Positions 1 through 45,806 of a DNA stretch of 45,806 bases are shown here, piece by piece. How positions within the stretch are numbered: position 1 is the stretch's first letter; the number at the start of each line of letters is the position of its first letter. The stretch comes from Caldifarciminota bacterium. Lineage in GTDB: Bacteria; Hydrothermota; Tepidihabitantia; SM23-42. A program made the translations under genes and the position numbers. The notes beneath the pieces are model-generated. The model was not told the DNA's origin. It saw nothing but the letters and a program-made list of their open reading frames with translations, and did no database searches. The stretch spans positions 1,522,992-1,568,797 of the forward strand of contig CP070686.1 of NCBI GenBank assembly GCA_020353055.1, given 5' to 3'.

Positions 1-59
1 GCATACAGACCACTGAACAACGAAGCAGCTACTGCTATAGCAAAGAGCTTCTTCATCAT
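1..59 (-). CDS. Exported protein, N-terminal fragment (runs off left edge)
   Basis: Only the first 19 full codons are inside the window. They read MMKKLFAIAVAASLFSGLY followed by a partial Ala codon, a textbook Sec signal peptide with a basic N-terminus and a hydrophobic core. An AAAAAGGAGGT ribosome binding site sits directly before the ATG, and a strong promoter lies at 80-107. The mature protein is outside the window, so no function can be given. Confidence 0.8.
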   Translation of the reverse strand, partial: MMKKLFAIAVAASLFSGLY

Positions 60-79
60 ACCTCCTTTTTCATTATGGC

Positions 80-107
80 ATTATACCAACTATTTATCGT
101 TTGTCAA
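80..107 (-). promoter_or_regulatory. Sigma70-type promoter for the exported protein at 59
   Basis: Reading the minus strand, the -35 box TTGACA is at 107-102 and the -10 box TATAAT at 85-80, with a 16-bp spacer. Transcription would start near 73, giving a short leader that carries the AAGGAGG site before the ATG at 59. Confidence 0.85.
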
Positions 108-214
108 GGGCTTTGTGATACTGCCAATTCGCTCATTTGACAACGGAAATGACAGAACCAAGCGCCCCCCGAAATCATAAAATCCTTTCCTACTACAATC
201 CCAACTAAGTATTC

Positions 215-1378
215 CTAATTTCTACCTTCAATTTCCGAAAGGATAAAACCGGATGACACAGGATTGGTTATACTAATGAGTTGAAGTACCCATCTCTGCC
301 TGATTCTACGCGCAACGACAAGCTTTGAACCATCATCGGAAATTCTCGGGTTCCAATCTGCCCATTCATTATTAGTGAGACGCGCGAGCTGTCTGTGCTT
401 GATGTTGTAACTGTATATCTCCCACTCACCGTCCTTTTGCGATTTAAAAAAAAGATTCTCCTGAACAAGCGTCGGATCATTGTCGTCGGCGGCACTCGAA
501 AATAGCAGTTCCACGCCTCCCCCATCCCTTCGCATCACATAGATATCTTCACTACCGTCTCTCTTTGAAGAAAAAACAATCGATTGACCGTTAGCTGTGT
601 ATTTTGGGAATCCATCCCAGTAATTATTGTCGGTAAGTCGCGCGAGCTTTCCGCTATTGATATTGATCACATAAATCTCCCATTTATAAGGGTCGTCCAT
701 ATTGGACACAAAAATTAAATCTTTCCCGTCCGGAGCAAAATCAGGGGCGAAATCCTGTGCCGAATTTTGAGTTAATTGACGCACTTCTTCTGTACCGATA
801 TCATACAGATAAAGATCCTCGTCACCGTCGCGATCTGACACAAAAACAATGGAATTGCCGTCTGGTGAAAAGACCGGATCGGTGTTCATTCCTCCAGTCA
901 CCACTCTCCTCACATTACTTCCGTCCAGACTGGTTAAATATATATCTGCTCGGTCGCGCCGGGACGCAGCGATGGCGATCAAATCACCACCCGGACTGAA
1001 TGCTCCTTTGAACTGATTCATCCCCTTCATCTCAATAACACTCGCAGGATATGGCTCGACACCCAGCAGCGTTGCCATTATCATCCTCAGTTCATTATCC
1101 TCCTTCAAATCCGAACCCAATTCGGCGATCTTCGAATAATGCGCCAATGATTTTTCGGTTGAATCGAGCGCAGCATAGGTCAGACATAGATAGTAGTGAA
1201 CATCAGGATTCTGAGCATCTTTCTCGAATGCAGCATGCAACGATTTGAGTGCTATATCATAAGATCCCTTGCCGAAAGCATCCTTACCACGGTCAAGATC
1301 ACTCTTTCTTGTGCAAGTAACGAAAAAGAAAAACCACACCGCGAAAAACATAACGAACAAGCAACGTTTTCTATTCAT
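215..1378 (-). CDS. TPR plus TolB-like beta-propeller (PD40) protein, probable lipoprotein
   Basis: After a signal sequence ending in a lipobox-like FVTC, residues about 25-110 look like tetratricopeptide repeats (KGSYDIALKSLHAAFEKD). The rest is a run of PD40/WD40-like blades of the TolB type, with motifs such as FSPDGNSIVFVSDRDG and YTANGQSIVFSSKRDG. Such proteins are periplasmic or outer-membrane-attached scaffolds; the partner is unknown. I chose the ATG at 1378: AGAGGG lies seven bases before it and the signal peptide starts there, whereas the upstream ATG at 1396 has no good binding site. The start overlaps the 3' end of pdxA, so the two are probably co-translated. No TolA, TolQ, TolR or Pal gene is nearby, so this is not a classical tol operon. 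Confidence 0.8.
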   Translation of the reverse strand: MNRKRCLFVMFFAVWFFFFVTCTRKSDLDRGKDAFGKGSYDIALKSLHAAFEKDAQNPDVHYYLCLTYAALDSTEKSLAHYSKIAELGSDLKEDNELRMIMATLLGVEPYPASVIEMKGMNQFKGAFSPGGDLIAIAASRRDRADIYLTSLDGSNVRRVVTGGMNTDPVFSPDGNSIVFVSDRDGDEDLYLYDIGTEEVRQLTQNSAQDFAPDFAPDGKDLIFVSNMDDPYKWEIYVININSGKLARLTDNNYWDGFPKYTANGQSIVFSSKRDGSEDIYVMRRDGGGVELLFSSAADDNDPTLVQENLFFKSQKDGEWEIYSYNIKHRQLARLTNNEWADWNPRISDDGSKLVVARRIRQRWVLQLISITNPVSSGFILSEIEGRN

Positions 1379-2303
1379 GCTCAACCCTCTCTTCATATTT
1401 CTTCATACTGGAATAAATCCTTCTCCCCGCCGTGAAAGCCGCCATATAACCAGTAATATCTGCACAACCTTTACCAGCAATATCCAAGGCCGATCCATAG
1501 AGGGGCGAAAGCCTGACAACCGGTAAACCGAGAGTGAAATTCAAACCATCTTTCTTGGACTTAAGATAAACCATCGCCTGGTCATGATAGATTGCCATAA
1601 AACCATCAAACCTGCGGCTAAATAAAGTATCACCGGGGAAGGGACCGCTAACCCTGACACCCTTTCTACGTGCATTCACAATGCCTTTTCTGATCTCCTC
1701 ATCTTCCCCCAGACTGAATTCAAAAGCATGAGGGTTCACTGCGGAAACGCCAATCTCCGGATTTTCAATGCCAAAATAGCGCTCAAGTCCTTTCCGGAAA
1801 AAGCATATACGTTCGGTGATCGAACCGGCATCAAGTTGCTTGAAGACACGTCTCAAAGGAACGTGGATCGTAAATAACATGATCCTCTTTTTTCGCCATA
1901 AGCCAACCATCGCATAATCCTTGACACCAAAAAAATCGGCGAAATACTCAGTATGCCCGATAAATCCTGGCAGGATTCTGCGCATGCTGTGTTTCACAAT
2001 GGGCGCCGTGATTATGATCTCTGCGCCGGACTTCAATGCTCCATTAATTGAATGCAGGGCAGCATGAGCCGTTGTGGTTGTTGATATGCCGTACTTGAAT
2101 TTGATATTGCCGCTGACGTCAATAATGTGTGATTTAATCGAATCATATTGACTTGACAACCGCAAATCACGGGCGGTTTTGCTCAACACTTCCCGGTTGC
2201 CGAAGATCGAATAGTCATCCAAGCGTCTGATTCTAGGAATTGCACGTAAGACCAATTCCGGGCCGATACCAGATGGGTCCCCTATCGTAATTCCGACTCT
2301 CAT
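1371..2303 (-). CDS. pdxA: 4-hydroxythreonine-4-phosphate dehydrogenase family (PdxA or PdxA-like)
   Basis: PdxA oxidises 4-phosphooxy-threonine in the DXP-dependent vitamin B6 pathway. The 310-residue protein has the family landmarks: GDPSGIGPE at the N-terminus, TAPIVK, GHTEYF (His117), the three expected metal-binding histidines in IHVPL (His146), NPHA (His191) and YHDQ (His239), then GPFPGDTLF and LGLPVVR. The segment that usually reads TS-x-DHGTA reads LSPLYGSA here, and NPHAGEGG reads NPHAFEFS. It could therefore be a PdxA2-type enzyme acting on a related phospho-threonate. No pdxJ is in the window. It lies downstream of the S4 gene and overlaps the next gene, consistent with one operon. 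Confidence 0.85.
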   Translation of the reverse strand: MRVGITIGDPSGIGPELVLRAIPRIRRLDDYSIFGNREVLSKTARDLRLSSQYDSIKSHIIDVSGNIKFKYGISTTTTAHAALHSINGALKSGAEIIITAPIVKHSMRRILPGFIGHTEYFADFFGVKDYAMVGLWRKKRIMLFTIHVPLRRVFKQLDAGSITERICFFRKGLERYFGIENPEIGVSAVNPHAFEFSLGEDEEIRKGIVNARRKGVRVSGPFPGDTLFSRRFDGFMAIYHDQAMVYLKSKKDGLNFTLGLPVVRLSPLYGSALDIAGKGCADITGYMAAFTAGRRIYSSMKKYEERVEHE

Positions 2304-2306
2304 AGA

Positions 2307-2369
2307 CTATAAGATATCAATGATCCGCTTTTGAGCAACATCCGAGCCTGGATTGCCTTGTTGACACAC
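2307..2369 (-). other. Micro-ORF or relic of a glycosyltransferase C-terminus between the S4 gene and pdxA
   Basis: A 20-codon frame starts with GTG one base after the S4 stop codon and ends with TAG three bases before the pdxA ATG. Its peptide ends GNPGSDVAQKRIIDIL, which resembles the C-terminal tail of LpxB/MurG-like glycosyltransferases. It may be a gene remnant or a coupling micro-ORF. The evidence is only this short resemblance and the tight spacing. Confidence 0.25.
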
Positions 2370-2370
2370 G

Positions 2371-2625
2371 CTATGAATGGTTATCTATCTCCGCGTAATA
2401 CAAACCACCTTCACTTTTCTTCACATTACCCTCCGGAATCATCAATACCCTATACTGCTTCATTCCCTTCATGGTTTCTATCTCAATGATGTCGCCGACA
2501 GACACGTGTTTTGAGGCTTTTGTGTATTTGCCATTCAGCTTGACAAAGTTCTTATCACAGAGTTCCTTCGCGACCTGCCGCTGTTTCAGAAGCAGCGTTT
2601 TTCGCAAGAACTGATCGATACGCAC
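2371..2625 (-). CDS. S4-domain RNA-binding protein, RqcP/Hsp15-like
   Basis: A small basic protein of 84 residues that is almost entirely one S4 domain: MRIDQFLRKTLLLKQRQ, then KLNGKYTKASKHVSVGD. Its size and opening match RqcP (YabO), which helps ribosome-associated quality control and binds 23S rRNA on the 50S subunit; Hsp15 is the Gram-negative relative. I chose the GTG at 2625 because it gives the family's usual opening, MR(I/L)D-x-FL, and because the -10 box ends five bases upstream, which rules out the TTG at 2631. The mRNA is therefore predicted to be leaderless. It heads the S4-pdxA-TolB-like operon. Confidence 0.75.
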   Translation of the reverse strand: MRIDQFLRKTLLLKQRQVAKELCDKNFVKLNGKYTKASKHVSVGDIIEIETMKGMKQYRVLMIPEGNVKKSEGGLYYAEIDNHS

Positions 2626-2630
2626 GTCCA

Positions 2631-2658
2631 ATTATAAAAATATAGGCCTCAAAGTCAA
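2631..2658 (-). promoter_or_regulatory. Promoter of the S4-pdxA operon (leaderless)
   Basis: On the minus strand, -35 TTGACT is at 2658-2653 and -10 TATAAT at 2636-2631, spacer 16 bp. Only five bases separate the -10 box from the GTG at 2625. It is back-to-back with the promoter at 2673-2700. Confidence 0.8.
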
Positions 2659-2672
2659 CAATATATAGGGGG

Positions 2673-2700
2673 TTGACAAATCCAATATATTGACTATAAT
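2673..2700 (+). promoter_or_regulatory. Consensus promoter of the sugar-phosphate transferase gene
   Basis: Perfect TTGACA at 2673-2678 and perfect TATAAT at 2695-2700 with a 16-bp spacer. The predicted start of transcription is near 2707, which leaves a leader of about 72 nt. Confidence 0.9.
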
Positions 2701-2710
2701 TAAGTACTCA

Positions 2711-2778
2711 AAAAGGAGGTCTATAGCGACATCTTAGATGTGGGTCAAAGGAGGCCTTAAAGACACCTTAGATGTTAG
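2711..2778 (+). repeat. Imperfect tandem repeat in the mRNA leader, each unit with a GGAGG core
   Basis: Two units, 2711-2742 and 2747-2778, share AAAGGAGG and CTTAGATGT at the same spacing. Each unit puts a Shine-Dalgarno core 17-18 nt before an ATG (2738 and 2772). The ATG of the real gene (2779) is 24 nt after the second core. The ATG at 2738 opens a 22-codon frame that overlaps the gene start in another frame, and the ATG at 2772 opens a 7-codon frame. Confidence 0.6.
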
Positions 2779-4083
2779 ATGTCCCGAAAAACTGAGCTAC
2801 TCATAACGGTTGGTGGTGATGCACTCCTGCTTTCAGCAGCTTTTTTTATCAGCTGGAAGTCGTCGGACATAAGTTATTCCATATTAAGCGCACGCTCGAT
2901 TACGGCAAATTGCATCATTCTGCTCTATTGGCTTTTTATATTCCAATCCGCCAATCTCTATCTGACACGTGCAAAAATCCAATTAATGACCGAATTATCC
3001 AGGATGTTTCAAACCATTGTAATTGGCCTCATAGTAATAATAGCAACTGCGCTCATCATTGAAATCGATTTTATAAGAGTAAGGGGATTCGGACCGGCTT
3101 ATGCCATAGCACTTTCCTCTTTGCTAATCTGGCGTTTCTTCTGGCGCGGGCTGGTCGGTGAATATGTCTCACCCCGGCGTGGTAAAGTCATCATATTTCA
3201 CAACGGCGATGTAACGCAGGAACCAAGTCAGTTCAACGTAGTTCAAAGGGTAAGTCTCAGTAAATATCGCCAGGCACGTGAGCAGCTCTTAAGGAACAAC
3301 GATATCGATGGAATACTCATAGACAGCAACGGCATACATAAAGAAGAAGTATTGAAAGTAATCTCTAATTTTGCTGAAACTAAGTATGAGATATACGTTT
3401 CTCCGAAACTATACCCAATCATCTATCATTATTCTCTGGTTGAAAAAATTGACAATTCTCCTTTCCTGAAAATCGTATTTCATCCGCTATCGCGCTGGGA
3501 TAGATTTCTTAAGAGACTGATCGACATCGCAATTTCGTTAATATCTTTAGCAGTCTTGTCTCCGGTGCTCGCGCTAATATCCATACTCATTAAACTGGAA
3601 ACACCCGGACCCATATTCCACATACAAAGAAGGGTCGGATTACGCGGGAAAAGGTTCTCTCTTTTTAAATTTCGTTCAATGGTCAGCGATGCTGAAAAAC
3701 ACACTGGTCCAGTCTGGGCTGAAAAGAACGACAAACGAATAACCAGAATAGGAAACATAATTCGCCCTTATCGTTTGGATGAACTACCGCAGATCATAAA
3801 TGTATTAAAAGGTGAGATGAGTTTTGTAGGACCTCGGCCCGAAAGACCCGCCTTTGTCGACCATTTCAGAAGAACCATCCCTTTCTACGGACTTAGGCTC
3901 ACAGTTCATCCCGGGATCACAGGATGGGCGCAAGTTAAACAAGCCTACGATCAATCATTCGATGATGTAAGAAAGAAGTTACAATTTGACCTCGAATACA
4001 TCAACAATATATCAATTCAACTCGATATGAAAATCTTTCTGAAAACGGTGCTGACCGTAATGAAGAGAGAAGGCGCCCATTAG
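2779..4083 (+). CDS. Polyprenyl-phosphate sugar-1-phosphate transferase (exopolysaccharide/O-antigen initiation)
   Basis: This enzyme moves a sugar-1-phosphate from a UDP-sugar to undecaprenyl phosphate, the first membrane step of polysaccharide synthesis. Residues 1-130 hold about four membrane helices, followed by a soluble Rossmann-like middle part. From about residue 237 comes the bacterial sugar transferase domain: a membrane-associated helix, then KFRSM, DELPQ, VGPRPE and PGITGWAQV, all in the usual order. The length (434 aa) is typical of the WbaP/CpsE class. An in-frame stop directly before the ATG at 2779 fixes the start, although the nearest strong ribosome binding site is unusually far away. 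The epimerase at 7897-8817 could feed the same pathway. Confidence 0.9.
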   Translation: MSRKTELLITVGGDALLLSAAFFISWKSSDISYSILSARSITANCIILLYWLFIFQSANLYLTRAKIQLMTELSRMFQTIVIGLIVIIATALIIEIDFIRVRGFGPAYAIALSSLLIWRFFWRGLVGEYVSPRRGKVIIFHNGDVTQEPSQFNVVQRVSLSKYRQAREQLLRNNDIDGILIDSNGIHKEEVLKVISNFAETKYEIYVSPKLYPIIYHYSLVEKIDNSPFLKIVFHPLSRWDRFLKRLIDIAISLISLAVLSPVLALISILIKLETPGPIFHIQRRVGLRGKRFSLFKFRSMVSDAEKHTGPVWAEKNDKRITRIGNIIRPYRLDELPQIINVLKGEMSFVGPRPERPAFVDHFRRTIPFYGLRLTVHPGITGWAQVKQAYDQSFDDVRKKLQFDLEYINNISIQLDMKIFLKTVLTVMKREGAH

Positions 4084-4140
4084 CGAAACGATACAATTTC
4101 AAAGCATGCAACTCTATACATCACTGATAAAAATTGGGTC

Positions 4141-4168
4141 TTGACAAATTTCGAATAATGTATAGACT
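4141..4168 (+). promoter_or_regulatory. Probable promoter of the outer-membrane protein gene (leaderless)
   Basis: TTGACA at 4141-4146 and a weaker -10 box TAGACT at 4163-4168, spacer 16 bp. Seven bases then lead to the ATG at 4176. Confidence 0.55.
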
Positions 4169-4175
4169 TAAGTAT

Positions 4176-5150
4176 ATGAAATATGTTATCTCTCTGTTAC
4201 TTATACTGACTTTTCTGTCGGCAAACGGTCTTGAGGACTATCTTGCGGACAGGATAGAGAACATAAATGAGGATCTGCTCCAGTCTTATATACAGCCTCT
4301 CGTGAACGCTTTTGGCACCGGCATTTCAACGGGTTTGTTCTACTCAGCCTATAGCCATGAATTTCTTGGCCTAGACGTCGGTTTGCGGGTGATGTCCATC
4401 CGCATACCCGAAGCCTCAAAATACTTCGATGGTATAGCAATTGCTTGCTCACTCGCATTGGACTCACTTGTTTACTATGAGATACCACTGGAAAGCCTGA
4501 GCACGGTATTCGGTCCAGAGCAAGAATTAAACCTGCCGATCTCTGGAAACTCTATCGGAATTCCAACAAACATTCCCACGGGTTTTGACATTTCAAGCGC
4601 ACCGCTTTTGGTGCCGCAGGTAAACATCGGGCTCCTGTTTGGTGCTGAGCTGGCGATTCGATATGTGCCGTTTAATTTTGAGGGATCAAGGATGAACTTC
4701 TTTGGCGTCGGGATTAAGCAAGAGCTGAACAAATTTCCATTGTTCAAGCCGATCGGTTTGCCGGTTGCTGTAGCTATAGGCGCTGCCTATCAGCGATTCA
4801 ACATCCAAAATCGAGATAAACAGGCCATTGCCAACACAAGCACGTGGAATCTGCAAGCGCTCGCGTCAAAACGCATCGGTCCGTTAGAACCAATAATAGG
4901 TATTGGTATAGAAAATACGCGCGCCTATTTCAACTACACATTCGAGTACGAAATACCGGATACGGTGAATAACCTTCCAACCGAGCTCATTACCGTAGAG
5001 CAAGTAATTACTCTAAATCTTGAGAGTCAAAGCCGGTACCGGCGCATCATAGGCTGCACGCTGTATTTGGGACATCTATACATCCATTATGATTACAACT
5101 TCACGCCCTATTCAACACATAATGCAATAGTCGGCTTCAGTTTTCGATAA
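4176..5150 (+). CDS. Predicted outer-membrane beta-barrel protein (DUF6588-like)
   Basis: The protein starts with a clear signal peptide (MKYVISLLLILTFLSANG) and continues with alternating glycine- and aromatic-rich segments (NIGLLFGAELAIRYVPF, FFGVGIKQELNKF, YRRIIGCTLYLGHLYIHYDY), ending in GFSFR. A C-terminal aromatic two residues before the end is common in outer-membrane barrels. The overall pattern resembles DUF6588 proteins of Bacteroidetes and related phyla, whose role is unknown. I chose the ATG at 4176 because earlier in-frame ATGs would place a promoter inside the gene and would lengthen the N-terminus before the signal peptide. Confidence 0.6.
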   Translation: MKYVISLLLILTFLSANGLEDYLADRIENINEDLLQSYIQPLVNAFGTGISTGLFYSAYSHEFLGLDVGLRVMSIRIPEASKYFDGIAIACSLALDSLVYYEIPLESLSTVFGPEQELNLPISGNSIGIPTNIPTGFDISSAPLLVPQVNIGLLFGAELAIRYVPFNFEGSRMNFFGVGIKQELNKFPLFKPIGLPVAVAIGAAYQRFNIQNRDKQAIANTSTWNLQALASKRIGPLEPIIGIGIENTRAYFNYTFEYEIPDTVNNLPTELITVEQVITLNLESQSRYRRIIGCTLYLGHLYIHYDYNFTPYSTHNAIVGFSFR

Positions 5151-5208
5151 TACCCGATTTTTCCATCTTCTTCGGTACTGCGGTAAGAAAATCCTCTATA
5201 ACTATCGG

Positions 5209-7041
5209 TTAACGTAGCAGGATCAGACCTAATTCAAAAAGGACCATTAGCATAGCGAGCAGCAAGAAGAAGCTTGATAGATCACTGCCGGTAAGGTCTC
5301 TCTCAGGATCAATCTGCCGTACATTCAGAATCTTCATTCGCTCTGCACCAAGCAGCTGTAGATTACCCTCCTCGGGCCGAACGTTTACGCATAAGGTCTC
5401 GCCGTCAACTCTGTGATATCCCGGCATCATGAAATAATCCTCACTATTCAACATATCACCGGCAGGAGTACTTACCCGATTGAAAGGGGCAACGCTCTCT
5501 CCAACATAATATTCCAAGCGCGTAGATTCTGCCGCAAAATTCACCAGAAGCCGTAAGAGCACGGGCACAAAAGAATTCTTATATATAAAATTAGTACGCT
5601 GTGGAAGCAGCCGGCCGGTAATGACGGCTATGTTCGCGTGAATTACGAAGCAGGGGTCACCGTTCGAGAAGCGTGCCAGCACATCCCCCTGTGCATCTAC
5701 CTTTAGATAACTGTAAAACTGAACATTCTTTAAAGCCCCGGTGGCTTCATATATTTTAAATATCCGATGGCTGTTATCTATCCACTCGACCACAACGTAT
5801 CCTCTCGGCATTACTTTCTCTCGGACACGACAGGCAGCCGACAGTAATTTGCCTAGATTATCTCCCACTTCATCATCCAAAACCACAATTAGTCCGGTAC
5901 CTGGTCTGGAAAGGTAGTCAACAATTCTGAGCCGCTCGCTTTCAGAGATTTCCTTCAATCCTGCTAGTATTACAACATCTTGTTGTCTTAAATCGATATT
6001 GCCGATCTTATCGGCAGCCTGAATCTCAAACGGCGCAGTTGACTCGGATTCTACTCTGAGCGCGTTCAGTACGTAAGGACTATCACCGATTATAAGCACT
6101 TGCATGATCCTGGGGAGTTGCTTTCGGAAATAGTACGCATTGTCCGGCAATAGGCTGTCGTCAAAGATTTCAACTTTGCCGCTGCTAAATTCAACGGGCA
6201 AGTCAAAATCAAAACTCCCTGCTGCACCGGGTTGAAGTGCACATTCTTGCTCGACATAGTATTCCCCACTGCTGACACCTAACTTGCCAGACCATACACG
6301 TGGTGAGTAACTGTTCACGTGAACCTGTATGGCATATTTCTGCAAAGGAACAGCAGCTGGATCCTTCAATACAACGTGCGAAATGCCGACATTGGTACCA
6401 GCGGATACCGGCGCCCAGAAGAAACTACTCTGCCTTGTTATTTCTGCAGGGAAATCTCTGAAATTCTCCGCCTGACCGTCGCCCGCATAGACATATTCAA
6501 TAGGATGTTCTGCTTCCTTGTCTGACATTCCTGCCAAAGCCCTCCGGATACTGCCACCGGTGTAAGCGATCCTTATTTTCTCTAACTCATGTAGAACTGA
6601 TTTACTCTTCATCCAGAAAACTTCTCTTTCCCCTCCCTCTTCGCATAACGGCATAATACAGAACTCTGCATTCGGCGAGTAGTGCGAAATGACCTGGCGG
6701 CAGAGGCTCTTCATCTTCTCAAAGTTGTCTCCATATGCCATGCTGTAGGAATTGTCGACGATCAAACATACGGAAGCAAGTCTGCCTGAACCAGGTAACG
6801 CACTCTTCAGATGAGGGCGCGCAAGGCTGACGAACAAAAACAGTATAAACAGACAGCGCGCCAGAAGAATCAACCACTCACGTAGTCTTAACCAACCGAA
6901 CCTACGTGCATCCGTGCTCTTCAAAAATTGAAGAGAAGAAAAAGGGATTCTTTTGAGCCGTTTCCTAAACCACAGATGAATGAGTATCGGTACTACTGCA
7001 AGTGTGGCACCAAACAAAAACAACGGGTTAAGGAAGGTCAT
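5209..7041 (-). CDS. BatA-domain vWA membrane protein
   Basis: The N-terminus has the aerotolerance-regulator (BatA, PF07584-type) hairpin: FLNPLFLFGATLAVVPILIHL, then RIPFSSLQFL and a second helix near residues 57-80. A von Willebrand A domain follows, with the metal-site motif DNSYS around residue 95. The middle part (VLIIGDSPYVLNALR, VILAGLKEISESER) looks like the glutamine-amidotransferase-fold module often found in these large BatA proteins. A last helix closes the C-terminus. Such proteins sit in the inner membrane and work with DUF58 and MoxR proteins, possibly as chaperones for periplasmic or redox proteins. Its start overlaps the DUF58 stop by four bases (ATGA), so the two are co-translated. 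No MoxR ATPase gene is present nearby. Confidence 0.85.
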   Translation of the reverse strand: MTFLNPLFLFGATLAVVPILIHLWFRKRLKRIPFSSLQFLKSTDARRFGWLRLREWLILLARCLFILFLFVSLARPHLKSALPGSGRLASVCLIVDNSYSMAYGDNFEKMKSLCRQVISHYSPNAEFCIMPLCEEGGEREVFWMKSKSVLHELEKIRIAYTGGSIRRALAGMSDKEAEHPIEYVYAGDGQAENFRDFPAEITRQSSFFWAPVSAGTNVGISHVVLKDPAAVPLQKYAIQVHVNSYSPRVWSGKLGVSSGEYYVEQECALQPGAAGSFDFDLPVEFSSGKVEIFDDSLLPDNAYYFRKQLPRIMQVLIIGDSPYVLNALRVESESTAPFEIQAADKIGNIDLRQQDVVILAGLKEISESERLRIVDYLSRPGTGLIVVLDDEVGDNLGKLLSAACRVREKVMPRGYVVVEWIDNSHRIFKIYEATGALKNVQFYSYLKVDAQGDVLARFSNGDPCFVIHANIAVITGRLLPQRTNFIYKNSFVPVLLRLLVNFAAESTRLEYYVGESVAPFNRVSTPAGDMLNSEDYFMMPGYHRVDGETLCVNVRPEEGNLQLLGAERMKILNVRQIDPERDLTGSDLSSFFLLLAMLMVLFELGLILLR

Positions 7042-7928
7042 AACAAACGGGCTCTTTTTTGCAGATATGCAAATAGTGCTTTGTCATAGGGTGTCGCAGT
7101 ATACAATACCGTATGATCGATATGGGACTCAAGTAGATTTCGATGGATGAGTTCAAGGAATTCCCCGAATCTCTTCTGGTAGCGAACACGCATTAACCCT
7201 GGTGTAACAACCATTTCTGAATTACTCTCAAGATCTGTAAAGATCGCCGATTCCTCAAACGGAAAATTAACCTCGTCGTTATCGAGGATTTGGAATACTA
7301 TTACTTCATGTTTCCGGTAGCGAAAAGAACGTAAAGCCTTCAGCACGTCATCAGGGACATCCAGCATATCCGATAGCACGATCACCAACCCGCGTCTTTT
7401 TATCTTATGAGCGAGCTGGAAAAGAACATCATGTAGGTTCGTCTCCCCGCCAGCATTCGCATGTTCGATCGCCTGCAATATCATCATCAAATTTGTGCGG
7501 CGCGCCGAAGGTGGAATAATCTTCTCGATTCTTCTATCGAACGTCGCAATGCCAACACTATCCTTTTGCCTGACAAGCATATAAGCAAGACTGGCTGCGA
7601 GGTATTTTGCATACTCGAGTTTGCTGATCTTCTTTCCGTAGGCCATGGAGCCGCTCTTGTCGAGAAGAATATATGCCCGGAGGTTTGTCTCTTCTTGATA
7701 TTCCTTTATGTAGAAACGATCGCTGCGGCCATAGACCTTCCAGTCAACCCTTTTCAATTCATCGCCCGGCATGTACTGGCGGTAGTCAGCGAACTCCTGC
7801 GAGAAACCTTTGAGCGGGCTCGAATGCAATCCGCTCAAAAAACCCTCAACTACCAAACGGGCTTTTATATCCAATCGCGAGAGTCGAGCTACTACTTCAG
7901 GATTGAGATATTTCTTTGAAGTACTCAA
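7038..7928 (-). CDS. DUF58 domain protein with vWA-like metal site
   Basis: A cytosolic protein of 296 residues with the DUF58 signature (FADYRQYMPGDELKRVDWKVYGRSDRFYIKEYQEE) split by a few family residues, followed by a vWA core with the metal-ion motif DKSGS near residue 92. DUF58 proteins normally pair with a MoxR AAA+ ATPase and a BatA protein; here only BatA follows. The start codon is a TTG at 7928 without a clear ribosome binding site, and it lies inside the 3' end of the epimerase gene (32-bp overlap). Translation is probably coupled. The domain starts close to the N-terminus, so little or nothing can be trimmed. Confidence 0.85.
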   Translation of the reverse strand: MSTSKKYLNPEVVARLSRLDIKARLVVEGFLSGLHSSPLKGFSQEFADYRQYMPGDELKRVDWKVYGRSDRFYIKEYQEETNLRAYILLDKSGSMAYGKKISKLEYAKYLAASLAYMLVRQKDSVGIATFDRRIEKIIPPSARRTNLMMILQAIEHANAGGETNLHDVLFQLAHKIKRRGLVIVLSDMLDVPDDVLKALRSFRYRKHEVIVFQILDNDEVNFPFEESAIFTDLESNSEMVVTPGLMRVRYQKRFGEFLELIHRNLLESHIDHTVLYTATPYDKALFAYLQKRARLL

Positions 7929-8817
7929 GAGTCTTTATTATCCCGTCTTTCAATGCTACGACCGGTTGCCACCCCATCTCAGAATGTGCTTTATGACAAT
8001 CCAGTGCACTCCTCAGAACCTCGCCCGGGCGTGCATCAACATGCCGGTGCTCAGTTCTTATTCCTAATATGGATGAAAATATGTCAATCAGGCCATTTAC
8101 AGAGGTTTCCATACCCGTACCGATGTTGAAAACGCTCGAGTCACTGCTCAATGCAAGACGATTGGCTTCAACAACGTCACTGACAAATACATAATCCCGT
8201 GTCTGTCTTCCATCGCCGTAGACATCACAGGGTTTATTATTGAGAATACGCTCGATGAAAATCGAAATTACTCCGGCTTCACTCTTGGCTATTTGCCGTG
8301 GGCCAAAAACATTGCTGTATCGTAAGATAACGCTTTCCAAATTGTACAAATGAGTGAAGGCCAATATGTACTTCTCTGCCGCAACTTTCGACACACCATA
8401 CGGTGACAACGGCGAGAGCGCCGTATTTTCTCCAGCCGGCAGATCATCCGGCTCACCGTAAACTGCACCTCCGCTCGACGCATATATGAATCTACTTATC
8501 TTGTGTCGAATCGCAAGATTCAAAAGGTTCAAGGTCCCGAGGATATTTACCTTTGCGTCAAAGAGCGGATCGTCAACCGAAGTTCTCACGTTGATCTGCG
8601 CCGCATGATGATTGATCACTTCGAACTTCTCTTGACTGAAGATATCTTCCAAGTCACTGTTTATGTCCTTCTCGTACAACTTTGCCTGGCTATTCAAATT
8701 CCCGATATCACCCGTAGAGAGATCATCGAGGACGACAACATCGTGACCTTCGGTCACATAAGCATCGACGATGTGCGAACCAATGAACCCGCAACCACCG
8801 GTAACGAGTATTTTCAT
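7897..8817 (-). CDS. NAD-dependent sugar epimerase/dehydratase (UDP-glucose 4-epimerase-like)
   Basis: An extended short-chain dehydrogenase with a Rossmann fold. MKILVTGGCGFIGSHIV carries the GxxGxxG nucleotide loop, and the catalytic pair is Y140-GVS-K144 with serines in YASSGGAVYG. Later motifs such as LRYSNVFGPRQ, GDGRQTRDYVFVSDV and FNIGTG match GalE-type NDP-sugar epimerases. It probably supplies a UDP-sugar for surface polysaccharide; the exact substrate cannot be read from the sequence. I chose the ATG at 8817 (MKILV) rather than the one at 8823, which is only two bases from the -10 box. The message is predicted to be essentially leaderless. Confidence 0.9.
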   Translation of the reverse strand: MKILVTGGCGFIGSHIVDAYVTEGHDVVVLDDLSTGDIGNLNSQAKLYEKDINSDLEDIFSQEKFEVINHHAAQINVRTSVDDPLFDAKVNILGTLNLLNLAIRHKISRFIYASSGGAVYGEPDDLPAGENTALSPLSPYGVSKVAAEKYILAFTHLYNLESVILRYSNVFGPRQIAKSEAGVISIFIERILNNKPCDVYGDGRQTRDYVFVSDVVEANRLALSSDSSVFNIGTGMETSVNGLIDIFSSILGIRTEHRHVDARPGEVLRSALDCHKAHSEMGWQPVVALKDGIIKTLEYFKEISQS

Positions 8818-8825
8818 ATTCATGG

Positions 8826-8853
8826 ATTATATCTGGCCCATATGAATAGTCAA
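8826..8853 (-). promoter_or_regulatory. Promoter of the epimerase-DUF58-BatA operon (leaderless)
   Basis: On the minus strand, TTGACT at 8853-8848 and TATAAT at 8831-8826, spacer 16 bp. The ATG at 8817 is eight bases after the -10 box. It lies just past the last gene of the V-ATPase operon, so the two operons are separately started. Confidence 0.85.
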
Positions 8854-8870
8854 CATTGGTTGATTCTTAT

Positions 8871-10025
8871 TCACGGAAATATCATACGGCATTCCCCATC
8901 GAGAAATTCGATCGAACTACCCCATGATGTATCCCCGATATAGGACGGATCCAGAATGTAGTAATTTTCGCCGACACATGTCCCCTGTTGCGATAGCAAC
9001 TCGGCAGACCTTTCGGTAATCGGTTTCAATGCCAGCGCCACATGATAGGGCCACTCAACGAAAACAATATGCGAACTCGGGTAGTCGAGAACCGTTTGCA
9101 GCAAACAATAGAGCAGAACACTCCGGCCGTCACAATCATTTCTTGCCTCGGAAAATTGCCGGCTCACACTGATAACCGGTAGCGTACTATCATAAGCGAA
9201 AATATCTTCGGACTGGCAGAATTTCAGCAGAAAATTGACGCTCTCGTATTCTTCATAATCTCTAACCAGAGATTTCAATCTACCAACAAGGTCGAGTCCA
9301 TCGAGCTCCCTTATGCCGGACGCAACCATACCAAACAAGGAAGATGGCAGATTATGAGTCCATGCGACCTGTTCCTCGGGAATCTCGATGGTCACGCCAA
9401 AACGGGTATTCTCGTAGTTCCAATGTAATCGCCGGGTATACGCGGTGCCTCTGAACTCGGGCAGCCGGGCAATTGAAGGAAGTGGCTTTAAATGTGTTCC
9501 AGAGATCTCCAGACTTTGATATGCATGAGCCGGTTCATTCACGATCAACTCACCTACCGGAGTATGGTCATCGAATACTTTCAGGTAATACTTGTGCCCC
9601 CTGATATCGACCCAGTGGCCCTGTCTGACCACCCATTCATCTCCGAAATTAACACCCAGGTAATGTTCATTACCGTTATAAATATACTGAACGTCCCAAC
9701 CCCAACTCTGCATAATCGCGCATATCGCGATAATGCTGCTTTGAACATTACTTTGCTCATCTTCCAATATTTCCGAAACTGTGAAGTAATCTTTATCTGT
9801 GCTATTCTCAAAGGCAGAAAAATAGCGGATCAATTGAATCAGCATGACGAAGGGATCATCTCTTGTCGCGGCTCCGCCGAACTTCGACTCAAAAACAGAA
9901 AGCAAGGAATCAGAAACATGCTCAATGGATATGTCAAAACAATGCTGTGGCGGATCCTGCAGTAGTGTTATTTTATTGGAGTAGTTCAGTGTAAAAAATA
10001 ATACGATAGTGGCAAAAATCGACAC
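8871..10025 (-). CDS. Membrane-anchored double transglutaminase-like protein
   Basis: An N-terminal hydrophobic helix is followed by two similar halves. The second half has a full transglutaminase/cysteine-protease triad: Cys in NDCDGRSVLLYC, His in WPYHVALALKP and Asp in YILDPSYIGDTSWG. The first half has the matching layout (EQSNVQSSIIAICAI, GNEHYLGVNF, YLKVFDDHTPVG) with His and Asp kept, but Ser or Asn where the Cys should be. The first copy is therefore probably inactive and may bind substrate. The active half may cleave or crosslink peptides in the periplasm. The start is a GTG at 10025; the frame stays open about 50 nt upstream with no other standard start, so the helix may be slightly longer than annotated. 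It is the last gene of the V-ATPase operon. Confidence 0.65.
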   Translation of the reverse strand: MSIFATIVLFFTLNYSNKITLLQDPPQHCFDISIEHVSDSLLSVFESKFGGAATRDDPFVMLIQLIRYFSAFENSTDKDYFTVSEILEDEQSNVQSSIIAICAIMQSWGWDVQYIYNGNEHYLGVNFGDEWVVRQGHWVDIRGHKYYLKVFDDHTPVGELIVNEPAHAYQSLEISGTHLKPLPSIARLPEFRGTAYTRRLHWNYENTRFGVTIEIPEEQVAWTHNLPSSLFGMVASGIRELDGLDLVGRLKSLVRDYEEYESVNFLLKFCQSEDIFAYDSTLPVISVSRQFSEARNDCDGRSVLLYCLLQTVLDYPSSHIVFVEWPYHVALALKPITERSAELLSQQGTCVGENYYILDPSYIGDTSWGSSIEFLDGECRMIFP

Positions 10026-10062
10026 AACTATTATTGAGAGGAGGGTTGCTTGCCTAATATTC

Positions 10063-10293
10063 CTAACGCTGCTCTCCAGCTAATGTTTTGATTTTGTCTT
10101 CCAACTCGTCAATTCTAGTTCTCAACTTTTCTTTTTCAGCTTTGGCTATCTTGACCCGCACCCGGATCAGAAGATAGACTACAACGGCAAGCAATAATAT
10201 CTGCGGTATGATTATTTGGAAGTATCCTCGAATAACACCAAAAATAAGCGTCACAAAGGCAAGAATCACCACCAGCCCTAAACCTTCAATCAC
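10063..10293 (-). CDS. Small membrane protein with C-terminal coiled coil
   Basis: A 76-residue protein I cannot assign to a family. Two hydrophobic segments (about residues 3-22 and 27-45) are followed by a charged helix, KAEKEKLRTRIDELEDKIKT, with heptad-like spacing. The start is GTG, supported by AAAGGAGG just upstream. It sits 35 bases after the V-ATPase subunit D gene. The helices carry no buried Glu or Asp, so it is not the proton-carrying K (c) subunit. Its layout resembles small phage-shock-type or scaffold proteins, without clear homology. Confidence 0.65.
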   Translation of the reverse strand: MIEGLGLVVILAFVTLIFGVIRGYFQIIIPQILLLAVVVYLLIRVRVKIAKAEKEKLRTRIDELEDKIKTLAGEQR

Positions 10294-10328
10294 AGTTCCT
10301 CCTTTGTATATATTTTCTTGACCTGATT

Positions 10329-10952
10329 CTACACTTTACTACGCACAATCTCTTTAACCCTCATGAGTCGGGTCAAATCTCCCCGCTCCATCTCGGATAA
10401 CTTCAGGTTGATGAATTTTATCGTCTCATCTATTGAGGGAATGAGAATGTACTCCAGAGCATTGACCCGCCGCCGCGTCTTCTCAATCTCGTTTGCCAAC
10501 AACTCCAGGGTTTTCTCCAATTCGGCGAGTTCCAAAAGGCGTGAAATGAGCTGGTCTATCTTCATAAGAGCAAGGTCAAGATCGCCCGACGTCGACAAGA
10601 AGCCGTAGCCGATAAGCTGACCAGATATTTTCTTAGAAAATTTGGGGATCTTCAGATTCAGAATACGCTCTGTGCTGTGTTCGATATCGATACTTTTCGA
10701 TACGGCAAGTAGCGCTTCATCGGTAGCCTTGGGTGCTTGCTTGCTTGAGGCAAAATAGAAATACCCAAAAGCACTCCTCAGGTCTTCTTCTATCCTCAAC
10801 CTCAGCTCTCTTATTCGATAGACGAACTCAAGTATCCTGCGCATCAATTCATCCTGCTTGTCTTTAAGCAATTTGTGCCCGCGCCGAGCGACATTGCCTC
10901 GTCGCTTTAGATACAGCAATTGCATTCTGGTAGGTGGTATATCGAGCTTCAT
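10329..10952 (-). CDS. atpD: V/A-type ATPase subunit D (central stalk)
   Basis: Subunit D is the coiled-coil axle that turns inside the A3B3 head. The 207-residue protein opens with PPTRMQLLYLKRRGNVARRGHKLLKDKQDEL, a family hallmark here interrupted by normal variation, and closes with a long helix including TRRRVNALEYILIP. Its length is typical. It follows subunit B by 12 bases in the usual A-B-D order. Confidence 0.92.
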   Translation of the reverse strand: MKLDIPPTRMQLLYLKRRGNVARRGHKLLKDKQDELMRRILEFVYRIRELRLRIEEDLRSAFGYFYFASSKQAPKATDEALLAVSKSIDIEHSTERILNLKIPKFSKKISGQLIGYGFLSTSGDLDLALMKIDQLISRLLELAELEKTLELLANEIEKTRRRVNALEYILIPSIDETIKFINLKLSEMERGDLTRLMRVKEIVRSKV

Positions 10953-10964
10953 ATTCTATTCATT

Positions 10965-12365
10965 TCACCCGGTTACACCGGCTTTTTCTGGAGTTTTCGC
11001 ATCGTAATATTTCTTAAGATACTCATCACGGACCCGCTTCATCTCACCGCGTGGTACCATACGCAGCAACTCCCAGCCGAGATCGAGAGTCTGCTCGATA
11101 GTCCTGTCTTCATACTCACCTTGTGATATGTAGCGCCCCTCGTATTCCTGAGAGAATTTCAGATAGATCTTATCCATATCGGTCAACGCCGCCTCACCGA
11201 GAATCACTGCGAGCTCTGCCGCTTCCTTACCACGCGCATAGCACGCAATCAATTGATTAAACAAATCTGCATGGTCTTCTCTGGTCTTACCCTTGCCGAT
11301 TCCCTTGTCCTTCAACCTCGACAAAGACTGCTGCACATCGACAGGTGGTGATACTTTTCTTCTGTAGAGACCACGCGAAAGAATAATCTGCCCCTCGGTA
11401 ATATAGCCGGTCAAATCCGGTATCGGGTGGGTCTTGTCGTCTTCTGGCATAGAGAGTATAGGGATCAATGTAATTGAACCCTTCTTTCCCTTTATACGAC
11501 CGGACCGCTCATAAACACTTGCCAGGTCAGTATAAAGGTAACCCGGGTATCCGCGCCGGCCGGGTATCTCCTTACGCGCTGCAGAAATTTCCCGCAATGC
11601 CTCGGCGTAGTTGGTCATATCAGACAGCACCACAAGTATATGCAAGCCTTTGGTGAAAGCGAGGTACTCGGCGACCGTAAATGCCACTCGCGGAGTTGAA
11701 ATCCTTTCGATTGCGGGGTCATCGGCAAGATTGAGAAAAAGTACAACCCGTTCCAGGGCACCCGATTTGGTAAAGTCCTGGATAAAGAAATTTGCTTCTT
11801 CAAAAGTAATGCCCATTGCCCCGAAGACAACGGCAAATTCCTCCTCTTTCCCTAATACCTTCGCCTGCCTCACAATTTGCGCAGCGACCTTATTGTGAGG
11901 CAACCCAGACCCGGAGAATACTGGCAGCTTTTGCCCACGCACGAGCGTATTAATCCCATCAACCGAAGAGATACCGGTTTGAATAAATTCATTGGGATAA
12001 TCTCGCGCAGTTGGATTAATTGGAGCGCCGTTAACGTCAAGAAGCGCCTCGGGAATTATGGCAGGACCTGCATCCTTAGGACGCCCCAATCCGTCAAAGA
12101 CCCTGCCCAACATATCATCGGAAACTCCTATGCTGAGGGTCTTACCGAGAAAACGTACGCGACAGTTCTGAACATCAATACCGGTTGATCCTTCAAAGAT
12201 CTGAACGAGTGCTCTGTCTTTATCAACCTCTAAAACACGACCGCGTTTCTTGTCACCGGTTCCTGTGTATATTTCAACCAACTCTTCGTATTTCGCGCCG
12301 TCGACTCCTTCAACGAGCAGAAGCGGACCGGCGACATTTGAGATACTACTGTATTCCTTGATCAT
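10965..12365 (-). CDS. atpB: V/A-type ATPase subunit B (non-catalytic head subunit)
   Basis: The 466-residue protein matches the regulatory B subunit: [19 protein letters not shown] replaces the P-loop, as expected for this subunit, and [37 protein letters not shown] and [14 protein letters not shown] follow. The start ATG overlaps the stop of subunit A by four bases (ATGA), with AAAGGGGA upstream. It forms the A3B3 hexamer with the A subunit. Confidence 0.95.
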
Positions 12366-14191
12366 TTTCTGTCCCCTTTCCCCTTCTCATTGTCTCCATG
12401 TCCCGTTGTCTCCTTCTCCGTTTCCCTTTGTTTTGTTTCCCCCTTGATCATACCGTCGAATTCCGCGGTTAATTCATCCTTGATCGCATCAATTGTATCA
12501 AGTTTCGATTCCTCAAGATATCTCATCCTCGCGATCTTATCTCTAATGTCCATCTTCACGATATCATCGAAGGCAACACCTCGTTTAAGAGCCTCACGCG
12601 CTTTATTATAGTTGAACATGCACACCGACAGCATTTTATACTGTTTCTTGAGCGATGCATACGTATCGATCTCATGAAAAGCATTCTGATGCAGAAAATC
12701 TTCCCGTATCGAACGCGCACCTTCGAGTATGAGACGATCCTCAGGAGAAAGCGCATCGACACCGATGAGCCTGACTATCTCCTGCAATTCCGCCTCTTGC
12801 TCGAGCAATTTCATGGCCTCGCTTGACAGATCGGTGAAATCCTTCGCGGTCATCTTATTCACATCCTCGGCAATATCATCGATGTAGAGTGAATACGAAT
12901 TCAACCATGAGATAGCCGGAAAGTGCCGCTGGTATGCTAGTTTATCTTCAAGACTCCAGAAGACCTTAACAACCCTCAATGTCGCCTGTACAACCGGGTC
13001 TGAAAGATCGCCACCGGGTGGCGACACGGCACCAACTACGCTCAGTGCTCCTTCCCTCTCGGGACGACCCACCGTCTTCACTCGACCCGCCCTTTCGTAG
13101 AAAGAACTTACTCGCGCCGCAAGGTACGCCGGATACCCCTCTTCACCCGGCATTTCCTCCAACCGTCCTGAAATCTCACGCATCGCCTCAGCCCAGCGTG
13201 ATGTTGAATCGGCCATAACCGCAACTGAATAACCCATGTCACGGAAATATTCGGCTATTGTAATGCCAGTGTAAACAGACGCCTCACGGGCAGCAACCGG
13301 CATGTTGGATGTGTTGGCGATCAAGACCGTCCTCTTCATAAGGGGTTCTCCAGATCTTGGGTCCTTGAGTTCCGGAAACTCTAATAAAACGTCGGTCATT
13401 TCATTACCGCGTTCACCACAACCGATGTACACGATAATTTCTGCGTCCGCCCACTTGGCGAGCTGATGTTGTATCACCGTCTTTCCCGAACCAAAAGGAC
13501 CAGGACAACATGCCGTGCCTCCCTTGGCTATCGGGAAGAAGGTATCGATGACCCGCTGCCCCGTCGACAAAGTCAATGAAGGAGCCAGCCTTTCTTTGTA
13601 CGCCCTTGGAATCCTGACCGGCCAACGGTGCATCATGGTCAAATCATGTTTTTCTTTATCATGTTCAAGCGAACATATTACATCTGTCACCAGAAAATCG
13701 CCTTGTTTTATGTCCTTAATTTTTCCCTGCACGCCCGGCGGTACAAGAATCTTGTGCAGAACTAATGTGGTTTCCTGCACTTCACCGAGAATATCCCCGG
13801 GACTGACTTCGGTCCCCGGTTTCACGGTTGGTTTGAAGTGCCACTTCTTGTCTCGCTCCAGGGCAGGCACCTCAATCCCTCTTGTGATGTAATCGCCCGT
13901 GTTCTCTTTTATGATATCCAACGGACGCTGAATACCGTCAAAAATCGATTCGATAAGTCCTGGTCCTAATTCGACAAAAAGGGGCTCGTCGGTCATGTAC
14001 ACCGCCTCGCCGGGGCCTATCCCCGACGTATCCTCGTAGACCTGGATCGAAGCCAGATCACCGGCAAGACCAACGATCTCGCCAACAAGCCTCTCGTCAC
14101 TAACACGCACGACATCATACATCTTGCTGCCAGTCATTCCCTTTGCCACGACCAATGGGCCAGATACCTTAGTGATTTCGCCTTTCCTCAT
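12362..14191 (-). CDS. atpA: V/A-type ATPase subunit A (catalytic)
   Basis: The catalytic subunit, 609 residues. It has the P-loop GPFGSGKT near residue 235, the bulge insertion typical of V-type A subunits, [16 protein letters not shown], and [31 protein letters not shown] in family order, here split by ordinary residues. The last 25-30 residues are an unusual low-complexity tail rich in Lys, Glu, Thr and Gly, encoded by a purine-rich stretch (12362-12447, pyrimidine-rich on the plus strand). That tail also carries the ribosome binding site for subunit B. The start ATG overlaps the F-subunit stop by four bases. Confidence 0.95.
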
Positions 14192-14511
14192 CTTTCCTCC
14201 AAGAATATGTCAGCTCCTACTGCCTTTTTTATAACTCCCCTAATTCTTTCTATTGCCACTTTTGTCTTGCCCCGCCCGGATGGTATCGGAATCAAACAGG
14301 GAAGCGTCTCAGTTCGATATTTCAACAAAATGTCGCTCAACTCTTCAATGAATTCCTCGGTAAAGAGGATTATTTTGGTTCCTTCTTTGATCAAACCTTC
14401 AACTGTTTGGACACAATTTCCTTCTTTTACATAGATCACCCTTGCTCCAGTCGCAAGAAATGGCATAACTGTTTCACGTTTTCCAACGATCGCGAGTGCC
14501 TTACCAGACAT
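14188..14511 (-). CDS. atpF: V/A-type ATPase subunit F
   Basis: A small Rossmann-like subunit of 107 residues that binds subunit D and regulates the enzyme. It begins MSGKALAIVGKRETVMPFL and contains ILFTEEFIEELSDIL, typical of the family. I chose the ATG at 14511, which is preceded by AAGGAGA at suitable spacing and overlaps the stop of subunit C by 11 bases. An upstream in-frame TTG at 14538 would add residues not seen in the family. Confidence 0.9.
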   Translation of the reverse strand: MSGKALAIVGKRETVMPFLATGARVIYVKEGNCVQTVEGLIKEGTKIILFTEEFIEELSDILLKYRTETLPCLIPIPSGRGKTKVAIERIRGVIKKAVGADIFLEER

Positions 14512-15415
14512 CTGGAATACTCTCCTTAAGATCCTCAACCGGAACCTCGTTCAACTTACCCCAATAGACCTGCCGTAACTTGGTAATTTCGCCAGTCTTA
14601 AATTTGTAGTACGTGAAAAGAGGCTCGACACCGAATGTCATGCGCCTGGCCTTTAACAAATAGCCGAATCTGTACTCCTCGTAGAGTCTCTCAAGACGGA
14701 GAAATGAATTGTTCTCTTCGAAGTAAGCACCGCCCTTCTCGATCAGAGATACATAAGGAGTATTGAAAAAATTGCGCCCGAGCTGTTCCTGTGCCACATC
14801 AAGATTGTCTACAAAAAACTCCAATTTCAAGCGGCCCCACGGCAGGTATACCTGCTTGAATATTTCACGTCTATTTTCAAATTGCCTCGCTCTGAAAAAA
14901 CTGCGGATATTTTCTAACTCGAAATACATTTCATAGTAATATTGAAAAAATGGCACAAAGACCGCCGTTTGATACACATACTTGCAGAGTATACGATCCA
15001 GGTTCGTAGACAGCACAAAGGGATCCTTATCTACCGCAAACCGTGCTACTTCATCGAGCACTTCAGGCCATGACTCAACAATATTTGCATCCTGCTTATA
15101 TAGTAGATCCTCCCCACCTTCCTTCAGTTTCACTTTGATATTGTGGAGTTGCTCAGGCCAGTCAATAAAACTCTTGACCTCTTCGGTAATGCAAAAGCGG
15201 TTGAAGAAACTGCGTACAGATTCTTCCTCAGCATCGAGACTATTAAGCAGGTCATCCTGTCTCACATATGGTGTGTCAGAGAGGATAGTATTGAAACTCG
15301 CATGGTCGGCGGCAATCAACCGGTCAAAATGCCCTCTCGTCAAGAGCCTCGCTTCAAGCGCCCTTATTATGCCGTTCACATATGCATACCTGGTATCCTC
15401 AGTTCCCCTGATCAT
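14501..15415 (-). CDS. atpC: V/A-type ATPase subunit C (AC39 family)
   Basis: A mostly helical protein of 304 residues, slightly shorter than usual. It opens with YAYVNGIIRALEARLLTRGH, the AC39 family start, and contains ENIRSFFRARQFENRREIFK and the C-terminal EPLFTYYKFKTGEITKLR. Subunit C joins the central stalk to the membrane ring. It is the first recognised ATPase gene of the operon and overlaps the preceding 93-aa gene by four bases. Confidence 0.9.
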   Translation of the reverse strand: MIRGTEDTRYAYVNGIIRALEARLLTRGHFDRLIAADHASFNTILSDTPYVRQDDLLNSLDAEEESVRSFFNRFCITEEVKSFIDWPEQLHNIKVKLKEGGEDLLYKQDANIVESWPEVLDEVARFAVDKDPFVLSTNLDRILCKYVYQTAVFVPFFQYYYEMYFELENIRSFFRARQFENRREIFKQVYLPWGRLKLEFFVDNLDVAQEQLGRNFFNTPYVSLIEKGGAYFEENNSFLRLERLYEEYRFGYLLKARRMTFGVEPLFTYYKFKTGEITKLRQVYWGKLNEVPVEDLKESIPDVW

Positions 15416-15693
15416 CGCGATTCTACCACCTTGATAATCTCAAAATTTTCATCTAATGTCACCAGCAGGATTCTATCAATAGGTGTTTCATCCGCCGTTA
15501 TGACTACCCTCTCGAATTTCAGTCGATACATACTCTTGAATTGTTTGGGCACTCCCATATCGAGCTTCCTGTAAATTGCGTCCTGCGGCCTGATCGTCTT
15601 CTCTGAAATTTCCGGCTCAACGTCCTTGAATTCCGGATATTGCTCAGCAATCTCTTTCTTTATTTTATCAAGATGCTCACGGTCAATCAACAC
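15412..15693 (-). CDS. Conserved-looking 93-aa protein of unknown function in the V-ATPase operon
   Basis: I do not recognise the family. The N-terminal half is charged and helical (DREHLDKIKKEIAEQYPEF). The C-terminal half looks like a small beta-rich domain (YRLKFERVVITADETPIDRI, then LLVTLDENFEIIKVVESR). There is no signal peptide or membrane segment. The start is GTG at 15693: a GTGGAGG site lies seven bases upstream, and the C25-like gene ends two bases before it. A longer reading to 15846 would run inside the C25-like gene and is rejected. It overlaps subunit C by four bases (ATGA), so its product is probably made together with the ATPase. Confidence 0.7.
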   Translation of the reverse strand: MLIDREHLDKIKKEIAEQYPEFKDVEPEISEKTIRPQDAIYRKLDMGVPKQFKSMYRLKFERVVITADETPIDRILLVTLDENFEIIKVVESR

Positions 15694-15694
15694 T

Positions 15695-16747
15695 TCACGC
15701 CTCCACCTGGTCCGGACGCACCCTGAGCGTAGGATCGCCATACAGAACGAACTGCAGAAGCGTTTTCTGGTCATCGTCATCGAGAAAACCGCGCCGGCGC
15801 AATGATTTACGAGCGAAATCGAGTTTTGCATTTCTAAGACTTGCACCCAGTGTATGACCCTGCTGCAGGTATTCGAAGAAGTACTTCACAACCAGATCTG
15901 CTTCACTCGATGGTGGTTTTACGGGTCCGTAGGCAATCGTCGTAGAACCACAAAAACCGATGACGCCATCCTCAGCCAGAAATTTTATGCACACAGCATC
16001 ATCCTCTGCCTTGTCGATAATATATGCACCATAGCATGATTCGGAAGCAACAATGCCAGATGCACTCACTACATTATCTGGGCTCATCGCCACCGGGTAA
16101 TCAGCACCGTCCTGACCGTACCAGTTTGCGGAGATTTTGCTCCCATGAACGTTAAAATACAGGTAGTCTCTCTTCTGCAGCCATGCTTTATCGAACGTCT
16201 TGCGCGTAACCGGCGGCGTGCATTTCAATTCATCAGGCTCACCCACAGACCGATATACGTTTTCCGATGCCTTTTGCCAAACCATGGCGGTCAACCCGAA
16301 CGAGTTATCATATCGTGATGCGGCTTTGGTCAATTGTTTCAGGATAAAATCAGAACTGCCGTTATCCGGAATACGCGAGCATGCACGCTCTGGTAGAATA
16401 TAATTGTCGTCCCGCGAGGCATACGGATTATCAGATAGTACATTCTCGTCGGCGTCGTCACAAGGGTTATCCAGACGGAAAAAAGGTATCACCTCATCAC
16501 CTCCCAAGAGCATGAGATAATCGAATTCACCCACCTTCTTCTCCAAAAGGGAAACATATTCTCTTATTGCCTCAGCATCCTTTTCAACCGGCTCAACCCG
16601 GTACTTATTTGGCGTGTCGTAATAACAAAATATCGGTTCGTAAATCTTCCTGGATTCAATATATTCCTTTATCGCTTTCTCAAAGGGGCGGATTGCTCTG
16701 ATTCGTTCATGCAGCGCCTTTTTGCCGCTCAGAATCAGCATCCGCAT
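15695..16747 (-). CDS. Cytosolic gingipain-like cysteine peptidase (family C25, clan CD)
   Basis: The 350-residue protein has the clan CD caspase-like core. LLGGDEVIPFF and PYASRDDNYILPE match the C25 substrate-site region. The catalytic His is at about 201 in YLYFNVHGS, and the catalytic Cys at about 238 in ASESCYGAY. The block ends with FVLYGDPTLRV, as in gingipain-type domains. Unlike secreted gingipains and the T9SS sortase PorU, it has no signal peptide, propeptide or sorting domain. Translation starts at the ATG at 16747, five bases after the -10 box, so the mRNA should be leaderless. It is the first gene of the V-ATPase operon; its target is unknown. Confidence 0.75.
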   Translation of the reverse strand: MRMLILSGKKALHERIRAIRPFEKAIKEYIESRKIYEPIFCYYDTPNKYRVEPVEKDAEAIREYVSLLEKKVGEFDYLMLLGGDEVIPFFRLDNPCDDADENVLSDNPYASRDDNYILPERACSRIPDNGSSDFILKQLTKAASRYDNSFGLTAMVWQKASENVYRSVGEPDELKCTPPVTRKTFDKAWLQKRDYLYFNVHGSKISANWYGQDGADYPVAMSPDNVVSASGIVASESCYGAYIIDKAEDDAVCIKFLAEDGVIGFCGSTTIAYGPVKPPSSEADLVVKYFFEYLQQGHTLGASLRNAKLDFARKSLRRRGFLDDDDQKTLLQFVLYGDPTLRVRPDQVEA

Positions 16748-16752
16748 TGCTG

Positions 16753-16780
16753 ATTATACTGAAAATCGCAGTGAAGTCAA
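16753..16780 (-). promoter_or_regulatory. Promoter of the C25-like peptidase/V-ATPase operon (leaderless)
   Basis: On the minus strand, TTGACT at 16780-16775 and TATAAT at 16758-16753, spacer 16 bp, five bases before the ATG at 16747. It is the only strong promoter I see upstream of the eight-gene operon. Confidence 0.85.
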
Positions 16781-16801
16781 GAAATTGTAGCCATTTTGCT
16801 G

Positions 16802-16829
16802 TTGACTTTCGGTATTTAAGAGATATAAT
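16802..16829 (+). promoter_or_regulatory. Promoter of tRNA-Pro
   Basis: TTGACT at 16802-16807 and TATAAT at 16824-16829, spacer 16 bp. Predicted transcription start near 16836, two bases before the mature tRNA. It is back-to-back with the V-ATPase operon promoter. Confidence 0.85.
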
Positions 16830-16837
16830 ACAAATTG

Positions 16838-16911
16838 CGGGGCGTGGCGCAGTGGCTTAGCGCGCATGGTTTGGGACCATGAGGTCGTGGGTTCAAATCC
16901 CACCGCCCCGA
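16838..16911 (+). tRNA. tRNA-Pro, anticodon UGG
   Basis: A complete cloverleaf. The acceptor arms CGGGGCG (16838-16844) and CGCCCCG (16904-16910) pair perfectly. The anticodon stem CATGG/CCATG encloses the loop TTTGGGA with anticodon TGG at 16872-16874, and the T arm is GTGGG-TTCAAAT-CCCAC. The discriminator is A at 16911. CCA is not encoded and must be added by the nucleotidyltransferase. Confidence 0.97.
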
Positions 16912-16935
16912 CTCGCTGCGCTCGCTCGAAGATTG

Positions 16936-16963
16936 AAAGTGCGCGCGGTTTTTTGCGTACTTT
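16936..16963. terminator. Inverted repeat between tRNA-Pro and sucD
   Basis: AAAGTGCGC (16936-16944) and GCGTACTTT (16955-16963) form a nine-pair stem with one G-U pair in the plus-strand RNA. The loop carries six Ts. It lies between two convergent genes and touches the sucD stop codon, so it may end both transcripts. Confidence 0.5.
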
Positions 16964-17831
16964 ATCCAAAGTGCTCTTTTATCAGCCTCGCAACCTCGGC
17001 CGGTGTTTCTCCTACCTTTATACCGTTTTCCTCGAAGGCCTTAATCTTCTCCGCTGCCGTACCAGCGGTTCCTGATATGATAGCCCCGGCATGACCCATC
17101 CGTTTATCCGCAGGTGCCGTCTTGCCGGCGATAAAACCGAATACCGGCTTCTTGAAATTTTCCTTGACATATACTGCCGTATCCTGCTCGTCACGACCAC
17201 CAATTTCCCCGACGACTACCACCGCCTCGGTATTCTGATCATGCGCAAATAGTTCAAGGCAGTCGATGAACTTCGTTCCGATAATCGGGTCACCGCCGAT
17301 CCCCAGGCATGTTGATTGGCCGAGTCCTGACTTGGTAATTTGATCAACTATCTCATAAGTCAAGGTTCCGCTCCTCGACACTACACCAATATTTCCTTTT
17401 TTGAAAATATGTCCGGGTAAAATACCGACCTTAGCTTCCCCGGAAGAAACAACACCAGGTGAATTCGGCCCTATCAGGCGGCACTCTTTTTCTTTTAGAT
17501 AGGCAACGACCTTGACCATTTCGATAGCCGGTATACCTTCGGAGATACAAACGACGAGTTTGACACCCGCATCTGCAGCTTCATATACTGCATCCGGTGC
17601 AAATTTCGCCGGCACGAAGATAACTGACGTATTCGCATCAGTTTTCCTGACTGCTTCAGCGACGCTATTGAAAACAGGAACTCCTTCAACCTTCTGGCCA
17701 CCCCGTCCCGGCGTCACACCAGCAACAACGTTCGTACCGTACTTCACCATCTGCATAGTGTGAAAGCTACCGTCCCTACCGGTTATGCCTTGAACAAGTA
17801 ATCTCGTGTTCTTGTCGACAAAAATACTCAT
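16962..17831 (-). CDS. sucD: Succinate-CoA ligase (NDP-forming) alpha subunit
   Basis: The alpha subunit binds CoA and carries the phosphorylated histidine of succinyl-CoA synthetase, a TCA-cycle step that makes ATP or GTP. The 289-residue protein has the CoA-binding Rossmann start [23 protein letters not shown] and the active-site His247 in MGHAGAII. Length and motif order are normal. AAAGGAG precedes the ATG. It lies 15 bases after sucC in the same operon. Confidence 0.95.
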
Positions 17832-17846
17832 TTCACTCCTTTCGCC

Positions 17847-18977
17847 TTACTTCAATAGCGCAATGGCTTTCTGAGCACCATCATCCATTGTCTTGGCAAA
17901 GATCAAGCCTGCCTCTTTGAGAATTTCCATTGCCTTATCTTCGTTCGTTCCAGTCAGCCGAGCGACGATTGGATGTTTTATGTTCAGAGTTTCCTTTGCC
18001 TGCAGAATACCGTTTGCCACATCATCACAGCGCGTGATTCCTCCGAAAATATTAAAGAAAATCACCCGTACGTTTTCATCTTTTAACAGAATCTTCAGGG
18101 CATTCATGACCTTCTCCGGCGATGAAGAACCTCCAATGTCCAGAAAGTTCGCCGGTTCGCCGCCAAAGTGTTTAACCAGATCCATCGTTGCCATTGCAAG
18201 CCCCGCACCATTGACGACGCACCCAATATTCCCGCTGAGGCGTACATATGACAGATCTTGTTCTTTTGCCAACAATTCGTTTTCGTCCTCACTTTCGCGG
18301 TCGCGCATTGCCTCAACATCAGGATGACGATACAGACCATTATCGTCGAAGTTGATCTTCGCATCGAGTGCGATCAGGCGACCCGTACGTTCCAGAACAA
18401 GAGGATTTATCTCAGCAAGCGATGAATCAAGTGCAACAAATAGTCTGTAGAGTTTAGATACTACGGATGCACACTCAAACGCTATTTTCGGGTCATCATA
18501 TAAGAAGAGACCAATCTCTCTGGCTTTGTGGGACATCATACCCAACAGTGAATCCGCGTATACCTTATAAATGGCTTCTGGTTTCTGTCGCGCGATTTCC
18601 TCGATCTCGACGCCGCCCTCCTTACATGCCATGACCACCGTTTTCTTCTCTGTCCGATCGACGATGATCCCGAGGTACGCTTCGCTCCCAATATCAACCG
18701 CCTCTGAAACCAGTACTTTTTTAACGGGTATGCCTTTGATCTCCATGTTCAGTATGGATTCGGCGTGCTGTTTTACCTCATTTTCGGTCTTTGCCAGTTT
18801 TATACCGCCGGCTTTCCCCCGACCGCCAACCATAACCTGCGCCTTGATAACACATGGCACACCAATTTCCCTGGCAGCGGCCATCACTTCATCAACCGTA
18901 CGGCACATCTTTTCCTTCGGGGTCAAAATGCCGTATTTCTTGAAGATTTCCTTTGCCTGGTACTCATGAACCTTCAA
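17847..18977 (-). CDS. sucC: Succinate-CoA ligase (ADP-forming) beta subunit
   Basis: The beta subunit has the ATP-grasp fold and binds the nucleotide and succinate. It opens with KVHEYQAKEIFKKYGI and contains VMVGGRGKAGGIKLAK, AEINPLVL and LDIGGSSSPEKVMNALKI. It is 376 residues, close to the family norm of about 388. The start is a TTG at 18977 with AAGGAGG five bases upstream; no ATG fits. It heads the sucCD operon. No other TCA-cycle gene is in the window. Confidence 0.95.
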   Translation of the reverse strand: MKVHEYQAKEIFKKYGILTPKEKMCRTVDEVMAAAREIGVPCVIKAQVMVGGRGKAGGIKLAKTENEVKQHAESILNMEIKGIPVKKVLVSEAVDIGSEAYLGIIVDRTEKKTVVMACKEGGVEIEEIARQKPEAIYKVYADSLLGMMSHKAREIGLFLYDDPKIAFECASVVSKLYRLFVALDSSLAEINPLVLERTGRLIALDAKINFDDNGLYRHPDVEAMRDRESEDENELLAKEQDLSYVRLSGNIGCVVNGAGLAMATMDLVKHFGGEPANFLDIGGSSSPEKVMNALKILLKDENVRVIFFNIFGGITRCDDVANGILQAKETLNIKHPIVARLTGTNEDKAMEILKEAGLIFAKTMDDGAQKAIALLK

Positions 18978-19058
18978 TTTGCCTCCTTATGTTCTTTAAC
19001 TTGGTGCTTTAATATTGACATTGAACGTTCTTATATATTGTAAAGAATAACTTGCCAA

Positions 19059-19086
19059 AGAATAGCCAAATACTGATTGAAGTCAA
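19059..19086 (-). promoter_or_regulatory. Probable promoter of sucCD
   Basis: On the minus strand, TTGACT at 19086-19081 and a weaker -10 TATTCT at 19064-19059, spacer 16 bp. The leader to the TTG start at 18977 would be about 75 nt. Nothing else is visible in the 18978-19179 gap. Confidence 0.5.
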
Positions 19087-19179
19087 TACTGATGGTCATT
19101 TATGAAGTCAATGAAGGCGGCGTTGATCTTCTTGTCAGTATTTCAATGGTGGCAAGGACACCGTAGAGCAATAGCGGGA

Positions 19180-20124
19180 TTACCCGATGCTCTTGTCCTT
19201 CAGGTCATCAGTCCACTCAGGTACGATCGCCCTGAAAATCGTGTCTATGGTTTGCCTGAATCCCGAATCAAGCCCCAGCCTGCCCAGTTCCTCGATGGCT
19301 TCGCGGTACTCCTGAGTGGTGATACGCCGATTGATATCTGCATACTGGCTTGCCTTGAAGGTCGGATAGTACTGAGCCATCACGTTAACTACTGTGCTAT
19401 GTGACAAGTTCTTACTGATGAATTCGAAACATTGCCTGCTGCCGGCAATTCTTTTCGGCAAAACAAGATGGCGAATAAGAAGCCCCTTCTTTGCCACACC
19501 ATTTTTCACTGACAAATCTCCGACCTGACGATGCATCTCTATCAATGCCGGTCTAACTACATCCCAGTAATCTTCTGCTGAAGAGTACTTGCCTGCGATC
19601 GCATTACTGCCATACTTTATATCCGGCATATATATATCAACAATACCCTCCAGCATTCTCAGAGTCTGCACCGATTCGTAGCCGCCGCAGTTGTAAACGA
19701 TTGGCAAATCCATACCCTTCTCCTGTGCGATAGCCAGGGCAGCGACTAGTTGAGGAACCCAGGGTGTGGGCGTTACGAAATTAATATTGTGGCACCCACG
19801 CTCCTGTAATCGTAACATCATTTCAGCAAGGTCTTCGAGTGTAGTCTTCTGTCCCATGCCCAGCTGGCTTATTTCGTAATTCTGACAGTATACACAATGC
19901 AGATTACAATGTGTCAGAAAGATAGTACCAGAACCGTGACGACCTACTAACGGTGGTTCCTCACCAAAATGCTGATGATAGGATGATACCTCTACATCCA
20001 AACCGGCATTACAACTACCGAGTTCACCATTCAACCTATCCACGCCGCACTCGCGCGGGCATACTCTGCACGGTGCGAGGAGTTCGTAGAATTCCTCAAT
20101 GAGATCCTTTGTGATTTTGATCAT
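19180..20124 (-). CDS. Radical SAM protein, PflX type (pyruvate formate-lyase-activating enzyme homologue)
   Basis: The 314-residue protein has an N-terminal cysteine cluster CRVCPRECGVDR, then the radical SAM motif CNLHCVYCQN (CxxxCxxC) and downstream motifs FVTPTPWVPQ and YNCGGYES. This matches COG1313/PflX, relatives of pyruvate formate-lyase activase whose own target is not settled. The start ATG at 20124 has no clear ribosome binding site. It follows hypD by 95 bases on the same strand and may be co-transcribed. No formate-lyase-like partner gene is visible. Confidence 0.85.
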   Translation of the reverse strand: MIKITKDLIEEFYELLAPCRVCPRECGVDRLNGELGSCNAGLDVEVSSYHQHFGEEPPLVGRHGSGTIFLTHCNLHCVYCQNYEISQLGMGQKTTLEDLAEMMLRLQERGCHNINFVTPTPWVPQLVAALAIAQEKGMDLPIVYNCGGYESVQTLRMLEGIVDIYMPDIKYGSNAIAGKYSSAEDYWDVVRPALIEMHRQVGDLSVKNGVAKKGLLIRHLVLPKRIAGSRQCFEFISKNLSHSTVVNVMAQYYPTFKASQYADINRRITTQEYREAIEELGRLGLDSGFRQTIDTIFRAIVPEWTDDLKDKSIG

Positions 20125-20219
20125 GGAACCGTATATGTACTTAAAACCGCCATCTAAGCCTTAATCAAGTTCGTTCGCCACTCATTGCGCACGCTATCTG
20201 CTCCGGGGTTCTGAACCCT

Positions 20220-21302
20220 CTATCTGTTTTTTGAACCCTTGCTCAAATCTCTATTAACATGCCCTCCGTATTTATAATATGCCGCGCATGAACCTTCAGA
20301 CGACACCATACAAGGACCGACCGGAGTCAGCGGCGTGCACGAGCTACTGAAAAGAGCACATTCATATGGCATTTTGAGTCCAAGAAGAACACGTCCGCAT
20401 ATGCATCCTTTTGGCTCTACCGATTTTGGAATCTTAAGGTCAAACTTCTTCAGTGCATCATACTTTTCAAAGGTTTTAGCAAAGGTCAATCCCGATTCAG
20501 GTATCACTCCGATCCCACGCCACCGGCTCTCGCATACTTCGAAAACAGTGTAGAGTAGCTCCAGCGCTTTCCTGTTACCTTCGGGTCGAACCACACGGTC
20601 GTACTCGATAGTAATACTGCTCTTGCCTTCAAGGACCTGTTTTACAAGAATTAGAATTCCGTGTAAGATATCGATAGGTTCAAAGCCAGTAATACATCCC
20701 GGGATATGATACTTCTTGGCCAAAAAACCATATGGTTCACTGCCAATGATCGCCGACACATGCCCCGGAAGTATCAATCCATGCACGTTGATCTTTGGAG
20801 CACCAGCAATGTAATCGAGTGCCGGCGGTATCAGTTTAAATGCCGGAAGTATGTAAAAATTCTTGATATTCTTTCGGTCGGCCGCGATCACCGTCGCCGC
20901 AATGGTCGGGGATGTCGTTTCAAAACCCACCCCGAGAAAGACAACTTCTTTGTCGGGGTTTTCTTCAGCGATGGTCAGAGCATCAAGCGGCGAGTAGACA
21001 ATACTTGGCGAGTATGCCTCGAGAGTCGCCTCTGTACCTGGTACCCGCACCATGTCGCCGAACGTAGCTACTGTGACATTCTTCCGCTGGCTCAAGGCAA
21101 TGCCGTAGTCGATGGTCTCCTGGGGCGTAACACAAACCGGGCATCCGGGACCAGAGAGCAAACGAAGGTCGTCTGGCAACATCGACCTCATACCCGATTT
21201 GGCAATAGCCATGGTATGTGTGCCGCATACTTCCATCAGACTCATACGTCGGTCAACAAGTTTGGATATTGCTTTTATAATCCTACCAGCAGTTGTTTCC
21301 AA
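20220..21302 (-). CDS. hypD: Hydrogenase maturation factor HypD
   Basis: HypD is the Fe-S scaffold that, with HypC, assembles the Fe(CN)2CO unit of [NiFe] hydrogenases. Landmarks are MEVCGTHTMAIAKSGMRSML, LLSGPGCPVCVTP, VFLGVGFETTSPTIAA, LPGHVSAIIG and the C-terminal SSEGSCAAYYKY. The 360-residue length is normal. The start is a TTG at 21302 with AAGGA nearby. No hypA, B, C, E or F and no hydrogenase gene is in the window, so this copy is isolated from its usual partners. A possible extended -10 box (TGCTATACT) lies at about 21353-21361. Confidence 0.93.
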   Translation of the reverse strand: METTAGRIIKAISKLVDRRMSLMEVCGTHTMAIAKSGMRSMLPDDLRLLSGPGCPVCVTPQETIDYGIALSQRKNVTVATFGDMVRVPGTEATLEAYSPSIVYSPLDALTIAEENPDKEVVFLGVGFETTSPTIAATVIAADRKNIKNFYILPAFKLIPPALDYIAGAPKINVHGLILPGHVSAIIGSEPYGFLAKKYHIPGCITGFEPIDILHGILILVKQVLEGKSSITIEYDRVVRPEGNRKALELLYTVFEVCESRWRGIGVIPESGLTFAKTFEKYDALKKFDLKIPKSVEPKGCICGRVLLGLKMPYECALFSSSCTPLTPVGPCMVSSEGSCAAYYKYGGHVNRDLSKGSKNR

Positions 21303-21387
21303 GAGAATGTCCTTGCAGTTCAGCGGACTAAAGCTAAATGCACTTAATCATTAGTATAGCATAAGCCAAGGTGCCATCCGGGTCATG

Positions 21388-22572
21388 CTATATCTTCTCA
21401 ACTTTAGGGTAGTGAATACGAACCATATTTCGCCCCATACCTTTTGCTTCATAGAGGGCTTCATCTGCAGACTTTATCAATTCGGGAACAGAGTTTCCAT
21501 CATCAGGGAAAGATGCTACTCCGGCCGAAAAAGTGACTTTGTTGCTGAACGGTCCGTGAGCGAAATCGTACATCTCCAGATCGTGCAAAAGATTACCCAC
21601 TATGCGTGCCGTGTCCTGCTTCTTGATCTCAGGACACATTACTATGAACTCATCGCCCCCGTAGCGAGCAATAATATCGGTGTCTTCAAAATGCTCCTTG
21701 AAAATCTCTGCCAGCTTGATGAGCAACTGATCTCCCGCCTGATGACCCAGGGAATCGTTGAAATCCTTGAACTTGTCCAAATCGATAATCGTTATCGTAA
21801 CACTGTGCTGAAAACGCCGGGCCCTGTTCAATTCCTCCTCTAATCGATCTTTGAAATAACCTATATTGAACAACTTCGTCAGAGGATCTGTTGAAGCCGA
21901 AAAGGTAATGCTTTCGAAACTGCGCGTGTTATTAAGTGCAACCGCCGTCATCGTTGAAACAATACCGAGCAAATTCTTCTCTCTCTCCTCAAAATCCCCG
22001 CCGCGGCAAATTGCAATCACCCCGAACAGTTTGTCCTGGAAAACCATTGGATAACATATGTCGGGATTGAATCCTACATACGGCTCTTTCTTTGTCCCAA
22101 AGAACTCGAATTCCCGATTACCGATGGGCAGTCTTTTCTCAGCCGTCAGGCCAACCTTACCTTCGCCCAATTGGTAAACAATCTTCGGTATCAAATTATC
22201 ATCAATACCGCGTTCTGCGACTATGTTGAGTCGCTTGCCTTTCTCATTGTAGAGAAACACCGCAAGTTCATTTGTCTCAAGATAATTCGAAAGCAGCCCG
22301 ATTGTTTCGTTTGCAATCTCTTCAGGATTTAAGCGTGCGGTGAGTCTTATCATTGAGGCAAAGAACAGGTTGTTCATTGAATTTATCCTCTTCAACTCGG
22401 CCTTCACGTGATAATTCTCCCGCTTGTGCCGCTCCAATTCGTCGGCAAGAATATCACTGCGCACCATTTTTCTCGATCCTGGTCGGTCGCGCCGTGTAAA
22501 AATCGTGACGAAGATGAGAATTATCATCAGCGATCCGACGCCAATTAAAACAAAGAAGGTGCCCGTATCCAT
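21388..22572 (-). CDS. Membrane-anchored GAF-GGDEF diguanylate cyclase
   Basis: This protein makes cyclic di-GMP. An N-terminal helix (about residues 5-25) is followed by a coiled stretch, a GAF-like sensor domain (about 60-215) and a C-terminal GGDEF domain. The active-site motif is intact in RYGGDEFIVM near residue 304, and the substrate site FKDFNDSLGHQAGD is present. The RxxD product-inhibition site reads EDTD, so feedback inhibition is probably lost. The ATG is nine bases after the -10 box, so the message is nearly leaderless. The HD-GYP protein at 28389 could break down the same messenger. Confidence 0.9.
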   Translation of the reverse strand: MDTGTFFVLIGVGSLMIILIFVTIFTRRDRPGSRKMVRSDILADELERHKRENYHVKAELKRINSMNNLFFASMIRLTARLNPEEIANETIGLLSNYLETNELAVFLYNEKGKRLNIVAERGIDDNLIPKIVYQLGEGKVGLTAEKRLPIGNREFEFFGTKKEPYVGFNPDICYPMVFQDKLFGVIAICRGGDFEEREKNLLGIVSTMTAVALNNTRSFESITFSASTDPLTKLFNIGYFKDRLEEELNRARRFQHSVTITIIDLDKFKDFNDSLGHQAGDQLLIKLAEIFKEHFEDTDIIARYGGDEFIVMCPEIKKQDTARIVGNLLHDLEMYDFAHGPFSNKVTFSAGVASFPDDGNSVPELIKSADEALYEAKGMGRNMVRIHYPKVEKI

Positions 22573-22581
22573 AATAATTGA

Positions 22582-22609
22582 ATTCTATATGGATTTCAAA
22601 AAAAGTCAA
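22582..22609 (-). promoter_or_regulatory. Promoter of the GGDEF gene (near-leaderless)
   Basis: On the minus strand, TTGACT at 22609-22604 and TAGAAT at 22587-22582, spacer 16 bp. The ATG at 22572 follows after nine bases. Confidence 0.75.
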
Positions 22610-22661
22610 CAATATCTTTGTTTTGATCGTATAACAATAGCTTCAATGATCACCTCTGGGC

Positions 22662-22689
22662 TTGACGTGGCGCGCAAAGTCTGTAAAAT
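22662..22689 (+). promoter_or_regulatory. Promoter of the TPR/membrane protein operon
   Basis: TTGACG at 22662-22667 and TAAAAT at 22684-22689, spacer 16 bp. Transcription would start near 22696, before the GGCGGAG ribosome binding site and the ATG at 22731. Confidence 0.75.
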
Positions 22690-22730
22690 ATGTGGATTTT
22701 CCAGTCGGTATTCGCGGCGGAGTCAAAATT

Positions 22731-23480
22731 ATGACAAAAAATCTATGGCTAATATTTTTCATATTCCTGACAAATACAGGATACGGTCAAATACCCCAAA
22801 CCGCTACGCATGAGCAAATACTGGAGACCGCCAGAGAGCATTATGAAAATGGCGCGTACGCAAAAGCAATAACGCAACTAGAGACAATATTGCCCTATTT
22901 GGAAGACGAATCAGCCATCGAAGCCCATGTCCTCCTGGCCTTCAATTACGTGTCAATCGGCGACGAGGCAAGTGCAATAGAGCACTTCAAGGCCGCGCTC
23001 ACAAAAGATCCCGAACTTCAATTGGACCGCTACGAAATCACGCCCAAAATTGCAGCGGTCTACGAAGAAGCCACAAAAGAAAAAGCGTATGAATCCGCCG
23101 GATGTTCCTGCTTTATTCCTGGTATAGGACAAATCTTGAAGGGAGATTACGCAAAGGGGCGGGCAATCATTGCGGCTTCGGGAGTAACGTTAGGCGGTAC
23201 TCTTTTAGCCTGGTCTATTGCTGACGGTAAATACAGCCACTATCTTTCCCTTGGCCCTGATGATTATGCACAAATTGAAGAAGCATATGACGAATATAAT
23301 CGATGGCGCAAAATAACTTTTCTTTCCGCCGCCGCCTTTACGGGTGTCTATATTTACAGCATCATTGACGCAATGATAGCAAGACAACCGTCTACACCGA
23401 GGGATAAAGAAAGGCAGAGCGGGATAATCCTGAAGTTTGATGGAGAGCACACCGTAATTGGCTATGCAATCAAGTTATAA
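22731..23480 (+). CDS. Exported TPR protein with C-terminal membrane hairpin (DUF5683-like)
   Basis: A signal peptide (MTKNLWLIFFIFLTNTGYG) is followed by TPR helices (HYENGAYAKAITQLETILPY, AIEHFKAALTKDPE). A domain with CSCFIPGIGQILKGDYAKG and two hydrophobic segments then resembles the DUF5683/TM2-like family. The role is unknown; similar proteins sit in the cell envelope. I chose the ATG at 22731 because GGCGGAG precedes it, the signal peptide starts there, and the longer TTG frame from 22662 would begin on the -35 box of the promoter. The next gene follows almost without a gap. Confidence 0.7.
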   Translation: MTKNLWLIFFIFLTNTGYGQIPQTATHEQILETAREHYENGAYAKAITQLETILPYLEDESAIEAHVLLAFNYVSIGDEASAIEHFKAALTKDPELQLDRYEITPKIAAVYEEATKEKAYESAGCSCFIPGIGQILKGDYAKGRAIIAASGVTLGGTLLAWSIADGKYSHYLSLGPDDYAQIEEAYDEYNRWRKITFLSAAAFTGVYIYSIIDAMIARQPSTPRDKERQSGIILKFDGEHTVIGYAIKL

Positions 23481-23481
23481 C

Positions 23482-24420
23482 ATGCATCGCTCATTGAGTT
23501 ATATATTCTGCGTAATCCTTATCTCTCTGAATGGTTGCCTCGACGCGCCGCATGACAATGTCTACGACCCCAAGAATCCGAATAAAGCTTACCTCTTGCT
23601 TAATGTCAATGAATTGGGCTTATACGACCTGCAGGGCGCCATTGTCAGCCTGTTGGTCGAAGACTCAATAGCGCAATCAGACACCAGTGATGAATTGGGT
23701 GTCGTGGCATTCGAAAAAGTAGATCCGGGCGTGTACTACCTCCTCACCGAAGCCACCTATTATTCGGCGCTCGAGCAAGGTCCTGAAAGTCTATGGGCAG
23801 GCGCCGAGGTGAATCGGAAAATAGAATTAGTCACCCTCGACTTCGAAGACGACTATGCCGGCATATCCTCACCGTACCGTTTCAATGCAATGAATGGGAC
23901 ATGGACAATCATCGCAGATACAGAGCAGCCAGAAGCGCATTCAGCACCGCAAGTGTATCAAGGCAGCGACATTAATCCTGAAGAAATTGCACTGTCACTG
24001 TGTGATACCGAAGCTCTGCATTTTCTCTTTCAAATAAGAATGAAGGTAGAAATAACCTCCAATGAAAATTGGCAAGCGGGCGTAGTCTTCAGATACCAGG
24101 ATGAAGACAATTGCTACAGGTTACTGCTATCCACTGATACAATACGATGTTATGCTCTTATTAATGGGCAGCACACTGAATTACGCCAAGTGGTGAAAGA
24201 ATCAAACACAGGTGAATGGCACACGATCAGGGTGGAACGTCGTGACGGTGAAAGTTACATACGAATAATAATCGATAATGCCGTGTTATTTAGTCTATTC
24301 GACAACGTTTTCTCGGGAGGGAGGATCGGGTTGATCGTCTCTAACGGTGATTTTTTCGAACCCACGACGGTCAATTTTGACGATGTCACCATAGACTTGA
24401 CCCACACTCATTTACAGTAG
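23482..24420 (+). CDS. Lipoprotein with a LamG/DUF1080-like domain
   Basis: From the ATG at 23482 the protein begins MHRSLSYIFCVILISLNGC, a signal peptide with the lipobox LNGC, and continues with DNVYDPKNP, common after the lipidated Cys in this kind of genome. Residues about 40-110 look like a carboxypeptidase-regulatory Ig fold. The C-terminal half (WQAGVVFRYQDEDNCYRLLL, GEWHTIRVERRDGESYIRI) matches the jelly-roll LamG/DUF1080 fold, which often binds sugars. The start follows the previous stop by one base; an in-frame ATG at 23464 is an alternative. It probably forms a surface module with the TPR protein. Confidence 0.65.
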   Translation: MHRSLSYIFCVILISLNGCLDAPHDNVYDPKNPNKAYLLLNVNELGLYDLQGAIVSLLVEDSIAQSDTSDELGVVAFEKVDPGVYYLLTEATYYSALEQGPESLWAGAEVNRKIELVTLDFEDDYAGISSPYRFNAMNGTWTIIADTEQPEAHSAPQVYQGSDINPEEIALSLCDTEALHFLFQIRMKVEITSNENWQAGVVFRYQDEDNCYRLLLSTDTIRCYALINGQHTELRQVVKESNTGEWHTIRVERRDGESYIRIIIDNAVLFSLFDNVFSGGRIGLIVSNGDFFEPTTVNFDDVTIDLTHTHLQ

Positions 24421-24450
24421 ATACCCCAGGTCCTGGAATATCATCGGATA

Positions 24451-24957
24451 TTATCTCTGCATTTCAGTGGCCAGGCCAATTTTCGCAATGAAAGTGTTCA
24501 CCGTTCTTCCTTCCGCGAAAATAAAACCAAAGTCGATTTGAATGGGCATCTGTGTACGCCTTGATATATTAATAGCCACACCTCCAAGCGCGTAGATACC
24601 CAAGTATGTCTCAGACTGCCCACTGGCAAACCAAAAGTGCAATGCAGGCGCGAATCCCACATAGGGAGCAAACTGCGCGCCCGGTGTCGCGAAGTTGTAT
24701 TTGAAAGCAAACGCAGGGGTTACATCTGTAAGGCGCACGTCGAATACGGTACCGGTCCAAAATCCGACCGTCGGAGACAAATCTAATCCAAGGCCCAAAA
24801 TATCCACATAGCCCGTCACCGCCAAACCAACGAAATTGTCCCCTTTAACCCAATAAGGACCGAACCCTCCCATTGCACCTATCTTTGCTGCGGCTGATGG
24901 AGCTGACAGCATTACGCAAAGCAGAAGCAAGCCGACCAAAATGATATTCCTCGGCAT
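24451..24957 (-). CDS. Small exported protein, likely outer-membrane beta-barrel
   Basis: A 168-residue protein with a clear signal peptide (MPRNIILVGLLLLCVMLSAP...AAA). The rest alternates hydrophobic and glycine/aromatic residues (AMGGFGPYWVKGDNFVGLAV, FAPYVGFAPALHFWF, YLGIYALGGVAINI), which suggests an eight-stranded barrel. No family name can be given. TTAGGAGG stands before the ATG, and the promoter at 25043-25071 gives a leader of about 80 nt. It converges with the lipoprotein gene. Confidence 0.65.
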   Translation of the reverse strand: MPRNIILVGLLLLCVMLSAPSAAAKIGAMGGFGPYWVKGDNFVGLAVTGYVDILGLGLDLSPTVGFWTGTVFDVRLTDVTPAFAFKYNFATPGAQFAPYVGFAPALHFWFASGQSETYLGIYALGGVAINISRRTQMPIQIDFGFIFAEGRTVNTFIAKIGLATEMQR

Positions 24958-25042
24958 TTTTCCTCCTAATGTATGGAAAGAGACAAAACTTCATACAAAC
25001 TGATACGTAAAGTCATGAAAAAAACCTATACTAAACCCCATC

Positions 25043-25071
25043 ATTATACGCTCGAGTATTTGAGATGTCAA
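25043..25071 (-). promoter_or_regulatory. Promoter of the small barrel-like protein gene
   Basis: On the minus strand, TTGACA at 25071-25066 and TATAAT at 25048-25043. The spacer is 17 bp, one of only two 17-bp cases in the window. Confidence 0.8.
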
Positions 25072-25136
25072 GCAACAGGGTTGCTGATATCGGTTGAAAA
25101 ATAAACATATGCAACCATATCTACACCGGAGGTGTG

Positions 25137-25164
25137 TTGACATGACAATACTGATAATTATACT
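25137..25164 (+). promoter_or_regulatory. Promoter of the TonB receptor gene (leaderless)
   Basis: TTGACA at 25137-25142 and TATACT at 25159-25164, spacer 16 bp. Six bases separate the -10 box from the ATG at 25171, and there is no room for a ribosome binding site in the message. Confidence 0.85.
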
Positions 25165-25170
25165 ACCCAG

Positions 25171-27429
25171 ATGTACCTAATCCCACTCATTATCTTGCTT
25201 AATGCATCCGGCTCGGTCAGTGGCTTCGTTTCAGATGCATCAAATGGCGAAAGGCTTGCCTACACGAATATCTACCTGGAAAATACTATTCTGGGGAGCG
25301 CGACAAATGATAAGGGATATTACATCATCCACAAGATTCCTCCAGGTCATTATACGATCATTTTTTCCTATATTGGCTATGAGAATATTTCAAGGGATAT
25401 CATTATAGAAGAAAACAGAAATTTGACCTTGAACGTTGAGTTGAACCCATCGGCAATAGAGATCGATGAAATAACCGTTTCGGCTGAGAGAACACGCTTC
25501 GAGCAAACCGTCGAAGTCAGCCACATACTGTTCACGCAAAGGGAAATCACATCAGTACCCAGGTTATTTGAAGGCGATCTGATAAAAACCCTGCAACTCA
25601 TGCCCGGCGTCGTGACCATGCATGATTTATCCAATAAACTCCATATCCGGGGTGGCAGCCCAGACGAAAATCTGGTGCTTTTGGATGGTATCACTGTCTA
25701 TAATCCGTCAACCCATTTGGCCGGTTTATTTTCGACATTCAATCCTGATGCAGTTGGTTACGCAGAACTCTACGCGGGAGGATTCCCCGCCAACTACGGA
25801 GATCGTCTATCTTCCGTACTCAGTGTTAACACAAAGGAAGGAAATTCGAAAGAATTCGCTGGTACGGTCAGTCTTGGATTGGTCACCACAAGATTATTGA
25901 TCGAAGGACCGATACCAAAAGGGTCCTTTCTCTTAAGCGCCCGAAGGAGTTATTTCGATGCTCTAGTCTGGCTATATGATAAGATACGTAACAGAGACAT
26001 CTCACTGCCGTATTACTTCTACGACGTCATGGCAAAGGTCAATTTCAACCCCTCGCCGGAAAATAGATTCACCCTTACCGGACTGAGCGGCACGGATGTC
26101 CTTGACTTCCAGGAAATCGATACGGAAGCGCCAGACGAGAGGATCGGCCTAGAATGGGGAAACAGAGGTGTTTCCCTGCGCTGGCGGCGTGTGTTCACAC
26201 CGAAATTCTATGGCGAAATTGTTGGTGCTTGGAGCAATTTTCTGACCGAGTTGAGGTATGAAGACCTCGACGATTCAACCGAAAACCTGAACCTGTATGA
26301 GGATATAATTGACTACACGATAAAATGTGACTTCAGTTATTTCTGGGGTGAAAATCACACCATGGAATTCGGAATCGAAGGAAAACAATCAACCATCGGG
26401 TACAATTGGGATTTTGAAGAAGACATAACCTTAGATCAGGAACATGACATAGGTCTTATTGCTTCTTATGTAAAGAGCAAAATATTTTTGATCCCGTCTG
26501 TACTGTCCATCCAGCCCGGGCTCAGGTCGATTTACTACAGCGAAGGCAAAAGACTGCTCTGCGACCCACGACTGGGCATCAAATATCTTTTCAAGCCAAA
26601 CACCGCTCTGAACTTCGCGTTTGGAAAATACAGTCAATTCATCATCACGGTTAATAGTCAGGAATCCTATTTTTCGATATTCGATTTTTGGCGACCAGTA
26701 GATGAAGAACAAGCCATCCCGACGGCATATCACGCAATAGCCGGCATTGAGCAATGGTTCGACGAGAAAACCAAATTCACCATCGAACCATACTACAAGA
26801 AGTACTACAATCTTCTTATTCCGACCGAAGACGATATATATTTCAGCGCTCCGACCGAAAGTCTGCAATTAGGCGACGGTTACTCGGCGGGCGTCGATGT
26901 ATTTCTCAAGAAGACTCTCAAGGACATATTCGGCTGGATCAGCTATTCGATCTCATTCACCAAAAGAAGGTTAGAGGAAGGCTACTACTCACCGCGTTAC
27001 GACCGCAGACACAATTTAAACATCGTTCTTGGAATCACAATTCCAAAATCAATACCCCTGTTAAAAAACGGCACGCTGAGCACACGCTGGTACTTTGCCA
27101 CAGGCCTTCCATATGCCCAAGACATCGCGAGGCATCGTTACTATTACTGGGACCCACGATGGGGCATTAATGATATGGACTGGGAAATAATAAGCAGTGC
27201 ACGTGATGCTTACCGCCTTCCTCTTTCGCACCGCCTCGACCTGCATATCGAAAAGAACATGAGATTATTCGGCTTGGATGGTTCCTGGTATATCGATGTA
27301 ATAAATGTCTACAACCGCAAGAACATCGCATTTTATACCATGGATTATGATGTGGATCCTCCTGAAATAAATAAATATGTTCTACTGCCAGTGCCGATAC
27401 CCAGTTTTGGATTCAACTTGAGGTTCTAA
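25171..27429 (+). CDS. TonB-dependent outer-membrane receptor with N-terminal carboxypeptidase-regulatory-like domain
   Basis: A 752-residue receptor. After a short signal segment, residues about 17-95 form the CarboxypepD_reg-like Ig fold (GSVSGFVSDASNGERLAYTN, IIHKIPPGHYTI). The plug domain follows at about 115-225 (LMPGVVTM, IRGGSPDENLVLLDGITVYN, GGFPANYGDRLSSVL), then a long barrel ending in GFNLRF with a terminal Phe. Such receptors import large or scarce substrates using TonB energy. The next gene encodes a DUF4249 lipoprotein, the usual accessory of this receptor class. The substrate is unknown, and no TonB, ExbB or ExbD gene is in the window. The signal peptide is short, but the promoter position leaves no earlier start. 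Confidence 0.9.
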   Translation: MYLIPLIILLNASGSVSGFVSDASNGERLAYTNIYLENTILGSATNDKGYYIIHKIPPGHYTIIFSYIGYENISRDIIIEENRNLTLNVELNPSAIEIDEITVSAERTRFEQTVEVSHILFTQREITSVPRLFEGDLIKTLQLMPGVVTMHDLSNKLHIRGGSPDENLVLLDGITVYNPSTHLAGLFSTFNPDAVGYAELYAGGFPANYGDRLSSVLSVNTKEGNSKEFAGTVSLGLVTTRLLIEGPIPKGSFLLSARRSYFDALVWLYDKIRNRDISLPYYFYDVMAKVNFNPSPENRFTLTGLSGTDVLDFQEIDTEAPDERIGLEWGNRGVSLRWRRVFTPKFYGEIVGAWSNFLTELRYEDLDDSTENLNLYEDIIDYTIKCDFSYFWGENHTMEFGIEGKQSTIGYNWDFEEDITLDQEHDIGLIASYVKSKIFLIPSVLSIQPGLRSIYYSEGKRLLCDPRLGIKYLFKPNTALNFAFGKYSQFIITVNSQESYFSIFDFWRPVDEEQAIPTAYHAIAGIEQWFDEKTKFTIEPYYKKYYNLLIPTEDDIYFSAPTESLQLGDGYSAGVDVFLKKTLKDIFGWISYSISFTKRRLEEGYYSPRYDRRHNLNIVLGITIPKSIPLLKNGTLSTRWYFATGLPYAQDIARHRYYYWDPRWGINDMDWEIISSARDAYRLPLSHRLDLHIEKNMRLFGLDGSWYIDVINVYNRKNIAFYTMDYDVDPPEINKYVLLPVPIPSFGFNLRF

Positions 27430-27430
27430 C

Positions 27431-28180
27431 GTGAGAACAAGCAAAGCGAGACCTTTTATATCTGCTCTCCTCATATTCTTGGGGTCGTTGCTTCTGTTGC
27501 ACAACGGTTGCGAGAACGATGCTGATCTGCAATACGAACCACAACTTAATGTGTTCGGCGTTCTGAGTAACCTACAACAGTCACAGGAAATTATTGTCGA
27601 CAGAACTTATCGAATAGATGAACCGGCTGGACCTGTCATCGACGATGCTTTCGTTGTTTTATCGAGGAACAATTTCAGCGACACACTGGAATTTTCATAT
27701 TCAAATGAACGATACATATCCGGCCCCTTTACTTTGCTTCCCGAAGTTACACACGAACTCTTGGTGGTGAAGGAAGGATTTGACACTCTTCATGCAGCTA
27801 CGACGATGCCGGGCAACTTCATCATATTCTTTCCGGTATATGGTGATACACTCACTCTTCAGGATACAATACTCCTCACACAGAGTATTGGTGCTGCCCT
27901 TTACAGTATCGCCTTCACACAAAACACCGGAGGCTATGGTCCATTTGCCTGGCATGAACCTGATCCATCTGACACCCTTGTACACATCCCTGTGGGTGAA
28001 TACTGGGATGAACCGGTTGAAGGCTATTTTACAATTTACATTGTAGCCTACGACAGTAACTTCTACGATTATTATTTTGCAGAAGGTGACAGCATCATAC
28101 AAGCCGGTGTGACAGGTGGCGTTGGCCTATTTGGCTCCATGTGGACACGTGTCACCAGCTCTTATGTACTCTTCCAATAG
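27431..28180 (+). CDS. DUF4249 family lipoprotein, partner of the TonB receptor
   Basis: A signal peptide ends in the lipobox HNGC near residue 27. The mature part starts as an Ig-like domain (LNVFGVLSNLQQSQEIIVDR, DDAFVVLSRNN) and ends with AGVTGGVGLFGSMW, a hallmark of DUF4249. These surface lipoproteins pair with TonB receptors that carry a CarboxypepD_reg domain. The GTG start lies one base after the receptor stop, so the genes are coupled. At 249 residues it is a little shorter than many members. Confidence 0.8.
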   Translation: MRTSKARPFISALLIFLGSLLLLHNGCENDADLQYEPQLNVFGVLSNLQQSQEIIVDRTYRIDEPAGPVIDDAFVVLSRNNFSDTLEFSYSNERYISGPFTLLPEVTHELLVVKEGFDTLHAATTMPGNFIIFFPVYGDTLTLQDTILLTQSIGAALYSIAFTQNTGGYGPFAWHEPDPSDTLVHIPVGEYWDEPVEGYFTIYIVAYDSNFYDYYFAEGDSIIQAGVTGGVGLFGSMWTRVTSSYVLFQ

Positions 28181-28343
28181 CGCTGGGAGAGTCACAAACT
28201 CAAGATGTCTCTGTAGTCTGCTCTACAGTGCCTGTATTATTCTGGAAAGCAGAGATGCGCAGAATTACATCCCTTTCCCAAGAAAGCAGCCGCCTGACCC
28301 GAAAGCCAGTCTTTAACCCAACGAGCATCATCAACATAATACC

Positions 28344-28371
28344 TTGACACTTAAGTGTTATCGTGTATAAT
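28344..28371 (+). promoter_or_regulatory. Promoter of the HD-GYP gene
   Basis: Perfect TTGACA (28344-28349) and TATAAT (28366-28371) with a 16-bp spacer. The leader before the ATG at 28389 is only about 11 nt. The rest of the 28181-28388 gap holds one weak six-pair hairpin (CTGTAG/CTACAG) without a T run. Confidence 0.9.
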
Positions 28372-28388
28372 ACACAGGGGAATTGGCA

Positions 28389-31300
28389 ATGACCAACGAG
28401 AATTCGCAACATAAACGGCCTTCGCAGAGGCACTTCGGCATACGCACGAAGATGGTGCTAAGCTTTGGCATATTATTCGCCGTGACGATCATTATCGTGA
28501 ACGCAGTCAGCATGTTCGGCATACCGTTCACTTCTTTCCAGGGCACATACGGGATCGAAAGCGCCGGAGCAATGCGCGACCTCGACCTTATTGCCGGGCT
28601 AAAGCAGGAACGACTGCAGGTTTGGATCGGCGAACGGAAAGGCAATATGCAGATGATCGCGCACTGCGAGAAGATCGTCGGCTCAATCCGCGGGCTCAGA
28701 CAGGTTATTGCACAGAAAGAGCTAGCGCCCAACCAGCCCACGTTCAAAACCGATATGCAGCGTCAGCCCCATTACTCCATACTCCGCAAAGAACTGCTGT
28801 TGATGCTTGAGATATACCCCGAGTATAATACGCTCTGCCTGATCGATGCCCAACGTGGATTCTGCATAGTATCTACCGACACAGCGCACTTAGGAGAAGA
28901 TGTTAGCCACAAGAGGTTCATTCGCGAAGCGGTCGACGGCATTCATGGAGAGGCGGTCGATCTCGAATTACACCCGACATCACAGAAACCAAATATCGTA
29001 TTCAGTCGTCTCATAGAGGACAATACGGAACAGCCAATGGCTGTGCTAGTTGCACATGTCGATGCTGATGCATTCATCAGACCGATGCTATATGTCGGCG
29101 AAGAAATCGGCAAGAACGATGAAGTCATGATCCTCGATGAACGCGCGCGTCCGTTGGTCACACTAAAAAGCACTATGGCTAACGGGGAAAACGCCAGAAT
29201 GCTCGTGGATAGTATCACAACACATGACGCGACACTTGTCACCCAGGGCAAAGACGGGGTCATTGTAACCAGCGACTACCGCGGTGTGCCGGTTTTTGCG
29301 GCATACCGGTTCATTCAAATTGCACCGAACCGTGGTATGGGACTGATCCTGAAGCGCGATCAAGCAGAAATCGTGCGGAGCATCTGGAAGCGGATCGGCT
29401 ATTCTCTCATTGCGGCTCTTTGCGGCTTACTGCTTGCACTCGGTCTTACGGCATGGGCGGCAACTCGCATATCAAAACCAATCATCAAACTGAGCAACAC
29501 GGCGCGGGCCGTGGAGGCTGGAGACCTTAAGGCGCGTGCATTGCCCACGAGCAACGACGAAGTCGGCGCCTTAGCAAATGTATTCAACTCAATGCTCAAC
29601 CGGGTCCAGCAATGGCACGCGGAACTGGAGAAAGAGGTCGAGGCGCGGAGCAAAGCGCTCAAGAAAATCAACAAGGAACTTGAGGAGAGAATACTCCGGC
29701 ATGAACGTGCTGAAACCGACCTTCGGGAAAGCAAGGAATTCGCCGAGAAACTCATCAATCTGATGCAGGACGGTTTTGCTGTTTTTGATACAAAAGGCGT
29801 ACATACCAGCGTGAACCCCTCGCTCTGCCGCATGACCGGGTTTTCTGAACAAGAACTGATCGGCACTGGCCCTCCGCATCCATATTGGCCTGAGGAAGAA
29901 ATAGAAAAATTCCAGACGTCATACAGGAAAATGATTCTCAGCAAACCCGCAGAATTCGAATTGATGATGAAGAGAAAGGACGGTACTCGATTTCCTGTTC
30001 TGGTTAGCCCGTCACAGACACAAGATTCACAGGGCAACGTGAATTACTACTTTGCCACGATCAAGGACATTTCGGAAAGGAAGCGTGTGGTCGAAGCTCT
30101 TCGTCAGAGTGAGGAAAAATACCGGCTCCATTTTGAATACGCATCTGACATCATATACTCAATCGACAGTGATATGCGCCTTCTCAGTGTCTCACCATCG
30201 GTAGAAAAAGTGCTCGGTTATAAACCTGAGGAACTGGTGGGTAAGCGCATTACCGACCTGAATATCATCGTGCCTGAGCACATTGAAGCGTTTGCACATG
30301 ATTTGGCACGAATCCAGGACGGAGTGCAGATACCAGCCCCAGTTTATGAATTCATAAGTAGAACAGGCGCGCGTAAATTCGGTGAAGTAAGCAGCGCTCC
30401 TCTTTATCGCAACCAGAAGATCATTGGCGTCGTATCCGTCGCTCGAGATATAACCGCACACATAAAAACCGACGAGGAATTAAAGAGAAGCAACCGTGCA
30501 CTAAGGATAATCAGCAACTGTAATATGACCCTGGTCCGCGTAACCGAGGAAAAAGAGTTGCTCACAGAGATCTGCCGTTCGATCACGGAAGTCGGCGGCT
30601 ACATGCTTGCCTGGGTCGGCTACGCCGAGGATGGCAAACAAAAAACCATCAGCATTGCTGCACACTCAGGCGAGAAAATAGAACATATCAAGCGTCAAAA
30701 GTTAACATGGGCAGACAACAAGGATGGCAACAATCCGTTCGGCATAGCAATTCGTTCCAAGACATACTACACGTGCTCCGATGCGCATGAAGCTGATGCA
30801 GAAATGGTCGTTTGCCGCGAACTATTGAAGCACGGGTTCAAATCACTGATGGTATTACCGCTCGTGTACGGTAACAAGATCCTCGGCACGCTGAACATCC
30901 ACTCCGCCGTAACCGAAGCCTTTGATGACCGCGAAATCAACCTGTTACAGGAACTCGCCAATGACCTCACCTATGGTATCCAGGCCTTGCGCGCCCATAT
31001 CGCGCGCAAAGAAGCAAGTGAAGCACTCGAATTGAGCTATGCGAAACTGCGAAAGACCCTCGAAGAAACAGTAAATGCCCTGGCTTCGGCAACGGAAAAA
31101 CGTGATCCTTACACGGCCGGTCACCAGCGGTCGGTCACGCAACTGGCCTGCGCCATCGCTGAAGAGATGAAGATGACCGAAAGCCAGATCGAAGGTATCC
31201 GCATTGCCGGACTGCTCCACGATATCGGCAAACTATCGGTCCCGGCAGAAATCCTGAGCAAGCCCGGTGATCTCAGTCAGAGCGAATTTTCCATCATAAG

Positions 31301-31631
31301 ATTGCATAGTGAGATCGGCTACGATATACTGAAGACGGTCAATTTCCCATGGCCCGTTGCCCAGATAGCATTAGAGCACCACGAACGCATCAACGGTTCC
31401 GGCTATCCAAAAGGTCTTACCGGCGACCAGATCATGTTAGAGTCAAAAATAATGGCGGTCGCCGACGTGGTCGAAGCAATGTCGTCGCATCGACCATACA
31501 GGCCGGCACGCATGATCAATGAAGCACTTGAGGAAATCAGAAACAACCGCGGCGCTCTCTACGACACAGAAATCGCAGATGTATGTTTGCGTCTATTTGA
31601 GCAGAAAAATTTCAAGTTCAAGCGAGCCTAA
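28389..31631 (+). CDS. Multidomain sensor HD-GYP phosphodiesterase (sensor-HAMP-PAS-PAS-GAF-HD-GYP)
   Basis: A 1080-residue membrane sensor. TM1 is near residues 22-44, followed by a periplasmic dCache-like domain, TM2 near 338-358, a HAMP linker (RISKPIIKLSNTARAVEAGD), a coiled coil, PAS domains at about 455-565 and 575-690, and a GAF domain at about 720-865. The C-terminal HD-GYP domain has HDIGK near 943 and HHERINGSGYP near 1000, so the metal site and the GYP motif look intact. Such domains break down cyclic di-GMP. It has no receiver domain, so it probably senses an outside ligand directly. I chose the ATG at 28389 over the TTG at 28383. It stands alone with its own promoter. Confidence 0.92.
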   Translation: MTNENSQHKRPSQRHFGIRTKMVLSFGILFAVTIIIVNAVSMFGIPFTSFQGTYGIESAGAMRDLDLIAGLKQERLQVWIGERKGNMQMIAHCEKIVGSIRGLRQVIAQKELAPNQPTFKTDMQRQPHYSILRKELLLMLEIYPEYNTLCLIDAQRGFCIVSTDTAHLGEDVSHKRFIREAVDGIHGEAVDLELHPTSQKPNIVFSRLIEDNTEQPMAVLVAHVDADAFIRPMLYVGEEIGKNDEVMILDERARPLVTLKSTMANGENARMLVDSITTHDATLVTQGKDGVIVTSDYRGVPVFAAYRFIQIAPNRGMGLILKRDQAEIVRSIWKRIGYSLIAALCGLLLALGLTAWAATRISKPIIKLSNTARAVEAGDLKARALPTSNDEVGALANVFNSMLNRVQQWHAELEKEVEARSKALKKINKELEERILRHERAETDLRESKEFAEKLINLMQDGFAVFDTKGVHTSVNPSLCRMTGFSEQELIGTGPPHPYWPEEEIEKFQTSYRKMILSKPAEFELMMKRKDGTRFPVLVSPSQTQDSQGNVNYYFATIKDISERKRVVEALRQSEEKYRLHFEYASDIIYSIDSDMRLLSVSPSVEKVLGYKPEELVGKRITDLNIIVPEHIEAFAHDLARIQDGVQIPAPVYEFISRTGARKFGEVSSAPLYRNQKIIGVVSVARDITAHIKTDEELKRSNRALRIISNCNMTLVRVTEEKELLTEICRSITEVGGYMLAWVGYAEDGKQKTISIAAHSGEKIEHIKRQKLTWADNKDGNNPFGIAIRSKTYYTCSDAHEADAEMVVCRELLKHGFKSLMVLPLVYGNKILGTLNIHSAVTEAFDDREINLLQELANDLTYGIQALRAHIARKEASEALELSYAKLRKTLEETVNALASATEKRDPYTAGHQRSVTQLACAIAEEMKMTESQIEGIRIAGLLHDIGKLSVPAEILSKPGDLSQSEFSIIRLHSEIGYDILKTVNFPWPVAQIALEHHERINGSGYPKGLTGDQIMLESKIMAVADVVEAMSSHRPYRPARMINEALEEIRNNRGALYDTEIADVCLRLFEQKNFKFKRA

Positions 31632-31793
31632 CAGTACGTTATAGTTTACGGCGCCCCAAGTCAGCACTGGGGTAACCCTCAGGGCAGACCCGAGTCGTAC
31701 ATGAAACAGGAGGCAAAAACAGGAGCACCAGTCAGATTACTCCGCCACATACCCCCTTATCTACTATTTGCTGTCTAACATCGATTCATCAAG

Positions 31794-32036
31794 TTAACGT
31801 ATCAACAGCAACTTTTCCACTGCAATGTAATCCCCTGCTGCCAGTTCTAAGAAATAGACACCCGCGGGCAATTTTTGGTTGAATATGTCTCGACCGTCCC
31901 ACATAAAGCACCATGCCCCTGAAGAATAAGATGAAGGGTATAACAATTCCCTGATGAGCCTTCCAGCAAGATCATATATCGTGACTGTCGGCTCAGAGGA
32001 ACCTGTCTGCTGTGACGAATGCTCGATCCTGATCAT
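31794..32036 (-). pseudogene. Orphan C-terminal sorting domain, 3' half of a broken secreted-protein gene
   Basis: This frame encodes 80 residues forming almost only a T9SS type A-like CTD: VTIYDLAGRLIRELLYP, WDGRDIFNQKLPAGVYFLEL and a final EKLLLIR. It has no signal peptide. Its ATG overlaps the TGA of the upstream signal-peptide-bearing frame, and the CTD frame stays open further upstream across the junction. The two frames together look like one gene that lost its middle part and shifted frame. Confidence 0.65.
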
Positions 32037-32605
32037 GGCCTCGCCATGGACTCTGTATACGGACCTCCTGATCTATCGCAGGCGACCATTCCCTTATCCT
32101 CGAGAACACCGGGAACGCCATTGATGACGATCACAGCCGGACCCCATGTCAAACCTCCATCAGTCGATTTATAACAAAACAAACCATTTGGGTCGGTCAC
32201 CGAACCCGTATGGCCTAATACATGCGCATAGAAATTGCCCGCCGTATCAACGGTCACACCTGGGTCACTATCGTAAGCATAGTAGGGATCAACGAACAGA
32301 CCCTGACTCCAAGTCAGCCCACCGTCAAAAGAACATCCGTAGCCAACTTGACGGTAGCCTAAACGAAAATCCCTCCACACTGCAACGAGATTAGTTGAAT
32401 CCTTAGGATTAATGACAATCTGATCTTCGTTCTGAAGTTCGGTAGTTGTATCATCATTTATCTTGATATTCAAATAGGCCGAATCATCCGGCCATGAAAA
32501 CGCGTAAAGACAACTAAATATTGCTACCGTCAGAAAAAGCAAACAGCACGGAATAGATTTTCCCGCTATCACGCCTTTCACGTCCGCTCTGCATACTTTG
32601 TTCAT
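32033..32605 (-). pseudogene. Secreted BNR/sialidase-like protein, N-terminal part of a broken gene
   Basis: A signal peptide (CCLLFLTVAIFSCLYA) is followed by about 150 residues with two Asp-box motifs (SFDGGLTW, STDGGLTW), typical of BNR beta-propellers. The frame ends abruptly with CDRSGGPYTESMARP just as further propeller blades would be expected. The CTD fragment 31794-32036 follows in another frame. A large internal deletion near 32035-32065 explains both. A GGGAGG ribosome binding site and a good promoter remain, so a truncated product may still be made. Confidence 0.65.
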
Positions 32606-32676
32606 CTATCCTCCCTTTGTTCGATACCGGAAAATACGTGAAAATCGTATTTAATGCATGAATAGTAACAGGTATT

Positions 32677-32704
32677 ACTATAAGAATGCAATGCCAGGTG
32701 TCAA
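32677..32704 (-). promoter_or_regulatory. Promoter of the BNR pseudogene
   Basis: On the minus strand, TTGACA at 32704-32699 and TATAGT at 32682-32677, spacer 16 bp. Confidence 0.8.
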
Positions 32705-32921
32705 GGCGCACGGTTCTCTCAAACAAAGAAATTGAGTGGCGGAGAAACTAAGATGACAAACTCTCACAATTTCCTGTCATCGGGCTTGCTTGTCCTCTGA
32801 CTCGATCAGATGATCGGAGGAATTCTGGTTGAGGCGAATCCTCAAGGGAAGCTGCAGATGGTGAATCCATTACTTAGCTCTTTGAATTTCACCGACGACA
32901 ATAAAAATCAGTTGTGTTGAC

Positions 32922-32949
32922 TTGACTTTCGACTCCAATTCCATATAGT
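32922..32949 (+). promoter_or_regulatory. Promoter before the leaderless small ORF and DUF3795 gene
   Basis: TTGACT at 32922-32927 and TATAGT at 32944-32949, spacer 16 bp. A second TTGACT overlaps at 32917-32922. The first ATG follows six bases after the -10 box. Confidence 0.75.
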
Positions 32950-32955
32950 GTTTAC

Positions 32956-33033
32956 ATGTATATGCGAGATAGCAATGCTCGTTTTGATATGGACGAATCA
33001 AGCGAAGTCTCACCCGCTTTCGACCCGAGTTGA
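32956..33033 (+). CDS. Possible 25-aa leaderless leader peptide
   Basis: The ATG at 32956 is six bases after a good -10 box, the same spacing as at the leaderless genes in this window. The frame reads MYMRDSNARFDMDESS, continues for nine more acidic/polar residues, and stops at 33033. The DUF3795 start at 33047 follows after 13 bases and lacks a strong ribosome binding site, so its translation may depend on reinitiation after this peptide. No homology is recognisable. Confidence 0.4.
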   Translation: MYMRDSNARFDMDESSEVSPAFDPS

Positions 33034-33046
33034 GATCGTGCAGAAT

Positions 33047-33430
33047 ATGACTGCTTTTTGTGGTGTTATCTGTACTAAATGCCCCGTATATACTGCAACT
33101 CAACAAGATGATGACAAGAAAAGGGAGGAAGTGGCCCGCATGTGGTCATCAAGCGAAGAACAAATCAATCCAGAAGATATTATTTGTTATGGATGTTTTG
33201 GTGGGAAGAAGCTGTACAAGTTTTGTGCCACCTGTGAAGTGAGAATTTGCGGATCAACAAAGAAAGTCAAAACCTGCGCCCACTGTGGCGAGTATCCCTG
33301 TGAGATACTCAATGAGCACTGGAAGAAAGAGGATGTCATAGGAATGAAGAGAGTAGGAAGGAAATGGGGTAGCAATGCAAAAGCAAATCTTGAAGAGATC
33401 AGAAGAAATATTCAAAATGCGGCGTCCTGA
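33047..33430 (+). CDS. DUF3795 cysteine-rich protein
   Basis: A 127-residue protein with the DUF3795 layout: MTAFCGVICTKCPVYTAT at the start, then CYGC, a CATCEVRICG pair and CAHCGEYPCEIL near the end. Eleven or more cysteines in CxxC-like pairs suggest metal or Fe-S binding; the function of the family is unknown. I chose the ATG at 33047, since this is where the family starts; the longer GTG frame from 32948 would begin inside the -10 box. It is followed by a double-cluster ferredoxin-like protein and a CGGC protein on the same strand. Confidence 0.8.
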   Translation: MTAFCGVICTKCPVYTATQQDDDKKREEVARMWSSSEEQINPEDIICYGCFGGKKLYKFCATCEVRICGSTKKVKTCAHCGEYPCEILNEHWKKEDVIGMKRVGRKWGSNAKANLEEIRRNIQNAAS

Positions 33431-33523
33431 TAGAATCCTGATGACTGCCGAACCTGCTAATTTTGCACAGCCAATGATGTCAATCAGGACCGTCAGAAGT
33501 AAATAATACAAAAGGAGGACCGA

Positions 33524-34453
33524 ATGCCACCGAAAGATCTCATTGGAGAGGTCTTCTCCCAACTGAAACTACAAAAATTTGAAACGTCTATCGTTTCCAT
33601 CGAACACGTTCAAGATTTACAGTATGTCATGGAGAAACATCATGAGCAGGGCATCTTCAGTGACGAACTCTATAATGAGTGGATTGCAAAATTCGATTTC
33701 GGTCTCCCGGAAAACTTGCCAAACGTGAGATCATTGATTGTTGTCGCTGCTCCTCAACCCCAGTTTCAGGTAACCTTCAGATGGAATGCAGAATCCCATT
33801 CATTCATCATTCCCCCCAACTACTTATGTTATTCAGACAGACAAGTTGAAAACACACTGTCACGAATTCTCGGTCATGAGAAATCCGTTATGGCTAATAA
33901 CTCGCTGCCAAAAAAGCTACTTGCCGTGCGTAGTGGATTGGCAAAGTACGGCAGAAATAACCTCGTTTATATTCCTGGAATGGGTAGTTTTCATCGACTC
34001 ATCATTTTCTACAGTAATTTGCCTTACCCGAAACATACCTGGCAGGAAGTACAAATGATGGAAGAATGCCGTGAATGTGAAGCATGCCTTAGGGGTTGTC
34101 CTACCGGTGCAATTTCGTCTGACCGTTTCCTTCTTTGCGCAGAGCGATGCATCAGTTTTTATAACGAGAGGGCAGGTGATTTCCCCGAATGGATAAAACC
34201 GTCATCGCATAATGCTCTGCTTGGATGTCTCACCTGCCAAGGGGTCTGTCCGTTGAACAAACCCTTTCTCCAATGGATCGATAACAGGGCCCAATTTTCA
34301 GAAGAAGAGACTGCTCTGCTTTTGCAGGACGTACCACAGGAGCGGCTTGCTGCCGCAACTATAAGGAAAATAGAGGAACTCGACTGCCTGGAATATATTA
34401 ATGTACTTGGTCGCAACCTGAGCGTCCTGCTCAAAAAAAAGGGAAAGCTGTAG
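33524..34453 (+). CDS. Double 4Fe-4S protein, epoxyqueuosine reductase (QueG)-like
   Basis: The 309-residue protein has an N-terminal region related to QueG and reductive-dehalogenase-like proteins (VRSLIVVAAPQPQ, KLLAVRSGLAKYGRNNLVYI). The C-terminal ferredoxin domain has two cluster motifs: CRECEACLRGCPTGAI and CLTCQGVCPLN, with CAERC between them. QueG needs cobalamin to reduce epoxyqueuosine in tRNA. The N-terminal part here diverges, so a different substrate is quite possible. AAAGGAGG precedes the ATG at a good distance. No other queuosine gene is near. Confidence 0.7.
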   Translation: MPPKDLIGEVFSQLKLQKFETSIVSIEHVQDLQYVMEKHHEQGIFSDELYNEWIAKFDFGLPENLPNVRSLIVVAAPQPQFQVTFRWNAESHSFIIPPNYLCYSDRQVENTLSRILGHEKSVMANNSLPKKLLAVRSGLAKYGRNNLVYIPGMGSFHRLIIFYSNLPYPKHTWQEVQMMEECRECEACLRGCPTGAISSDRFLLCAERCISFYNERAGDFPEWIKPSSHNALLGCLTCQGVCPLNKPFLQWIDNRAQFSEEETALLLQDVPQERLAAATIRKIEELDCLEYINVLGRNLSVLLKKKGKL

Positions 34454-34532
34454 TTTAGTATGGACTTATTTCACAAGTGATTGAGTTAGATAAATTTGTA
34501 ATAGAGAATCCTGATCAAAGGGAGTGAAAGAA

Positions 34533-34952
34533 ATGGAAAAAATTAAACTGGGAATACTAACCTGTTCAAACACAACAAGGATCTTAGATTGTCCCGTCGG
34601 AGCATGTCTAAAGGATATGTATGAACGTAAGGGTGCTTTCGACGAATACAAAAATCAAGATGTTGAACTGATCGGTATTATCTCGTGCAATGGATGTCCA
34701 ACTATCACAGGAGAGGCAATTATCCTCCCCAAAATAGAATCTTTGATTCATTATGGCGTAACCCATATACATTTGAGTTATTGTATGACGGTTGTATGTC
34801 CGTTTGTAAGAAAATATTTCAAGGTTATAAGAAACAATTTCCCCGAAATAAATGTCATCTTAGGTACACATGAGGCTCATCAGACAAACGATAAGTTCAG
34901 ATGTGATATCGGATCAAAGTTAAAGGAGAGAAGACAAACAATTATTCCCTGA
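34533..34952 (+). CDS. CGGC domain protein (putative metal-binding)
   Basis: The 139-residue protein begins MEKIKLGILTCSNTTRILDC and contains ISCNGCPTITGEAI, a CxGCP form of the CGGC motif, then SYCMTVVCPF. The CGGC family is thought to bind metal; its function is unknown. An AAAGGGAG ribosome binding site supports the ATG at 34533 rather than the GTG nine bases earlier. It is probably co-transcribed with the two Cys-rich genes upstream. Confidence 0.75.
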   Translation: MEKIKLGILTCSNTTRILDCPVGACLKDMYERKGAFDEYKNQDVELIGIISCNGCPTITGEAIILPKIESLIHYGVTHIHLSYCMTVVCPFVRKYFKVIRNNFPEINVILGTHEAHQTNDKFRCDIGSKLKERRQTIIP

Positions 34953-35062
34953 TAACCAATTAGGTTGATACTTTTGCTTCGTAGATCGATTATCCCGGTT
35001 TGATATTCTCAAACAAAAAGAGAAACCTGAGCATCCCCCAAAGCGGCAGAGTGATGACCACC

Positions 35063-36349
35063 TTATCTTATTTTGACCACCTTCCGAACGATTCTACTAT
35101 CCATCTCCACGAAATATATGCCAGGTGCAATGTTTCTTGGCTCCACGCTCCTTCCCGTAATGTCAAAGACTTTACACTTCTTGCCTTCGGGCAGTTGCAG
35201 GGATCCACAAAAGACTACAGGAACATACCAAGGCACTGAAACTTCTGCAATCTTATCCTCATCAATGCCTGTGAGTGAGTCCCGAATCACCGAAATACTG
35301 GAATCGTAACGATTTATTACATACGTTCTATTGTAAATATCGTTCCAAGCAAACGCACCGGGGGAATTTCCGACCGCAATGGTTTTGATTACCGTATCTG
35401 TTGCTCCATCAATGATCATCACATTGTCATTATGGCGGTTAGAACAATAGACCTTATTATTTGTAGCATTCCAGAAAAGACTATGAGGACTATCTCCAAC
35501 CGGTAATGTCGTGATTACCGCATCGGTCACCCCGTCAATGACCGTCACATTGTCACTATATTCATTGCAGCAATAGACCTTATTATTTGTAGCGCTCCAA
35601 CAAAGATCACGAGTAAGATCTCCCGCGGCCACTGTCGTAATTACCGAATCAGTCATCCCATCGATGATCGTCACGTCGCCACTACCGTAATTACTGCAGT
35701 AGATCTTGTTACCAATTGCATTCCAGCACAGGGCACGGGGCATATCTCCAACCGCCACTGTACTAATTACCGAATCGGTCACCCCGTCAATGACCGTCAC
35801 GTTATTACCGCGATAATTACCGCAGTAGACCTTGTTGCCAGTTGCATTCCAGCAAAGAGCCAAAGGAGTATCAACGACCGCAATCGTGGTGATGACCGAA
35901 TCGGTCATGCCGTCAATGACCGTCACGTTGTTACTGCCAAAATTACCGCAATAAACCTTGTTGCTTGTTACGTTCCAGCAAAGCACACCAGGTACATTAC
36001 CGACAGCAACTGTAGTTATGACCGAATCGGTCATGCCATCAATGACCATAATGTTGTCACCCCAAGCGCTCGTGCAATAGACCTTGTTACCAGTTGCATT
36101 CCAGCAAAGAGAACTGGGAAATCTGTTAGTCGTAATCGTGGTGATCACTGCATTAGTCACTCCGTTAATGACTGTTACGTTGTCACTGTACCAATTGGCA
36201 CAGTATACTTTTTTACTTGTCGTGTTCCAACAAAGAGCCCAAGGATCACCTGAAACCGATATTGTCGTTTCAAGCCATTGAGCAGACAATAGCGCAGGCA
36301 TGACTAGCACAAAGCACATGATGAGTGAATATCTACGATCATACATCAT
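35063..36349 (-). CDS. Secreted YVTN-type beta-propeller protein with C-terminal sorting domain
   Basis: A signal peptide (YSLIMCFVLVMPALLSAQ) is followed by about eight copies of a 42-residue YNCE/YVTN blade (for example NVTVIDGVTDSVISTVAVGD, then CWNA...NKVYC). At DNA level the repeat has a period near 126 bases. The last 70 residues form a CTD with CKVFDITGRSV, APGIYFVEMD and a final RKVVKIR. It is probably exported to the cell surface. I chose the ATG at 36349, supported by GGGAGG and the signal peptide; the frame continues upstream to 36514 but would then cross the promoter. Nearly every blade carries Cys residues (ALCWNA, KVYC). Confidence 0.8.
   Translation of the reverse strand: MMYDRRYSLIMCFVLVMPALLSAQWLETTISVSGDPWALCWNTTSKKVYCANWYSDNVTVINGVTNAVITTITTNRFPSSLCWNATGNKVYCTSAWGDNIMVIDGMTDSVITTVAVGNVPGVLCWNVTSNKVYCGNFGSNNVTVIDGMTDSVITTIAVVDTPLALCWNATGNKVYCGNYRGNNVTVIDGVTDSVISTVAVGDMPRALCWNAIGNKIYCSNYGSGDVTIIDGMTDSVITTVAAGDLTRDLCWSATNNKVYCCNEYSDNVTVIDGVTDAVITTLPVGDSPHSLFWNATNNKVYCSNRHNDNVMIIDGATDTVIKTIAVGNSPGAFAWNDIYNRTYVINRYDSSISVIRDSLTGIDEDKIAEVSVPWYVPVVFCGSLQLPEGKKCKVFDITGRSVEPRNIAPGIYFVEMDSRIVRKVVKIR
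35118..35199 (-). repeat. 82-bp CTD-coding segment, copy 1
   Basis: This segment matches 36754-36835 at 81 of 82 positions by my reading. It codes for the central part of the CTD (GKKCKVFDITGRSVEPRNIA). The genes around the two copies are otherwise unrelated. Confidence 0.85.
35400..36200 (-). repeat. Tandem ~126-bp repeats coding for propeller blades
   Basis: A conserved block equivalent to ATGACCGTCAC on the plus strand recurs near 35412, 35538, 35665, 35791, 35917, 36043 and 36169. The period is about 126 bp, equal to one 42-residue blade. The copies differ by a few bases each. Confidence 0.75.
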
Positions 36350-36698
36350 AAATACCTCCCTTCTACTACCTACAGCTCTACTACCTACAGCCGACACCCC
36401 AACTGACTGCAACAAAGGGAATTGTACGTTATTATAGATCTCAGCCGGAAAACTGTCAATAGTGGTCCTTGCACGAAGCGCAACAGGACTTGCGGATGTT
36501 GACTCTGGAGCCATCGTGATGAGGCGGCCATCAGATCAGAATTAGCGCGTGAGTTCGGATCAGCCATCGACAGTAGTGACTACGTTGCTTCGCAATCTAT
36601 TTCTGCGATAACGGATAAATTTCCCAAAAAGAAATTGTATGCTCATTTTTCTTAAACAAATCACTGATTTGCGAAAGATGGCAATATCGATATCAATG
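36350..36698. other. Intergenic region: leader, promoter and a CTD relic
   Basis: The 349-base gap contains the YVTN gene leader with an exact 15-bp tandem duplication (36362-36376 and 36377-36391) and the promoter at 36431-36459. A short minus-strand frame at 36580-36618 ends in IAEIDCEAT, resembling a decayed CTD end. No intact gene is visible. Confidence 0.55.
36431..36459 (-). promoter_or_regulatory. Promoter of the YVTN propeller gene
   Basis: On the minus strand, TTGACA at 36459-36454 and TATAAT at 36436-36431, spacer 17 bp. The leader to the ATG at 36349 is about 75 nt. Confidence 0.8.
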
Positions 36699-38243
36699 TC
36701 ACCTCACCTTTACTACTTTTTGAACTATTTTGTTGTCTACCTCCAGGAAATAGATGCCAGGTGCAATGTTTCTTGGCTCCACGCTCCTTCCCGTGATGTC
36801 AAAGACTTTACACTTCTTGCCTTCGGGCAGTTGCAATGATCCGCGGAAGATGGTTGCACCGATGCTCACTCGATCCACGGGTCCCACTATCGGCAATTCC
36901 TCAATACCGATAGGCGCAGTGAGCCAGGGAACAAAGTCAACATAGTCAGACACCGAGTCGCCCAGACCGGCCGGATTTACTGCAGGATGATACGGTCCAG
37001 TTTCATCTCCCCACCAATTCGAGTCGGCACTGACCATGACAGTCGTATCAATATTGCATATGCCGTAGCCGACATTATCACATATGTCGTTATGATGTAT
37101 CTCAGGGCTCGAATGGTTACCCCAGACATCTGGTTGGCAGTATATACCGTTCCCATAATTGCCTAAAATAATACAGCCACTAACAACCGGTGAAGAACCG
37201 TCACAAACCATGCCGCCGCCAAATCCTGTCAGCGGTATCACGTTTTCTGACACGATATTGCCGGTAAAGGTTGGCGAAGCTTGATAGCAATAGATCCCGC
37301 CTCCATCCCAGACAGCCGTATCGTTACTTACTGTATTATTGCTGATGGTCGAGGAAGACCCCTGGCAGTGTATACCGCCGCCGCAATATCCTGTATTACC
37401 CGTGATGTTGTTATCATCGATGAATGGTTCAGAACTGTCGCAACCGATGCCGCCACCAAAATTCGCATAATTACCAGTAATAGTGTTAGCTGTTATAACA
37501 GGCGCGGATCTATAGTCACAGGCGATACCGCCGCCTATCCAGCCACACATGCATTCACCCGTTGCGTTATCAGCGATGACATTGCCAGTGATCGTCGGCA
37601 TCGCGTTACCAAAGCAATAGATACCGCCACCAGCAACTGTAGCATAATTCCCACTGACGGTATTTTCCGCGATGAAAGGTGCCGAGCTGTCGCAGCAGGC
37701 AATACCGCCGCCTCTTACTCCATCATGCGCTCCTCCCCCGTTCTCTGAAACAACATTTCCGGTAATGGTCGGTGAAGAATTACCTAGGCAGACAATACCA
37801 CCGCCAAATGCAGCGCCACCAACCCTGTTGCCAGTGATGATGTTATTCGTGATCGTCGGTGATGAGTTTTCACAGAGGATACCGGCACCGTGGTCATAAA
37901 TACCGGTTAGATACCCGTTACGAACAGTAAATCCGCTGATCAAGGTTGCCGAGTCAGTTCCGGTGGATATTTGTATCACTCTTCCCGTACTGCCACCATC
38001 TATGATCGTCGTATCCGGACCCAATTCACTAACGAGATGTATTCCCTGCACATTCGGCCAGACGATGTTTTCATAGTAGACACCTGGCCCAACGGACACC
38101 GTATCGCCATTGGCACAGGAGTCCAGGCAATCCTGAATACAGTTGAGTGTAGAATCAGGGTGCACATACCAGATGGTTGCATGTGCTGTGCGTGTGACGA
38201 GCAGCAAAGCGATTGCTACGATAAATACACGTATATGCTTCAT
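36699..38243 (-). CDS. Secreted right-handed beta-helix protein with C-terminal sorting domain
   Basis: A signal peptide (MKHIRVFIVAIALLLVTRTAHA) precedes WYVHPDSTLNCIQDCLDSC, the start typical of NosD/pectate-lyase-like proteins. Many turns of a parallel beta-helix follow (SPTITNNIITGN, APVITANTITGNYANFGGGI, SSTISNNTVSND). The end is a CTD of the same type as in the YVTN gene, including a near-identical 82-bp DNA stretch, and finishes QKVVKVR. No catalytic residues stand out, so a carbohydrate-binding or adhesive role is a guess. I chose the ATG at 38243, preceded by AAGGAGG; the longer frame to 38333 has no such site. Confidence 0.8.
   Translation of the reverse strand: MKHIRVFIVAIALLLVTRTAHATIWYVHPDSTLNCIQDCLDSCANGDTVSVGPGVYYENIVWPNVQGIHLVSELGPDTTIIDGGSTGRVIQISTGTDSATLISGFTVRNGYLTGIYDHGAGILCENSSPTITNNIITGNRVGGAAFGGGIVCLGNSSPTITGNVVSENGGGAHDGVRGGGIACCDSSAPFIAENTVSGNYATVAGGGIYCFGNAMPTITGNVIADNATGECMCGWIGGGIACDYRSAPVITANTITGNYANFGGGIGCDSSEPFIDDNNITGNTGYCGGGIHCQGSSSTISNNTVSNDTAVWDGGGIYCYQASPTFTGNIVSENVIPLTGFGGGMVCDGSSPVVSGCIILGNYGNGIYCQPDVWGNHSSPEIHHNDICDNVGYGICNIDTTVMVSADSNWWGDETGPYHPAVNPAGLGDSVSDYVDFVPWLTAPIGIEELPIVGPVDRVSIGATIFRGSLQLPEGKKCKVFDITGRSVEPRNIAPGIYFLEVDNKIVQKVVKVR
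36754..36835 (-). repeat. 82-bp CTD-coding segment, copy 2
   Basis: Matches 35118-35199 with a single difference that I can see (A or G in the CCCGT-ATGTC region). The match drops off on both sides. Confidence 0.85.
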
Positions 38244-38756
38244 ACTTCCTCCTTCCCTAGTAAGAAAAAACAATAAATACCACTGAAAAGATCTACTCAC
38301 AGCCCCGATCAAAAAAATACGTAAATACGACAATCAAATGTTTGTTTATAATCGTAATTCAGCTTATCACCCGAATCTCACATGTTTTCTCACAACTCAT
38401 GACACGTGAAAAAATGGGGAGTGACAGCATAGATCACATCAAAACGGTAACATATGCTGGCAAGAATGAAGAAATATTCACCTTTATCTTGTGCTCACTA
38501 TATTGACAACTGCCCATGTATTTATATATTTACAGTACTTACCCAAAAGCCGTTATGTCGCAGAAACCGAACTAGCGCTTTAACTTAAACGGCTGTAACG
38601 CGGTTGTAGTAACACCTTGGTAAACTGGATTTTTTTGGCAGGGTCAATATCTGTTTGCGTAACAGGTAAAATGGAAAATACTACAAACCGTAGCCTGTGA
38701 TCCTGGCGAACCCGCCGGTATTATGTTTGCAGGTTGCGGCAAAAAAGGGAGGAACG
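38244..38756. other. Intergenic region with a long possibly structured leader
   Basis: This 513-base gap separates two divergent secreted-protein genes. The plus-strand promoter at 38503-38530 leaves a leader of about 220 nt. In it, AGCCGTT (38548-38554) pairs with AACGGCT (38588-38594), and AACCG inside that loop (38565-38569) could pair with CGGTT (38601-38605), a possible pseudoknot. I found no convincing promoter for the minus-strand gene and no gene inside the gap. Confidence 0.5.
38503..38530 (+). promoter_or_regulatory. Promoter of the FG-GAP protein gene
   Basis: TTGACA at 38503-38508 and TATATT at 38525-38530, spacer 16 bp. It lies about 220 nt upstream of the start codon. Confidence 0.7.
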
Positions 38757-41516
38757 ATGCAATACGTATGTAAAACGTGGTTGGTCCTTGTTCTGTTAGT
38801 AGTAATCGTGATTATCGGATCAGGCAATTCCGATGTTTCGATGAAAAGTATTAAGATCAATGACCAATATGTGACCCCTGACTTCAGCAGATTTTCATGG
38901 ATAAAAATGGGGTCGTTCGAAGAAACACCGACACCAATACGCTGCACAGCTACCACGCCCAATGAGTACGCCTCGGGAATAAGGGCACCTGATTCTTTTC
39001 CTTCACCAGGTAATACGCCATGGGGGCTTGCTCCAGGTAACAATTGCATATGGCTTTCTGATATCGAAGGCGAGACGATATACAAAATAGACCCGGTGAC
39101 CGGTGCCGTTCTTACGCAATTTGCTGCCCCTGATCCCTGGACCAAAGACCTTGCATTTGACGGACAACACCTCTGGGCGAGTGGTAACATGCAGAGCGAT
39201 ATATATAAGATCGATACGCTGAACGGGGCCATCATGAGCGTTTACAACAGTCCTTCGCTGAATCCATTAGGACTCACCTATGATGGTACATATCTCTGGC
39301 ATGCATCGCATCCCGGAACAAACACAGAACCCACGCAAATCTACAAGATCGACCCGGCAAACGGTCAGGTCATAACATCTTTTCCCCTGCCATTTGAGTG
39401 GGCGAATGGTCTAGCATATAAGGACGGACACCTGCTCGTGAGTGATACTGATCTCGGGATTATTTATGAGATCGATCCGAACACCGGAGAAATCGTTGAT
39501 GCATACGGGGCTGCAAGAGATAATCCACTGGGACTTGCATATGATGGCACCAACATATGGAATGTTGATGATCTCTTTGATTTTCTATTCTGGTACACTC
39601 CTGCAGCTGCGCCTATTGCGGTTGCCATTAACCAACCGCGCGTGGCAAATACATACCCCACCTATCAGCCGATCAACGTTATCGGCACAGTGCAGGGTTC
39701 TGATCTCATATCCTGGAGCGTAGAATACGCCGAAGGTGAGACACCCGGAACCTGGGCCCTTATCGATAGCTTGCATCATACCCCCAAGGTCTACGATACA
39801 CTCTTACAGTGGAACGTGAGTGGTCTTGCTCAGAATTACTACTGGGTCAGAATCAATGCCACCTGTGCCTCTGGTGTGGACACATCACATCAGGTGAGTT
39901 TCCATGTCGATCCTGATATCATGAGCGGATGGCCGTTAGAATGTAAAAATATCTCGCCGATCGCTATCGCCGATCTCGGTGACGGAGGCGCGTATGAAAT
40001 AATCGCTGGCACAGCTCATAATAATGAAATAGAGTGTAATGTTACGGTCTGGGATCTGTCCGGTAATAATGTGTGGCAATCACCGGACGGCATAAATAAT
40101 TCTCACAAACCAGTATCCGTAGGCAATACTGACTGTACTGGCCTCTATGAGATAGTCACCGGATATCCAACCCAGACAACTGGAACCGATTCGTGTCCGG
40201 TATATGTCATGACCTACAACGCAGGCATCTATCAGAACTGGCCCCAGTATGGAATAAAGACTGGTTATTACTGGAACACAATGATATCGGCACTCTCTGA
40301 CATTGACCTGGACGCAGACCTCGAGATCTTCACTGGAGGGATGGAACTCCATGGATGGCACCATGACGGCATAGCGTACAGCGGTGCGTTCATCGGCTCG
40401 ACCGTCTCTGATCCAGCGATCGGTGACATCGATTGCGACAATTTCGACGACTTTGTTTTCATGAATGACAGCGCCCTGGACGTCCGTGATAGATACGGGA
40501 ATTCCATAGCAGGATTTCCCGTTTCAATGCCCGCGGGCATTGGCGCCAGCTTCCCGGTAATCGGTGACGTCGATAATGATAGTGTACCCGAGATTATCCT
40601 GGCGCTCGACGACATGAAAGTGTACGTGGTGGATTCGGAAGGAACTGTACTCCCTGGCTGGCCTAAGACTATTAACGGTTCGTACTCAAATTCACCCGTG
40701 GTCGGAGACATCGATAACGATAACGACCTCGAGATCATCGTCGTGAGCGGTATGTTTCCTCAATACTCACGTGTCAGCGTGTTCGAACATACCGGCAACA
40801 GCTACTCTGGCTGGCCCAATCAGCTCAGTGATAGGGTATTCCGCTATTTCAACATGCCCGTGATCGGAGACGTAGACGGTGATAGCGTGCCTGAAATTAT
40901 CATGGGTTTTGAAAGCGTCAGCGGGTACGAGGAGTTGTACGCGTGGAACAATAACGGCGATGTCATTTCTGGCTGGCCGAAGATCCTAACCGAAATCGAG
41001 GGCTACGGCATAACCGGTTCACCGGTGCTCGGCGATTTTGATGATGACGGCAATATCAACATAGGGGTCAGCTCGAATGTATACTGGGTAGGAAATTCAG
41101 AGATTTACGTTTGGGATCTGCCGTTCCCCTATCTGGAGAGTACGATGGAATGGCCAATGTTCCGGCACGATCTGTACCGGACAGCAAATTATCACCATGC
41201 TGGAGAGGTTGGTGTTGTAGAAGACCGAAGTAATCGCCTCATAAGCGAGGCATTCGGCTTGACAGTTTACCCATCGGTGAGCAGTAATATCGTCCGCGTC
41301 ACAACTCACATACCTTCAGACTGCGGGACCGGGGAGATTTCGATCTACGATGCGACTGGCCGCCGAGTGTATCACTATCCTCATGTTAATATCGGCAATC
41401 AGCAGGCGATCATCGATTTCGCTGCATTAGATAAGACGGGCAGTAACGGCGTCTATTTTGTCACGCTACGTTCAGCCGAATCAACAGTGGTCAAGAAGGT
41501 AGTGATCGTGCAGTAA
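38757..41516 (+). CDS. Large secreted protein: N-terminal propeller, FG-GAP repeats, C-terminal sorting domain
   Basis: A signal peptide (WLVLVLLVVIVIIGSG) is followed by an SMP30/NHL-like propeller (LTYDGTYLWHASHPG, IYKIDPANGQVI) up to about residue 280, an Ig-like spacer, and from about 400 a run of FG-GAP/VCBS blades with Asp-rich calcium-type loops (GDVDNDSVPEIIL, GDIDNDNDLEIIVVSG, GDVDGDSVPEIIMGF). The end is a CTD (ISIYDATGRRVYHYP) finishing VVKKVVIVQ. It is 919 residues long and probably surface-exposed. I chose the ATG at 38757, which has GGGAGGAA upstream and begins the signal peptide; the frame from 38697 lacks both. Confidence 0.85.
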   Translation: MQYVCKTWLVLVLLVVIVIIGSGNSDVSMKSIKINDQYVTPDFSRFSWIKMGSFEETPTPIRCTATTPNEYASGIRAPDSFPSPGNTPWGLAPGNNCIWLSDIEGETIYKIDPVTGAVLTQFAAPDPWTKDLAFDGQHLWASGNMQSDIYKIDTLNGAIMSVYNSPSLNPLGLTYDGTYLWHASHPGTNTEPTQIYKIDPANGQVITSFPLPFEWANGLAYKDGHLLVSDTDLGIIYEIDPNTGEIVDAYGAARDNPLGLAYDGTNIWNVDDLFDFLFWYTPAAAPIAVAINQPRVANTYPTYQPINVIGTVQGSDLISWSVEYAEGETPGTWALIDSLHHTPKVYDTLLQWNVSGLAQNYYWVRINATCASGVDTSHQVSFHVDPDIMSGWPLECKNISPIAIADLGDGGAYEIIAGTAHNNEIECNVTVWDLSGNNVWQSPDGINNSHKPVSVGNTDCTGLYEIVTGYPTQTTGTDSCPVYVMTYNAGIYQNWPQYGIKTGYYWNTMISALSDIDLDADLEIFTGGMELHGWHHDGIAYSGAFIGSTVSDPAIGDIDCDNFDDFVFMNDSALDVRDRYGNSIAGFPVSMPAGIGASFPVIGDVDNDSVPEIILALDDMKVYVVDSEGTVLPGWPKTINGSYSNSPVVGDIDNDNDLEIIVVSGMFPQYSRVSVFEHTGNSYSGWPNQLSDRVFRYFNMPVIGDVDGDSVPEIIMGFESVSGYEELYAWNNNGDVISGWPKILTEIEGYGITGSPVLGDFDDDGNINIGVSSNVYWVGNSEIYVWDLPFPYLESTMEWPMFRHDLYRTANYHHAGEVGVVEDRSNRLISEAFGLTVYPSVSSNIVRVTTHIPSDCGTGEISIYDATGRRVYHYPHVNIGNQQAIIDFAALDKTGSNGVYFVTLRSAESTVVKKVVIVQ

Positions 41517-41672
41517 TCGAAAACACACACTACTTTGCTGAATGTCTTGTTAATAGAATATGACTGAATGGCTTCTTGAATACTGAAGTATTACACTACT
41601 TGAAATAGCGACCTTCAAGTAGTTACTTTGGTATGCTTGTGTTGTACATTGCTGAGTACGTTTGGACGAAGA

Positions 41673-41707
41673 AGAATGCCCCGCTCTTTCAAAGAGCGGG
41701 GCATTCT
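41673..41707. terminator. Strong bidirectional terminator hairpin
   Basis: AGAATGCCCCGCTCTTT (41673-41689) and its exact reverse complement (41691-41707) flank a single base. The outer bases form a long GC-rich stem, with A- and T-rich parts near the tip. It sits between two convergent genes (stops at 41516 and 41730) and probably ends both. Confidence 0.85.
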
Positions 41708-41729
41708 CATCTGATAGATTAATATGGAC

Positions 41730-43574
41730 TTACCGTACGAGCAGTAATTTCTTGGTTGTCGAATTATCCCCTGCCTGCAGTTTCAAAAAATAAACACCAC
41801 TGGCGACCTGTCTTCCTTTCTCGTCATGACTATTCCATGTCACCTGATGCGTACCTATTTGCTCATACTGGTTCACCAGTGTTCTCACTAATTGGCCAGA
41901 TACATTATATACATCAAGCGAGACATACAGTGGAGTCGTGAGTTGATATTCGATAACCGTATTCGTCCGCATTGGATTAGGTGATATCTGGCCTAGACCA
42001 AAATATGAGCAGTGCTCGCCCGGCTTTTCAGCAATGCCGGTATAGGTTATCGGTATTACCTTTAACCGAATCATGTTATCGCCAGAAACACCTGGTTGCC
42101 AGACACCACCTATATAGTTCCACATATTACCTGGGTAATCTAAGGTAGGGTCCCTGAGCACACCGCATGAATCCCCCGGGGCAATGATATGTCCGACAAC
42201 AATGCCGAGCGGGTTATCTGTAATTATGTTGAGGTCCGTGATGTCCACGGTGTACCATTGGAGCTGAGAGTTGTATAGCTCGGCGACCGAGTCTATGAAT
42301 GAACCAGGGGCTCCTGCAGTTGCTTCATAAATGCGTATGTCAAAGGTTCCTGGATCACTTATGAGTAGCTTTACTTGATGGAGCAATCCGCTGTCTATGC
42401 CTACTTCACTGAATTCAAATCGAACATATTGTCCATCTCCGCCAGTTGTTGCAGCCGGCACCCAGTATGGCTGTCCGTCATCGTAGATTATGGTACGTGC
42501 ATTCGTTACCTCGAAATTGTAGGTAGCAGTAGTTGCCCAGTTACCTGCATTGTCAGCAGCCAAGACAGAGTACCAGATATCAGTATGCCAGGTCTGAGCA
42601 GGGATATCTGCTTCATAGACATCTGGACCTGCACTCGTCATGTGCACGTCTAGTGTCGGACCATTCTCTATCTCATAATGCAGTATAACCGAATCCGGAT
42701 TGACACCCGATCCGTCATCGGTGACCGTAGCCGTCACCGTATAATTACTGAGCGTATCTATTGTGTCAGGAAGAGGCGTATGTGTAATAAGGGGTGGTTG
42801 CAGGTCAGGTGGTGGTGTATCAGCCATGCGGGCATTGTCGATGAACCAACCCTGGCCATGAGATAGTGGATCTGAAGCAAAAGTAATACGAATTCCTATG
42901 AAATCGCCAATTCCAACGTAGCCCAGGGCCTGGAGATCCTGAGAAGCAACACTTACCCAATTAGGCGTAGTGCTGTAGCAATACGCCCAGGCATTGCCCA
43001 AAGATCCTGTTCCGGCCAATTGTGCATCGTAAGTAGGATTAAGATGCCCCTCGGCAAGTGAATCGATTTGCACCCACGTTACTCCGCTGTCATTAGAAAT
43101 CTCAACAATACCTCCGTCAAAATTAGTGGCAGGACCCTCGAACGAGGACCAGTAATCCATGGATAAATAGACATGATTCCAGGTGTGTGCACTGCCCCTA
43201 ATGGCAGTCAAATAACCCGTCTGGTTGCCTGTATACATTGCAATATCACCAGCGGGAACTCCTGCAAATCTATATCCTGAAGGGGCCGTGTTTGGACCAT
43301 AGGTATCAAGAGTATCTCTAATACCCCAGGCATACCCCGAAGTTGTCCACGGTATGTCGGGTCCGTACAGAGTATCTCTCTCGAATTCATCGTAATATTC
43401 CGGCCTCAATGCGTCGGAAAAAGATTTGGGCAGTGAAGGGAGAGAAGGTTTGAACTCTAATTCGATGACGTTTCCCTGTCGAGGTTGATCTTCCGAGACG
43501 ACTGCGCTGGTCACGCTAACGAAGATGCCAAGGATGCACATAATTGCTGGAAACACGTGGTTTCTACTTTTCAT
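41730..43574 (-). CDS. Secreted multidomain protein with type A C-terminal sorting domain
   Basis: A signal peptide (HVFPAIMCILGIFVSVTSA) precedes a jelly-roll/MAM-like domain (FDGGIVEISNDSGVTWVQID, GIRITFASDPLSHGQGWFID), as in immune-inhibitor-A-like and adhesion proteins. An Ig-like domain (VTATVTDDGSGVNPDSVILH) follows, then another jelly-roll segment. The CTD contains NPMRTNTVIEYQL, VSLDVYNVSGQLVRTL and ASGVYFLKLQAGDN and ends KKLLLVR. No protease HExxH motif is visible. AGGAGG precedes the ATG at 43574. Its CTD is of the KLLLVR type, unlike the KVVKIR type of the propeller and helix proteins. Confidence 0.8.
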   Translation of the reverse strand: MKSRNHVFPAIMCILGIFVSVTSAVVSEDQPRQGNVIELEFKPSLPSLPKSFSDALRPEYYDEFERDTLYGPDIPWTTSGYAWGIRDTLDTYGPNTAPSGYRFAGVPAGDIAMYTGNQTGYLTAIRGSAHTWNHVYLSMDYWSSFEGPATNFDGGIVEISNDSGVTWVQIDSLAEGHLNPTYDAQLAGTGSLGNAWAYCYSTTPNWVSVASQDLQALGYVGIGDFIGIRITFASDPLSHGQGWFIDNARMADTPPPDLQPPLITHTPLPDTIDTLSNYTVTATVTDDGSGVNPDSVILHYEIENGPTLDVHMTSAGPDVYEADIPAQTWHTDIWYSVLAADNAGNWATTATYNFEVTNARTIIYDDGQPYWVPAATTGGDGQYVRFEFSEVGIDSGLLHQVKLLISDPGTFDIRIYEATAGAPGSFIDSVAELYNSQLQWYTVDITDLNIITDNPLGIVVGHIIAPGDSCGVLRDPTLDYPGNMWNYIGGVWQPGVSGDNMIRLKVIPITYTGIAEKPGEHCSYFGLGQISPNPMRTNTVIEYQLTTPLYVSLDVYNVSGQLVRTLVNQYEQIGTHQVTWNSHDEKGRQVASGVYFLKLQAGDNSTTKKLLLVR

Positions 43575-43927
43575 CCAATCCTCCTGAAATTTATAGTAGG
43601 TCTACACTTTTCCATCTTCTTGTCGAAGATTCGAAAGAAGATTTAGCTAAATGGCGCCCATGCTTGTCTTAGTTCCCTTTTATTACGCTTTTGTCAGGTT
43701 TCTGTAAGCCTGTCTGGATTTCCTCACCTCCTCCCGGCTTCAGAAACAGGCGCCAGTTCACCCCCGTGTCATGATTAACTTCTAATAAGTGTAATTGGAA
43801 TGAGCGGGTTGTCAATGGCTACAAGGGCTGGTTTCCAATCTGAATATAGCTGCACATTCTTACTGCCACACCACAAGCGGCCTCCTCGCAATGAAAAATC
43901 ACCCCCTTGCATCCTTCTTGAATCGTA
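43575..43927. other. Intergenic region: long leader and promoter of the 43574 gene
   Basis: The promoter at 43788-43815 (minus) predicts a leader of about 205 nt. In sense orientation it contains GCCTGT and ACAGGC some 30 bases apart, which could pair, and two GGCGCC palindromes. I do not recognise a riboswitch family. No gene is visible. Confidence 0.45.
43788..43815 (-). promoter_or_regulatory. Probable promoter of the 43574 gene
   Basis: On the minus strand, TTGACA at 43815-43810 and a weaker -10 TACACT at 43793-43788, spacer 16 bp. Confidence 0.5.
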
Positions 43928-44041
43928 CTATCTAATTAGCAGCAACTTCTGTGTGGCAGTATAATCCCCCGCCGTGAACTTCAGGAAGTAAACACCACTG
44001 GGAAGTTTTCTATTAGTATCATCAGTGCCGTTCCAGATAGC
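43928..44041 (-). pseudogene. Relic of a type A C-terminal sorting domain
   Basis: The minus-strand frame encodes WNGTDDTNRKLPSGVYFLKF, then TAGDYTATQKLLLIR and a stop. This is the last third of a CTD like those at 41730 and 31794. A stop codon at 44042-44044 cuts the frame just upstream, and no signal peptide or body of a gene remains. Confidence 0.7.
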
Positions 44042-44160
44042 TTAATTACCATAGCAGAACGCCGGCAAAAACCTCGTCACCGATAAGTCATCGGGCTGTC
44101 ATTTGATAACCGGGCAAATGAAGTGATATCCGGTTGGCAAAGCGAGCAAGTTAGGGAACG

Positions 44161-44188
44161 TTGACAAACTCTATTAATACCGTAGAAT
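44161..44188 (+). promoter_or_regulatory. Promoter of the methyltransferase gene
   Basis: TTGACA at 44161-44166 and TAGAAT at 44183-44188, spacer 16 bp. The leader to the ATG at 44204 is about nine nt, with no good ribosome binding site. Confidence 0.75.
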
Positions 44189-44203
44189 GATCAGAGTAGT
44201 TTT

Positions 44204-44980
44204 ATGAACAAGCTTCCTGCAAAGAGTAAAGACGAATTATATGCAAGGTGGAAGCGAGTGGAAGAATTACCATTCTCTGGCTGGGATTTCTCTATTGTCT
44301 CCACAACAACTAAAACAGAACCGTTGCCCTGGGATTACAGAAAGGAGGTTCAGAAGGTCATTGAAAGAAAGGAGACCCTTCTGGACATGGACACAGGAGG
44401 CGGAGAATTCTTGGCATCAATTCCAGAACTACCTGTCCGGACCTTTGCAACTGAGTCATATCCTCCAAACGTCACGTGCGCATACAATAATCTCCAGCCT
44501 TTAAATGTACAGGTTATTCAAGTAGACGAATCAGGAGTGCTCCCATTTAAGAACGGCAGCTTTGATGCAATCATAAACCGGCACGGCTACTATGACCCAA
44601 AAGAAATCCATCGAGTTGCCGAGAAAAGCGGAATATTCTTAACACAACAAGTTGGCAGTAAGGATTGGCAAGATTTAAAAAGTGCGTTGGGCTATCAGGA
44701 TACAGCGACGGATCGCTGGGATTTAGAGTACGCAAGTAAGCAAATCAAACAAGCCGGCTTCGAGATTATGGCCCAAAATGAGGTTACTGACAATAGGAGC
44801 TATTTCAAAGATGTGGAGGCGATTATCTATTACTTGATCAACATTCCTTGGGTCATATCTGATTTTTCAATCGACATTTATTTTGACAAACTTTTGGAAC
44901 TCCACAGACAGAGCATAGCACAAGAATGGTTAGTGTTTCTGCAACACAGATTCTTTCTTGCTGCAAGAAAATGGGAGTGA
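44204..44980 (+). CDS. Class I SAM-dependent methyltransferase
   Basis: A 258-residue cytosolic protein with a Rossmann-type methyltransferase core. LLDMDTGGGEFLASI is motif I with a glycine-rich SAM loop, FATESYPPN follows, VLPFKNGSFDAIINRHGYYD is the post-motif segment, and EIHRVAEKSGIFLTQQVG is the next strand. The C-terminal half is helical. The methylated substrate cannot be told; small molecules or rRNA are both possible. The gene is a single unit with its own promoter and a hairpin at its stop, set among secreted-protein genes, which suggests independent insertion here. Confidence 0.8.
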   Translation: MNKLPAKSKDELYARWKRVEELPFSGWDFSIVSTTTKTEPLPWDYRKEVQKVIERKETLLDMDTGGGEFLASIPELPVRTFATESYPPNVTCAYNNLQPLNVQVIQVDESGVLPFKNGSFDAIINRHGYYDPKEIHRVAEKSGIFLTQQVGSKDWQDLKSALGYQDTATDRWDLEYASKQIKQAGFEIMAQNEVTDNRSYFKDVEAIIYYLINIPWVISDFSIDIYFDKLLELHRQSIAQEWLVFLQHRFFLAARKWE

Positions 44981-44997
44981 CTGACTGAATCACTCCC
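44973..44997 (+). terminator. Terminator hairpin of the methyltransferase gene
   Basis: GGGAGTGA (44973-44980) pairs exactly with TCACTCCC (44990-44997) around a nine-base loop. The stem begins inside the stop codon region. The T-rich stretch downstream is weak. Confidence 0.6.
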
Positions 44998-45017
44998 CTT
45001 GTGCTACACTTTGCTTT

Positions 45018-45086
45018 TTATCTAACCTTCACCACCTTCTTTGCTTCGCAATCGATTACAACGATAAAAGAATAGATGACAATGAT
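45018..45086 (-). pseudogene. Relic of a C-terminal sorting domain end
   Basis: Minus-strand frame IVIYSFIVVIDCEAKKVVKV followed by Arg and a stop. It looks like the last strand of a CTD of the KVVKVR type. It lies directly behind the stop of the SBBP gene at 45094, so the locus carries two CTD ends in a row. Confidence 0.55.
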
Positions 45087-45093
45087 AAATACA

Positions 45094-45806
45094 CTACCTA
45101 ATCTTGATCACCTTCTGGACGATCTCATCATCTATTTCCACGAAGTAGATTCCTGGCTGAATCTTATCAGATTCCACAACCCTTCCTGTGATGTCAAAAA
45201 CTCTGCAATTCTTGCCGTCAGGTAATTGCAGGGGCCCGCGGAAGATGGTTGCCGTTATCTCGTGTCCATTCTTCAAAGTTAGTTCGTTCTCCAAAATACC
45301 CGTGGGTGAATATTTAATGGTCGCATAGTCCTGGTCAGTGCCGACACCTTCACTCCGTCCCGTAACGTATACGCTTCCGCCATTATGAACGGCAATGGCA
45401 AAAGAATAGTCGTCATAATTGTTCGGGCCATCATACCGTGCCACCCATTGCTCCACACCTGCTGAATCATACTTCACCGTCGCATAATCCGTCGCGTCAG
45501 TACCGTCACTAGGTCCAGTAACATAAATATTGCCTTCATGGTCAATAGCGATTCCAGCCCCCTCATCAGAGACGCTACTCGGGCCATCGTACCGTGCCAC
45601 CCATTGCTCAACTCCTGCTGAATCATACTTAACCGTCGTTATATCTTGACGCGTACCCACACCAGTACTACCCCCCGTGACACAGACACTACCTGCACTA
45701 TCAATGGCAATCGCCCTTGCGTAATCGTCTAAATGAGCCGGACCGCTATATCTTGACACCCACTGTTGTGTGCCCGCAGAATCGTACTTTATCGTTGCAT
45801 AGTCCC
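45094..45806 (-). CDS. Secreted SBBP-repeat propeller protein, C-terminal part (runs off right edge)
   Basis: The frame is open to the end of the window, so the 5' end is missing. It contains at least four SBBP beta-propeller repeats (YDSAGVEQWVARYDGP, AIDHEGNIYVTGPSDG, DYATVKYDSAG). It ends in a CTD (IFRGPLQLPDGKNCRVFDIT, GIYFVEIDDEIVQKVIKIR) of the same type as in the YVTN and beta-helix genes, but more diverged at DNA level. Such proteins are usually secreted or surface-bound. Confidence 0.85.
   Translation of the reverse strand, partial: DYATIKYDSAGTQQWVSRYSGPAHLDDYARAIAIDSAGSVCVTGGSTGVGTRQDITTVKYDSAGVEQWVARYDGPSSVSDEGAGIAIDHEGNIYVTGPSDGTDATDYATVKYDSAGVEQWVARYDGPNNYDDYSFAIAVHNGGSVYVTGRSEGVGTDQDYATIKYSPTGILENELTLKNGHEITATIFRGPLQLPDGKNCRVFDITGRVVESDKIQPGIYFVEIDDEIVQKVIKIR

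What the first reader, a model, noticed from the sequence alone, without database searches (positions are those of the whole stretch)
15695..16747. Cytosolic gingipain/caspase-fold peptidase heads a V-ATPase operon
The first gene of the ATPase operon encodes a protein with C25 (clan CD) motifs, including the His (NVHGS) and Cys (SESCYGA) of the catalytic dyad, but no signal peptide. C25 enzymes are normally secreted or, as PorU, act as sortase of the type IX system. A leaderless intracellular relative co-expressed with the rotary ATPase could be a regulatory protease, a quality-control enzyme for ATPase assembly, or a cell-suicide type factor. Only the placement and motifs are seen; the role is inference.
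Basis: partly seen in the sequence, partly recalled or inferred. Interest (0 to 1): 0.65.

Follow-up and report, generated by a model that had tools for sequence, protein, structure and literature searches.

The report
Leaderless gingipain-like protease with partner
The gene encodes a gingipain-fold cysteine protease that lacks an export signal and prodomain and is found, in dozens of uncultured bacteria, together with one uncharacterised small protein whose tail almost always ends in a lysine or arginine like a protease product; the neighbouring ATPase genes are a local coincidence.

Summary
Observation confirmed, with two corrections: the gene is on the minus strand (16747 to 15695), and the gene between it and atpC, a 93-aa ORF (15693 to 15412), matters more than the ATPase. 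The 350-aa product is a bare C25 (gingipain) catalytic domain with no signal peptide, prodomain or secretion domain; the His/Cys dyad (H201, C238) is invariant in 42/42 orthologues. Among 390 genomes, 45 carry both the protease and the small protein (one a contig-edge protease fragment), one (77% complete) the protease alone, none the small protein alone; usually they are adjacent, in one lineage unlinked, and the pair recurs outside the phylum. V-ATPase linkage holds only in the window's family and one related genome; elsewhere the pair sits by unrelated genes, and two near-complete genomes carry it with no V-ATPase detected. A role in the ATPase is therefore unlikely. The partner matches no known family; it ends exactly five residues after an invariant Lys in 46/47 sequences, with C-terminal Lys/Arg in 43/47. 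C25 enzymes cleave after Arg/Lys, and NleF inhibits a caspase by inserting its C-terminus. Most likely: a dedicated intracellular inhibitor acting as an active-site product mimic (inferred, ~0.5). New variant of a known family.

The parts
15695..16747 (-). Leaderless C25 (gingipain-family) cysteine peptidase, 350 aa, here called C25o; only the catalytic domain
   Evidence: ORF; PF01364 E=3.4e-11; hhalign vs secreted C25 96%, E=3.9e-9; orthologues
16145..16147 (-). codon of catalytic His (H201) in YFNVHGS
   Evidence: invariant in 42/42 orthologues; equivalent by motif to the NYTGHGS His211 of RgpB (sequence)
16034..16036 (-). codon of catalytic Cys (C238) in SESCYGA
   Evidence: invariant in 42/42 orthologues; aligned with the C25 Cys by hhalign
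15412..15693 (-). 93-aa partner protein (orf93), GTG start; predicted helix packed on a four-stranded sheet; no known family
   Evidence: co-occurrence; no meaningful Pfam/NCBIfam/PADLOC/PHROGs hit
15415..15432 (-). invariant-length C-terminal tail of orf93, KVVESR-COOH (consensus K-x3-[ST]-[KR]-stop), residues 88-93; stop codon 15414..15412
   Evidence: 46/47 homologues have exactly 5 residues after K88; 43/47 end in K/R; 42/47 end in [ST][KR] against 1.2% of 487 neighbouring ORFs
14501..15415 (-). V-ATPase subunit C (atpC), overlaps the orf93 stop by 4 nt; neighbour, not part of the conserved module
   Evidence: PF01992 E=1.1e-24; linkage in f1 and one f3 genome only
10329..14538 (-). V-ATPase subunits F, A, B, D; neighbours, not part of the conserved module
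   Evidence: Pfam

Best explanation
The peptidase is a cytosolic C25 protease reduced to its catalytic domain, and the following gene encodes its dedicated partner. Secreted gingipains are held inactive by an N-terminal prodomain that pushes an Arg into the S1 pocket. This protein has no prodomain, and I propose that the 93-aa partner replaces it in trans: a small helix-plus-sheet protein whose last strand carries its C-terminus (K-x3-S-[K/R]-COOH) into the protease cleft, with the terminal Lys/Arg in S1 like a cleavage product. It would thus be a tight, reversible inhibitor, and perhaps a folding chaperone, relieved when the partner is removed or displaced. Shown: leaderless minimal C25 domain, invariant dyad, near-perfect co-occurrence of the two genes including unlinked cases, fixed length and basic end of the partner's C-terminus, independence from V-ATPase. 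Inferred: that the two proteins bind, that binding inhibits, that the tail enters S1, and that P1 is Arg/Lys. The physiological substrate is unknown.
For: Co-occurrence over 390 genomes: 45 with both (G104's protease is a contig-edge fragment), 1 protease only (G080, 77% complete), 0 partner only after discarding a QueD-like false hit in G146 (Fisher 2e-58, not corrected for shared ancestry). Presence persists where the genes are unlinked (f15: G069, G074, G085). Five genomes outside the phylum carry the pair side by side. The partner's C-terminus is among its most conserved parts (K88 46/47, S92 43/47) and constant in length, while the protease's own C-terminal tail varies from 1 to 23 residues. 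Precedents: C25 cleaves after Arg or Lys, and the RgpB prodomain puts Arg126 into S1 (PMC4357240); the separate 205-residue gingipain prodomain is listed with Ki 6.2 nM (PMC7863939); NleF inhibits caspase-9, also clan CD, by inserting its C-terminus, and truncated or elongated C-termini abolish this (PMC3597564); SpeB-Spi and staphopain-staphostatin are adjacent co-transcribed protease-inhibitor pairs (PMC2873492). Cystatin-like arrangements top the partner's structural list, weakly (Z 5.8, rmsd 2.6, 68 residues).
Against: No complex was modelled. RgpB Asp163 (the S1 acid) has no evident acidic counterpart near residues 151-170 of this family, so Arg/Lys specificity is not established. Three lineages end in His, Gly or Val (the Val case looks like a frameshift in a low-coverage contig). 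The predicted last strand runs almost to the C-terminus (residues 86-92), so the tail may be less free than the model needs. A substrate, adaptor or activator would show the same co-occurrence.
Confidence: 0.5

Rival explanations
1. The partner is not an inhibitor but an activator, substrate adaptor or dedicated substrate of the protease; the basic C-terminus is a recognition element.
For: Same co-occurrence and conserved tail; no direct evidence of inhibition; S1 acid not identified.
Against: A substrate that already ends at the P1-like residue has nothing left to cleave there, and exact end conservation is better explained by a product-like end; known bacterial cysteine protease/small-protein gene pairs are protease/inhibitor pairs.
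Confidence: 0.3
2. Toxin-antitoxin-like or cell-suicide device: the protease kills the cell when its labile partner is lost.
For: Bare intracellular clan CD protease with a small partner encoded downstream; tight gene spacing.
Against: One locus per genome and present in 21 of 23 genomes of the window's family, missing only from two incomplete ones (67% and 53%); embedded among housekeeping genes; no PADLOC or PHROGs match; the one CRISPR neighbour (G094) is not kept in G075 of the same genus.
Confidence: 0.1
3. One reading: a regulatory or quality-control protease of the V-ATPase.
For: Tight operon with V-ATPase genes in all 20 readable f1 loci, and atpC next to the pair in one f3 genome.
Against: No V-ATPase linkage in 25 loci of other families; pair present without detectable V-ATPase in G025 and G094; most V-ATPase-bearing genomes of the phylum lack the pair.
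Confidence: 0.05
4. Peptide ligase reading: C25o conjugates the partner through its C-terminal Lys/Arg to other proteins, as a modifier system.
For: Clan CD includes ligases (legumain, GPI transamidase; own knowledge); strictly fixed C-terminus of a small protein.
Against: Already-mature C-terminus with no constant activating enzyme beside it; predicted fold does not match beta-grasp modifiers.
Confidence: 0.04

Closest known systems
Peptidase family C25 (gingipains RgpB and Kgp, PorU)
   Same: Catalytic domain, HGS...W and C-x-G motifs, terminal GDP strand; hhalign 96% to secreted C25 of the same genome, which in turn match RgpB and Kgp
   Different: No signal peptide, prodomain, Ig-like or secretion domain; 350 aa against frames of 555-1417 aa for the other 22 C25 hits of this genome; paired with a separate small protein
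SpeB-Spi and staphopain-staphostatin protease-inhibitor pairs (PMC2873492)
   Same: Cysteine protease gene next to a gene for a small protein, co-directional and tightly spaced
   Different: Those proteases are secreted and papain-like (clan CA; own knowledge); their inhibitors are thought to protect the cell from misplaced protease; no sequence similarity was found here
NleF inhibition of caspase-9 (PMC3597564)
   Same: Proposed mode: inserted C-terminus in a clan CD protease, sensitive to C-terminal length
   Different: NleF acts on a host caspase; here the partner is endogenous and ends in Lys/Arg rather than Gly; sequence relation not tested
RgpB prodomain (4IEF)
   Same: Proposed role: occupy S1 with a basic residue
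   Different: 229-residue N-terminal domain acting in cis through an internal loop (PMC4357240)

Membership tests
Peptidase family C25 | match to the C25 profile over the curated cut-off | tested here: met
   PF01364 43.4 bits vs 23; 13 of 14 diverse orthologues match at E<=0.01
Peptidase family C25 | clan CD His-Gly and Cys dyad motifs | tested here: met
   H201 G202 and C238 invariant in 42/42
Peptidase family C25 | caspase-like fold | tested here: inconclusive
   Model pLDDT 54 with a poor catalytic half; Foldseek still ranks RgpB and Kgp first, E=7e-5; VIA Z 6.7 to 4IEF over residues 1-144 only, tied with integrin I domains
Peptidase family C25 | S1 acidic residue giving Arg/Lys specificity (Asp163 in RgpB) | tested here: inconclusive
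   No conserved acid in the equivalent stretch; invariant E236, E282, D284 are candidates
Secreted gingipain or PorU type | signal peptide, prodomain and type IX secretion domain | tested here: not met
   Protein begins and ends at the catalytic domain
V-ATPase accessory protein | conserved linkage or co-occurrence with V-ATPase genes | tested here: not met
Catalogued protease inhibitor families (for orf93) | sequence match over a family cut-off | tested here: not met
   No Pfam or NCBIfam match over a cut-off
Cystatin fold (for orf93) | helix wrapped by an antiparallel sheet | tested here: inconclusive
   Top VIA match is a designed cystatin fold, Z 5.8, within the range of common arrangements
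Protease inhibitor (for orf93) | binding and inhibition of the cognate protease | not testable with these tools
   needs biochemistry or a complex prediction

The most novel reading that the evidence does not exclude
A previously undescribed two-gene intracellular proteolysis system of uncultured bacteria (WOR-3/Stahlbacteria and at least two further lineages outside that phylum): a prodomain-less gingipain-fold protease controlled by an obligate partner that acts as a split-off prodomain by inserting its own C-terminal Lys/Arg into the active site, an endogenous counterpart of the NleF mode.
Probability: 0.4. Interest if true: 0.72.

Novelty: new variant of a known kind. Interest (0 to 1): 0.55.

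Why it matters
C25 peptidases are known almost only as secreted virulence factors and as the type IX sortase. A conserved intracellular branch with a fixed partner would show that this fold also serves inside bacterial cells, as caspase relatives do elsewhere, and would give a simple two-protein system for studying control of clan CD proteases in trans. It also corrects a tempting functional inference from a single operon.

Tried and rejected
V-ATPase role: rejected on linkage and co-occurrence. Sequence search of the protease alone or as a profile against the PDB gave nothing; the link to gingipains had to go through secreted paralogues. The AlphaFold model of the protease was too weak in its catalytic half. 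The partner gave no significant Foldseek match (best E 0.029, HCMV pentamer chains) and only middling VIA Z; Pfam scans of 21 homologues gave scattered single weak hits only. A weak partner hit in G146 is a QueD-like protein, set aside (identification by eye). Defence system: no PADLOC match. Fusing protease and partner into one artificial chain to model the complex was considered and not done, since it would be a changed copy of a window protein. Literature searches for C25 in WOR-3 or intracellular C25 found nothing in the open library.

Full report
What is there. The coordinates 15695..16747 hold a 350-aa ORF on the minus strand. It matches Pfam Peptidase_C25 at E=3.4e-11. The window is part of a 2.69-Mb one-contig genome; the named relatives found are mostly candidate division WOR-3 / Stahlbacteria MAGs, one labelled TA06.

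The protease. The protein starts on the first strand of the C25 catalytic domain and ends just after its last strand (GDPTLRV). There is no signal peptide, prodomain, Ig-like or secretion domain; the N-terminal hydrophobicity of 42 orthologues is too low for a leader. H201-G202 and C238 are invariant in 42/42, as are W157, W209, Y210, G211, E236, P278, P279, E282, D284, D323 and D326. The same genome has 22 other C25 hits, in open frames of 555 to 1417 aa. A profile of orthologues (A4) does not reach the PDB by itself, but it matches a profile of the secreted C25 domains of this genome at 96% probability, E=3.9e-9, with the catalytic Cys aligned. Those in turn match RgpB, Kgp and PorU structures at E from 2.8e-51 to 2.1e-24. 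The AlphaFold model is poor (pLDDT 54), yet Foldseek puts RgpB (4IEF, 1CVR) and Kgp at the top of the list. I therefore file it in family C25 as a leaderless, prodomain-less branch, called C25o here. P1 specificity is not settled: the stretch corresponding to RgpB Asp163 carries no conserved acid.

Is it tied to the V-ATPase? Orthologues were found in 43 of 120 relatives, and their neighbourhoods were read. In family f1, V-ATPase genes follow in all 20 loci that can be read; in a 21st (G012) a start of atpC is followed by a run of N, while its V-ATPase genes lie about 300 kb away. One f3 genome also has atpC next to the pair. In 20 loci from eight other families of the phylum no V-ATPase gene is near, nor in five loci outside the phylum. 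Neighbours there are unrelated: MnmG, prepilin peptidase, an ECF sigma factor, TauE, PilB/GspE, and in one genome a CRISPR-Cas cluster. V-ATPase D occurs in 122 of 147 genomes of the phylum, far more than the 43-44 with C25o. G025 (95% complete) and G094 (99%) have the pair but no V-ATPase D hit; with subunit A as query G094 has none and G025 only relatives at 26-32% identity. Operon membership in f1 thus reflects local gene order, not a general function.

The constant partner. What does travel with C25o is the 93-aa protein. A profile of it (A3) hits 46 of 390 genomes; C25o at E<=1e-30 is in 45 of the same 390. Comparing the lists: 44 genomes have both by these thresholds. G104 has the partner and a C25o fragment at a contig edge, making 45. 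G080 (77% complete) has C25o only. G146 has a weak partner hit that is a QueD-like protein. No genome has the partner without C25o. The nominal Fisher value is 2e-58, which ignores shared ancestry and should not be read as a probability. More telling, in family f15 three genomes keep both genes although they are no longer adjacent, and five genomes outside the phylum, from two lineages, carry the two close together on the same strand.

The partner is predicted as a helix followed by a four-stranded sheet with a short helix after the first strand (pLDDT 80). Foldseek finds nothing significant; VIA-align puts a designed cystatin fold first at Z 5.8 over 68 residues, a level that may be only a common arrangement. 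No Pfam, NCBIfam, PADLOC or PHROGs family covers it. Its conspicuous feature is the C-terminus. After a nearly invariant Lys (46/47) there are exactly five residues in 46/47 sequences, ending in Lys or Arg in 43/47 and in [ST][KR] in 42/47. Of 487 neighbouring ORFs, 29% end in K/R but only 1.2% in [ST][KR], and C25o itself has a tail varying from 1 to 23 residues. The exceptions are His (f26, two genomes), Gly (one f18 genome) and Val (G026, probable frameshift).

How it most likely works. Family C25 cleaves after Arg or Lys, and the RgpB prodomain inhibits by injecting Arg126 into S1 (PMC4357240). C25o lacks a prodomain. A separate protein ending in a basic residue at a fixed position fits a product-like inhibitor in trans. 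NleF shows that a clan CD protease can be blocked by an inserted C-terminus, and that truncated or elongated C-termini lose activity (PMC3597564), which would explain the fixed length here. Adjacent protease-inhibitor pairs are known for SpeB-Spi and the staphopains (PMC2873492). Binding, inhibition and tail insertion are inferred, not shown; I give this mechanism 0.5. The main rival is that the partner is an activator, adaptor or substrate (0.3).

Known or new. It is a member of C25 by profile and motifs, but not of the secreted gingipain/PorU type. The partner family and the pairing appear undescribed; searches of the open literature found nothing, which is weak evidence because subscription journals are mostly missing from that library. 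I rate it a new variant of a known kind, of moderate interest.

Noticed in passing
window 16838-16912 (+): tRNA-Pro (TGG) lies on the opposite strand between sucD and the C25o start.
   Followed up: no
G000:C1:2651577-2652791 (L149, L150): The V-ATPase I subunit lies about 1.1 Mb from the C-F-A-B-D cluster of the window, so the V-ATPase genes are split in this genome.
   Followed up: no
L007, L008 (G000 secreted C25 paralogues): Some secreted C25 domains seem to have lost the catalytic His (YRGLG, YRGSG where others have GHG), so this genome also carries likely pseudo-peptidases.
   Followed up: no
L088 (G094) 10789-14322: A CRISPR-Cas cluster (Cas6, TM1802, Cas7) follows the pair in this genome, but TauE follows it in another genome of the same genus, G075.
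   Followed up: partly
L075, L078, L081 (family f15): C25o is followed here by an ECF sigma factor (Pfam in L075) and, in L075, a 241-aa protein that reads like a zinc-finger anti-sigma protein; the partner gene sits on another contig.
   Followed up: partly
L071 (G012:C1, about 914 kb): A start of atpC behind the pair is followed by a run of N while the V-ATPase A, B and D genes lie about 300 kb away: recent break-up of the cluster or a scaffolding error.
   Followed up: no
L072 (G026) partner C-terminus: The only homologue that breaks the tail motif completely (NENKSV) looks frameshifted, in a contig of about 4x coverage.
   Followed up: no
window 8871-10025 (-): 384-aa ORF downstream of atpD with no Pfam or NCBIfam match; a homologue follows atpD in several f1 loci.
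   Followed up: no

Follow-up and report, generated by a model that had tools for sequence, protein, structure and literature searches.

Second tails behind short type IX sorting domains suggest an exchange of 3'-end modules among genes

Genes with a short sorting domain of the type IX secretion system (T9SS) carry two types of 3' end, here called T and R, and behind several complete domains a second, body-less tail follows the stop codon. Our reading, to which we assign a probability of roughly 0.56, is that the last ~19-20 codons, the stop and the 3' flank form a module that is exchanged among genes, and that T ends have been displaced by R ends. The evidence consists of the two end types, a break in linkage close to the conserved GIYF codons, three relics traced to the ends of other genes, junctions that recur, and one double scar. 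We infer displacement as the origin of the scars and one-sided recombination as its means, this being the best reading of these observations.

Genomes and sorting-domain classes

The window, i.e., the whole stretch of 45,806 nucleotides that was analysed, corresponds to C1:1522992-1568797 in a genome of 2,688,361 bases in one contig. This genome (G000, contig C1) was compared with seven sister genomes of the same genus, eight genomes in all. The eight assemblies come from uncultured bacteria, and four of them, all sister assemblies, are in at least 60 contigs. The protein encoded at 12365-14191, by our reading the catalytic subunit of a V-type ATPase, has matches at 85% in candidate division TA06 DG_78 and at 81% in WOR-3 bin1061, which points to a host of the WOR-3/TA06 type. 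The SprA translocon is encoded in the window's genome (TIGR04189, 390.1 bits at a cut-off of 200) and was found in 0 of 14 control genomes. Thus, type IX secretion is plausible in this host.

Two classes of sorting domain occur in the window. Those of P0003 and P0004 are FlgD-like (type-1) and pass the TIGR04183 cut-off of 23 bits with 42.0 and 44.7 bits; genome-wide, more than 100 matches lie above this cut-off, with 150 of 163 candidates scored. P0001, P0002 and P0005 carry a short type-2 domain. It shares the C-terminal position, a GIYF-like motif and a Lys-rich end with the T9SS type A domain of TIGR04183 and PF18962, but differs in scoring below the TIGR04183 cut-off (17.8 and 19.6 bits for two tails scanned alone). 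A profile of the short domain gave 31 matches at E<1e-4 in the window's genome, 30 of which lie within frames of at least 309 aa; the remaining one, C1:2092295, is a sorting domain without a passenger. Two of the short domains in the window are located as follows:

35063..35254 (-), in P0001, a YncE-like propeller gene
36699..36890 (-), in P0002, a beta-helix gene with scars at its orthologs in G001 and G003

Two types of 3' end and the break in linkage

The T end reads GVVTQKVVKVR before the stop and continues into a GTAGCA box and a hairpin terminator. The R end reads (D/N)xIVQKVIK(I/V)R before the stop and continues into a repeat, R, which finishes in a hairpin. Among 126 classified flanks, 26 bear a T terminator, R, or the word that terminates R (see below). 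Flank motifs were picked after the flanks had been viewed, and Fisher tables were compiled by hand from second-tail and flank counts. With these post hoc motifs, a [VA]V[TM]Q tail stands before 11 of 12 T flanks versus 1 of 14 R or word flanks (Fisher, 2.7e-5). Exceptions are one R flank with VVTQ, one with VVCQ, and four VVTQ tails with neither flank.

Linkage to end type was measured in 11 T and 13 R genes as within-type minus between-type identity. Three genes stand outside this set: 2092295, an orphan with an R flank and a T-like tail; G003 C20:44046, which is truncated; and G004 120953, which the classifier had missed. No association with type was seen for the front, i.e., the 32 residues before GIYF (0.002, p 0.31), whereas the segment from GIYF to Q (J1 to J2) gave 0.153 and the last seven codons (J2 to stop) gave 0.085, both with p 0.0005. 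In sliding windows, nothing emerges through codon 29; p falls to 0.024 at codons 28-32, 0.004 at codons 31-35 and 0.002 later, GIYF being codons 33-36. The last 12 residues of the front reached 0.011 (p 0.095), which counts against our reading. With 2092295 and G004 120953 restored (11 T, 15 R), the front gave -0.003 (p 0.64) and the stretch from GIYF to the stop 0.094 (p 0.001). The corresponding values were 0.001 and 0.111 with one gene per ortholog group, and 0.006 and 0.087 for G000 and G001 alone; when the two P0002 orthologs were removed, the front gave 0.007 (p 0.073).

Homologous passengers are found in 17 of 130 cross-type pairs, 5 of 45 T-T pairs and 18 of 78 R-R pairs. In these alignments, end type appears linked to the last ~19 codons, not to the 32 codons before them, nor visibly to the passenger. 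Since the association with type starts about where the scars start, tail and 3' flank together look like an exchangeable module.

The second tail behind the SBBP gene

Behind the SBBP-repeat gene of the window, an R end is followed by a tail and flank of the T type:

45094..45285 (-), the SBBP-repeat gene's own short (type-2) sorting domain, complete with its stop and ending in the R-type sequence DDEIVQKVIKIR
45052..45093 (-), core of repeat R, from the SBBP stop to the hairpin
45041..45051 (-), hairpin TTGCGAAGCAA at the end of repeat R, with stem TTGC/GCAA and loop GAA
45018..45041 (-), seven-residue sorting tail KKVVKVR with stop, at junction J2, read as displaced
44970..45010 (-), T-type 3' flank, GTAGCACA and the hairpin terminator GGGAGTGA/TCACTCCC, common to T-type gene ends
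44204..44980 (+), methyltransferase-like gene, convergent with the SBBP gene, a syntenic anchor in G001, G002 and G004

The gene's own end is KVIKIR, and KKVVKVR sits 52 nt 3' of its stop, so the expectation that a second end directly follows this gene was borne out. All 22 nt of 45017-45038 are identical to the end of another gene's sorting domain (L041). Scored locally against a T-end consensus compiled by hand from gene ends, the tail at the 45041 word copy reached 46, a value attained by 0 of 2000 shuffles. The original prediction had drawn this relic over 45018-45086; only 45018-45041 is sorting tail, the remainder being the hairpin (45041-45051) and repeat R (45052-45093). The same layout (stop, R, word, KKVVKVR with stop, terminator) recurs at C1:2092220.

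Repeat R and its terminal word

The word GATTGCGAAGCAA is composed of the hairpin TTGCGAAGCAA and two further bases, and it terminates the dispersed repeat R. It occurs exactly three times in the 2.69 Mb genome (reversed control, 0). As a pattern it matched 18 times in the eight genomes: nine matches lie behind sorting domains (five in G000, four in G001), eight lie elsewhere by our reading, and one is unread. Two further copies in the window are:

36585..36597 (-), GATTGCGAAGCAA downstream of P0002; no sorting tail detected
34973..34990 (-), the degenerate form ATCGATCTACGAAGCAAA downstream of P0001; again no tail detected

Behind the first, the local tail score was 8 (shuffle mean 6.2, p 0.117), behind the second, at 34974, it was 6 (p 0.756). 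A weaker relic proposed at 36580-36618 (IAEIDCEAT) thus has to be given up; the word being the end of R, IDCEA is the repeat read in frame. The similar word near 34980-34995 marks no relic either. It is correct that the 36580 and 45018 fragments have GATTGCGAAGCAA in common, but the word as part of the sorting domain was rejected, as it ends R.

R is built from units like ATCAYTGTAATC. Its core was found in 10 copies in the window's genome (BLAST), and a sequence model gave between 14 and 49 matches, many of them weak, in each of the eight same-genus genomes at E<=1. Dispersed short intergenic repeats of the REP/MITE kind are a known class; R resembles them in being short, multi-copy, largely intergenic and often followed by a hairpin, and differs in its ATCAYTGTAATC units, and is placed here in no named family. 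In many of the copies read, R is followed by a hairpin, often one with the core GCGAAGC. Seven R hairpins folded as DNA gave z from -0.96 to -3.37; the three that bear the word are predicted to be weak, with energies from -1.9 to -2.2 kcal/mol and z from -0.96 to -1.87, the one at 45041-45051 (-2.0 kcal/mol, z -0.96) included. GCGAAGC is described in the accessible part of one source (PMC4686876) as an unusually stable DNA mini-hairpin, with a melting temperature given as 78 C.

A relic of the FlgD-like class

One relic in the window belongs to the other class of sorting domain:

43928..44038 (-), body-less 3' end of a type-1 (FlgD-like, TIGR04183) T9SS domain, 36 aa and stop

It translates as IWNGTDDTNRKLPSGVYFLKFTAGDYTATQKLLLIR followed by the stop. 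In the whole-genome TIGR04183 search its open frame of 37 aa matched with E 3.5e-4 and 22.1 bits, against a cut-off of 23; scanned alone it scored 25.2 bits. The 3' end of an intact gene, C1:2064122-2065672, is 79% identical to it over 121 nt, past the stop included. DNA similarity around the relic ends at 44093 in G001, 44094 in G004 and 44117 in G002, i.e., 55-79 nt to its right in all three sister genomes. Judged by these matches, it is a remnant of another sorting-domain gene, like C1:2064122-2065672, and of the FlgD-like class. An orphan fragment had been postulated at 43928-44041 (QKLLLIR); as 43928-44038, it proved to be a real sorting-domain end without a gene.

Second tails across eight genomes

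A six-frame search of the eight genomes gave 148 sorting-domain matches at E<=0.01. Eighteen of these lie in frames below 150 aa: 12 are body-less by our reading, three are cut by contig ends, and three resemble frameshifted or truncated genes. We carried 140 matches into the second-tail test; the eight omitted (one in G000, seven with E 0.003-0.006) all lie in open frames of at least 338 aa, and three G000 domains were cut short where the chosen locus ended. Second tails of at least 16 bits within 350 nt follow 10 of 136 stops, versus 0.2 per shuffled set, and the reverse-strand control gave 1. The proposed six-frame comparison with shuffled sequence therefore came out above chance. Four of the ten are orphan tails or a relic's follower, which leaves six behind complete short sorting domains, in three of the eight same-genus genomes. 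A chance or assembly origin could draw on the shortness of the tails (7-20 residues) and on the four of seven sister assemblies with at least 60 contigs, three apparent orphans being contig ends. It is nevertheless hardly credible, as the shuffles contradict chance and the same architecture recurs in three genomes, one of them assembled as a single contig.

Second tails stand behind 6 of 14 R or word flanks (nine with decayed ones), and behind none of the 112 others, 12 T flanks included. The R or word flanks without a scar (5/14) belong to P0002, G001 10857, G002 1069357, G004 113567 and G004 1116621. The nine scar loci, with flanks read, are distributed over three genomes:

G000, behind 895737, 903378, 1568088 and 2092295
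G001, behind C11:32923, C33:9396, C58:74295 and C5:103407 (decayed)
G003, behind C22:35220

Relics start at J1 (before GIYF) or at J2 (before KVVKVR), within a residue or two, and two of them lack their stop. At G003 C22 and G001 C5, a different hairpin occupies the place of the word; thus, the word is not essential. G001 C58 holds a double scar, GIYFIEVDGVVTQKVIKIR with stop and then KKVVKVR with stop and terminator. It adjoins the window's methyltransferase gene, behind the P0002 ortholog and not the SBBP gene: the relic on the methyltransferase side is common to G000 and G001, the genes in front of it differ, and no attached state was seen. P0002 differs among three species in place as well as flank, which counts against displacement; a mobile whole-gene cassette ending at the word is a candidate explanation for it.

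Origin of the relics

In G001, the three intact J1 relics share an identity of 0.88-0.93 with the ends of other genes and of 0.58-0.62 with the end in front, which ranks 48, 53 and 76 of 119 tails in similarity to them; the median tail reaches 0.60-0.62. For the fourth J1 relic, at G000 895737, a foreign origin is less clear (0.72 for the best match, 0.67 for its own gene's end, rank 8). An insertion of R with a long target duplication would make the second tail a copy of the first, and R does adjoin the stop, just as the relic adjoins the R hairpin. Such flanking copies are not near-identical for three of the four J1 relics, for which we reject this explanation; the J2 relics are too short for the comparison, and overall we regard it as very improbable.

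Compared with one another, the three G001 J1 relics show synonymous to non-synonymous differences of 7:2, 8:2 and 6:4 (counts without a p-value), where 21-23% synonymous would be expected under neutrality. Given this excess, the relics seem to have diverged as coding sequence and to have turned into scars independently. The same bias would also be expected if the second tails were functional, either as another C-terminus, to which readthrough or a frameshift would lead, or as a coding-derived 3' RNA element. The relic frame is open back to the gene's own stop in four of six scars, with G001 74295 in frame behind a single TGA. It is frame 0 in only two of six scars and +1 in four, however, an extra stop intervenes in two of six, and the two relics without a stop add to the points against function.

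Tails behind the KH and RRM genes (gene names by our own reading) bear on the same question. A tail starting at GIYF lies 52 nt past the stop of a KH-domain (khpA-like) gene in G001 and G003 and, in a second genus, in G018 and G022. It is followed by a GTAGCA-like box in G001, G003 and G018 and accompanied by a GGGGAGTGA hairpin in G018 and G022. The neighbouring RRM gene has a longer tail from KVF, intact in G003 and broken in G001 and at two places of G007. Retention of the KH-side tail in two genera would suit a function, but across three genomes these tails are 95% identical, and their synonymous to non-synonymous changes (1:2, 1:2 and 0:3) give no sign of coding constraint. Mostly non-synonymous changes are as expected for an inherited untranslated relic, and we consider functional second tails improbable.

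In the second genus, 28 of 30 loci were read and 27 yielded a domain. The classifier called R in 1 and T in 0 of these 27 flanks, which counts against the generality of the module. By eye, two R ends of G022 (L330, L334) continue directly into a T-like terminator, at its right arm; this favours our reading and is perhaps a third junction type.

Proposed displacement of 3' ends

In the displacement that we favour, an R module would be laid over a T-type gene end. Joining would be homologous near the conserved GIYF codons and non-homologous at the far side, where the R hairpin would be fused to the resident tail at J1 or J2. The gene would retain a complete signal, and the resident tail and terminator would be pushed downstream as a scar. 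One-sided (homology-facilitated illegitimate) recombination is the candidate means. No locus among the genomes compared presents the same gene before and after displacement. At four of the five loci with one J2 scar, the gene in front already has an R-like segment between J1 and J2, which counts against the scheme; the resident segment must then have been lost. The original prediction of repeated replacement is supported for 3' ends, given the linkage from GIYF, the foreign relics and the double relic, and is not supported for whole passengers as the direct cause.

The chief alternative, though somewhat unlikely, is deletion within tandem arrays, extending from the R hairpin of a gene A into the domain of a gene B with a T end, with B's body lost and its tail and terminator left. 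Tandem arrays are present (G001 has four genes side by side, G003 C22 at least three), deletions are known to end at hairpins, and the passenger-less domain C1:2092295 fits. Yet separate deletions would have to halt at the same two places, and deletion alone leaves 3'-end exchange between homologous passengers unexplained.

It is rather doubtful, though conceivable, that the R end itself (last 7-20 codons, stop, R and hairpin; ~70-170 bp) is a mobile unit that inserts in frame into sorting-domain genes, displaces their old secretion signal and restores it with its own, with T ends as portable terminators even behind genes for cytosolic proteins, khpA among them. Genomic islands that rebuild the 3' end of a tRNA gene upon insertion offer an analogy for such a mobile R end.

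Comparison with known systems

If module exchange and displacement are true, a putative secretion signal and its terminator can be handed on between genes together, in a single short 3' segment. This would help explain how one export tag comes to stand on many unrelated proteins (30 short domains, more than 100 TIGR04183 matches). Our literature search on T9SS sorting-domain exchange, including WOR-3, domain shuffling and recombination, found no paper on it.

The accessible part of a study of Rhs genes in Enterobacteriaceae (PMC2935791) describes tip displacement, in which old ends are shunted downstream as silent strings and front and C-terminus evolve separately. Likeness lies in a constant front, an exchanged 3' end and old ends downstream. 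The linkage tests find front and 3' end decoupled here as well, and displaced ends occur as single scars in G000, G001 and G003 and as a double scar in G001; long strings were not seen among them. The Rhs tip is variable and its core constant, whereas here a ~20-codon sorting signal with terminator is exchanged and the passengers differ. No Rhs model was among the Pfam or NCBIfam matches of P0001-P0006.

For T6SS effector genes of Vibrio cholerae, the part of the source available to us (PMC5361080) reports sequential displacement that leaves arrays of older 3' parts, and proposes homology-facilitated illegitimate recombination. Successive displacement leaving older 3' parts is common to both systems; in V. 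cholerae whole immunity genes are kept and a benefit is proposed, whereas here tail fragments only are left. In HBP35, the T9SS signal lies within the last 22 residues according to the section consulted of PMC11285876, a length similar to that of the exchanged module (~20 codons). If true, our reading would show that C-terminal displacement affects a constant sorting signal as well as variable tips, leaving readable scars.

Sorting domains and their passengers

The sorting-domain DNA of the YncE-like propeller gene P0001 (35100-35205) and that of the beta-helix gene P0002 (36735-36835) are, by eye, almost identical, despite passengers of different families; judged from the sequences, this likeness is a pattern such as recent conversion would leave. 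Upstream, P0001 (36410-36490) and its paralog at C1:2090571 (L003 1180-1290) appear on inspection to have a region in common, within which a TTGACA-17-TATAAT promoter-like site can be discerned.

Broken or partial genes of this kind lie at the following loci:

31794-32605, BNR/sialidase-like gene split into two frames (our reading)
C1:1583037-1584674, (-), P0004-like part (L207)
C1:1601925-1603499, (+), P0004-like part (L208)

The first contains a FlgD-like sorting domain (31806-31889; genome-wide TIGR04183 search), and we read it as a decayed secreted-protein gene. The other two, 17 kb apart, are present in the genome in addition to P0004, a protein with a FlgD-like sorting domain. One is an N-terminal part (1-443) and the other a C-terminal part (337-614) of P0004-like proteins, the C-terminal part being joined to another N-terminus (MDIDGFRKFLSNRKIDQ..).

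KH-domain (khpA-like) genes and RRM genes, whose products are non-secreted, also have sorting-domain tails in their 3' regions (L138, L157, L190, L193, L360, L361); the KH-side tail is present in two genera.

Terminators and dispersed repeats

In two same-genus genomes, G004 (L104 7473-8594) and G002 (L105 7164-8288), the methyltransferase has a different gene as its convergent neighbour. No sorting tail was seen by eye at the end of this neighbour in either genome, and a GTAGCAC..GGAGTGA terminator of the same kind still follows it in both.

The dispersed repeat R of R-type gene ends (model R1) is built of ATCAYTGTAATC units and scattered genus-wide; a GCGAAGC-core hairpin often comes after it. 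Part of the copies form inverted pairs spaced by approximately 60 bp, and some lie directly upstream of ribosome-binding sites.
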